From a virus: a stretch of DNA of 34,811 nt. The notes beneath the pieces are model-generated. The model had not been told where the DNA came from and ran no database searches. It was given only the letters and a program-made list of their open reading frames with translations. Shown here one piece after another: positions 1-34,811 of this stretch. Positions within the stretch are counted from its first letter, which is position 1; every line of letters starts with the position of its first letter. A program made the translations under genes and the position numbers. The DNA lies in IMG/VR virus record IMGVR_UViG_3300044825_000326, positions 1 to 34,811 of that record, one strand, 5' to 3'.

Positions 1-1996
1 CGTTGTACTTATCAGTCTCCACGTCAAAGCAGTAGACGGGAAATCTCATTGCTCGCTGTCTTGGTGTAGCGATTGTAGCCTTAGCCTGATAGCCCTTGAA
101 GATTGGGCCCTTGGTGCTGTCAGTTCCATCACGGAACATAATGAACTTATACCCTAAGTATTCTTGGCTGCCAGTAGGTTGGTTGGTAGTTACCTCAACC
201 GGCGGAACATTGGAGCTGTATGAAATCAGGTCATACTCTGTGCCAGCTTCATCAACAGTTTCAAGAGTCATTGAGCCGTAGGTAAAATCACCTCGGCCAA
301 GCAGACGCTTGAAGTTCTTTGGCTCTAGTGTATTGTATCTGATGTAGCCTGTCTGAATATATCCATCAGGCATTAAGTCTGTAGCTGACTGGATATTGAT
401 TGAACCAGTCTCATTAACCACAGCTAAAGCAGATGTTACTGCTGTAGATGCTACGTTACCCGCAGTCTTAGCATAACTAAATGTTGTAGTTGTAGCAGAA
501 GTTACAGTATGTTGACCATTGAATGTTGAGTCAACACCTTCTACCCATATGCTGTCACCTGTAGTTAAGCCATGAGCTGTTGCTGTAGTTAGTGTAGCTA
601 CATTGCTTGTCAGTTCTTTGTTGGTAATTGTGCCACGTCTAGCTGCTGCAGTAACAAAGATAAGTCTGTCAGTAGCACCAGCAAATGCACAGCTGGTTGT
701 GTTATACCCAGTTACTCCATTGTCTAACCATAAGTCATTGGCATAAGCAAACTGTAGTCCACCCAAGTCAGTACCCAAATCAATACGGGTTACACCACCC
801 TCACCTGCTACACCAGTTGCAGCCCAGGCATACTTGTCGCGGAATGCAAACTCGTATACAGGCTGTGTTGTCTCAACCAGGATAGGGCCATATGTAATAG
901 AGCCGGCATCATCTACCGCAGCAATGCGGATACCCTTGCTTGTACCAATAAGCATGTAGCCTAGGTAGTATTCAATCTTGTAAATCTTCTCACCGATTGG
1001 CATCTCAGCTGCAGTAATGGCTGAGGTAAGGCTTGGCATTGCACCGGTTGTATTGCTTAGCGTAAACTTATATATGAATGATTGTACACCACTGAAGCCT
1101 GCTACATAGATGGCAGTACCTGAGGCTGTAATGCTTGTGAATACAACGTCAGTATCTGAGTGGGTATACACTGGGCTAGGTAGTGCAGAAGCAGAGCTAG
1201 AGAACTCATAGATTCTGTTGTTGATAGCCATGACAATACGGTCTTTGACGTACTCCATGACGCCCTCGGATACCACAATGCCGCTACTATTGAATAGCTG
1301 CACAGCAGCAGTAGATGCGTTACCAACTAGCGGCTTCTTATATACAGCAGTCTTGTCAACACCAGCATCAAGGATGCGGGTAACCCAGTAAGCATTAACA
1401 CCATCATCGCAGATGGCATATACTGGATAATCTGTACCAGCATTGTATTCCACAAAGTGAGTAAGAGTTCCATCTACAGCAATCTTGTCAACATCATACT
1501 CGTCCCATAGCAGGATGCCATCGGTGTTGCTCCATTGAATTGTTCTTGCTGCTTGGAAAGGTTTGCCATTAGACTTAACTGGGCCAGTTGTGTAGTGGTG
1601 TGGATTAGTTTTGTTTAGCAGTGTCACCTGTCCAGGTGTCCATACATCTACACCACGGCTGTCTTTGAATCGGGATGTACCTTCGCCGGGTATAAGAGCT
1701 GGGTCATAGAACTCAATACCGGTTCCTTCATGGAATGAAGACTGACTCCTAATCCACCAACCAGTTAAACTCTGCTCTCCTGGCTCTGTCTGATTATCAA
1801 ACTGTTCCTTACGATAAGGCGCAGTCTGACGGATGTAAGGACGCTGGTCGGATATTGCATAGATGAACGGCATGCCACCAATAGCAACATCGTATGCTAC
1901 ATCTGTGTTCTGCCATACTGAGGTGTCAGCAAGGACACCGACATCAACAGCAATAGCCCGCGTTGCACGTCCCTCGGTAATATCACGACCAGCCAC
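1..1996 (-). CDS. Large beta-rich tail protein, C-terminus cut by window edge
   Basis: The frame is open from a GTG at 1996 to the left edge (665 codons seen). The start is chosen because AGGAG at 2002-2006 lies five bases upstream and the gene follows the glycosyltransferase stop by eight bases. The N-terminal 400 or so residues are rich in short beta-type segments ending in aromatic residues, like a propeller-type tail hub or nozzle. At about residues 455-515 there is an insert with the TTATAHGLTTGDSIWVEGV signature, common in phage tail and receptor-binding proteins. It is probably a nozzle, tail-tubular or receptor-binding component at the end of the late operon. No catalytic motif is seen. 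Identity as a tail protein is fairly sure; the exact role is inference. Confidence 0.75.
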   Translation of the reverse strand, partial: MAGRDITEGRATRAIAVDVGVLADTSVWQNTDVAYDVAIGGMPFIYAISDQRPYIRQTAPYRKEQFDNQTEPGEQSLTGWWIRSQSSFHEGTGIEFYDPALIPGEGTSRFKDSRGVDVWTPGQVTLLNKTNPHHYTTGPVKSNGKPFQAARTIQWSNTDGILLWDEYDVDKIAVDGTLTHFVEYNAGTDYPVYAICDDGVNAYWVTRILDAGVDKTAVYKKPLVGNASTAAVQLFNSSGIVVSEGVMEYVKDRIVMAINNRIYEFSSSASALPSPVYTHSDTDVVFTSITASGTAIYVAGFSGVQSFIYKFTLSNTTGAMPSLTSAITAAEMPIGEKIYKIEYYLGYMLIGTSKGIRIAAVDDAGSITYGPILVETTQPVYEFAFRDKYAWAATGVAGEGGVTRIDLGTDLGGLQFAYANDLWLDNGVTGYNTTSCAFAGATDRLIFVTAAARRGTITNKELTSNVATLTTATAHGLTTGDSIWVEGVDSTFNGQHTVTSATTTTFSYAKTAGNVASTAVTSALAVVNETGSINIQSATDLMPDGYIQTGYIRYNTLEPKNFKRLLGRGDFTYGSMTLETVDEAGTEYDLISYSSNVPPVEVTTNQPTGSQEYLGYKFIMFRDGTDSTKGPIFKGYQAKATIATPRQRAMRFPVYCFDVETDKYN

Positions 1997-2004
1997 TTAT
2001 TCTC

Positions 2005-2727
2005 CTAGCCTTGTAGTTCTTTTAGTTTGTCTTTCAAATATTCGTTTGACCAGTACAGTGAGTAGTAGTCAAAGTCAAGAGAGAATCTCTTCATATGCTT
2101 GACTGTAGCGCCAGTGTGTGCATATAATGGAATACCTGCTGCCTTCATGCGGCGGAAGAAAATAATATCCTCGCCAACAAAATGGTCATCATCTCCGTCA
2201 CCAGTCTCCATGAACATACCCTTGCCAGGATGTGCTTCACGCAGCTTAGGTATGATTGACTTGTGCATCAGCACAAAACCGAAGCCAGCATTGTCAATCT
2301 TAACTACTTCATTGTCGGGTAGTGGGTGTAGATATTGAATCTGAAACTCAGATATGTCGTTGAATAGACAAGGGAAGGGGCGCATAAGGCTGCCCTCATT
2401 CTCCTTAGATATAAAGTAAACACCGCTAACAACAGGGCGATTAATCTTATCTGCTGTCTGCCATAGTTTCTTCATACTGTCTAGGTTCAATACAATATCT
2501 GAGTCAACCCAGAGTAGCCAGTCTGTCTTGATGTTATCAGCCCAATGGTCAAACAGTACTTGGCGTTGTCTGCCAATCTGATTACCTTGCACCCTGATTG
2601 TAGTATGTATTGGCATACCATTAGGTCCACCAGCAACTAGTGCTGTGGCTAGTCCTTCTGTGAATTTGCCATCGGTGGTGCCGTTATCGCACCAACCGAG
2701 GGCTACTGTATCTGACTTTCCTATCAT
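2005..2727 (-). CDS. GT-A fold glycosyltransferase
   Basis: This 240-residue protein has a GT-A glycosyltransferase layout. An N-terminal nucleotide-binding segment leads to LLWVDSDIVL (residues 71-80), whose DSD is the metal- and sugar-nucleotide-binding DxD motif. Acidic stretches near residues 175-188 (GDGDDDHFVGED) and a conserved-looking HTGATVKH segment follow, as in Anp1/GT2-like enzymes. There is no signal peptide or membrane segment, so it should act in the cytoplasm. The start has a GGGGAC Shine-Dalgarno. It sits between fibre genes and the tail protein, so it may glycosylate a virion fibre; host-envelope modification is the alternative. Family call fairly sure, substrate unknown. 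Confidence 0.8.
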   Translation of the reverse strand: MIGKSDTVALGWCDNGTTDGKFTEGLATALVAGGPNGMPIHTTIRVQGNQIGRQRQVLFDHWADNIKTDWLLWVDSDIVLNLDSMKKLWQTADKINRPVVSGVYFISKENEGSLMRPFPCLFNDISEFQIQYLHPLPDNEVVKIDNAGFGFVLMHKSIIPKLREAHPGKGMFMETGDGDDDHFVGEDIIFFRRMKAAGIPLYAHTGATVKHMKRFSLDFDYYSLYWSNEYLKDKLKELQG

Positions 2728-2742
2728 TGTCCCCTACTTTCG

Positions 2743-2985
2743 TTATTCTACTACTGGTTCAGTAACTTCTTCTATAGTCTGCTCTGGAATTAAATCTAAG
2801 CAATCACCATAAGTAAATACTTGACCATCCCAATAGTAACCGAAATTAGCGTCTCCAGTGGATTCGGTTATTTCAATAGCAATACCTTCTCCGTGAAAAG
2901 CAATAGCAGATTCGTAGTCTTCACAAAGACTTACATTCATAACACGAGTTTTATCTTGATTTAAAAGCGCAAATCTTTTTGCCAT
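2743..2985 (-). CDS. Small tail-associated protein with WDG motif
   Basis: Eighty residues, with a clear start (AGGAGAAACT then ATG). The middle reads FGYYWDGQVF (residues 49-58), a pattern shared with the next upstream small protein and reminiscent of short phage fibre-associated proteins that carry 'WDG.xF' near a hinge. The C-terminal third is acidic and rich in Glu and Val (EEVTEPVVE at the end). There are no membrane segments or catalytic motifs. The position between the adhesin-like gene and the glycosyltransferase suggests a fibre-assembly or tail-decoration role, but this is inference; I do not recognise a named family. Confidence 0.65.
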   Translation of the reverse strand: MAKRFALLNQDKTRVMNVSLCEDYESAIAFHGEGIAIEITESTGDANFGYYWDGQVFTYGDCLDLIPEQTIEEVTEPVVE

Positions 2986-2993
2986 AGTTTCTC

Positions 2994-3209
2994 CTATTTA
3001 ATATCTTGTCTAAATTTATGACCATCCCATACATCACCTATTTTAGCGTGACCTCGGAATTCATTGTCCCATTGTACTAACGAGATTTCTACTTCATCTT
3101 CTAGTGGGTGAGTAAATAGTTCGGGCGGTCCTATATGTTTATCAACAACTATATTGTCAATAACTACCGCCCAAACCGTTACTTCTTTTGGCTTTAATGA
3201 ATCAAGCAT
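2994..3209 (-). CDS. Small hypothetical protein with WDG motif
   Basis: Seventy-one residues. The ATG is preceded by an A/T-rich stretch with no good Shine-Dalgarno, so translation may depend on coupling to the gene ending six bases upstream. The C-terminus reads IGDVWDGHKF, matching the WDGQVF segment of the adjacent 80-residue protein, so the two may be diverged duplicates. The N-terminus has an alternating hydrophobic pattern (VTVWAVVIDNIVV) that fits a beta hairpin rather than a membrane helix. Probably a tail-fibre accessory protein by position; function unknown. Confidence 0.6.
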   Translation of the reverse strand: MLDSLKPKEVTVWAVVIDNIVVDKHIGPPELFTHPLEDEVEISLVQWDNEFRGHAKIGDVWDGHKFRQDIK

Positions 3210-3214
3210 TTATT

Positions 3215-4375
3215 TTAATAAAAAATAAGGCAGACTCCATCTCCGCCTTTTCCTGAAGTTTTTGAACCAGTGCCAGATTGGTGACCACCAGCACCTCCAC
3301 CTCCACCACCGCCTAATCCACCTGCTCCTCCACTGCCTCCAGTAACAGTAGTATTGCTACTTCCATTAGTGCCAGCGCCGTAAATACCACCACCACCACC
3401 ACCACCTGGTCCGCCGCCGTCGCCGCTTGTTGAGGTAGCGCCACCAAGACCAGATAAATAGTATGCACCACCGCCGCCAGCGCCGCCATTACTGGAGTTA
3501 TATCCTCCTCCACCACCACCAGAGCCAGCATACTTTCCGCTTGCGCCCATTTCACCGTCAGCAGCACTACCTCCTACGCCACCTCTAACAAAACTAGCAT
3601 TTGTACCAGATGCAGTACTCCAAATTGTTCTTGGACCACCATAAGTTGTTTGTCCAGAATCGGCAAGCCAGTCGTAAGGCGTTCTTACTGTTGGGTCAGT
3701 AAATGTATTATACCGATTTTGTACAGTAGTATTTCCAGTATCTTGAGAAACGTATTGAGCCAGAAAGTTATGGTCCCATCCAGCCAAACCATACATTGTT
3801 ATTGACCCTTGAACATTTGCTGGTTGCGCAGTCATAGGGGTAGTATTAAAACCACCACCTGAACCCCCAATACCACCAGAGCATCCAAATATTTTATAAT
3901 ATGAATATATTCCAGATATTGTAGGGTCTCCAACGTTTGTAAAACATAAATTACCTGTACCTGCGGCTGAACCAGCAAAGAATCCTTTTTGCCCTCCACA
4001 GGCAACTATATATTTTGTATTACCTCTACCATTAGTAAAAGAAGCCGCGTTAGAACCGTAATTAAGTGGACTAAGAATATAAGATGGATTTCCATCATTA
4101 CCGTTTGAACCGCTAGTGCTTACTGCTGCACCACCAGCGCCAATCTGTATACCAAGCCATTGAGCAAACATAGTTCCAGCAATAATACCACCTGCACCAC
4201 CGCCACCACCACCATTTGTAAAACCACCGCTAGAGGCATTTCCACCACTACCACCACCACCAGCAAGCATCACAAATATTTTACGGGGTTGACCTAATTC
4301 AACATTTTGAGTTGATGTAATAACACGACGTAAAGAAAAACTAGGACTGCCACTAGGATATACATTAATTCCCAT
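3215..4375 (-). CDS. Glycine-rich tail adhesin-like protein
   Basis: This 386-residue protein is dominated by glycine runs: GGGGGAGG-type stretches near residues 38-60 and again from about 290 to 375, each separated by Asn/Ser/Thr turns. This composition matches the glycine-rich (polyglycine II-like) domains at the tips of T-even type adhesins and in many environmental phage fibres, which bind host receptors. The start has GAGG about eight bases upstream of ATG. The C-terminus ends in a short hydrophobic strand (GVCLIFY). It follows the decoration-like gene at once (stop and start are adjacent). Receptor binding is inferred from composition and position; no sequence specificity can be read. 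Confidence 0.75.
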   Translation of the reverse strand: MGINVYPSGSPSFSLRRVITSTQNVELGQPRKIFVMLAGGGGSGGNASSGGFTNGGGGGGAGGIIAGTMFAQWLGIQIGAGGAAVSTSGSNGNDGNPSYILSPLNYGSNAASFTNGRGNTKYIVACGGQKGFFAGSAAGTGNLCFTNVGDPTISGIYSYYKIFGCSGGIGGSGGGFNTTPMTAQPANVQGSITMYGLAGWDHNFLAQYVSQDTGNTTVQNRYNTFTDPTVRTPYDWLADSGQTTYGGPRTIWSTASGTNASFVRGGVGGSAADGEMGASGKYAGSGGGGGGYNSSNGGAGGGGAYYLSGLGGATSTSGDGGGPGGGGGGGIYGAGTNGSSNTTVTGGSGGAGGLGGGGGGGAGGHQSGTGSKTSGKGGDGVCLIFY

Positions 4376-4678
4376 TTATACTACCTCTACTCCGCTAATA
4401 TGAAAGTTAATTGCTGTTGTTGATGCTGAACCAGTAATAGTTTGACCAGAAGTCAATACTTGTTTTAAGTCAATAGAGACAGTTTCATTTCCATTAACAA
4501 TTACTCCAGAAAATGCAGCAATACCATTAAAGTTGATGGTAAAAGTGCCAGCAGATACTGAAGTATTACTTGCCAAAATATTTGTTACAACAGCAGTGCT
4601 CCCTGTGGTTGTTGTATATAACGTTGTATTTGTAGTCGCAGCAGCAGTTCTGCTGAGGACTTTAGATATTACAGCCAT
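4376..4678 (-). CDS. Small beta-sandwich virion decoration protein
   Basis: One hundred residues rich in Thr, Ser, Val and Ile. The pattern (TTNTTLYTTTTGSTAVVTNILASNT near residues 14-38, then ISGVEVV at the C-terminus) resembles small phage structural proteins thought to be decoration or fibre-base beta sandwiches. No cysteines, charged clusters or catalytic residues are present. The gene lies between the heptad-repeat fibre and the glycine-rich adhesin in one operon with almost no gaps. A structural role is likely, but the exact location in the virion is unknown. Confidence 0.65.
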   Translation of the reverse strand: MAVISKVLSRTAAATTNTTLYTTTTGSTAVVTNILASNTSVSAGTFTINFNGIAAFSGVIVNGNETVSIDLKQVLTSGQTITGSASTTAINFHISGVEVV

Positions 4679-4699
4679 TAGTTACTGTATTCCTTTCGG

Positions 4700-7027
4700 T
4701 TAGAGGTATGCACCCATTATTACTTGTTGTTCTACTTCTTCTAATTCAGCAGTTGTTACACCACCAGAAGCCGTAGCCCAGGTAGGTACTCCGCCAGACA
4801 CTGTTAGCACCTGACCGTTTGTACCGATTGCTCGCTTAGCAAGGGTGTTTGTTGCTGAAGCGTAAAGCAAATCACCAGTTGTGTAGGTAGACTGTGCAGT
4901 TCCACCATTGGCTGCTGGTAGTGTGCCAGTTACACCAGTGCTTAGTGAAACATTTGTAATTGTATTACTTGCACCAGAGATTGTTTTATTGGTTAAAGTT
5001 TCACTACCAGCCAAAGTAGCAAAGTCACCATCAGTAAGTGCTGTGTTAAATTGAGCAATAGTTCCGCTCACTGTATTGCTACCAAGAGCAATAGTCTTGT
5101 TAGTTAAAGTTTGGCTACCAGTCAAAGTTGCTACTGTAGAATCAATACTTAATGTAACATCACCAGATGTCCCGCCACCCGATAGACCAGTACCAGCAGT
5201 TACGCTAGTAATGTCACCAGGATTAGGAGAAACCCAAGCAAGTCCTGTTGTTGTTGCTGAGTCAACTGCCAAGATATATCCATTGGTTGAAGCAACTGTT
5301 AGTACAGATGGAGTAGATGCTCCGCTTGCTGAGATAAGTGAACCCTTGGCAGTAAGGATTGACTTGTCAATAAAGTTAGATGTATCAGGGGCTACTAAAT
5401 CCCAGGCTGAACCATCATAAACCTTCATTGCTCCAACTACTGTGTTGAAGTACAACGCACCAGTTAGTAGTGGGTTGCCATCATTGTCTACAGTTGGGTC
5501 AGATGACTTGTCACCAAGGTATCTATCATCAAACTGGTCATAAGATGTTGCAGCAGATGCAGCACTTGTCGCTGCTGAGTTAGCAGATGTCAGTGCTGAC
5601 GAAGCCGAAGTGCTAGCACTAGAAGCAGATGTAGCCGCTGCCGTGGCAGATGCGGCTGCGCTAGTTGCTGATGTTGCTGCAGCACTTGCAGAAGCAGCAG
5701 ATGCTATAGCAGATGTATCAGCAGAATTAGCCGAAGTTAAAGCAGAAGATGCCGATGTGCTTGCAGAAGCAGCGCTAGTCGCAGCAGCGGTAGCGGATGC
5801 AGCAGCACTTGTTGCGCTAGTAGATGCTGCAGTAGCACTAGCAGCAGCAGATGTTGCTGAAGTAGCAGCAGCAGTTGCACTGGCTGCAGCAGATGTAGCA
5901 CTTGTTGCAGCAGCGCTGGCTGATGTAGCCGAAGCAGTTGCCGAGTTGGCTGCAGATGTAGCAGATGTGCTGGCTGAGTTAGCGCTAGTTAAAGCAGATG
6001 AGGCAGAAGTTGCTGCTGAAGTAGCCGATGTGGCAGCAGCGGCAGCAGAGTTAGAAGCCGTAGTAGCAGAGGCAGCAGCGCTTGTAGCGCTGGTTGCTGC
6101 TGCAGTCGCAGAAGCCGCTGCAGAGGTTGCAGAGGTGGCTGCTGCTGTGGCTGAGGCAGATGCACTGTTGGCGCTAGTAAGGGCGTTAGAAGCGCTTGTA
6201 GAGGCGCTAGATGCACTTGTAGCAGCAGAGGCAGCACTGGTAGCAGCCGATGCTGCTGAGGTTGCTGCAGCCGTTGCGGAGCCTAAAATGCTATCTACGT
6301 AATCTTTAGGGGTAGCAGAGGTAGAAACCATACCTGCCGAGGACAGACCTGTAATTACTGGTGTACCTGATATTACAGGGCTAGTCAAAGTTTTATTAGT
6401 CAGGGTCTGAGTTGCTGAGTCAAGGACTACGGTACCTGTTGTATTAGGTAGAGTGATTGTGTTGTCCTGTGTTGGGTCAACTACAGTTAGGGTAGTCTCA
6501 AATGCGTCAGCAGTTGTACCTTCAAATACCAATACAGCACCTGCAGAAGCGGTGCCTGTAATTGTTGGGTCAGTGATAGTTGGGGCAGTAAGAGTCTTGT
6601 TAGTAAGTGTCTGAGTTTTTAGTGTTCCTACAACGTCACCTTCACCAGATGCAATGCCGTGCATTGTGTGAGGTTGGCCAGCTCCATCATTGTAAGCTGC
6701 GCTAGCTTCTGCGTGTAGATTAGCATCACGATAATCACGACCAATAGCCATGTGACGAACTACTGCACCTGCTGAATGCTCTTGAGCTGATGAGCCATCA
6801 ATGGCTCGGGTAATCGTAAAGGTATTGGTAGATACCGCCGTGGCATCTACAATTTCTTCGAGAGCTGTATCTGGGTCGATGACCAAAGTAAAAGTACGAC
6901 CTGCTGGGATTGTTACACCACCTAGCAAACCAGTTCCGGACACAACCGTGATAGAGGTAGCGCCTGAAGTAATAGCAGCAGTTAATGTAGTCTGCTGCGA
7001 GCGGGACGAGTATTGGCGAGTTGTCAT
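4700..7027 (-). CDS. Tail fibre with long Ala/Ser/Thr heptad-repeat stalk
   Basis: This 775-residue fibre starts with a domain (residues 1-130) that carries TSITVVSGTGL and an RAIDGSSAQEHSAGA turn, the typical phage baseplate or fibre N-terminus. Between residues 140 and 230 are repeated TLTNKTLT-type motifs, widespread in phage fibres. Residues 240-495 form an uninterrupted stalk of SATxxxx heptads made almost only of Ala, Ser, Thr and Asn. The C-terminal 280 residues contain more TNKTI motifs and a GLSGGGTSGDVTLSI segment. The start has AGGAACATAG before ATG. It is probably a trimeric fibre joined to the tail by its N-terminus. Role well supported; host receptor unknown. Confidence 0.85.
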   Translation of the reverse strand: MTTRQYSSRSQQTTLTAAITSGATSITVVSGTGLLGGVTIPAGRTFTLVIDPDTALEEIVDATAVSTNTFTITRAIDGSSAQEHSAGAVVRHMAIGRDYRDANLHAEASAAYNDGAGQPHTMHGIASGEGDVVGTLKTQTLTNKTLTAPTITDPTITGTASAGAVLVFEGTTADAFETTLTVVDPTQDNTITLPNTTGTVVLDSATQTLTNKTLTSPVISGTPVITGLSSAGMVSTSATPKDYVDSILGSATAAATSAASAATSAASAATSASSASTSASNALTSANSASASATAAATSATSAAASATAAATSATSAAASATTASNSAAAAATSATSAATSASSALTSANSASTSATSAANSATASATSASAAATSATSAAASATAAATSATSAAASATAASTSATSAAASATAAATSAASASTSASSALTSANSADTSAIASAASASAAATSATSAAASATAAATSASSASTSASSALTSANSAATSAASAATSYDQFDDRYLGDKSSDPTVDNDGNPLLTGALYFNTVVGAMKVYDGSAWDLVAPDTSNFIDKSILTAKGSLISASGASTPSVLTVASTNGYILAVDSATTTGLAWVSPNPGDITSVTAGTGLSGGGTSGDVTLSIDSTVATLTGSQTLTNKTIALGSNTVSGTIAQFNTALTDGDFATLAGSETLTNKTISGASNTITNVSLSTGVTGTLPAANGGTAQSTYTTGDLLYASATNTLAKRAIGTNGQVLTVSGGVPTWATASGGVTTAELEEVEQQVIMGAYL
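5540..6290 (-). repeat. 21-bp (7-codon) repeats encoding a coiled fibre stalk
   Basis: Within the fibre gene, about 35 imperfect copies of a seven-codon unit (SAT/SAS/SAN followed by four Ala/Ser/Thr residues) run head to tail. The DNA reads as GC-rich trinucleotides (GCA/GCT with AGC/ACT) at a 21-bp period, so the copies are similar but not identical. Such tracts expand and contract by slippage, so stalk length may vary between close relatives. The opposite strand is also open here, but it encodes only Ala/Val/Leu/Asp/Glu and is a shadow. Confidence 0.85.
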
Positions 7028-7035
7028 CTATGTTC

Positions 7036-7956
7036 CTATCGGGTGTAGTGAACTCTGGTTGGGTACTGGGACTGTTGTGCCTTAACTTCTTCGTTGAGGC
7101 GTTGCTGGTAAAGTGCGTATAGTTGACGTGCTGCAGAGTTGGCAGAACCAAAGCTGCGCTTTGCATCAATCTCATCAGCTTGTGGGCTAATCTGAGAGGC
7201 ACGTGCTGGGTCAAGATATGCTAGCAGACGATAGGCTGCACCTAGGATTACCACATCTTTTGCAGATTCAGATAGTCCAGTTACAGTTGAGAATACATCT
7301 GATGGGTTTGTCAGAGTTGATGGGCGTGTGGTGTACATTACTTTAACTGTACGTCCTGGTGTAATGTAGTCACCAATAGTTACTGTCTGGCTTCCGCTAC
7401 CCCATACTGCAACATCTGCAAATGGGTCAAAGTCCCAACGACGAATACGAATCCACTCCTGGCTAGGACCAATGTCCTGCCACATCATAGTTAGGATATT
7501 CTCTATGTTTAAATCTTGGAATTCATAAGTTGTGATTGAAGCATTGAATGTAAAGCTGGTCTGCTTGACAGACATCAATGAACCACCAACTGCGTTGATA
7601 GTATCGTTGATAGCCTTCTTGACTGTGTAGCGTGGGAAGATTGGGGAGATAGTAACCTTAGCATCGACTGCATGTGTAGAAGCAGTAGTGCCTAGATAGC
7701 CTCTACCATATGGAGCAATGGTTGCAGTGTTAGCAACACGGTCAAATGAATCGACCCACATTAACTCATCATCAATCTCAATGATACCCTTACCCACGTT
7801 GTCAGTTGAACCAAGTTGCAGAATCAAAGGAGCGGAACTAGGAGATGTGAGGGTAGTCACAGCAGCAGTCAGATATGTGCTTCTGTCCTGCTGATATGTA
7901 TATCCTGATAGGTTGATAAGGACTTCATCAACCATACTAGAGAAGGTAGTTGTCAC
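7036..7956 (-). CDS. Head-tail adaptor-like structural protein
   Basis: The 306 residues open with a helix (FSSMVDEVLINLSGY). A beta-rich section follows (residues 40-110), with a GIIEIDDELMWVDSF segment and a PYGRGYLGTTASTH turn typical of virion proteins. The second half is mostly helical, with SAKDVVILGAAYRLLAYLDPARAS near residues 230-255 and a basic, Gln-rich C-terminus. It overlaps the preceding 91-residue gene by an ATGA junction. The layout (head genes before it, fibres after) and length suggest the gatekeeper or adaptor that joins the portal ring to a short tail. No family was firmly recognised, so the role is inference from order and fold pattern. Confidence 0.6.
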   Translation of the reverse strand: MTTTFSSMVDEVLINLSGYTYQQDRSTYLTAAVTTLTSPSSAPLILQLGSTDNVGKGIIEIDDELMWVDSFDRVANTATIAPYGRGYLGTTASTHAVDAKVTISPIFPRYTVKKAINDTINAVGGSLMSVKQTSFTFNASITTYEFQDLNIENILTMMWQDIGPSQEWIRIRRWDFDPFADVAVWGSGSQTVTIGDYITPGRTVKVMYTTRPSTLTNPSDVFSTVTGLSESAKDVVILGAAYRLLAYLDPARASQISPQADEIDAKRSFGSANSAARQLYALYQQRLNEEVKAQQSQYPTRVHYTR

Positions 7957-8228
7957 AGGTTAATGCTCCTTAACGCGTCAGTCGGGGATAAATCTGTTGT
8001 TCCTGCAAGTTCATTGCAGATACCGCCAAGAGCCTTGTAATCATTAGGCTGACGATTGGCGTCTGCTTTCTTGTTTAGAGCAGCAATCAAGGCAAGCCCA
8101 GTAGTACCAGCATATACGTTTGCAGCCTTAGTAGGAGCAACGTAGTTTAGAAGTGACGGATATGTCCCACCATTAGCTAAGCGATTAAGCTCGCTAGTAA
8201 ATGAACTACCTGCTGTGCCTGTTGCCAT
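7953..8228 (-). CDS. Small hypothetical head-tail region protein
   Basis: Ninety-one residues, starting at the ATG of a TAATG overlap with the upstream lysine-rich gene. The sequence has a NRLANGGTYP segment near residues 15-24 and a helical AALNKKA stretch. A single Cys sits near residue 71. There are no charged repeats, unlike the neighbours. Similar short proteins that sit just ahead of adaptor genes are common in environmental phages, but I cannot name the family. Probably a minor virion component. Confidence 0.65.
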   Translation of the reverse strand: MATGTAGSSFTSELNRLANGGTYPSLLNYVAPTKAANVYAGTTGLALIAALNKKADANRQPNDYKALGGICNELAGTTDLSPTDALRSINL

Positions 8229-8623
8229 TATCTATACCTCGAAGTTTTCTTTGCTATTGATTTCGGTTGCTTAGAGAACTGTTTACCCTTACGTAAGTCT
8301 TCGCGCTTCTTCTCTGATGTCTTAGCATATTCAGAAGCTGATAACTTCTCACGTGCTTTCTTTGGAAGATATCTTTCCCCTGTGGCTTTCTCGCCTTGGG
8401 TGCTAGGCTTACCTGACTTGGTACCCCAGTCTTCCTTAGTCCACTTGCTTAAAGATTTTTGTTTGCTAGTCTTACTTCCAGAGTAGCCACCACCAGCCTT
8501 CTTGTATTCTTGCGCTACAAGCTGTGCTTTACGTGCTGACCATTGGCCGGGCTTACCGCCTTTGCCACTTGCCATAATCTTCTTCTTGATTCGCTCACGC
8601 AATTCAGGTTTGGTGTATGGCAT
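8228..8623 (-). CDS. Lysine-rich DUF5872-like protein
   Basis: I take the ATG at 8623, in a TAATG overlap with the preceding stop, rather than a GTG two codons upstream. This gives 131 residues. The N-terminus MPYTKPELRERIKKKIMASG, then GGKPGQWSARKAQL and later KWTKEDW and ERYLPKKA, looks like the DUF5872 family found in aquatic phages and large viruses (from memory, not searched). The protein is very basic throughout, with Lys, Arg and Ser in clusters and no membrane segment. It may bind DNA or package with it; no experiment is known to me. Confidence 0.75.
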   Translation of the reverse strand: MPYTKPELRERIKKKIMASGKGGKPGQWSARKAQLVAQEYKKAGGGYSGSKTSKQKSLSKWTKEDWGTKSGKPSTQGEKATGERYLPKKAREKLSASEYAKTSEKKREDLRKGKQFSKQPKSIAKKTSRYR

Positions 8624-8919
8624 TACCACTTCACCTTGTCAGCCCAATAGGCTGCTGACATCTTTCCCTTGGCAATATTCTTTGAGTGGCGTGCTTTGAA
8701 TGATGCACGCTTCTTCTTCATTCTATCAGACTCTCCAGCCTTTGGCTTGCCTGCAGTCTCTGCACCTTGCTCGCCAAAACGAATAGTCTTTACTTTGTCC
8801 CCAACCTTTGCTACAACTACATGTGACTTTGTAGGATGGTTGGGAGTACGTTTCGGCTTGTTGAAACCAGATACGCCTGCACGAGCTAAGCGTGGGTCCT
8901 TCTTGCTTTTGTTTTCCAT
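8623..8919 (-). CDS. Lysine-rich DUF6321-like protein
   Basis: Ninety-eight residues with a recognisable pattern: DPRLARAGVSGFNKPKRTP near the N-terminus, THP-type KSHVVVAKVGDKVKTIRFG in the middle, and a basic tail FKARHSKNIAKGKMSAAYWADKVKW. This matches a family seen in aquatic phages beside DUF5872 proteins (I recall it as DUF6321; unverified). The order with the next gene is kept in those phages too. Strongly basic, soluble, no cysteine. The start follows a GGGAGT-type Shine-Dalgarno. Function unknown; binding of nucleic acid is the simplest inference. Confidence 0.75.
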   Translation of the reverse strand: MENKSKKDPRLARAGVSGFNKPKRTPNHPTKSHVVVAKVGDKVKTIRFGEQGAETAGKPKAGESDRMKKKRASFKARHSKNIAKGKMSAAYWADKVKW

Positions 8920-8931
8920 ACTCCCTACTCC

Positions 8932-9102
8932 TTATTTCTTTTTCTTCAGTGCTGCGAGAAGAGCCTTGTCCATAGCTGCTTCACGCTTTTCTTCTAGACG
9001 CTCACGCTTCTTCTCGGCTGCTGAGTACTTCTTCTTTTCTTTCTTAAGTACTACAGTTACCTTGATTCCCTTTGAGCCTGATTTCTTTTTCTTAGCTGGC
9101 AT
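8932..9102 (-). CDS. Small lysine-rich protein (56 aa)
   Basis: The ATG at 9102 overlaps the previous stop as TAATG, and the frame ends in TAA at 8932-8934. It encodes 56 residues, starting MPAKKKKSG and ending LAALKKKK. A predicted helix in the middle (YSAAEKKRERLEEKREAAMDK) is highly charged and could form a coiled coil. It belongs to a run of six basic proteins with coupled starts and stops. No family recognised; nucleic-acid binding is inference from composition. Confidence 0.65.
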   Translation of the reverse strand: MPAKKKKSGSKGIKVTVVLKKEKKKYSAAEKKRERLEEKREAAMDKALLAALKKKK

Positions 9103-9284
9103 TACTTCTTCCCCTTTTTCTTTGACATTCCTGCTTGGGACAAAGCAATTGCGATAGCCTGCTTACGGTTCTTTACTACCTTAGCTTTCTTTGGACCCTT
9201 TGGGTCCTTGCCTGCATGTAATGTGCCAGCTTTAAACTCACGCATTACCTTGGCGACTTTCTTATTAGCGGCTGCCTTCTTCAC
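9102..9284 (-). CDS. Basic DUF6496-like small protein
   Basis: Sixty residues starting at an ATGA overlap with the upstream gene. The core reads VAKVMREFKAGTLHAG, then KNRKQAIAIALSQAGMSKKKG, which fits the small DUF6496-type proteins that occur widely in phages and some bacteria (family call from memory). Lys and Arg make up nearly a third of the protein. A short helix-loop-helix is plausible, with the basic C-terminal tail free. It sits in the middle of the basic-protein run. Function is not known. Confidence 0.75.
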   Translation of the reverse strand: MKKAAANKKVAKVMREFKAGTLHAGKDPKGPKKAKVVKNRKQAIAIALSQAGMSKKKGKK

Positions 9285-9460
9285 TTATTGCCACGCTTCT
9301 TTTGAATCAGGTTGCCGTTCTTGTCATAACGACGTCCCTGGAATAGGGCACCATAGAACTGGCCGGTGTTCTCTTCTGTTCGGCTAGAATCCCATTGTGA
9401 ATATTCTTTCGCAACATTCTTTAGATATCTAGCAGCACGGCCGTATGCGCTACCTGCCAT
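9281..9460 (-). CDS. Small basic hypothetical protein (59 aa)
   Basis: The ATG at 9460 lies one base after the TAA of the upstream gene, and the TGA at 9281-9283 overlaps the next start. It encodes 59 residues with GSAYGRAARYLKNVAKEYSQW at the N-terminal side and GRRYDKNGNLIQKKRGNK at the end. Unlike its neighbours it has aromatic residues in regular positions, so it may fold as an independent domain. No family recognised. Tight coupling on both sides supports it as a true gene. Confidence 0.6.
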   Translation of the reverse strand: MAGSAYGRAARYLKNVAKEYSQWDSSRTEENTGQFYGALFQGRRYDKNGNLIQKKRGNK

Positions 9461-9461
9461 G

Positions 9462-9596
9462 TTACTTCTTCTTTCCCATCTTTTTGACTGCTGACTTCTT
9501 GGCTGACTTCTTAGCCATCATTTTCTTCTCTTCCATCTTAGCCATCTTCTTACCCTTGGCTGTGTATGGGAACTTCTTATCGCCTACCATTGGCAT
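9462..9596 (-). CDS. Lysine/methionine-rich micro-protein (44 aa)
   Basis: Starts at ATG 9596 with AGGAG seven bases upstream and ends at TAA 9462-9464. After MPMVGDKKFPYTAKGK, the last 28 residues are a repeat of K, A, M and S (for example KKMAKMEEKKMMAKKSAKKS), similar in composition to bacterial histone H1-like tails. It is the first of the basic run after the Cys-containing 103-residue protein. It may condense or coat DNA, but that is inference from composition only. Confidence 0.65.
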   Translation of the reverse strand: MPMVGDKKFPYTAKGKKMAKMEEKKMMAKKSAKKSAVKKMGKKK

Positions 9597-9597
9597 A

Positions 9598-9909
9598 TTA
9601 GACTCCTAGTTCTTTCATTACCGCTGCTGATTGTTTATTGATTGCTTTGGCTGGTGGCATCTTGCCGGCATCATATGGTCGGCCTAATGTCTCACTAGCT
9701 TTTACTGCTTCCTGAATCTTCTTCATTGAAGTTCCAGATGGTTGAATGCCTTGAGCTCTAGCTTCTTTGTAGGCATCCAATTCTTTGTTGAACGCTTTGT
9801 TAGTCATAACTCTACGACTATCAGCGTCTCCTGCATTCATTTGGATGGACAATCCCTTGCACCCAAAGCATCCGTCCACAGGCTCAGGGTGATATTCCCA
9901 GTGCTTCAT
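9598..9909 (-). CDS. Small CxxC protein downstream of capsid gene
   Basis: Of 103 residues, the first 25 hold DGCFGCKGLSIQMN, a CxxC pair preceded by His (HWEYHPEP), which could bind one metal or form part of a zinc knuckle. The rest is helical and basic, with a middle segment TNKAFNKELDAYKEARAQG followed by a proline turn. Proteins with the same CFGCK core occur in many actinophage structural modules (recollection, not searched). It overlaps the upstream gene by ATGA. Possibly a head-completion or assembly factor; role unknown. Confidence 0.7.
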   Translation of the reverse strand: MKHWEYHPEPVDGCFGCKGLSIQMNAGDADSRRVMTNKAFNKELDAYKEARAQGIQPSGTSMKKIQEAVKASETLGRPYDAGKMPPAKAINKQSAAVMKELGV

Positions 9910-10178
9910 GCTTGTGTAAAATTATCCTCCGTGACTCCAACTCCACCAGCTATCAATGATGCTTTAGTGGCGTCATCTACCGTATACTGATATCCACCTC
10001 TGTACACTACTGGATAGTCGAGTAAGTCCTCGTCTACTGGATAACGAATCTGTGCCCAGTTACCATTAGTGTTTCTTACTATTGTAATACCTCTAGCAAG
10101 TTTATAGAAGTAGAATAGACGATGTTCACCAGCAGGCCCCTCGTCTACAGTAGGGGGTGTAAATATCCAATTTGTCAT
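9906..10178 (-). CDS. Small hypothetical virion-region protein
   Basis: I choose the ATG at 10178, preceded by AAAGGGAC, over an in-frame upstream start at 10202 that lacks a ribosome site and abuts the hairpin after the capsid gene. This leaves 90 residues. The sequence has aromatic-rich strands (HRLFYFYKLARGITIV near residues 19-34, then GGYQYTVDD) and looks like a small beta domain. It is the first gene after the major capsid protein. Head-completion or decoration are reasonable guesses; no family recognised. Confidence 0.65.
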   Translation of the reverse strand: MTNWIFTPPTVDEGPAGEHRLFYFYKLARGITIVRNTNGNWAQIRYPVDEDLLDYPVVYRGGYQYTVDDATKASLIAGGVGVTEDNFTQA

Positions 10179-10207
10179 GAAGTCCCTTTCTAGTGAACTC
10201 ACCCCGA

Positions 10208-10231
10208 AGGGTAGGTTTCAAGGCCTACCCT
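10208..10231 (-). terminator. Hairpin after the capsid gene (attenuator or mRNA stabiliser)
   Basis: An eight-base-pair perfect stem (AGGGTAGG pairing with CCTACCCT) with an eight-base loop lies 15 bases past the capsid stop. No U-run follows on the minus strand, so a full intrinsic terminator is not supported. Such hairpins often trim expression of downstream genes or protect the abundant capsid mRNA 3' end. Confidence 0.45.
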
Positions 10232-10245
10232 GCAGAGTCAATCAA

Positions 10246-11448
10246 CTAGAGAGCAGCGATTGAGGAACCAGAGGTAATGCGATACAATGCCTCGTCACGG
10301 TATACTGCGAAGCCGAGTACGCCGTACCAGCCCATTGGGCGGAAGCGCATCAACTTATCAGTTACGTTACCGATAACTACGTGTGGCTCTTCAGCAACGG
10401 CTTCTGCCATAGCCTGAGCACCGCAGACGATTGTATTGAATACACGGGTTACTGGAGTTACAGTAACAGTTGTGGTTGCAGTAACTGCACCGGTGTTAGC
10501 TGTGTCTACAGTGATTGTGGTTGTTGAACCAGAAGTTGCAATTGCAGCAATCTTTGCACCTGAAGCGATACCAGTTCCAGCAATCTTGTCGCCAACTTCA
10601 GCACGTGAAGCGATGACGGAAGATGAAGCTACACCGAAGGTGAAGCCAGCTGAGGTACCTGCTACGGTTACAGCGGTTGTTGCAAGTGGGGTCTGGTCTG
10701 CACCAGTCTTAGCATTGTATAGACGTGGAGACTCTACGAAGAATGCACCCTCGTAATCTCCGATTTCGCCTGCCCAGATGTTGTTGACAGCTGGGTTTGA
10801 TTGTGCGTGAACGAAGTTCCAGCCCATGTTTCCGGTTTCTGCACGAAGGTCGTGTGAAACTTCTGGGTGGATACCGGTCCAGTATAGTGAGCCACGGCGA
10901 GCCTTGGCCTTGTTAGCACGAAGCTTAGCAACTGCGCGACGGATGTCAGCGGAGTCAATTGTGTCAGCAGCATCTACGTTGGCATCAGCTGTTGCGTTGC
11001 CTGCATAGATGTTGTTTGAACCTGAGCGTAGAGTTGTCATTGCAACTGCATCGATGGAGTCAGCTAGGTTGTAAGCAATGATGTTTGCAATAGCTGGGTC
11101 TACATCTGCAAGTGAGAACAACTCAAGTGCACGGGTTACTAGAACTGCATTTCCGTACTCGTTTAGAGTTACGGTTACAGTTGTAGGTGTTGATAGAGAC
11201 ACTGCATCTGGGTCAGTTGTCTCAGCAAGTGTTGAAGTTACCTGGTCCAAATCGACGTACTTCTGTAGTACAACGGTTTGTCCTGGGAAAGCTTGGCGAG
11301 CAGGACGCTTATCTGCGACCGAACGGATTAGAGGTTCGGAACGGAGAGCGAACTCGAGAAGACGGTCATACGCCTTCTGTACGAGACCTGCGCCACCAAC
11401 TGTACCGCCGAGCGAGGTGCTCGCGGTTGACGTATATTGGTTTGACAT
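10246..11448 (-). CDS. Major capsid protein, N4-gp56-like HK97 fold
   Basis: The 400 residues fit the N4-gp56 capsid family: an N-terminal arm, LVQKAYDRLLEFALRSEPLI near residues 22-41, GQTVVLQKYVDLDQVTSTLAE, then TLNEYGNAVLVTRALEL and a long helix that contains DSIDAVAMTTLR. LYWTGIHPEVSHDLRAE near residue 188 and the ending GWYGVLGFAVYRDEALYRI are also typical. Residues of about 250-325 are a Thr/Ala/Val-rich insertion that looks like an Ig-type surface domain, unusual in length. The gene has a clear AGGAG and follows the scaffold gene. It forms the icosahedral shell; confidence high for the role, moderate for the exact family. Confidence 0.9.
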   Translation of the reverse strand: MSNQYTSTASTSLGGTVGGAGLVQKAYDRLLEFALRSEPLIRSVADKRPARQAFPGQTVVLQKYVDLDQVTSTLAETTDPDAVSLSTPTTVTVTLNEYGNAVLVTRALELFSLADVDPAIANIIAYNLADSIDAVAMTTLRSGSNNIYAGNATADANVDAADTIDSADIRRAVAKLRANKAKARRGSLYWTGIHPEVSHDLRAETGNMGWNFVHAQSNPAVNNIWAGEIGDYEGAFFVESPRLYNAKTGADQTPLATTAVTVAGTSAGFTFGVASSSVIASRAEVGDKIAGTGIASGAKIAAIATSGSTTTITVDTANTGAVTATTTVTVTPVTRVFNTIVCGAQAMAEAVAEEPHVVIGNVTDKLMRFRPMGWYGVLGFAVYRDEALYRITSGSSIAAL

Positions 11449-11479
11449 TAGTTTTAGTCTCCTAGACTATGAACGGATA

Positions 11480-11953
11480 TTATTGAGAACGGAGGAGGGA
11501 TAGAATTTCATCTGCGGACTGAGCCTGATTTAGTCTCTGGTCCAAGTCCATTCCTCTGTCTGGTGTGATTGCACCTTGTGTTAAAATGTCTTGCTGACGT
11601 AATGCAGCTAAGTCATTCTGATTTACGGGTGCCTCATCAGCTACCTTGATTCCAAACAAGTCTGCGTTATCCTCGAGCCAGCTTGACACTGTCTCCTCGT
11701 TAACTTCATCCAAGTCTTTCATTACAAGGCGTGCTGCTTTTTGATTCACACCCTTCTTTTCTAGGACTTCTTTTACGACTCGCTCACGCTGCGCCTTGGA
11801 TAGTGTCTCAAGTTGCTCAGTAAGTTCCTTGATTCTCTTCTCATCTGCACGCTTGGCTTTGCGTAACTTCTTTAACAAGTCACTGCCATCACCTGCATAT
11901 TGGTCCTGAGTATCTAGGTCGTCGTCTTCTTCATCCCAGTAGTTGTTGCTCAT
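11480..11953 (-). CDS. Capsid scaffolding protein
   Basis: This 157-residue protein is acidic at the N-terminus (WDEEDDDLDTQDQ) and then has a long charged coiled coil (LLKKLRKAKRADEKRIKELTEQLETLSKAQ near residues 25-54). The C-terminal half is Gln/Asp-rich and helical. Position directly before the capsid gene, length and coiled coil match phage scaffolds, which guide shell assembly and then leave or are degraded. A good AGAAGGGTGG site precedes the ATG. A 118-base gap lies upstream of it, holding only a small hairpin (CTGTT/AACAG, 11999-12014) and no clear promoter. Confidence 0.8.
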   Translation of the reverse strand: MSNNYWDEEDDDLDTQDQYAGDGSDLLKKLRKAKRADEKRIKELTEQLETLSKAQRERVVKEVLEKKGVNQKAARLVMKDLDEVNEETVSSWLEDNADLFGIKVADEAPVNQNDLAALRQQDILTQGAITPDRGMDLDQRLNQAQSADEILSLLRSQ

Positions 11954-12071
11954 AGCAACGTTCCACCCTTCTATTGTAGTTAGTCGCAGGCCACAGTTCT
12001 GTTCGGGGAAACAGGCTGGCTCCTACTCTCGGTCTTATACGCTGACGGGGCCGATGGGTCCGTTCAGGATT

Positions 12072-13565
12072 CTAGAATTGTCCTCTTGAAGTCTGGCTCA
12101 AGGAAGTTCTTCCTAGTCCAGATTGTCCTGAGAACTGCGCTATTTCGCGCTGTGTTAGACGCTCACGGCGTCGTTGTGCTGAAGCCAACTGGTTGAATAC
12201 TTCTTGTTCAGCTTCTGCTAAACCGTACTCTTCCATTGTTGCTCCATAAATTTGTGATAGCTTCTCAGCTGTAGGCAAGATGTTAGCGATAGTTGCATAA
12301 CCTCTTTGTGCTTCAGCTTGTGTGACGCCTTGAGCTGCGAGCTGTTCTGCAACACCAACACCAGCATTGATTCCTTGGAGTCTAGCTGCTGTGCCAATTT
12401 CAGCTGCAGCAATCTGACGCTGAATCTTTTGTGCTTGCTGATTAGGGTCAAGAACATAAGCAACTAAGTCAGCCTGTCCGATACCATAGAAGTCACGTAG
12501 AGTACGAGCAACTGCAGGGTCAGCATTCTGTACACGCTGTACCGCCATTGATACTCTATCTGAAAGCTCAGCAGCTGAGATGTCATTCTCGATGAACTGA
12601 CGAACATACTCATCATTATCAAACTGCTTTAGTCCATAGCTACGCAATGTCTGACGGTATGCATCCTCAACTCGGATATACTCACCAGGAGTCAGGGCTC
12701 GTAAGCCCTTCTTTAAGCGAACCTCATTAGCAGCAAAGCGCATCTTGTAGGCTTCAGATTGACGAAGCTCGACAGCAAACTCTGATGGGCTAACATTCTT
12801 CTGAATCAAACCACGTAGTGGTTCTACAAGAGCAGCCAATCCTAAGCCGTCCATCTCAGCATACAGTACATCGAATGCTGACTGACGCTCTGCTAAATCA
12901 TTAGCAGCCTTGGTGGCTGCGGCATCAGTAGTTGACTTGTTGGTTAGTCCTGCGATTGTATTCTGTAGGCTTGCAATAATAGCTAGGAGTTCAGCATTGC
13001 CTCCACCTTGGCCATCATTGTTGCCATCACCAGATACTGTCTTTTGCTCTACACCGTTGACATAATTCTTACCCTGATATGCACCCGTGAATGGATTGCC
13101 ATTATACTGCAATACGCCATTAACAACTGAATAGCCAGTAGGAGGATTGTTTCCTCCACCATCAGACGGCTTTGGTATAACTGATGTAGTTCCATCAGTG
13201 TAGGTAATTGTTATGCTTCCGTCTGGATTTGTCTTTCTTTCTTTTTCTGTCTTGCCACCAACAGTTGACATTACGACAGGATTTCTAACACCGGTAGCTG
13301 GGTCGACTACAGTGTTTGTACTCGGGTCATAAGCTGGATTTGGAGTCTTGGTTAGAACATACTTTCCACCAGGACCGCCAACTTCCTGTCTCCAGTTATA
13401 GTCGTACACATAGACGTCAGGCTTAGGTAGCGGAGGAAGTTTAGCCTCGGCTGCTGCCTTAGCTTTCTCCTGCTCCTCGAAATACTTTCTTCTACGCTCT
13501 TCGGAACGGGCTGCTACTTCTTTAGCAATTCGTTCTCTACGTTCTTCTGGTGTTTCTTTAGCCAC
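12072..13565 (-). CDS. Helical structural protein with Gly/Asn linker (497 aa)
   Basis: The GTG start overlaps the upstream stop as TAGTG. Residues 1-60 are a charged helix (EERRERIAKEVAARSEERRRK). Residues 60-210 are low in charge and rich in Gly, Asn, Thr and Pro, likely an exposed linker or beta domain. The last 280 residues are helical and Ala/Gln-rich, with LRSYGLKQFDNDEYVRQFIE as a motif also met in the neighbour encoded at 13565-14566 (FGIKYSDADFNRWSEEVF). It ends in an Arg/Ser-rich tail. The pair probably arose by duplication. Located between large and scaffold genes; may be an internal virion or ejection protein. No enzyme motif. Confidence 0.6.
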   Translation of the reverse strand: MAKETPEERRERIAKEVAARSEERRRKYFEEQEKAKAAAEAKLPPLPKPDVYVYDYNWRQEVGGPGGKYVLTKTPNPAYDPSTNTVVDPATGVRNPVVMSTVGGKTEKERKTNPDGSITITYTDGTTSVIPKPSDGGGNNPPTGYSVVNGVLQYNGNPFTGAYQGKNYVNGVEQKTVSGDGNNDGQGGGNAELLAIIASLQNTIAGLTNKSTTDAAATKAANDLAERQSAFDVLYAEMDGLGLAALVEPLRGLIQKNVSPSEFAVELRQSEAYKMRFAANEVRLKKGLRALTPGEYIRVEDAYRQTLRSYGLKQFDNDEYVRQFIENDISAAELSDRVSMAVQRVQNADPAVARTLRDFYGIGQADLVAYVLDPNQQAQKIQRQIAAAEIGTAARLQGINAGVGVAEQLAAQGVTQAEAQRGYATIANILPTAEKLSQIYGATMEEYGLAEAEQEVFNQLASAQRRRERLTQREIAQFSGQSGLGRTSLSQTSRGQF

Positions 13566-14566
13566 TATAGCACCCCGAAATCTGTTCCGACTTGGTAGAT
13601 AGCATTATATACAGACTCACGGGCATTATCGGTATACTGCCAACGTGCATCTTTTCTTAACTCTTGTTCAAACATCCATACTGGCATAACAGCTGGCTTG
13701 CCATCTTGTGTGTACTGTAAAGCCTTACGAAGCAATGGGTCATTCCAGTCAGCAGAGTCCGGGTCAATCTCTAGAATGTTGGCCATAGATGACTTGTATG
13801 CTGAACCAATGCTGTCTACTGATTCACCATTTAGAATCTTATCTGAGTACATTGGGAATGCGCTAGCTGAATCCTGGCGAATCTTCTGTTGGATATCAAA
13901 GGCTGTGGTTCTGCCAGAGAATACTTCCTCAGACCAGCGATTAAAGTCAGCGTCTGAGTACTTGATACCGAATGCTCTAGCATATGCACGCAGGTCAGCA
14001 ATAGAACCACCAGTCGTACCACCAATAGCCTTGCCACTATTAAGAGCAAGAGCCTTGATATCAATCTGATTGTCTGTCTCAGCATTGTCATATGCAGCTT
14101 CAAGCATATCCCTAACTTGCTTGCTATTAGGGTCTAGCTTAATTCCAGCTGAAGTTAAACGACGTACCTGCTCATCAATAAATCTGTTAAGCTCTTGGGT
14201 GTATACACCGAACTGTCCGAGCTTTCTCTTAAGTCTCTTGTCAGATTCTGGCAGGGTATTAATGTAGTATTCGCTTTGCTTGAAAGCAAGCTCAGCACCA
14301 GCAATATCGTTATCTAGAAGTAAAGCCCAAGACTCTTGGAGTTTTGTATCGTTTGGATACTTATCCAAAAACTGCTTCATGAATCCAAATACTTTGCCAG
14401 CAGTTTGAGCTCTCTCATCCTTCTGAGCTGCGCTCAGTGCTGGTCGACCATTAGGATACTTAGCATCGAATGCTTCTTTGGCTTTAGTTCTCTGAGGGCC
14501 GGCAGGCATAGCATTGATGGCAGCTAATTCCTCATCATAAGCAATTTGCTCTTTAGTGTCTGCCAC
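13565..14566 (-). CDS. Helical structural protein (333 aa)
   Basis: The GTG start has AGGAG seven bases upstream. The protein is helical through most of its length, with segments KVFGFMKQFLDKYPND (residues 58-73), DLRAYARAFGIKYSDADFNRW and, near the C-terminus, MPVWMFEQELRKDARWQYT. The last motif (an M..EFE..LR.DPRW..T-like signature) recurs in large actinophage virion proteins with internal or tape-like roles. It shares an internal pattern with the 497-residue neighbour. No signal peptide, no transmembrane segment. Virion-internal protein is the best guess. Confidence 0.6.
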   Translation of the reverse strand: MADTKEQIAYDEELAAINAMPAGPQRTKAKEAFDAKYPNGRPALSAAQKDERAQTAGKVFGFMKQFLDKYPNDTKLQESWALLLDNDIAGAELAFKQSEYYINTLPESDKRLKRKLGQFGVYTQELNRFIDEQVRRLTSAGIKLDPNSKQVRDMLEAAYDNAETDNQIDIKALALNSGKAIGGTTGGSIADLRAYARAFGIKYSDADFNRWSEEVFSGRTTAFDIQQKIRQDSASAFPMYSDKILNGESVDSIGSAYKSSMANILEIDPDSADWNDPLLRKALQYTQDGKPAVMPVWMFEQELRKDARWQYTDNARESVYNAIYQVGTDFGVL

Positions 14567-14569
14567 TTA

Positions 14570-15571
14570 TTAGCTCCTCATCCATTGTGAGAAATAGTCA
14601 GTAGCTTCTAGGCTCTTAGCCTCAAGGAAGTCCTGATTATTTTCATTATAGTATTTATCAATCTTAGATTTTACCATAGCATCAGTCACGCCACCGGTGC
14701 GCTTAACAATCTTTCTACCGGTCTTAGGGTCAGTGGTAGTAGTTGTTGTCTCACCCTTCTGATACAATGCCTTAATGTCATTGAACAGATTCTGGAATAC
14801 TGGGTCCTTGTCATCAGGCTCCTTGCGGATAACCTCGAATAATCTATTCTTTAGAATCTGACGTAGCTCAGCATCTCTTGGTACATCTAGGTATGTTGTA
14901 ACATCTGGCTTACCGCCAGCTTTTGTTAATGACATATTCAGGATATCCATTGGGGTAAACTTAGGGCCTTTGCCTGCAGCATATAACTGGGCTGACTGCT
15001 GAACAACTGACTGCCATGTAGCATAAGCATCTAGCTGGGTAGCGTTTGAATTGCCTGCAGCAACTAGAGCGTTAAGAACTTTCTTTTGTACAGTCTTGTC
15101 GGTCCAGAAAGAGTTAACAACATCATTGGTCATAGCCACATTGTCCATCTTGGCTGTGTACTTAGCACCAGTAGGGCTAACTTCTGTGCCCTTCTTCTGG
15201 CCTTGATAGACTAGAACACCAGCTCCTACGCCACCGCTTGTGAAAGCCTCAGGCGATATGTTAGGAATGGTATTTCTAATCTCATTCCAAAGCTTGTCAT
15301 CTACACCAGTTGGAAGATTTCTTCTAGCAGCATCTTCGGCCGAAGCTCGCTTTTGTTTATCAGAGATAGGCTTCTGCTCAATGCTTGTAACTTCTTTACG
15401 TAGCTCTGCTACTCTTTTACGAAGACGAGATACCTCTTTGGTTGCCTTTTCAATACCAGGAGTTGTGTCCTTGTTTTGTAATTCGGCAGCCTGCTTGGCT
15501 GAAGCAAGGAATGTTTCAGCTTTACGGAGCTTCTCTTGCTCCGCTGTTAACCGTTCTTGTACTGTCGCCAT
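14570..15571 (-). CDS. Coiled-coil structural protein (333 aa)
   Basis: Residues 1-70 form a strong coiled coil (LTAEQEKLRKAETFLASAKQAA, then VSRLRKRVAELRKEVTSI). A Gly-rich turn (SGGVGAGVLVYQG near 112-124) separates it from a helical C-terminal half. Near residues 280-295 a run of Thr with TDPKTGRKIVKR forms a linker. Start ATG at 15571 is one base beyond the upstream stop. It is one of three consecutive helical proteins of 333-497 residues, a set that in short-tailed phages often contributes internal proteins ejected with DNA. Family not recognised. Confidence 0.6.
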   Translation of the reverse strand: MATVQERLTAEQEKLRKAETFLASAKQAAELQNKDTTPGIEKATKEVSRLRKRVAELRKEVTSIEQKPISDKQKRASAEDAARRNLPTGVDDKLWNEIRNTIPNISPEAFTSGGVGAGVLVYQGQKKGTEVSPTGAKYTAKMDNVAMTNDVVNSFWTDKTVQKKVLNALVAAGNSNATQLDAYATWQSVVQQSAQLYAAGKGPKFTPMDILNMSLTKAGGKPDVTTYLDVPRDAELRQILKNRLFEVIRKEPDDKDPVFQNLFNDIKALYQKGETTTTTTDPKTGRKIVKRTGGVTDAMVKSKIDKYYNENNQDFLEAKSLEATDYFSQWMRS

Positions 15572-15572
15572 A

Positions 15573-18500
15573 TCACATTTCGCTATCTAGGTATCTGTCG
15601 AATATCATATCTCTTGATAGATATCTTTCGTATATATCAGCAAACTCTACGTCTCCGCCTTTTAGTTGGCTGACATAGAAATCAAACATCAGTCTCAGGT
15701 CCGCATTTGCCTTGGCATCTAGACTCTTGACCGAGCGAGCCTGCAACTTTCTAGCAAACTCATCTCTTATTTTAAGGTATAGCGCAACTGATTTCCAGGT
15801 TGGGTCATCAGCATTGTCACCCATAAAGGTTGGGTTAGATACAATCTTGCGTAGACCTACGATTGTCTTGGCTGTTCTAAGGCCATCAACATCCTTGTAG
15901 TCTTCAAACCAAGCCGAAGGAACATTGGTTGATTCTCCAGTTACTGGGTCAATCTCAGTAGCTAGAGCATCGATAACCGCTGCTTTCATGTTCTTCAAAT
16001 CTTCAGCACCATTCTGCTCGAAAGATGTTAGGCCACGCTTCTGTAGTTCTAAGTCTAACAAAGCCATAGCCTTGCGGTACTTAGCCCATCCTTCACGAGC
16101 CTGGTTCTGACGAGCTGCCTCAACAGGTGTCTGCTTGCCACGGAACTTTTCAGGTGTGCCAGGGGAGATTGATGTCTCTGACTGCCACCAGTAAGCTGTA
16201 GGGTTGTACTTAGCAGCATTGCTGCCACGGGTAATCAAACCAATCAGAGTCTGGTCATCGCCTGCCACATCGGCAATCAAGCCCTTGTAGCGCTTAGCAT
16301 TCTGTACATCATCCATTGTAGCACGTGAACCTGTAGGGTTCTTGGACAATGTAGTAGCAAATGAGAAGTACTCAGGGAAATCATCTAGGAACTTAGCGTC
16401 AGCTTGTAGGCCATACTGCTGTGAGTATTGACGCCACTTGTCCATATAGAAGCGGTAAGGGCTGTCAAACTGCGGAGCAAATGGTAGAAGCAAGGATGCA
16501 GCTGTACGCATATTGTAGTACGCGTTTACCTTCTTGACAATCTCTGCCTCAGATAGGTATGGGCGCATCTCTTCTCTAGCCTTCTGCTGTTCAGTTAGCC
16601 AGATAAGCTGGAACATCTTAGCATAGTCAGAGCTATTCTGACCTTCTAACTTCTCCCATTGGCGACGAATCCACGTAGGAGCAAACTGCTTGATAGAAGC
16701 ATCTGGTCCATATGGGAAAGCAAAGCCAATAACTTCTGATAGTTCTGGCTTCAACTTCATTAGGTTAGCCACAGGGATAGCACGAAGAGGGCCTAGGTTA
16801 ACACCGAATGGGTTACCTTGGAAGGCTACATCTAGGCTTCGCTTGCTAATACCAACCTGGTCAAGGGATGATAATCCCTCTCCGATAATTGGAAGCTTCT
16901 TAAATACTGTAGGAACCTGTAGCCACATTGTATCATCAGCATTATATGACTGATTAGGTGGTACTGGTTCGCCATTCTCATCAGTTACTAGGCCCATACG
17001 GTTAGGTGCGTTCCAGATTAACTGTGCACGGTAGATAATTTGTGGGTTATTAGCACCGATTCTGAACCATGTCTTGAGAGCATTCTCTTGTGCAGAGAAG
17101 AATGGCATGATAAAGCGTAGCACGTGAGCTGCATTGGTGCGGCGCTCTACGTTATACAGGGTAGACTTTACACCCTTTAGAGCGTCAGCACGGGCTGCCT
17201 TCTCTAATGCAAACTGAATACCTTCGAACTCTTCACGGCTAAGTGTCTTGCCACGTAGCTGTTCGATTGTACCTAGACGCTCAGTTATGCTCTTGCGGTA
17301 CAAATCAATGAACAATGGGTGACGTGCCCATGCATCTTCAGGCATTGTGGCTAGCCACTTGAATGACTGGTTGATAATGTTACGTGCAATACCTACGCTC
17401 TTGAGGTTTAGGTTCTCATCTAGTAGGTGTCCATGTACGATAGGTAGCTTATCTGGGTCCTTAACTGCAGCACGCAAGAAACCTTCAGTTATCTTTGCGC
17501 CCGTTCCAGTAGGTCCACCAAACAATAGCTCTTCACGAATACCATATCCATCTGGAATATAGTTATCAACGAAGCCTTTAACTGTATTGACATATTCGAT
17601 AGCATCTGTACGGGCTAGGTTCAAGCGGCTTCTCAAGCCAGCTTCACCTTCTAGCCACTTGCCTACATCCTCTACTCGTTCTCCGGCAATAAGCCTACGA
17701 ACTACAGCAGAGTTCATAAAGTCTTCATTGATAGCCTTAGTCCAGGCCTGATAATACTGTGGGTCTTCAGGACGTACAGCACCACGGCTCTTTGACATAA
17801 TGCGTGGGCCATATAGAGCTGAGTAATCCTGTAGCAATGAGCGGAATGATGTATCAGATGATGACAACTCACGGAACAATTCACCGTTAGGGCTACCGAA
17901 TGAGTCATTAACTGTGTACTTTACACCGTCCGCACCATTGATTACGCTTGCAATATCAAAGGTTCCTTCGCCTTGCTTAATCTTCTTGGAAGGAATAGCA
18001 GCCTTTTCTAGCTCTGATAGGTAGCGATTCTGGCCATCATATACTGCCATCTTGGTCTTTAGCTCTTGGGTTAGAGCTACAATCTTGCCAGTAATGTCAG
18101 CATTCTCTGGGTCCATAGCTAACTGACCATCAAGTTTCTTTAGTGCTGCCTCACGTACTGATATTTCTTTACCTAAATCGCGTAGATTTCTACGTACAGT
18201 ATTTACATCTGGTCTATCAACCATCTTAAATCTATCAACAAGACGTGACTTAGATGCATAATCAGCTACGTTGTTCATCAAGTTACGGCTACCAGGGCCT
18301 AGATGACGTAGAGAAGCCATGGCTCCTACGGTTGCCCAGATACGTAGCTGTGAATCAACTGCGTTACGGATAGGATAGCCTAGGCGGAGAAGTACCGAGG
18401 CTTTCCATAGGTCAGAAACAGACTCTTGAATGTCAGTTGCACGGCCAGCAAGGGCCTTGATTACACTCTGATTAGCACCGATAACTCTATCGATAGCATC

Positions 18501-20117
18501 AAAGTCTGCAATAGGTAGGAAGTTAGCTGTCTGAGACTCAAGAAGTGGTACTCGAATCATACGATTCTCGACGGCATCCCATAGGAAGCCCTCTTCTCTA
18601 ATCTCACGCATCTTACCAGAGCGTGCAGCAACGTGGAAATTAAATAAATTCTCAGCAGTTTCTAAGTCAACTCCATGCTTAGCTGCTACTCTACGGTATC
18701 CAACGTTCTCTAGCTCGTTAACAACTAGGCCACGTGCCTCAGGAGAGGCTGCTGCAGCGTAACGTGTAACGTATTGTGCGCCTTCATTGTCGCTCATCAA
18801 GCCTTTGGAGCGTAGACGCTCAACAGTTGCTGTGATTTCACGGATAGATTCACCATCATTGAGGTTAACCATACCGCTAGGACGCTCACGTTGTGTCCAT
18901 TGTACCACAGAATAAAGCTTATGATAAGGAGTTGGTTGGTACATTGTTACATTTGGTGTACCAACTTCACGATTATAGTATGGAACTGTACGTGCTGTAG
19001 CCTTAAACCGTCCTGTTGCAGCTTCTCCACGTCCAATACCACGTGTTGCAGGGGCTTCTTCAGCAATACGCTGTAATTGCCCGAAATATCTGTCATGTTC
19101 AGCCCAAGCTGCGATATAGTCCCTATCAGCCTGGATTTCATCAGGTGTACGCATCAAGAAGCTGAGCATTCCCTCTTGCTGCTCTCCAAGCATTCTCTCT
19201 TCTTCACGAAGTAGAATCTTTAGGGAGGAACGGTCAAGCTCTCCATTAGCAATGCGTAGTGGTTCAGCCAAATCTGGGCGACGTAGTTCTTCTAGACGCT
19301 TGATTCCTGAATCATCACCGAGGATTGCTAGCATTGTATCTAGCGCTTCCTCTTTTGTCCTGGTTTGTCCTAGTAAGTACGCAACATCTGTCTCATTGTT
19401 TGTTGCTCGTACCCATGGATGGGCCGCTGCCCACATAGAATCATTAGCTGCAAAGTCTTCAGCTAGCTTAGTGTAGTCATTAATCACATCACCAGCACGA
19501 GCTGCTCTGATTCCTTGGATAGCTTCCCAAGCATCGTCGACTGAGCGAATAACCTTAACTGATTTAGCAATACCCAATGTTGGGTCTAGCGCAAACTGCG
19601 CAATTGTATCTATTGAGCCGGATACGGCACGGCCAAATACACTTCTAGAGAAAGCTTCTTTGCGTTGCTTCTCATCATAGATGTTAAAATCACTGTCTAG
19701 AAAATCTGGTGTAATCTGGTCAGGTAATAGTTTGGCTGGACGTAGCAAAGCTGATGCAGCAGACTGACCAATTGAAATTTCATTACGAGCGCCCCAGGCT
19801 TTTCTTAAACCATTAGCACTAATGTCACCCTGTCCGGAAAATAGGAACGCTGCGCTTAGTGGCTCACGAAGAAGATTCTGTGCAGTCTTATCAACAGCAG
19901 CAATTACACCACCAAGAGGACGTGCAACATTCTTGCCGAAATCTACACCAGCTTGACGCAGGGTATTATAGAATCCATTGAATTCTTCTCTATCATTGAA
20001 TGGAGCTGTAGCTACATCCCATACAAACTTAGCTGGAGACACGACAGCAAGGCCGACATCGCCAACCCAGTCTGCTGTACCTTTAGCTAGTTTACCTAGA
20101 CGATTCCAAAGTTCCAC
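15573..20117 (-). CDS. Very large phage protein, probably virion-internal or ejected (1514 aa)
   Basis: Starts at GTG in a TAGTG overlap with the upstream gene. Of 1514 residues, residues 1-110 contain amphipathic helices (LAKGTADWVGDVGLAVVSPAKF). Around residue 560 there is a WKASVLLRLGYPIRNAVDS patch followed by mildly hydrophobic helices, and near 1050 an HVLRFIMPFFSAQENALKTWF segment. No Walker, metal-binding or lysozyme motif is visible. Its size, its place between portal and scaffold, and the company of three helical proteins resemble the ejection or internal core proteins of short-tailed phages. I cannot rule out a polyvalent effector. Expression as a single protein is supported by the unbroken frame. 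Confidence 0.65.
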   Translation of the reverse strand: MELWNRLGKLAKGTADWVGDVGLAVVSPAKFVWDVATAPFNDREEFNGFYNTLRQAGVDFGKNVARPLGGVIAAVDKTAQNLLREPLSAAFLFSGQGDISANGLRKAWGARNEISIGQSAASALLRPAKLLPDQITPDFLDSDFNIYDEKQRKEAFSRSVFGRAVSGSIDTIAQFALDPTLGIAKSVKVIRSVDDAWEAIQGIRAARAGDVINDYTKLAEDFAANDSMWAAAHPWVRATNNETDVAYLLGQTRTKEEALDTMLAILGDDSGIKRLEELRRPDLAEPLRIANGELDRSSLKILLREEERMLGEQQEGMLSFLMRTPDEIQADRDYIAAWAEHDRYFGQLQRIAEEAPATRGIGRGEAATGRFKATARTVPYYNREVGTPNVTMYQPTPYHKLYSVVQWTQRERPSGMVNLNDGESIREITATVERLRSKGLMSDNEGAQYVTRYAAAASPEARGLVVNELENVGYRRVAAKHGVDLETAENLFNFHVAARSGKMREIREEGFLWDAVENRMIRVPLLESQTANFLPIADFDAIDRVIGANQSVIKALAGRATDIQESVSDLWKASVLLRLGYPIRNAVDSQLRIWATVGAMASLRHLGPGSRNLMNNVADYASKSRLVDRFKMVDRPDVNTVRRNLRDLGKEISVREAALKKLDGQLAMDPENADITGKIVALTQELKTKMAVYDGQNRYLSELEKAAIPSKKIKQGEGTFDIASVINGADGVKYTVNDSFGSPNGELFRELSSSDTSFRSLLQDYSALYGPRIMSKSRGAVRPEDPQYYQAWTKAINEDFMNSAVVRRLIAGERVEDVGKWLEGEAGLRSRLNLARTDAIEYVNTVKGFVDNYIPDGYGIREELLFGGPTGTGAKITEGFLRAAVKDPDKLPIVHGHLLDENLNLKSVGIARNIINQSFKWLATMPEDAWARHPLFIDLYRKSITERLGTIEQLRGKTLSREEFEGIQFALEKAARADALKGVKSTLYNVERRTNAAHVLRFIMPFFSAQENALKTWFRIGANNPQIIYRAQLIWNAPNRMGLVTDENGEPVPPNQSYNADDTMWLQVPTVFKKLPIIGEGLSSLDQVGISKRSLDVAFQGNPFGVNLGPLRAIPVANLMKLKPELSEVIGFAFPYGPDASIKQFAPTWIRRQWEKLEGQNSSDYAKMFQLIWLTEQQKAREEMRPYLSEAEIVKKVNAYYNMRTAASLLLPFAPQFDSPYRFYMDKWRQYSQQYGLQADAKFLDDFPEYFSFATTLSKNPTGSRATMDDVQNAKRYKGLIADVAGDDQTLIGLITRGSNAAKYNPTAYWWQSETSISPGTPEKFRGKQTPVEAARQNQAREGWAKYRKAMALLDLELQKRGLTSFEQNGAEDLKNMKAAVIDALATEIDPVTGESTNVPSAWFEDYKDVDGLRTAKTIVGLRKIVSNPTFMGDNADDPTWKSVALYLKIRDEFARKLQARSVKSLDAKANADLRLMFDFYVSQLKGGDVEFADIYERYLSRDMIFDRYLDSEM

Positions 20118-20626
20118 TAGATAGCCCTCATTAATGTGTTGATAATCTGACGTGTGTCTTCAGATGTATCGTCACGTCCTGCAATGTATGCAAGGATTGG
20201 ATAGTAGGCATCCATGTTCTGCTTAAACTTCTGGTCACCCATTCCACCGCCAGGAAGGGTTAGTGCTTCTGGTCCTGGTGTCATCATGCCAACAGGATTA
20301 GCTAATGAACCAGTTGTAATATCTTCACCTGCACGCATAGTGGCGTCAGTAATTGTAGGCATTGGCCCAAGCTCTGATGCAGGAATACGCATAGGACGAG
20401 CGCCGCCTGCTGCGGCAGGTGCTGTGCTCTTTACACCAGGAGCACCAGCTTGTTGCTGCTGTAGTGCCTGAGTAGCGCCGTATTGTCCACCACCGGTTTG
20501 ACGTAGTTGCATGGCTTTACGAGCTTTGTCGCCAGCTTGTCCATTACCGCCTGTAGCTGAAACACGGTTAGGATTATTCTGTGGCGCAGTAGGGCGCATT
20601 CCGCCTCTATTCTCTTGTACTGCCAT
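20117..20626 (-). CDS. Gln/Gly-rich hypothetical structural protein (169 aa)
   Basis: Start ATG is preceded by a perfect AGGAGG. The N-terminal 80 residues are low complexity, with Gln, Gly, Ala and Pro (for example TQALQQQQAGAPG), and appear disordered. The C-terminal 60 residues are more ordered: FKQNMDAYYPILAYIAGRDDTSEDT then a helix. The Gly/Gln-rich N-terminus plus compact C-terminus fits a protein that threads or bridges others during head assembly. No family recognised. Confidence 0.6.
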   Translation of the reverse strand: MAVQENRGGMRPTAPQNNPNRVSATGGNGQAGDKARKAMQLRQTGGGQYGATQALQQQQAGAPGVKSTAPAAAGGARPMRIPASELGPMPTITDATMRAGEDITTGSLANPVGMMTPGPEALTLPGGGMGDQKFKQNMDAYYPILAYIAGRDDTSEDTRQIINTLMRAI

Positions 20627-20628
20627 TA

Positions 20629-20856
20629 CTATTCCTCCTCAGGAACATAAGAATATTCTTCTGCTGATAGTAGCATTCCCTTGGCCAACCAAGGATTCAT
20701 ATTCTCACTTACGTCTGTCATTAAGTATCGCGTACCGTTGTAGTCGCTCCACTCACTTACTAGTACCCAGCCTGTGCAAATCTGACTATCCGAATCTTCT
20801 AGCTCTTCAGCTAGGATTCTCATAGCTTTATCGATTGCCTCTGAGAACTTACTCAC
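20629..20856 (-). CDS. Small acidic hypothetical protein (75 aa)
   Basis: The GTG at 20856 overlaps the stop of the proteasome-like gene (GTGA), with a GAGGAA ribosome site. Residues 25-62 (ICTGWVLVSEWSDYNGTRYLM, then MNPWLAKGMLLSAEEY) resemble a family of short proteins common near head genes of actinophages (recollection only). It ends with a PEEE tail. There are no metal ligands or membrane segments. Probably cytoplasmic; role in head assembly is a guess from place. Confidence 0.65.
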   Translation of the reverse strand: MSKFSEAIDKAMRILAEELEDSDSQICTGWVLVSEWSDYNGTRYLMTDVSENMNPWLAKGMLLSAEEYSYVPEEE

Positions 20857-21389
20857 TTGTATTGTTCCTCGACATAAAATGGAGGAGATGTATAAGCGCT
20901 AAGCTTAGAAGCTATCTCCATAGCCATCATTGGTTCTGCGCCAGCATAGAGAGCGCCAAGGGCATACGGCCCGCCCGAACCTATCGAGTAGAGATTATCG
21001 TCACTCTTAATGACAGTAAGCTCTTCATCAATATCAAATGTTTGTCCTCCAACCACCATAAGGAATTGGAAGCGCATTGAATCTTTTTTCTCACCATCAA
21101 AGTTATAACCATTGTCAATCAGGCATTTACGCAGTGATGGCATTGCCTTAGTCACCATATAGTGATAAGGGTCTTTTTTGTCTTTAGCACTAAACACAGG
21201 TGGCACCCAGATATTCTGAGCCACATCACATGGAGCAACTTCTCCAGCCCCTGCAATGATTAATGCACCGCGCTTAGAAATCTTACGCATACGAGGGTGA
21301 GAATAAATTCTACCATCGTCACCAGTAACTCGGCTATCAGCTAAGAGGACGCTCTTGTCGTCGTACTCAATACCAATAATTGTTGTCAT
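20853..21389 (-). CDS. Proteasome beta/HslV-like Ntn hydrolase, probable prohead protease
   Basis: The 178 residues look like a 20S proteasome beta or HslV subunit without a propeptide. Met removal would expose Thr2 (MTTIIGIEYDD). Counting that as Thr1, Asp18 and Arg20 of VLLADSRVT fall at the family's Asp17 and Arg19, and Lys36 of RMRKI matches the Lys33 region with a two-residue insertion. GAG (47-49) and the YSIGSGG turn (134-140) follow, then ALGALYAGAEPMMAMEIA. Family members form rings and cut peptides with an N-terminal Thr. Lying between portal and scaffold, it is well placed for prohead protease. AGGAGGGGACG precedes the ATG. Fold fairly sure; capsid role is inference. Confidence 0.8.
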   Translation of the reverse strand: MTTIIGIEYDDKSVLLADSRVTGDDGRIYSHPRMRKISKRGALIIAGAGEVAPCDVAQNIWVPPVFSAKDKKDPYHYMVTKAMPSLRKCLIDNGYNFDGEKKDSMRFQFLMVVGGQTFDIDEELTVIKSDDNLYSIGSGGPYALGALYAGAEPMMAMEIASKLSAYTSPPFYVEEQYK

Positions 21390-21403
21390 CGTCCCCTCCT
21401 GTG

Positions 21404-23128
21404 TTATCTAAGTCCGGCTAGTAAACTCATTATGTCTGGAACTCCACCGGCTTCTGGCCCTGGAGTAAGAGCGCCTCCTACTGGAACGCCAGCGGGAGCA
21501 GGGGACGGTTGCTCAACCATAGAGGGTGCCCCAGCAGGAGGAACTTGTTCTGCCGGTGCGAAGATGTCTTCAATAGCATCTTCGATTGCTCTGCCCTTTT
21601 GACGTGCTTTGATTACCTGAGCAATCTTAGCTACAATCTGGCTAGCATCTCCACCTTGAGCAGCAATTTGTGGAATAGCTTGAGTGTATTGTTGTAGCGA
21701 CGCAAGCAAAGCTTGGCGCATATTTTCAATCTCAATCTTCTCTACTTCTTGGCTAACGTTAACTGTGAATGGTAGTTCACGCATTGCCATGTCTTTAGAG
21801 ATTAGTCCACCACCAAGGGCTTGTAGCATAAAGATAAGACCCTGTGCTGGGTTTAATCCTGCTAGCATACCATAACGCACATCTGCGCTAAAGTCGCCCT
21901 TAATATCTTTCAACGGGCTATAAGTAATTTCATATGGAGCACCAGAGTCAACACCACGAATGGTCTTCTCTGTTGGGAAAATCTTCTGGTCAATCTCAAA
22001 GCAAATCGAGATTACATCACGGAGGGCGCTAGCAAAGACAGCTTGTGCAGATTTGACCTGAGTGTCGAAGGCACCCATGAGAGCCTGAACGCCCTGGCCC
22101 GTGACAATCGATGCGTCAATGTTGCCCGTACGTCCTTCAGGATAACGAGCACCAACACGCAATTCCTGATTAAGTAATGTTTGCTCTGTGAATGCACCTT
22201 GTGGAATTGTAAGCTCAACGCGACGAACACCTGCAGGCTGGCTGGTACGGATAACCGCATCTCCACCAAGCTGTAGCTCTTGTACATCTTGTGGAAGTAC
22301 GATAGGAGCCTGTACAGATTTCTCTGCTGCTTCCATTGCAAGAAGAGCAAAGCGGTTGCGGAGCAACTGAATACCAAGGATATCATCAAACTGTCCACGT
22401 AGTTCTCCATCGATAGATGGTTTACGTGCAACAATTACCATCATCTTGCCGATTGGATTCTTGGCAACTGATAGTACTAGGTTATCTTTGTCTGGTAAGT
22501 AAACTACTGATTGGTCTTTGTCGTAGTAACGAACCATTTCAATCATGTAGTTCAAGTCTTGCTTGTAGCCTAAGCCACCTAGCAGTTCACGCTCAAACTC
22601 TGGAAACATTGATACAAGTTCTCCGAGAGTCATTTGATAGCGCTTTGCGAATGCTATGCACCGACCGTAGCGGTCAAATTCAGGGTAAGCACCCAGTGGG
22701 TTTTCTAGGCGGATGCGTGGCAGGTTCGCTTCCATGTCCAGTTCAATAATGAACGGCAGGAATCCATAAGTTAAGTACCAGTCCGCCCCTGAATACATTT
22801 GTACGGATAAGTCAGAATGAGCAAAATAATTGCTAGCAATGCGAGTACGCTTGTCAGCGAATGCACGAGCACGGTCGCTCGTTTGATTTGCTGCGGAACA
22901 GTTGACCGCAGGCAGAGGCGCCATAACCTCAGATAGGTCTCGAGCAACAACGTCAATAAAATTCGCAACGACATTTGCGTCTACCCCATCTGGAAAGAAA
23001 TCAGGGTATACGGATGCAATCTCTCCCTTGCGTACGGCAAGGACGTCTTTGTTACGAGCATCCCTGTCCGCGTTGCGATAGCGTAGTGACTCTACGCGTG
23101 CCGCAATCTGTTCGATTGATAGTGCCAT
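21404..23128 (-). CDS. Portal protein
   Basis: A 574-residue protein directly after the terminase. The N-terminal third holds RNADRDARNKDVLAVRKGE and VANFIDVVARDLSEVMAPLP, typical early portal helices. The middle contains SGADWYLTYGFLPFII and the beta wing. The later helical stem begins near LLRNRFALLAMEAAEKSV. The last 60 residues are Pro/Ala/Gly-rich and probably disordered. Length and order (terminase, portal, protease) match a phage portal dodecamer, the DNA entry ring. The start has AGGAAACT six bases before ATG. No MuF fusion or lysozyme domain is present. Confidence 0.85.
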   Translation of the reverse strand: MALSIEQIAARVESLRYRNADRDARNKDVLAVRKGEIASVYPDFFPDGVDANVVANFIDVVARDLSEVMAPLPAVNCSAANQTSDRARAFADKRTRIASNYFAHSDLSVQMYSGADWYLTYGFLPFIIELDMEANLPRIRLENPLGAYPEFDRYGRCIAFAKRYQMTLGELVSMFPEFERELLGGLGYKQDLNYMIEMVRYYDKDQSVVYLPDKDNLVLSVAKNPIGKMMVIVARKPSIDGELRGQFDDILGIQLLRNRFALLAMEAAEKSVQAPIVLPQDVQELQLGGDAVIRTSQPAGVRRVELTIPQGAFTEQTLLNQELRVGARYPEGRTGNIDASIVTGQGVQALMGAFDTQVKSAQAVFASALRDVISICFEIDQKIFPTEKTIRGVDSGAPYEITYSPLKDIKGDFSADVRYGMLAGLNPAQGLIFMLQALGGGLISKDMAMRELPFTVNVSQEVEKIEIENMRQALLASLQQYTQAIPQIAAQGGDASQIVAKIAQVIKARQKGRAIEDAIEDIFAPAEQVPPAGAPSMVEQPSPAPAGVPVGGALTPGPEAGGVPDIMSLLAGLR

Positions 23129-23134
23129 AGTTTC

Positions 23135-25003
23135 CTATCCGTATACTTCAGACCATTGCTCTGCAATAGCCTCATCTAAGTTAATTGCCATGCGACGTTC
23201 TTTTTGAGCTCTTGTAGCCCATCGGTTGTTAGCCCATCTGGTTGATTGACTTGACTGCTGCATCAATTCGCGGATGCGAATGATGGCAAACCATAAAGCC
23301 ATAACACAGTCAGTTGGGTTACGTGTTTCAGGTTTCCAGGTTATTAGCTGTTGAACTAAAGCCTTTAGACCTTCGCTACCCTCATTACTTGGTAGCTCAA
23401 TTATGTTGTTGTCTTGGAATCTTCCATCTCTAAGGCTACCAAAAAGGCTTGCCATAGAAGCCACACCGAAAGAAGTATCCCACTTATTCTTACCAGTGAA
23501 GTGAGAGTTAAGCTGGCAACCGTACATGGACAACCATTGACGCAAGTCGTCATCAAGTGCGTATGCTTTTTGGTGTGCGTTAATTTCAATTCGTAATTCC
23601 TGAGGCTTGTACTTTTGCACCCAGTCCTCAATCAGTGCTCTGATTTTCATTGGAGTTGGGTCTGTCATATTGACAGCATCCAAAATATAAATCATGCTAT
23701 CTGCACGGTTATATGTCGCGACCACCGCTGCCGTGTTCCCCGTCATCGCAGGGTCGAGACCAATAACCGTGTAAGCTCCGTCTAATCTTTGAGGGTGGCC
23801 AGGAGTACCCGGCTTAAGCGGTCCGCGCTTTCGCATACCGTTGACACATCCTGCAACTGCTGCTGGCGCAAAGATAGCGTCTTCGACGACGTCTTCTTGT
23901 TGATAGACCATTGCCCAGACAGAAGGCGCCACTTCGCTTCGTCTAGTGAAGAGAGCTCCCCCGTCCCATTTGGGGTATAGTCCTTGTTCATTTGCTTCGT
24001 CTTTCTCGCCCTCGGGCCTGTCAGTATAAGGCCACAGTGTTTTCCAGTTTGCGGGCTTCTCATCAAATTCTAATACCGCAGGTTGTGCAAAGTAAGTGAA
24101 CGGTGATTTACCACCGGTCCATTGCTGACCGTCCCGAATCATCTTATATAAATCTACCGGAGCAACACGGGTCCCTACGATAAGTAGTTTCCCGTGTCGT
24201 CCTAAGCGTGTGATGACTTCTTTCTGAAGCCACTCAATTTGCTTCTCCCATTCATGGGCGTTTGAGTTCATCACAACATCGTCGAGGATAATCAAATCTG
24301 CACGTGCACCGTAGATTTGGCTACCAAAACCAAGAGCCTGGACGGTAGGGTCTTTTTCGCCTGAGTCACGTCCTGAGCCTAAATAAATCATGTCAGCAGA
24401 CCACGTCGTGGAATCTGCCTTGTATCCACCATTCGGGCCAAAGGCCGTCTGGAGCTTAATCCAGTTCGGGTGGGAAAGTCGGGTCTTGATGGCGCTTAGG
24501 AACTTGCGGGCCATGCCCTGGGTCTTAGAGACTACAATGATGCGTACGTTCGGGTCAACGGCTAGTCTGTAGGTCACGTAGTTAATCGTGATGACGGTGG
24601 ACTTAGCGTGCTCGGGTGGTACGTTAATCAGGACGCGGTTTGCCGCGCCGGGTTCATAAATCATCGATGGGTGTATCCAGCGGGGCTCGCGGCCCTCAAT
24701 CAAGTCGACCCAGTCCTTATGATGGTCAAAGAGCTTGGTATCTAGGAACTGCTCAGAGAACTCCTCAAAGGAGATATCCTTTAGGTTCTTCAAGTCAGAT
24801 TTGACGCCCTTGCCTTCCAGGCGGGCTTTATCGCTGCGCTCTTTGAACTCAGGGTCCTTGAGCACCCATTGGCGGAAGGTAACCTCATTGCGGTTCACAG
24901 AGGCCATAGCCCCGGTAATGGTAGCCCCCTGGCTCAGCTGCTGGAGCACCCGCTCCTTAGCCTCAGCCATAGGTATATCTACCTTGCCTGGTTTGCGTCC
25001 CAT
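23135..25003 (-). CDS. terL: Terminase large subunit with N-terminal HTH
   Basis: A 622-residue protein. Walker A-like NVPPEHAKST (127-136) and Walker B LIILDD (237-242) mark the packaging ATPase, with coupling segment IVGTR near 275-279. The nuclease is marked by GLDPAMTG (415-422), RIEINAH (471-477) and DCVMALWFA near 585, where the acidic residues bind metal. Residues 13-60 carry an extra helix-turn-helix-like segment (RVLQQLSQGATITGAMAS then FRQWVLKDPEF), as in small terminase subunits, and no separate small subunit is seen. It is the first gene of the late operon with AGGAGAAAC before ATG. High confidence for the large subunit; the HTH fusion is moderate. Confidence 0.9.
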   Translation of the reverse strand: MGRKPGKVDIPMAEAKERVLQQLSQGATITGAMASVNRNEVTFRQWVLKDPEFKERSDKARLEGKGVKSDLKNLKDISFEEFSEQFLDTKLFDHHKDWVDLIEGREPRWIHPSMIYEPGAANRVLINVPPEHAKSTVITINYVTYRLAVDPNVRIIVVSKTQGMARKFLSAIKTRLSHPNWIKLQTAFGPNGGYKADSTTWSADMIYLGSGRDSGEKDPTVQALGFGSQIYGARADLIILDDVVMNSNAHEWEKQIEWLQKEVITRLGRHGKLLIVGTRVAPVDLYKMIRDGQQWTGGKSPFTYFAQPAVLEFDEKPANWKTLWPYTDRPEGEKDEANEQGLYPKWDGGALFTRRSEVAPSVWAMVYQQEDVVEDAIFAPAAVAGCVNGMRKRGPLKPGTPGHPQRLDGAYTVIGLDPAMTGNTAAVVATYNRADSMIYILDAVNMTDPTPMKIRALIEDWVQKYKPQELRIEINAHQKAYALDDDLRQWLSMYGCQLNSHFTGKNKWDTSFGVASMASLFGSLRDGRFQDNNIIELPSNEGSEGLKALVQQLITWKPETRNPTDCVMALWFAIIRIRELMQQSSQSTRWANNRWATRAQKERRMAINLDEAIAEQWSEVYG

Positions 25004-25100
25004 GTTTCTCCTAAGTCAGTGAGCAGTTTGCAAACGCCTTGCTCAGGGCGGAGCCCGGGCCAAGCCGGTGCTCTAGTATCGGTAAAATCACAGTAATAAC

Positions 25101-25118
25101 GCCCGTCAGATAACGGGC
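25101..25118. repeat. GCCCGT/ACGGGC hairpin
   Basis: A six-base-pair perfect stem with loop CAGATA, about 100 bases upstream of the terminase start. No U-run follows on either strand. It could be a protein-binding operator for the late operon or a leader-RNA hairpin; nothing distinguishes these. Confidence 0.5.
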
Positions 25119-25129
25119 AGTATATCCCC

Positions 25130-25220
25130 ATATGTAATATAAATTATTATATATATTATATAAGCGAGCGAGCCGAAGAGCGAAGCTCGCTCTATATATG
25201 GAATTATTATTACATATATA
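25130..25220. repeat. Long imperfect AT-rich palindrome with GC-rich tip
   Basis: Left arm TATGTAATATAAATTATTAT and right arm AATTATTATTACATATA are imperfect inverted copies. The inner arms end in AGCGAGC (25163-25169) and GCTCGCT (25185-25191), with a 15-base loop. The AT-rich outer part would melt easily; the inner part would extrude as a cruciform. Origin unwinding element, transcription barrier or operator are possible. Confidence 0.7.
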
Positions 25221-25223
25221 GAT

Positions 25224-25257
25224 AACCTGTTCAAATCTGGAAACCGAACAGGTTTCC
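25224..25257. promoter_or_regulatory. Two mutually exclusive hairpins (switch-like)
   Basis: AACCTGTTC (25224-25232) pairs perfectly with GAACAGGTT (25246-25254). GGAAACC (25239-25245) pairs perfectly with GGTTTCC (25251-25257). Both stems need GGTT at 25251-25254, so only one can form at a time. This is the layout of an attenuator or binding switch, but no gene start is close on either side. Confidence 0.55.
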
Positions 25258-25285
25258 TAGATATATTTATATATTCAGGGTATAA

Positions 25286-25305
25286 TGTCCTATTTTGTCC
25301 TATTT
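25286..25305. repeat. Two tandem TGTCCTATTT repeats
   Basis: Two perfect 10-bp copies, directly joined, one helical turn apart. They sit just upstream of the inverted repeat that flanks the CTGAG array. Could be a dimer binding site. Confidence 0.6.
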
Positions 25306-25510
25306 TATAGGGGGGCTGACTTATAACAGAAAATTTTGGATGGATACTATATACGCGTAGCCCTGAGCGTTAAACAATGCTGGGGTCAAACTGAGAAGTT
25401 CCTGAGAGTTTCCTGAGAATATCCTGAGTCTGAGAATTGTCTGAGTGTTATCTGAGTAATTCCTGTGACTACTGACTATCTGCCCGACTTGTTATAAATC
25501 GCCCCCTATA
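25306..25510. repeat. Inverted repeats flanking the CTGAG array
   Basis: TATAGGGGGGCTGACTTATAACA-type sequence at 25306-25328 and its near-complement TGTTATAAATCGCCCCCTATA at 25490-25510 face each other across the array. They match apart from small insertions. They bracket the iteron-like motifs as a unit about 205 bp long. Confidence 0.6.
25363..25467 (+). repeat. CTGAG iteron-like array at 11-bp spacing
   Basis: CTGAG occurs at 25363, 25391, 25402, 25413, 25424, 25430, 25441 and 25452; CTGGG at 25380 and CTGTG at 25463 extend the series. Most steps are exactly 11 bp, and the two larger ones are 17 (11 + 6). The motifs would lie near one face of the helix, as in iterons bound by replication initiators or in cooperative operators. 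The flanks vary, with a loose TTC before each core. Confidence 0.75.
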
Positions 25511-25640
25511 CCCTAAATAAAAGTATTTGCCCCTTATGTCCGATTAGTACAAGTGTTCGATAGGTTTCCGGTGAGTGTCCGATTTGCCCTATTGGTCTAT
25601 TGTGTCGGTTATGTCTAGACACGCCGTAATTGTTATATGC

Positions 25641-25669
25641 TTGACAAGTTGCGTGTGTCATGGTATAAT
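25641..25669 (+). promoter_or_regulatory. Consensus promoter P1
   Basis: TTGACA at 25641-25646 and a perfect TATAAT at 25664-25669 with a 17-bp spacer and an extended TGg. A GACACGCCG motif lies 23 bp upstream. It faces the early cassette but is far from the first gene, so it would make a long leader or a small RNA. Confidence 0.8.
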
Positions 25670-25685
25670 CTGCCCCCTGTAATCG

Positions 25686-25701
25686 TGTGACGTAAATCAC
25701 A
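25686..25701. promoter_or_regulatory. CRP/GlxR-type binding site
   Basis: TGTGA-CGTAAA-TCACA is an exact match to the TGTGA-N6-TCACA consensus of the CRP family (GlxR/Cmr in actinobacteria). Its centre lies about 64 bp upstream of the start predicted for promoter P2, near the usual class I activation distance. It also lies just downstream of P1, where it could block. Confidence 0.65.
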
Positions 25702-25722
25702 ATTTTTGAGCGTGGGGGAAAC

Positions 25723-25751
25723 TTGACACACTTAGGGTTATGGTGTAGTAT
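25723..25751 (+). promoter_or_regulatory. Promoter P2, downstream of the CRP/GlxR site
   Basis: TTGACA at 25723-25728 and TAGTAT at 25746-25751 with a 17-bp spacer. The spacer (CACACTTAGGG then GGTGT) resembles that of the promoter at 26691. Confidence 0.7.
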
Positions 25752-25809
25752 TCTTCCCGTCATCAAGTTATCCGACAAGGATAAACAAGACACGCCGATA
25801 TTGGCAGAC

Positions 25810-25837
25810 TTGACAAGTTCAGGAAATCTGGTAGAAT
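25810..25837 (+). promoter_or_regulatory. Promoter P3
   Basis: TTGACA at 25810-25815 and TAGAAT at 25832-25837, 16-bp spacer with extended TGg. Transcription would start near 25844, just before the possible structured RNA. Confidence 0.7.
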
Positions 25838-25855
25838 AGGCGCAACAAGTAAATA

Positions 25856-25962
25856 GGGGAAAGTTTAGGTTTAGGTTTCATGCCTAATGATTAGACACCT
25901 AGCAACAGCGGGTCGCCCGTGGGTATCACGTTAGAATTGACCGACACGCCGACACTTTCCCC
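25856..25962 (+). ncRNA. Possible structured RNA or leader
   Basis: GGGGAAAGT (25856-25864) pairs perfectly with ACTTTCCCC (25954-25962), closing a 107-base region. Inside are TTAGG/CCTAA (25871-25875 with 25883-25887) and CGGG/CCCG (25909-25912 with 25916-25919). Promoter P3 starts transcription about 12 bases upstream. No gene lies inside and no U-run follows. It could be a small regulatory RNA or a leader switch; the fold is drawn by eye. Confidence 0.4.
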
Positions 25963-25967
25963 CCTAC

Positions 25968-25996
25968 TTGACAAGCACGACAAGATAGTGTAAGAT
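25968..25996 (+). promoter_or_regulatory. Promoter P4 for the first early gene
   Basis: TTGACA at 25968-25973 and TAAGAT at 25991-25996, 17-bp spacer. Start near 26003 leaves a short leader with GAGAGAGGAG before the GTG at 26030. Confidence 0.75.
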
Positions 25997-26029
25997 ACGC
26001 ATTACAAGTTAGAGAGAGGAGATGGGCAA

Positions 26030-26359
26030 GTGACCCGTGTATATCATGGGTCGGGTAGTATCGTAATGACACCGCCTACAATACGGGCTAGTCGCCCGTG
26101 GGGTAAGCGCAACCTAAACTTAACGGGTGCTGTATGCTCACCGGTGACTATCACCGACAAGCATGGCAACACACGCACAGTAGCACCGCTTGTTCATGGG
26201 CAAGTAGTACGCCTACACAAGCGCACCTACAAGGTTGTTATGTCTGGCGAGCGTACGATTAAACCCGACTTGACAGAGGCACAAGAAAACGCTATACTAG
26301 CACAACTACGCGCTAACGCTCAACCGATAGCGCAAGGATTCAACATACACGATAAATAG
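26030..26359 (+). CDS. Early basic hypothetical protein (109 aa)
   Basis: The GTG at 26030 is chosen because AGGAG (26017-26021) is eight bases upstream. An ATG at 26022 only opens a three-codon frame that stops at TGA overlapping the GTG. The protein begins MTRVYHGSGS; residues 30-75 look like a small beta domain (TGAVCSPVTITDKHGNTRTVAPL, then GQVVRLHKRTYKVVMSG), and the C-terminus is a helix (TEAQENAILAQLRANAQ). No family recognised. A further promoter lies in its 3' end. Confidence 0.7.
   Translation: MTRVYHGSGSIVMTPPTIRASRPWGKRNLNLTGAVCSPVTITDKHGNTRTVAPLVHGQVVRLHKRTYKVVMSGERTIKPDLTEAQENAILAQLRANAQPIAQGFNIHDK
26270..26298 (+). promoter_or_regulatory. Promoter P5 inside an early gene
   Basis: TTGACA at 26270-26275 and TATACT at 26293-26298, 17-bp spacer, in the 3' part of the 109-residue gene. 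It would drive the next two small genes. The match could be coincidental inside coding sequence, but the same layout recurs at 27042 and 29191. Confidence 0.6.
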
Positions 26360-26367
26360 GGGGTATC

Positions 26368-26454
26368 ATGGCAACAGGATACAGGACACACTTTACAGGG
26401 GTTTGGGTGTGCTACACTTGTGGACACTTATGCGAGTGTGAAGGTGATGAATAA
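26368..26454 (+). CDS. 28-residue CxC/CxxC micro-protein
   Basis: ATG at 26368 follows AGGGGGT three bases upstream, an SD form used by other genes here. The frame ends in TAA overlapping the next ATG (TAATG). The product MATGYRTHFTGVWVCYTCGH ends LCECEGDE, so it has a CYTC pair and a CEC pair, enough for one zinc. Similar 25-35 residue Cys proteins are frequent and often missed in actinophages. Function unknown. Confidence 0.6.
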   Translation: MATGYRTHFTGVWVCYTCGHLCECEGDE

Positions 26455-26618
26455 TGGCTACACGACTAGATGAGATACTTGCCCACTATGAGCGACTAAA
26501 CCGCGCTCTAGATAGGCAGGAGAAGCGAGAAGTATTCGGGCAGAAGGTACGCCTAGCAAGGGCAGACTTGAAGCCAGCAAGCAAGCACACTAGACTTGTG
26601 GGTTTACAGGGTAATTAG
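26454..26618 (+). CDS. Small basic helical protein (54 aa)
   Basis: Starts at the ATG of a TAATG overlap with the micro-protein, ends at TAG 26616-26618. It encodes 54 residues: MATRLDEILAHYERLNRALD, then RQEKREVFGQKVRLARADLK and a short tail. The pattern suits a two-helix coiled coil, rich in Arg and Lys. Translation is probably coupled to the upstream gene. No family recognised. Confidence 0.6.
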   Translation: MATRLDEILAHYERLNRALDRQEKREVFGQKVRLARADLKPASKHTRLVGLQGN

Positions 26619-26624
26619 TAGGTA

Positions 26625-26670
26625 GTCGCGCACACCTAACGGGTGCGAGGGTTCAAGACCCTAGCGCGAC
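26625..26670 (+). ncRNA. tRNA-like mini-element: acceptor stem plus T arm, no anticodon arm
   Basis: GTCGCGC (26625-26631) pairs perfectly with GCGCGAC (26664-26670). Inside are a small hairpin CACC-TAACG-GGTG (26633-26645) and a classical T arm AGGG-TTCAAGA-CCCT (26648-26662), with the GGGTTCAAGACCC core of tRNA T loops. D arm and anticodon arm are absent, so it cannot be a normal tRNA. It could be a decayed tRNA gene, a tRNA-mimic, or the tRNA end of an attachment site; no integrase is seen. The 46-nt layout is a clean three-way junction. Confidence 0.5.
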
Positions 26671-26672
26671 AC

Positions 26673-26685
26673 GCGGAAATACCGC
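26673..26685 (+). other. Small GCGG/CCGC hairpin
   Basis: Four-base-pair stem with loop AAATA, three bases after the tRNA-like element and five before the next -35 box. May belong to the same RNA. Confidence 0.35.
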
Positions 26686-26690
26686 AACGC

Positions 26691-26720
26691 TTGACACACC
26701 TTAGGGGGGTGTGATATACT
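26691..26720 (+). promoter_or_regulatory. Promoter P6 with operator-like spacer palindrome
   Basis: TTGACA at 26691-26696 and TATACT at 26715-26720 with an 18-bp spacer and extended TGa. CACACC (26695-26700) and GGTGTG (26708-26713) form an inverted repeat across the spacer, where a bound repressor would block polymerase. The next coding start is so close that the mRNA may be leaderless. Confidence 0.65.
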
Positions 26721-26867
26721 ATGGATAACATGCTAGAGTTCAGCGTGAGTAATTGGGGGATAACCCTAAGCACCGCGCCCTTCTACTTTAATATGTCATG
26801 GGGGTTAATTCTCCTAGTGGCAGGGTTAATAGTAGCCCGCAAGATTATCAAGGTTAAACGCTCATGA
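26721..26867 (+). CDS. Small membrane protein (48 aa)
   Basis: The frame from ATG 26721 to TGA 26865-26867 encodes 48 residues with one membrane helix near residues 24-40 (WGLILLVAGLIVARK) and a basic cytoplasmic-type tail KIIKVKRS. If the overlapping promoter is used, the in-frame ATG at 26730 is the likelier start and the mRNA is nearly leaderless. AGGGGGG at 26703-26709 could serve the 26721 start on longer transcripts. The stop overlaps the next start (ATGA). Holin-like size, but only one helix; function unknown. Confidence 0.55.
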   Translation: MDNMLEFSVSNWGITLSTAPFYFNMSWGLILLVAGLIVARKIIKVKRS

Positions 26868-27064
26868 GTAATGGCGATTACCTAATAGTGCTAACTCCTG
26901 CTGAGTTAGACACTCTACGCACAAGCCTACGCAACGAGAGCGCACGGCTCAAGCAACAGGGTTTCACAGGGCTACAAGCCTATGTCGATAACCTACGCGA
27001 CAAGATTTCCAACATGATGATAGACCAAGCACAGGCACGACTTGACAATAAGGTCAAAGCGTGA
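26864..27064 (+). CDS. Small helical hypothetical protein (66 aa)
   Basis: Sixty-six residues, starting in the ATGA overlap with the membrane-protein stop, so translation is probably coupled. The whole chain looks helical: LTPAELDTLRTSLRNESARL, then GLQAYVDNLRDKISNMMIDQ and a basic end NKVKA. No cysteines, no membrane segment. Its last codons carry the next promoter. No family recognised. Confidence 0.65.
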   Translation: MSNGDYLIVLTPAELDTLRTSLRNESARLKQQGFTGLQAYVDNLRDKISNMMIDQAQARLDNKVKA

Positions 27065-27070
27065 TATAAT
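27042..27070 (+). promoter_or_regulatory. Promoter P7 for the amidoligase operon
   Basis: TTGACA at 27042-27047 and perfect TATAAT at 27065-27070, 17-bp spacer, extended TGa. It spans the stop of the upstream gene and lies 31 bases before the amidoligase start. Confidence 0.8.
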
Positions 27071-27081
27071 ACGGCTAACAA

Positions 27082-27100
27082 AATCACTTAGGGGGTGATT
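27082..27100. promoter_or_regulatory. Palindrome over the amidoligase ribosome site
   Basis: AATCAC and GTGATT form an inverted repeat on either side of TTAGGGG, which contains the AGGGGGTG ribosome site. In DNA it could be an operator just after the P7 start; in RNA a hairpin that hides the ribosome site. Confidence 0.5.
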
Positions 27101-28324
27101 ATGATAGACAATGAGGACACGACAGAGGACATGTTATCCTGTGCCCAATGCCACCATGAGGACATAGAGGACAACATGTTTCACACGCACTATGGTGACG
27201 TAGTGTGTGAGGATTGCTTAGCCTCATGCGAGCATTGTGATAACACAGGCGCAACTAATGACGATTGGTACACAGTATCCGGCGAGAGTTGGTGTGAAGC
27301 ATGCTACGAAAATGACAGTTTTTACTGTGACAGGTGTGATGAACACATCAACAGTAGGCGGTACAGTAGTGCCCGTGTAGGTGACTATACTTGGTGCGAA
27401 TATTGCTTAGAGCATAGCGCAAACTTTTGCGAGGACTGTGACGAGTATTATGACTCTGATGAGAATTGCTATACTTGTGACGGCGGTTTTACTAACGAGT
27501 TAGTACAAGACTATCGCTACAAGCCAGACCCAGAGTTTCACGGCATAGATAAGCACGGCTTGTTTATGGGGTTCGAGTTAGAGATGGAACTCAACAACAT
27601 CACCGGCTCTGAGTATGCTCAAGCGGTCGAGAGTACCCGCGTACTATCAGACACACGCACGGCATACCTTAAGCATGACGGCAGTATCAACGGGCGCGGC
27701 TTTGAGTTAGTCACTCACCCGCATACCTTGTACGCCTATGAGCATGCCAAAGATTTATGGGATACTATCGAGCAGTTGCGTGACAAGTATCGCGCTCGCT
27801 CATGGGATACCAATAGTTGTGGGCTACATGTCCATGTATCTCGCAACGCGTTCAAGTCTGGCGCACATGTCCATAGATTTATCCGCATGATTTATGAAAA
27901 TCCTAGAGAGATGTCTAAGTTAGGTGGTCGCAAGAATAATCGCTACGCCACCTTCAATGATGTCTACATACCTGATGACTATGGCATACCACGCTTTACT
28001 GTACGCCACAAGGTACACAGCAGACAGTTGATAGGTAGTGAGCGATATAGCGCGGTCAATACTAACAATGAACACACACTAGAGTTGCGCTTCTTTAGAG
28101 GCAACATGAAGCGAGAGGGTATTATGTCTGCCCTTGAGCTCACTCACGCTGCGGTCGAGTACACTCGCGACTTGAGCGTGTCTGACGTAAAGTTAGGCAT
28201 GCTTAGTTGGGAGTGGTTCGCCGACTGGGTAGCCAGCAACAACGGCTTATACCCTAACTTATATGTGCGTATGGCAAAAGTGCCTAGCACTAACCTTGAT
28301 AACCGACCACTACTCAACGCTTAG
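27101..28324 (+). CDS. Amidoligase (COOH-NH2 ligase) with eight N-terminal CxxC knuckles
   Basis: I use ATG 27101, just after AGGGGGTG, giving 407 residues. The first 130 hold eight CxxC pairs (C14/17, 36/39, 43/46, 65/68, 76/79, 99/102, 110/113, 123/126), like LIM or treble-clef fingers that bind about four zinc ions. The rest matches the amidoligase branch of the glutamate-cysteine ligase-like fold: GFELEME (157-163), KHDGSI, RGFELVTHP (199-207), CGLHVHVS (240-247) and ELRFFRGN (328-335). Family members use ATP to join a carboxyl to an amine. The GATase gene follows within ten bases. Family sure; substrate unknown. Confidence 0.88.
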   Translation: MIDNEDTTEDMLSCAQCHHEDIEDNMFHTHYGDVVCEDCLASCEHCDNTGATNDDWYTVSGESWCEACYENDSFYCDRCDEHINSRRYSSARVGDYTWCEYCLEHSANFCEDCDEYYDSDENCYTCDGGFTNELVQDYRYKPDPEFHGIDKHGLFMGFELEMELNNITGSEYAQAVESTRVLSDTRTAYLKHDGSINGRGFELVTHPHTLYAYEHAKDLWDTIEQLRDKYRARSWDTNSCGLHVHVSRNAFKSGAHVHRFIRMIYENPREMSKLGGRKNNRYATFNDVYIPDDYGIPRFTVRHKVHSRQLIGSERYSAVNTNNEHTLELRFFRGNMKREGIMSALELTHAAVEYTRDLSVSDVKLGMLSWEWFADWVASNNGLYPNLYVRMAKVPSTNLDNRPLLNA

Positions 28325-28334
28325 GGGGTGTTGT

Positions 28335-29246
28335 ATGTGTCTATTAGTTGTCTGTAAGCCTAACTCTATTCCAAAGAGTGATGAACTTACAGCCGGTGCG
28401 TGTGCCAACCCACACGGATACGGGTTCGCTATGGTAATTGACGGCAAGATTTTCCGTTATCGTACCATGTCTGCTCGTAAAGCCGTGTCCAAGTTTATCC
28501 ACATGCGCCAACAAAATCCTCACGGCTATGCTATCTGGCATGCCCGCTATGCTACGCATGGTGTAAAAAATGAGGCTAACTGTCACCCGTTCCAAGTGGG
28601 TGACGATACCGATACAGTACTAGCGCACAATGGTGTACTAGATACCTTTATCGACAAGCATGACAAGCGTAGCGATACGCGAGTCTTTGCCGAGGATACT
28701 TTACCTAGACTCGGCGGTGTCCTTGCTTTAGAGGACACCAATATCTACCGCATGATAGAAGCGTGGGCTACCGGTAATAAGATAGCGGTACTCACGACTA
28801 ATCCAAAAGCGCAGTACCAACTGTACCTAATCAACGAACATTTAGGTACATGGGACGAGCATGGTGTATGGTGGTCTAACAGTAGCCACAAGCGTACAAC
28901 GTACACATCTACATACAAGACAACCTATACACCCACCACTACCACCACCACCACATCACACCTAGACACGGACTACTATGCCGAGCAGACTTACTACAAT
29001 GAGTTGCTACTCGCCAATGATGACGAGGTAGTCATAGATATGTGCCCTAGTTGTGAAGCACTCATTGACGTAGACTTGTCAGCAGAAGTATGCCAATACT
29101 GCGACACGTGTATGTCTTGTCTTAGCACATGGCAAGACTGTATGTGCTACACGCCACACTCAGCCCGCTCATATGTCAAAGACAACGACTTTGACAACCA
29201 TTGGGTAAGAGTGTATAATAAAGATAAACAAGCAGTACCATTTTAA
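28335..29246 (+). CDS. Class II glutamine amidotransferase with C-terminal zinc ribbons
   Basis: Start ATG 28335 (AGGGGGTG four bases before) places Cys2 as the N-terminal nucleophile (MCLLVVCKPN), as Ntn glutaminases require; an earlier in-frame start would bury it. HARYATHG (69-76), HPF, AHNGVL (97-102) and SDTRVFAE complete the glutaminase core that frees ammonia from glutamine. Residues 187-208 are a Thr-rich linker. The C-terminus carries CPSC, CQYC, CMSC and CMC clusters (237-271), about two zinc sites. It follows the amidoligase in one operon, so ammonia for an amide, or breakdown of a glutamyl bond, is the likely joint job. Confidence 0.87.
   Translation: MCLLVVCKPNSIPKSDELTAGACANPHGYGFAMVIDGKIFRYRTMSARKAVSKFIHMRQQNPHGYAIWHARYATHGVKNEANCHPFQVGDDTDTVLAHNGVLDTFIDKHDKRSDTRVFAEDTLPRLGGVLALEDTNIYRMIEAWATGNKIAVLTTNPKAQYQLYLINEHLGTWDEHGVWWSNSSHKRTTYTSTYKTTYTPTTTTTTTSHLDTDYYAEQTYYNELLLANDDEVVIDMCPSCEALIDVDLSAEVCQYCDTCMSCLSTWQDCMCYTPHSARSYVKDNDFDNHWVRVYNKDKQAVPF
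29191..29219 (+). promoter_or_regulatory. Promoter P8 inside the GATase 3' end
   Basis: TTGACA at 29191-29196 and perfect TATAAT at 29214-29219, 17-bp spacer. It would start transcription about 50 bases before the next gene at 29276. Confidence 0.75.
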
Positions 29247-29275
29247 CCAACCAACTAGAGAGAGAATAACTACCC

Positions 29276-29563
29276 ATGAACAAAGAACTATTAGCCGATA
29301 GCCTAGCCTATGTATCAGCAAGCCTATCAAATGTAGCAGATAACCTATATGAACTAGCCAACCAAATAGAAGTAAATGGCACAGATGATTACCACCCACG
29401 TGGTACAATTCTTAAAGCAACGCCGGACCAGACCCGCTTCAAGCCTAAGTCCATGTGGGTATCACAAGGTGACGGCACATACAAGCACCTCAATGGTAAG
29501 AAGGGATTAGTAACCACACATGACAGACTCGACGGATACACAGAAGTCATCTTCTCAGCGTAA
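29276..29563 (+). CDS. Early hypothetical protein (95 aa)
   Basis: ATG 29276 follows a purine-rich AGAGAGAG stretch eleven bases upstream. The N-terminal 35 residues are helical (LLADSLAYVSASLSNVADNLYEL); the second half has SMWVSQGDGTYKHLNGKKGL, a beta-type segment. No cysteine, membrane helix or catalytic motif. It has its own promoter. No family recognised. Confidence 0.65.
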   Translation: MNKELLADSLAYVSASLSNVADNLYELANQIEVNGTDDYHPRGTILKATPDQTRFKPKSMWVSQGDGTYKHLNGKKGLVTTHDRLDGYTEVIFSA

Positions 29564-29762
29564 TCGTATCGCCGTAGCCGAGCCACTAGCGGGTATGCTG
29601 GTGGCAGGCTATGTCGTTATCGTATTCCCTGACGACACCGCTAAACGCTCTGTATTCTACGGCGCGTTCGATACCTTAGACTCAGCCCTAGACTGGGCAG
29701 ATGTACTATCAGGTATAGTAACTGTACACCCTATCTATAAACCTACTACGAACAGAGGATAA
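29520..29762 (+). CDS. Hypothetical protein (80 aa)
   Basis: Eighty residues from ATG 29520, which overlaps the upstream gene by 44 bases and has only a weak, distant purine stretch. A later start (ATG 29595) is possible and would leave 55 residues. The core AGMLVAGYVVIVFPDD and FYGAFDTLDSALDWADVLSG look like a small alpha/beta domain. It ends just before the WhiB ribosome site. The start is uncertain; the frame itself is well supported. Confidence 0.55.
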   Translation: MTDSTDTQKSSSQRNRIAVAEPLAGMLVAGYVVIVFPDDTAKRSVFYGAFDTLDSALDWADVLSGIVTVHPIYKPTTNRG

Positions 29763-29763
29763 G

Positions 29764-30084
29764 ATGAAGGGCGCATGCTCTAACCACCCGAACCCTGACC
29801 TATGGTTTCCTGAACAACCGCAAGGCAGACCTTCTAATGCTAAGCGCAAACTACTTGCGAGTAGAGTTATGCTGGCACTTAGTATCTGTGATGATTGCCC
29901 CGTCAAAGCAGAGTGCCTAGCCGAGGGTATGAAGCCCGAGAATATAGAGCATGGTATATGGGGTGGTATGCTAGCCGGTGAGAGAATACTTGCTGCTGGC
30001 ATAGACACTAATCGTACAATCCGAAGCGACGCTATCGTATTCGCAGAGGGAGTGAGAGCATGGCAAAGTATTTCAGTAGACTAA
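29764..30084 (+). CDS. WhiB-family transcriptional regulator
   Basis: One hundred and six residues with the full WhiB signature: Cys5, then Cys42, Cys45 and Cys51 (CDDCPVKAEC) for a 4Fe-4S cluster, and the GIWGGM turn (64-69) that contacts sigma factor. A basic C-terminal DNA-binding tail is short. WhiB proteins bind the main sigma factor region 4 in Actinobacteria; phage versions can act as dominant negatives on host division or septation genes. AGAGGA four bases before ATG gives a clear start. It overlaps the lysozyme-like gene by 25 bases. Strong marker of an actinobacterial host. Confidence 0.92.
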   Translation: MKGACSNHPNPDLWFPEQPQGRPSNAKRKLLASRVMLALSICDDCPVKAECLAEGMKPENIEHGIWGGMLAGERILAAGIDTNRTIRSDAIVFAEGVRAWQSISVD

Positions 30085-30461
30085 CAGTAGCAGCAATCTT
30101 TACCGCTATCTTCACCATTGTGGTGGTCGAGCCCCTAACTCAACCCCATAAGTATCCTACCCAAAAGGTATGGACTAAAGAGGATAGCAAAGGTTACGCC
30201 TATGATAGACTATCTGTCTGGCGTGACAAACAAATGGCATGCCTCAGTAAGTTGTGGGGTAAAGAGTCAGCATGGAACCCTGAAGCATACAATAAAATAA
30301 AAGTCATGGGTAGAAATGCTGGCGGTATTCCGCAACTACTGGGGCTTGACCCTAACACCCCCGCAACCAAGCAAATCGACAGAGGGTTAGAGTATATCTT
30401 CCATAGATATCATACCCCCTGTCGGGCTTGGAAGTTCTTTAAGGAGAATAACTACCACTAA
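30060..30461 (+). CDS. Membrane-anchored lysozyme-like (transglycosylase-fold) protein
   Basis: One hundred and thirty-three residues. Residues 7-24 are an N-terminal membrane or signal-anchor helix (RLTVAAIFTAIFTIVVV). The remainder matches the one-domain lytic-transglycosylase-like fold seen in actinobacteria and their phages: CLSKLWGKESAWNP with the catalytic-type Glu69, AGGIPQLLGLDP (88-98), then GLEYIFHRYHTPCRAWKFF. Two cysteines (61 and 121) could form a disulphide outside the membrane. It would cut peptidoglycan as the endolysin or a spanin-like partner. AGAGGGAG precedes the ATG. No cell-wall binding domain is attached. Confidence 0.8.
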   Translation: MAKYFSRLTVAAIFTAIFTIVVVEPLTQPHKYPTQKVWTKEDSKGYAYDRLSVWRDKQMACLSKLWGKESAWNPEAYNKIKVMGRNAGGIPQLLGLDPNTPATKQIDRGLEYIFHRYHTPCRAWKFFKENNYH

Positions 30462-30499
30462 TGGGCAAGTCGTATGGTTCAATTAGGGAGAGGATACTA

Positions 30500-30772
30500 A
30501 TGTGTGCCTCATGCTCTAAGCCGATAGGTGATAGTGATTACTACACAATACTAGGCAGAGGGCTAAAGAAGTATTTATATCATAGCACCGCGCAACTGTG
30601 CGCTAGTGCTGAACCATTACAGAAAGATTGGTACAGACAGAATGACAGAACAAACACCAAGACATATCACAGAGCTCAAGCCAGACTACAAGACAGCGAT
30701 GGATATACGTGGAACACCGACTACAGTCTGCCCGTGTGGCTCGGAGATATGGAACCTGAAGACAATCTTTGA
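30500..30772 (+). CDS. Small CxxC protein, overlapping the next gene
   Basis: I take ATG 30500, with AGGGAGAGG seven bases upstream, over ATG 30461, which just overlaps the previous stop. This gives 90 residues starting MCASCSKPIGDSDYY; the CxxC and a later Cys near 34 could bind metal. The N-terminal half looks ordered, but the last 40 residues overlap the next gene by 131 bases in another frame and look like unconstrained sequence. The true end may be earlier in ancestors, or there is a frameshift. No family recognised. Confidence 0.5.
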   Translation: MCASCSKPIGDSDYYTILGRGLKKYLYHSTAQLCASAEPLQKDWYRQNDRTNTKTYHRAQARLQDSDGYTWNTDYSLPVWLGDMEPEDNL

Positions 30773-30878
30773 CAGAGACGACGGAACTATTGCCCTATAC
30801 TTTACAGATATGGAGTGCGCTGACTGTGGTACACTAGCTACCGCACCTCAACCTGAGGGCTCAACGCTGGAGGACTGA
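30642..30878 (+). CDS. Zinc-ribbon hypothetical protein (78 aa)
   Basis: ATG 30642 gives 78 residues; a GTG at 30606 would add twelve. The core DIRGTPTTVCPCGSEIWNLK (about residues 19-38) and later MECADCGTLATAPQPEG are a CxC plus CxxC zinc ribbon of a kind frequent in actinophage early regions (recollection). The frame is +1 to the overlapping gene. Its stop overlaps the next start as TGATG. Probably a nucleic-acid or protein-binding adaptor. Confidence 0.65.
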   Translation: MTEQTPRHITELKPDYKTAMDIRGTPTTVCPCGSEIWNLKTIFDRDDGTIALYFTDMECADCGTLATAPQPEGSTLED

Positions 30879-31051
30879 TGCCAACATACGAATATAGATG
30901 TGGTAAGTGCGAGTCGCTTACTGTACTTTCCCGTTCCGTAGATGAGCGTGATGAACCAGTCACGTGCGTCTGTGGATTTAGTTCAACAAGAATATACAAC
31001 GCAGTTGGTATCCAGTTCAAGGGTACTGGCTTCTACAAAACTGGAGGATAA
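30878..31051 (+). CDS. FmdB-type zinc-ribbon protein (57 aa)
   Basis: Starts in the TGATG overlap and stops at TAA 31049-31051. MPTYEYRCGKC (residues 1-11) followed by CVCG (30-33) and IQFKGTGFYKTGG is the FmdB or CxxC-CxxC-SSSS family hallmark; one pair is CxC instead of CxxC. These proteins are small regulators or RNA polymerase-associated factors of poorly known role. A clean ribosome site for the next gene (GGAGG) overlaps its end. Confidence 0.8.
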   Translation: MPTYEYRCGKCESLTVLSRSVDERDEPVTCVCGFSSTRIYNAVGIQFKGTGFYKTGG

Positions 31052-31513
31052 ATGATTACTTATGATTTAAACGCAGAGGACGTAGCCAACTTAATCAAGG
31101 CTCATCTCTGCGAGGATTTAGAAGTCACCGAGGTTGGGGATTATACCCTGATACGAAGTGATAGTGACAAGTTCTATGGTATGGTTAAGACTTATGAAGT
31201 CGGACCCATAATCTTAACCGGAGAAGACCATGGGAAAATCACTATGGGTGCGAGTGCTTATGACTATACTTCCCTGTTCATAGCAGCCACACCTGAAGGC
31301 GTGTTCCAATTCAACCTATCTCTACTAAGACTAGAGTTTGAAGACTATACAGACCCAGAAGCGGGCACAGATATTAAAGTCGCTGAACTGGATGAGTCTA
31401 ATAGTACTCAGATTCTAGAGTGGTATCCTGAGTTTGCTAGTGAGGATGATTATATCGACGCACTAATGAGCAACGGAGATAAGATTGGGTTTGATGAGGA
31501 CGACACTTGGTAA
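31052..31513 (+). CDS. Acidic hypothetical protein (153 aa)
   Basis: One hundred and fifty-three residues, ATG placed just after ACTGGAGGATAA. Very acidic throughout (for example EDLEVTEVGDYTLIRSDSDKF, and at the end DKIGFDEDDTW). Strand-rich pattern with one Cys near residue 20. Possibly a DNA-mimic or host-takeover protein from charge alone; no family recognised. It is the last clear plus-strand gene before the convergent junction. Confidence 0.65.
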   Translation: MITYDLNAEDVANLIKAHLCEDLEVTEVGDYTLIRSDSDKFYGMVKTYEVGPIILTGEDHGKITMGASAYDYTSLFIAATPEGVFQFNLSLLRLEFEDYTDPEAGTDIKVAELDESNSTQILEWYPEFASEDDYIDALMSNGDKIGFDEDDTW

Positions 31514-31644
31514 TATGGAAATGGCTAGTCAAGTTCGCACCAGTAACATTACTTATAGTGTTCTTGCTAGCCATAACCATACTGACTTATACTATTCTAG
31601 GTCTGGGGATTCTGATATCTCATCTGTTTCCTTGGCATCCTTGA
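31507..31644 (+). CDS. Possible small membrane protein (45 aa, TTG start)
   Basis: A frame from TTG 31507 to TGA 31642-31644 encodes a very hydrophobic stretch (PVTLLIVFLAITILTYTILG) that would cross the membrane, beginning VIWKWLVKFA. GAGG lies seven bases upstream inside the previous gene. It overlaps the converging sigma-like gene by 53 bases and its start is rare, so it may be chance. If real it is a candidate holin. Confidence 0.3.
   Translation: MVIWKWLVKFAPVTLLIVFLLAITILTYTILGLGILISHLFPWHP
31521..31574. repeat. Inverted repeat at the convergent junction
   Basis: ATGGCTAG (31521-31528) and CTAGCCAT (31567-31574) are perfect inverted copies 38 bases apart, between the ends of converging operons. 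No U-run, so it is only a weak candidate for a two-way terminator. Confidence 0.3.
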
Positions 31645-32257
31645 AGTCTTCATCTTCGTAAGGCTTGAAGCCACCAAGCTTATTGACTAACCTTTTTATA
31701 GCACGCTTGTGACGCATTCTCGCTGCGTCCTCCGTGCCGAGAGATAGAAAGTTGGCTATCTCCTTGAAGTCACATGACTCTGCATGCCGTAAGAAGATTA
31801 CCCTCCTATCTTCTTTGGATAACTTCCAGTATGCAGAGTCGATTTCAAGTAACATTACCTGAACATTACCGCCCTCTGCTGGGGCTGAAGGTCTACCAAT
31901 CTTACCGAGATTTAATTTAGGAGCAACATTAAAGTTGCCCATCAATACAGTGGGAAGCAAAGCTTCTACCATCTCAGGCTCATAGTAATACAAGTCGGAT
32001 GTATCATACCCGACAGACTTAGCCTTCCATCTCTGACAATAATCCAACGCTTGATTCCTAAGACTACGATAGATGAGGTTCTTAGCATCTCTTTCACCTA
32101 AAGATTTCCAGTGCTCTACCTTATTAGGATGCTCAGCAAACCACATATACAGGGCTTGTCTAATATCCTGAAGCTCGCACATTGGAAACTTCTTATGGTA
32201 CTCAGAGGACACGTTGGACACAATGTAGTCCCACTCTTCTATGCTTTCCCAGTTCAT
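31592..32257 (-). CDS. Sigma factor-like (sigma-70 region 2 and 4) protein
   Basis: ATG 32257 in an ATGA overlap with the nuclease gene is preferred over a GTG six codons upstream; this gives 221 residues. Residues 25-80 resemble region 2 (QDIRQALYMWFAEHP, then AKNLIYRSLRNQALDYCQRWK). Residues 137-197 form a region 4-type HTH (KLSKEDRRVIFLRHAESCDF, then KEIANFLSLGTEDAARMRHK). The tail is acidic. ECF-like in layout. It may direct RNA polymerase to late promoters, since the late operon lacks a consensus promoter. Function inferred; no promoter for it was found. Confidence 0.75.
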   Translation of the reverse strand: MNWESIEEWDYIVSNVSSEYHKKFPMCELQDIRQALYMWFAEHPNKVEHWKSLGERDAKNLIYRSLRNQALDYCQRWKAKSVGYDTSDLYYYEPEMVEALLPTVLMGNFNVAPKLNLGKIGRPSAPAEGGNVQVMLLEIDSAYWKLSKEDRRVIFLRHAESCDFKEIANFLSLGTEDAARMRHKRAIKRLVNKLGGFKPYEDEDFKDAKETDEISESPDLE

Positions 32258-32646
32258 GCTTTGTCGTTCTTCCACTTTCTAGTACCGGTCAACAAGTCTT
32301 CTACTGTAATCAGATAACCCTTGGACTTATTAGGTGGAATCTCGCAGGAGATTTCCCGGCCCAATGTCTCAACAGTTTTCTTTAATATGTGTGTCGGTAC
32401 TATGAAGGTTGACTGTTCTAATACGAACGCCCAATACGCAGCCTCAGTTACCGACAATCCTGATGGCTCCCATGAGCCTGACTTCATATACCAACACTCA
32501 GTTTCAATGTAGATGTTGTTGGTAATCCACCACTTCCTATCGCGCTTGACTTCTACTGTGCGCCCACCAGTGAGCAACTCTTCAACAAGCTGCTCACCCT
32601 TACGGCCATAGCCGAAGTCAATATCAAACGAGGAGTTCTTGGCCAT
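32254..32646 (-). CDS. PD-(D/E)XK-like nuclease domain protein
   Basis: One hundred and thirty residues. FGYGRKGEQLVEELL (11-25) resembles the first helix with a conserved Glu, VEVKRDRKWW (31-40) gives the EVK of the core, and IYIETECWY (45-53) supplies a further Glu. This is the PD-(D/E)XK plan, used by recombination and restriction nucleases and some nucleotide-binding relatives. The start is just after the upstream stop. Could resolve replication intermediates or cut host DNA. Family moderately sure. Confidence 0.6.
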   Translation of the reverse strand: MAKNSSFDIDFGYGRKGEQLVEELLTGGRTVEVKRDRKWWITNNIYIETECWYMKSGSWEPSGLSVTEAAYWAFVLEQSTFIVPTHILKKTVETLGREISCEIPPNKSKGYLITVEDLLTGTRKWKNDKA

Positions 32647-33051
32647 TTACTTATCCCACTTATCTCTCATTACTAGCAATGCAATGATTGCGTAGTTAGC
32701 TAAATCCTTGAAGGAATCTTCCATTGATTCATACTCTGGCTGGTCACTACCTGTATCAATCAAGTTGTTGATGCGAGCAACCTTGTCATGTATCCTAACT
32801 CTGAGCCCATTGATAGGCCCGCCCGGTGCATCAGCGATATTGCGTGGGCCGTAGTCCTTGTGCTTCTTTAGCAGGACAGACATGAGTTCATCATATACAA
32901 TCCTTACGTCGTCTTCGAACTGGGTGGATTTACGCGGTAACTCTTCGCGCTCAAGAGCGGCACGCTCAGTGTAACGTTTAAGGACTCGTTCTCCTTGTGG
33001 GTCGCTGTCACCCGATAACCCATACCAACTAGGTGTTCTATAATCTGCCAT
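32647..33051 (-). CDS. DUF1599/Nmad1-like protein
   Basis: One hundred and thirty-four residues. VLLKKHKDYGPRNI (59-72), GGPINGLRVRIHDKVARI (77-94) and SFKDLANYAIIALLVMRDKW (113-132) fit the DUF1599 family, also called nucleotide modification associated domain 1 (family placement from memory). The all-helical fold is related in shape to MazG-type nucleotide hydrolases. In phages it often travels with DNA-base modification genes, but none other is seen here. It may act on nucleotides or help modified-base metabolism. Confidence 0.75.
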   Translation of the reverse strand: MADYRTPSWYGLSGDSDPQGERVLKRYTERAALEREELPRKSTQFEDDVRIVYDELMSVLLKKHKDYGPRNIADAPGGPINGLRVRIHDKVARINNLIDTGSDQPEYESMEDSFKDLANYAIIALLVMRDKWDK

Positions 33052-33057
33052 ATCTCT

Positions 33058-33408
33058 TCACTCTCTATCCTTGAATAGTTTCTTGAGTTCTCCATCGAAG
33101 TCTTCCATTACACTTTCTACTATGATATCCTCAACAGTCTCCCCAATTATCTCAGGACTTACTTCTGCTGTGAATAAAGTTACATACGCTGACTGTAAGA
33201 TATCTTCAAGATAATCTATGTCATGCCTGTTCTCAAACAATCCACGCAATAGCGAACCAATCATAAGCTTATACCCACCCGGCAGAATCAATGCCGGATT
33301 AAACTCATCATCGTCTTCAAGCATGTGGTCTACTGCATCAAAGGCATCCTTGAACTTCTGTCCACATTCTGGACACTTAGGCAACTCACCCTTATGATAA
33401 TCAAACAT
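33058..33408 (-). CDS. Zinc-finger hypothetical protein (116 aa)
   Basis: CPECGQKFKDAFDAVDHMLED (residues 12-32) looks like a C2H2-type or CxxC-plus-His zinc finger. The remaining 80 residues are acidic and helical (LEDILQSAYVTLFTAEVSPE, then GETVEDIIVESVMEDFDGELK). The start overlaps the primase stop by eight bases. It may link DNA to the replication machinery. I do not recognise a named family beyond the finger. Confidence 0.65.
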   Translation of the reverse strand: MFDYHKGELPKCPECGQKFKDAFDAVDHMLEDDDEFNPALILPGGYKLMIGSLLRGLFENRHDIDYLEDILQSAYVTLFTAEVSPEIIGETVEDIIVESVMEDFDGELKKLFKDRE

Positions 33409-34024
33409 CTAGAAGTCCCGCCTTCTGGAGTATTGCATTCTCCCCGTAGCTCGCATAATAGGAGTTGACGTCTTCTCCGTCGGGGAATTGAACGATAGTA
33501 ACTGGTAATTCTCGGGCAAGACTGTTGGCAAATTCTTTTCCAGGTTGGTCTCCATCAGCAAAGACGAAAACTCTTTCGAAGTCTGCCAGTAATCTTGTAT
33601 AATGTTTCTTCCAACTATTAGCGCCAGGTACACCGACACAGGGAATACCCACGCAAGCGCTGAGAGTAAGAGTATCCAACTCACCTTCGCAAACAGCAAT
33701 GAAATCACCAGCACGCTCGATGTCAAGAACGTTATACATCTTAGTATCCGCCCCTGTAAGCCCCATATATTTAGGCTCAACAGCGGGATTGAGACTGCGG
33801 AACCGTAAATCCACAACGCCGGTCTTAGTAACATATGGTATGCTTAGCCTTCCTGTATATGCTTCGTGTCCTGGCTCAGCCTCTACGACTACGCCTAATC
33901 GCGCCAGCCGTGCTGCTTCGATTGGAATACCCCTGCTTTTGAGGTAGTCTTCTGCCTGATAAATGTTTTCCTGGTACTTGAGCGAAGCTCTCTCCAGTAA
34001 TTCTTTCTGCGAATTCTTTTGCAT
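33401..34024 (-). CDS. Primase TOPRIM domain (catalytic half)
   Basis: Two hundred and seven residues. YQAEDYLKSRGIPIEAARLARLGVV (22-46) is the N-terminal part of the DnaG catalytic core, CEGELDTL (112-119) and FADGDQPG (155-162) are the TOPRIM metal-binding motifs, so it should make RNA primers. It lacks a zinc domain and helicase. The zinc domain is encoded in the overlapping gene, 149 bases of overlap in the other frame (+1). The ATG at 34024 has no good ribosome site, so coupling or frameshifting is likely. Confidence 0.8.
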   Translation of the reverse strand: MQKNSQKELLERASLKYQENIYQAEDYLKSRGIPIEAARLARLGVVVEAEPGHEAYTGRLSIPYVTKTGVVDLRFRSLNPAVEPKYMGLTGADTKMYNVLDIERAGDFIAVCEGELDTLTLSACVGIPCVGVPGANSWKKHYTRLLADFERVFVFADGDQPGKEFANSLARELPVTIVQFPDGEDVNSYYASYGENAILQKAGLLDV

Positions 34025-34241
34025 CTCTTATACTAATTCCTTCTTGTTGAGAAATGATTTGTAAACTATTTCCTTGAACTCCGCATGCAAAGCAGATGAA
34101 GATATTGCTGTCAAGGTTTGCGGTACCTGACTGGTGCGTATCTCCGTGGAATGGGCATCTGAGATTAACTTGCCCGTGGTTTCGTCCAACCTGTGCACCG
34201 TAGTGGATAAGCACATCTCTAATACTTGGTAAGTCATTCAT
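33876..34241 (-). CDS. Primase zinc-binding domain
   Basis: One hundred and twenty-one residues. CPFH (29-32) and CFAC (50-53) form the CHC2 zinc ribbon of DnaG-type primases, which recognises the template. DAKEFAERITGES continues as in intact primases, but from about residue 88 the frame runs over the TOPRIM gene and looks like noise (Ser/Arg-rich end). The natural partner sequence is in the +1 frame. Either the two halves are separate proteins, or a frameshift fuses them, or one base was lost in assembly. Confidence 0.8.
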   Translation of the reverse strand: MNDLPSIRDVLIHYGAQVGRNHGQVNLRCPFHGDTHQSGTANLDSNIFICFACGVQGNSLQIISQQEGISIRDAKEFAERITGESFAQVPGKHLSGRRLPQKQGYSNRSSTAGAIRRSRRG

Positions 34242-34587
34242 TTCTCTCTCTAACCCATTGTTCTAAATCCTGTATAACCCATGACTTCTCTATGCCATGT
34301 TGCCTTCGCTTCACTACTACGAAGGCTGAAGGTATGGTCGCTAACCCTCGAGCCTTCGCGTAGTTCTTTGCCTCAACCTGCGCTTCGTCCCAAAAGGCAG
34401 GTAAGTCTAGCTTCTTGCGGTTCTTTAGTTCAAGGATATATGTCTTACCCTTAAGGAACACATACATATCACCCTCATCTTTGGCACCAGCCTTAGTCAA
34501 ACGCTCTGCTATAGCCTCATTCTCACGAAGCCAACGCATCACATCAGTCTCGAACTGTGCACCTTTGCGACCATTAGGGTTTGCCAT
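34234..34587 (-). CDS. Holliday junction resolvase-like PD-(D/E)XK nuclease
   Basis: One hundred and seventeen residues: RKGAQFETDVMRWLRE (7-22) with Glu13, AKDEGDMYVF (35-44) with Asp40, and YILELKNRKK (50-59) with the E-x-K motif. This is the archaeal Hjc-like resolvase plan often seen in actinophages; it would cut branched DNA after replication or recombination. Coupled start (TAATG) with the upstream small gene and an eight-base overlap with primase. Family fairly sure. Confidence 0.75.
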   Translation of the reverse strand: MANPNGRKGAQFETDVMRWLRENEAIAERLTKAGAKDEGDMYVFLKGKTYILELKNRKKLDLPAFWDEAQVEAKNYAKARGLATIPSAFVVVKRRQHGIEKSWVIQDLEQWVRERNE

Positions 34588-34775
34588 TAGTATGCGCTCT
34601 TATCTTTCTCTAGTATTCTTATTGCCCAATCCAATCCATCCTGTACACCTTGAGTATACTCGCCCTGTACTGGTGGCTTGGCTTCTTCAATCTTCCTGAT
34701 ACACTTAGCAACATGTTGCAAGTATTCAGTCTGTGCCATTTCCTTGGCGTGAATCTCTAGATAATCATCATCCAT
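34587..34775 (-). CDS. Small hypothetical protein (62 aa)
   Basis: I choose the ATG at 34775, preceded by AAAGGAC, since the frame further upstream lacks a ribosome site and runs to the window edge. The 62 residues start MDDDYLEIHAKEMAQTEYLQ and end DWAIRILEKDKSAY; acidic at first, then helical and mildly basic. No family recognised. Confidence 0.55.
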   Translation of the reverse strand: MDDDYLEIHAKEMAQTEYLQHVAKCIRKIEEAKPPVQGEYTQGVQDGLDWAIRILEKDKSAY

Positions 34776-34811
34776 TGTCTTGTCCTTTAACGATAAGTTC
34801 AGCATAAGCAT
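34768..34811 (-). CDS. C-terminal end of an upstream gene (partial)
   Basis: A frame entering from the right edge reads AYAELIVKGQDNG and stops at TGA 34768-34770, overlapping the next start by eight bases, as is typical of this operon. Only fourteen codons are seen, so no product can be given. Confidence 0.35.
   Translation of the reverse strand, partial: AYAELIVKGQDNG

Follow-up and report, generated by a model that had tools for sequence, protein, structure and literature searches.

Organization of the locus

The window, meaning the whole 34,811-nt stretch of DNA analysed here, is a 34.8-kb virus record in which the structural genes (terminase, portal and capsid) occupy the minus strand and small plus-strand genes, divergent from the terminase side, extend from ~25 to 31.5 kb. 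Among the latter, an amidoligase gene is directly followed by a glutaminase gene and then by a third gene, which we term f29. The features of the region are:

25641–25669, plus strand: perfect promoter, TTGACA-17-TATAAT, 12/12 (promoter scan)
26864–27064, plus strand: ORF of 66 amino acids, more loosely associated with the cassette (present at 42 of 85 pair loci)
27042–27070, plus strand: sigma-70-type promoter 5′ of the amidoligase gene, TTGACA-17-TATAAT, 12/12, with an extended −10 element (promoter scan)
27088–27099, plus strand: strong ribosome-binding site 5′ of the amidoligase gene, TTAGGGGGTGAT (read from the sequence)
27101–28324, plus strand: amidoligase of 407 amino acids, Amidoligase_2 family, GS/GCS-like fold; ATG at 27101, stop codon at 28322–28324 (profile, model and conserved residues)
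27140–27478, plus strand: N-terminal module of the amidoligase, eight CxxC motifs (16 Cys) forming four tandem CxxC-x(9-19)-CxxC units (motif reading and conservation)
28322–28331, plus strand: ribosome-binding site of the glutaminase gene, TTAGGGGGTG, containing the amidoligase stop codon (read from the sequence)
28335–29246, plus strand: class II (Ntn) glutamine amidotransferase of 303 amino acids, nucleophile Cys2; ATG at 28335 (profiles, model and conservation)
29043–29147, plus strand: C-terminal eight-Cys cluster of the glutaminase, CxxC, CxxCxxCxxC and CxC (motif reading and conservation)
29191–29219, plus strand: perfect promoter, 12/12, within the 3′ end of the glutaminase gene and ahead of f29 (promoter scan)
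29276–29563, plus strand: f29, 95 amino acids, no known family, strictly linked to the pair

The two enzyme genes are separated by exactly 10 bp and stand behind a consensus promoter, just as the original prediction had described them. The amidoligase stop codon falls inside the glutaminase ribosome-binding site, which suggests that translation of the two proteins is coupled. Ribosome-binding sites of the TTAGGGGGTG form recur (27088–27099 and 28322–28331) and are a near-complete complement of the 16S rRNA 3′ end, with one G–U pair. The extent first assigned to the system, 27101 to 29246, gives the coordinates of the pair correctly but stops short of the end of the conserved unit, which through the third gene reaches at least 29563.

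Besides the three perfect promoters there are several sites matching at 10–11 of 12 positions, nearly all of them on the plus strand between 25 and 29 kb, together forming an array of strong promoters in what is presumably an early region. A promoter of at least 10/12 precedes the ligase gene in 36 of 80 relatives, compared with 0 of 80 shuffled sequences. The pair is probably expressed early, judging from its promoter and its position divergent from the terminase side. The 66-residue ORF upstream was looked for in eight pair-less genomes or loci and found in none of them, and a search of the window for structural RNAs and tRNAs returned none.

Folds and predicted active sites

The amidoligase matches the Amidoligase_2 profile (PF12224) with 24.5 bits, above the curated Pfam cut-off of 22, and the same profile matches all 25 aligned relatives (best 5.8e-9). 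In the predicted model (pLDDT 80), residues 149–404 match YbdK (Z 12.3 over 215 residues, rmsd 4.2) and many glutamine synthetases (Z 10–12). Dop scores Z 10.4, which is below YbdK and many glutamine synthetases but in the same range, and PafA and Dop are no nearer to the ligase model than other enzymes of the glutamine synthetase fold.

Conservation was followed across 103 distinct ligase–glutaminase pairs. Glu159, Glu161, Asp193, Glu202, His243, His245, Glu328 and Arg330 of the ligase are present in all rows that cover them, and the metal, ATP and carboxylate motifs GxExE, DxS...E, GxHxH and ExR are invariant wherever covered. The GxGxHxHxS-like and ExR motifs are those of glutamine synthetase. 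Residue conservation and the model together show a complete predicted site of the glutamine synthetase type for metal, ATP and carboxylate.

The glutaminase scores above the Pfam cut-offs for GATase_6 (32.6, cut-off 27) and GATase_4 (28.2, cut-off 23). Its model has a pLDDT of 73, with most of the Ntn part above 80, and GlmS and EgtC are level as structural matches (both Z 14.3). Cys2, which becomes the N-terminal nucleophile after removal of Met, is found in 103 of 103 glutaminases, and together with His69, Arg71, Thr74, Asn99, Gly100 and Asp114 it is kept in practically every row. Here too, conservation and model show a complete predicted active site, that of a GAT-II enzyme. The amidoligase and GAT-II assignments, first proposed without profile searches or structure prediction, are therefore upheld by both approaches, which place the two proteins in a glutamine-synthetase-like and an Ntn GAT-II fold.

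Relative to the nearest relative, dN/dS is 0.17 for the ligase and 0.16 for the glutaminase, and purifying selection also acts on both Cys-rich parts. Because the catalytic residues are nearly invariant, dN/dS is low and profiles and folds agree, we infer that both proteins are very probably working enzymes. We found no measurement of enzyme activity for this subfamily in the literature.

Cys-rich modules on both enzymes

All eight CxxC motifs of the ligase (starting at residues 14, 36, 43, 65, 76, 99, 110 and 123) lie N-terminal to the catalytic domain, so the number and location of the knuckles were read correctly at the outset. Their spacing is near constant, 2-18-2-3-2-18-2-7-2-(18-20)-2-7-2-9-(1-2), each Cys is retained in 85–97 of the 103 rows, and an internal repeat is detected by hhalign (97%). 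Individual relatives mostly have seven to ten CxxC and CxxH motifs, and some have eleven, a variation implying that units have been gained or lost. We predict that the module as a whole holds about four zinc ions.

The glutaminase carries its CxxC motifs behind the Ntn domain, at 237, 253, 256 and 259, in agreement with the four clusters originally noted; a CxC at 269–271 completes the eight Cys. Each is retained in 97–98 of the 103 rows, and among the close relatives the cluster shows no variation. It is retained in Marvin gp106 too, but the OM43 and ctgrD200 relatives lack it. Two zinc ions are the predicted load. That each Cys is kept across the 103 distinct pairs argues that the clusters on both partners are not there by chance, and the spacing of the Cys residues points to zinc binding by both modules. 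A shared origin of the two modules was considered and is not supported (hhalign probability 6–9%).

Foldseek searches with the ligase model gave weak matches to LMO2, Isl1, PINCH1 and FHL2 (E 0.01–0.07, low TM-score). We do not call the module a LIM domain, because the Pfam LIM profile (PF00412) matches none of 25 ligase relatives at E up to 10 and because the link between the fourth and fifth ligands has three residues in 82 of 87 rows, compared with exactly two in LIM. The third ligand, usually His in LIM, is Cys in most rows and His in 7. The module is better described as a putative LIM-like or tandem zinc-ribbon array. LIM-like modules typically mediate protein contacts.

Linkage of the pair and of a third gene

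At least 434 relatives of the ligase are present in the viral collection. The glutaminase gene adjoins the ligase gene in 191 of 197 ligase loci (repeats of the same contig included), confirming that the adjacency is conserved in related genomes. Five of the six remaining loci are contig ends within ~150 bp of the ligase, and the sixth is a Clostridioides phage with a ligase and no recognisable glutaminase. The spacer measures 8–15 bp in 83 of the 103 distinct pairs. No fused ligase–glutaminase protein was found. Co-evolution of the two proteins beyond shared descent is not indicated by their distance matrices, for which r is 0.83, compared with 0.81 for ligase and WhiB.

A cellular origin of the pair likewise found no support. 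A search of 84,980 bacterial and archaeal genomes with degenerate patterns, and limited by those patterns, gave no ligase relative and four glutaminase matches, three of them weak. The fourth lies on a 3.3-kb Rhodobacteraceae-binned contig that also carries a ligase. This contig from a Rhodobacteraceae MAG (L205; RFQY01000240.1, 3330 bp) holds a close copy of the pair, with 64% identity in the glutaminase, and is most likely a stray viral contig.

Of the 191 pair loci, 168 have f29 after the glutaminase gene; the others are contig ends or distant relatives. When f29 itself was used as the query, the best 80 of 184 loci were analysed: among these, both ligase and glutaminase are present in every one of the 60 whose upstream sequence is 2.6 kb or longer, and the remaining 20, shorter, loci all carry the glutaminase. 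In loci picked by their terminase, f29 is present in 13 of 13 with the pair and in 0 of 8 without it (Fisher 5e-6, an over-statement since the phages are related). The C-terminal 55 residues of f29 have a mean identity of 68%, compared with 60% for the ligase domain and 72% for the glutaminase, and Lys47, Arg54, Ser59, Trp61, His71 and Arg84 are invariant. Searches against PHROG, Pfam, the PDB and annotated phages gave no match to f29. These patterns of co-occurrence make a tight functional link between f29 and the pair well supported.

An optional module of probable freshwater actinophages

The closest isolated phages are informative about host and gene content. The window matches LanE43-AprE7 and LanE43-AprF5 (E7 and F5) at 78% in the terminase, 84% in the portal, 77% in the capsid and 79% in the primase. 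These phages were the first isolates on ‘Ca. Planktophila’ and have 39-kb genomes of 45% G+C that encode WhiB, sigma-70 and glycosyltransferase genes (PMC10202952). The same features are found in the window and, taken with the kinship to E7 and F5, they make a Nanopelagicales host likely.

Although built on the same genome backbone as the window, E7 and F5 have neither the pair nor f29 nor the 66-residue ORF upstream. In pair-less relatives the slot is of similar length (4.1–5.0 kb) and in some of them is occupied by an ORF with an HExxH motif and other small ORFs. The absence of the module from E7 and F5 and the presence of other ORFs in its place indicate that it is one of several alternative cargos and not part of the core genome. 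The original prediction had thus recognized the pair and overlooked both the linked third gene (29276–29563) and the optional status of the module in its phage family. In three of the pair-less relatives (L244, L246 and L251), the HExxH ORFs between terminase and whiB encode ~207–218 residues with the sequence HETAHSLD or HEVAHSLD, which by eye we take for an SprT-like protease.

Three other proteins of the window deserve mention. A 178-residue protein encoded between the portal and the internal genes (20853–21389, minus strand) begins Met-Thr, matches the Proteasome-subunit profile PF00227 with 28.4 bits (cut-off 22.4) and is present in E7 and F5 at ~44% identity; it is perhaps an HslV-like capsid maturation protease. 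A tail-fibre-like protein of 775 residues (4700–7027, minus strand) has a long Ala/Ser/Thr repeat at about residues 260–510, and its tail half is not conserved in E7 and F5. A protein matching PF07659, ‘nucleotide modification associated domain 1’, with 28.8 bits (cut-off 25) is encoded at 32647–33051 on the minus strand and is also found in E7 and F5.

Comparison with known systems

Pairs of this general kind occur in other phages. Mycobacteriophage Marvin (gp105/gp106) and its cluster relatives have an adjacent amidoligase and GAT-II enzyme in the same order as here; the Marvin ligase is 31–32% identical over residues 135–384, and gp106 keeps the C-terminal Cys cluster. Marvin differs in that the Cys module of its ligase is reduced to few CxxC motifs and f29 is missing, and the phage, with a genome of 65 kb, belongs to another genus. 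Amidoligase/GAT-II pairs in phages are also reportedly discussed, from comparative genomics, in a 2009 survey of amidoligases. The OM43 (Methylophilales) phages MEP401 and MEP402 carry an adjacent, slightly overlapping amidoligase and GAT at the early genome end, a pair that is on record (PMC10580990). By contrast with the pair described here, their GAT has no Cys cluster, their ligase has little of one, f29 is absent and the host is a proteobacterium.

Amidoligase genes near GAT-II genes are also known in LUZ24-like and phiEco32-like phages (PMC5498523). The ‘peptidoglycan modification’ cassettes of phiEco32, LUZ24-like and RIO1-like phages, and the same gene set in RHph_N3_13, combine Amidoligase_2 and GAT-II genes in an early region, as would be the case here from position and promoter. 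They include further genes, for an ATP-grasp enzyme, a second ligase (PF14395) or a gamma-glutamylcyclotransferase (PF06094), whereas PF14395, PF06094 and PF14397 (one ATP-grasp family) have no match at E up to 1 in the present record, which may be a fragment. Peptidoglycan alteration by the phiEco32/LUZ24-type cassettes is itself a proposal (PMC10580990, PMC5498523).

Among cellular systems, MurT/GatD and AsnB/LtsA offer a functional analogy only, in which a glutaminase and an ATP-dependent ligase amidate peptidoglycan stem peptides. The protein families differ, however: MurT belongs to the Mur ligases and GatD to the class I GATs, and AsnB couples a GAT-II domain to a PP-loop synthetase. In ergothioneine synthesis, EgtA, a glutamine-synthetase-like ligase, and EgtC, a GAT-II-fold hydrolase, belong to a single pathway. 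EgtA and EgtC differ from the present pair in having no zinc modules and another gene context, and sequence similarity is too low to place the two systems relative to each other.

The suggestion that the locus encodes a new biochemical system therefore holds in part. The enzyme pair is not new in kind, given Marvin and the OM43 phages. What appears to be new is the unit-repeat Cys module that varies among relatives, the strictly linked f29 and the behaviour as an optional, swapped-in cargo. The literature searched contained no description of repeated zinc modules or of an obligate third partner.

Function of the module

The best supported reading is a two-subunit amidating enzyme, on the grounds of complete GAT-II and glutamine-synthetase-like sites, constant pairing and translational overlap, and we regard glutamine-dependent amidation by two subunits as having roughly an even chance of being correct. 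The glutaminase would free ammonia from glutamine and pass it to the amidoligase, which would activate a carboxylate with ATP and then amidate it. The most likely role of the two Cys-rich modules would be to join the two enzymes to each other and to anchor them on the target, with f29 serving as an accessory factor or as the acceptor. Against amidation, GAT-II folds also include gamma-glutamyl amidases, EgtC being level with GlmS, and there is neither a fusion protein nor a co-evolution signal beyond shared descent.

The least certain steps concern the target, which may be a peptide carboxylate of the host envelope, in lipid II or the peptidoglycan stem peptide, a change that would guard the infected cell from lysis or from phage competitors. 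Others have proposed that phage genes of this type act on the envelope to counter superinfection (PMC10580990, PMC5498523). Precedents for the chemistry come from MurT/GatD, a ligase and glutaminase that amidate stem peptides (PMC3267633), and from AsnB, which amidates meso-DAP (PMC8554201). An envelope target, which draws on these proposals of other groups and on this precedent, is possible yet doubtful, and the record gave no match to the peptidoglycan-cassette companions PF14395 and PF06094 or to the one ATP-grasp family searched. Taken as a whole, we tentatively favour, at slightly under an even chance, an optional, probably early, glutamine-dependent and envelope-directed amidation module of Nanopelagicales-type actinophages.

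The main rival to amidation is gamma-glutamyl ligation and release in the manner of EgtA and EgtC, in which the ligase would join the gamma-carboxyl of glutamate to an amine and the Ntn protein would later cut the amide, the product being a small metabolite. Its rank follows from EgtC being level with GlmS as the nearest fold and from a pocket that could serve both chemistries, since the conserved GAT-II residues bind a gamma-glutamyl group in either case. The ligase fold, moreover, is nearest to YbdK and other enzymes that form gamma-glutamyl bonds. However, the scanned proteins of the window included none that we could recognise as a further member of an ergothioneine-type or other metabolite pathway, and large Cys-rich modules are rare on small-metabolite enzymes. 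We consider this reading unlikely.

The strict linkage of f29 raises a different prospect, protein tagging, in which the pair would modify f29 itself or a host protein recruited by f29 or by a Cys-rich module. The ligase fold is akin to PafA (Pup ligase) and Dop (depupylase), f29 is both kept and lost together with the pair, its C-terminal part is more conserved on average than the ligase domain and has invariant residues, and LIM-like modules mediate protein contacts, the Foldseek matches being weak. Yet PafA and Dop are no nearer than any glutamine synthetase, f29 has its own promoter in the window, and its absence from distant pair-bearing phages (Marvin, MEP402) implies that it is not a general substrate. 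Tagging thus appears rather improbable. A specific and more speculative arrangement, which we would place lower still, has three components: the pair, docked through its tandem Cys modules, would covalently modify f29 (for example at Lys47) or use it as a carrier or adaptor in marking a host protein, f29 being small and tag- or carrier-like.

Auxiliary metabolism, in which the pair would move ammonia nitrogen or glutamine for phage growth, is the role advocated for a phage whose genes include an amidoligase, a glutaminase and a gamma-glutamylcyclotransferase (PMC10945688). That argument is built on growth stimulation and gene content and not on enzyme assays, the gene family there has other members, and the large conserved Cys modules and f29 would be left unexplained, which makes the reading quite improbable here. 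Least probable by our reckoning is nucleic-acid modification, with the pair amidating a carboxylated base of phage DNA or of host RNA. Zinc ribbons, as frequent contacts of nucleic acid, and the PF07659 protein might speak for it, but no enzyme making such a base was recognised among the proteins scanned, and the PF07659 protein is also present in the pair-less E7 and F5.

Whatever its reaction, this amidoligase subfamily is common among viruses, with its several hundred relatives in the collection, and the role of amidoligase/GAT-II pairs is still termed a proposal in the literature we found. The phages that carry the module described here probably infect one of the most abundant orders of freshwater bacteria, and the module-less isolates of the same family, E7 and F5, make a clean comparison possible. 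As a candidate acceptor or adaptor, f29 provides a concrete handle on the old question of what the pair acts on.
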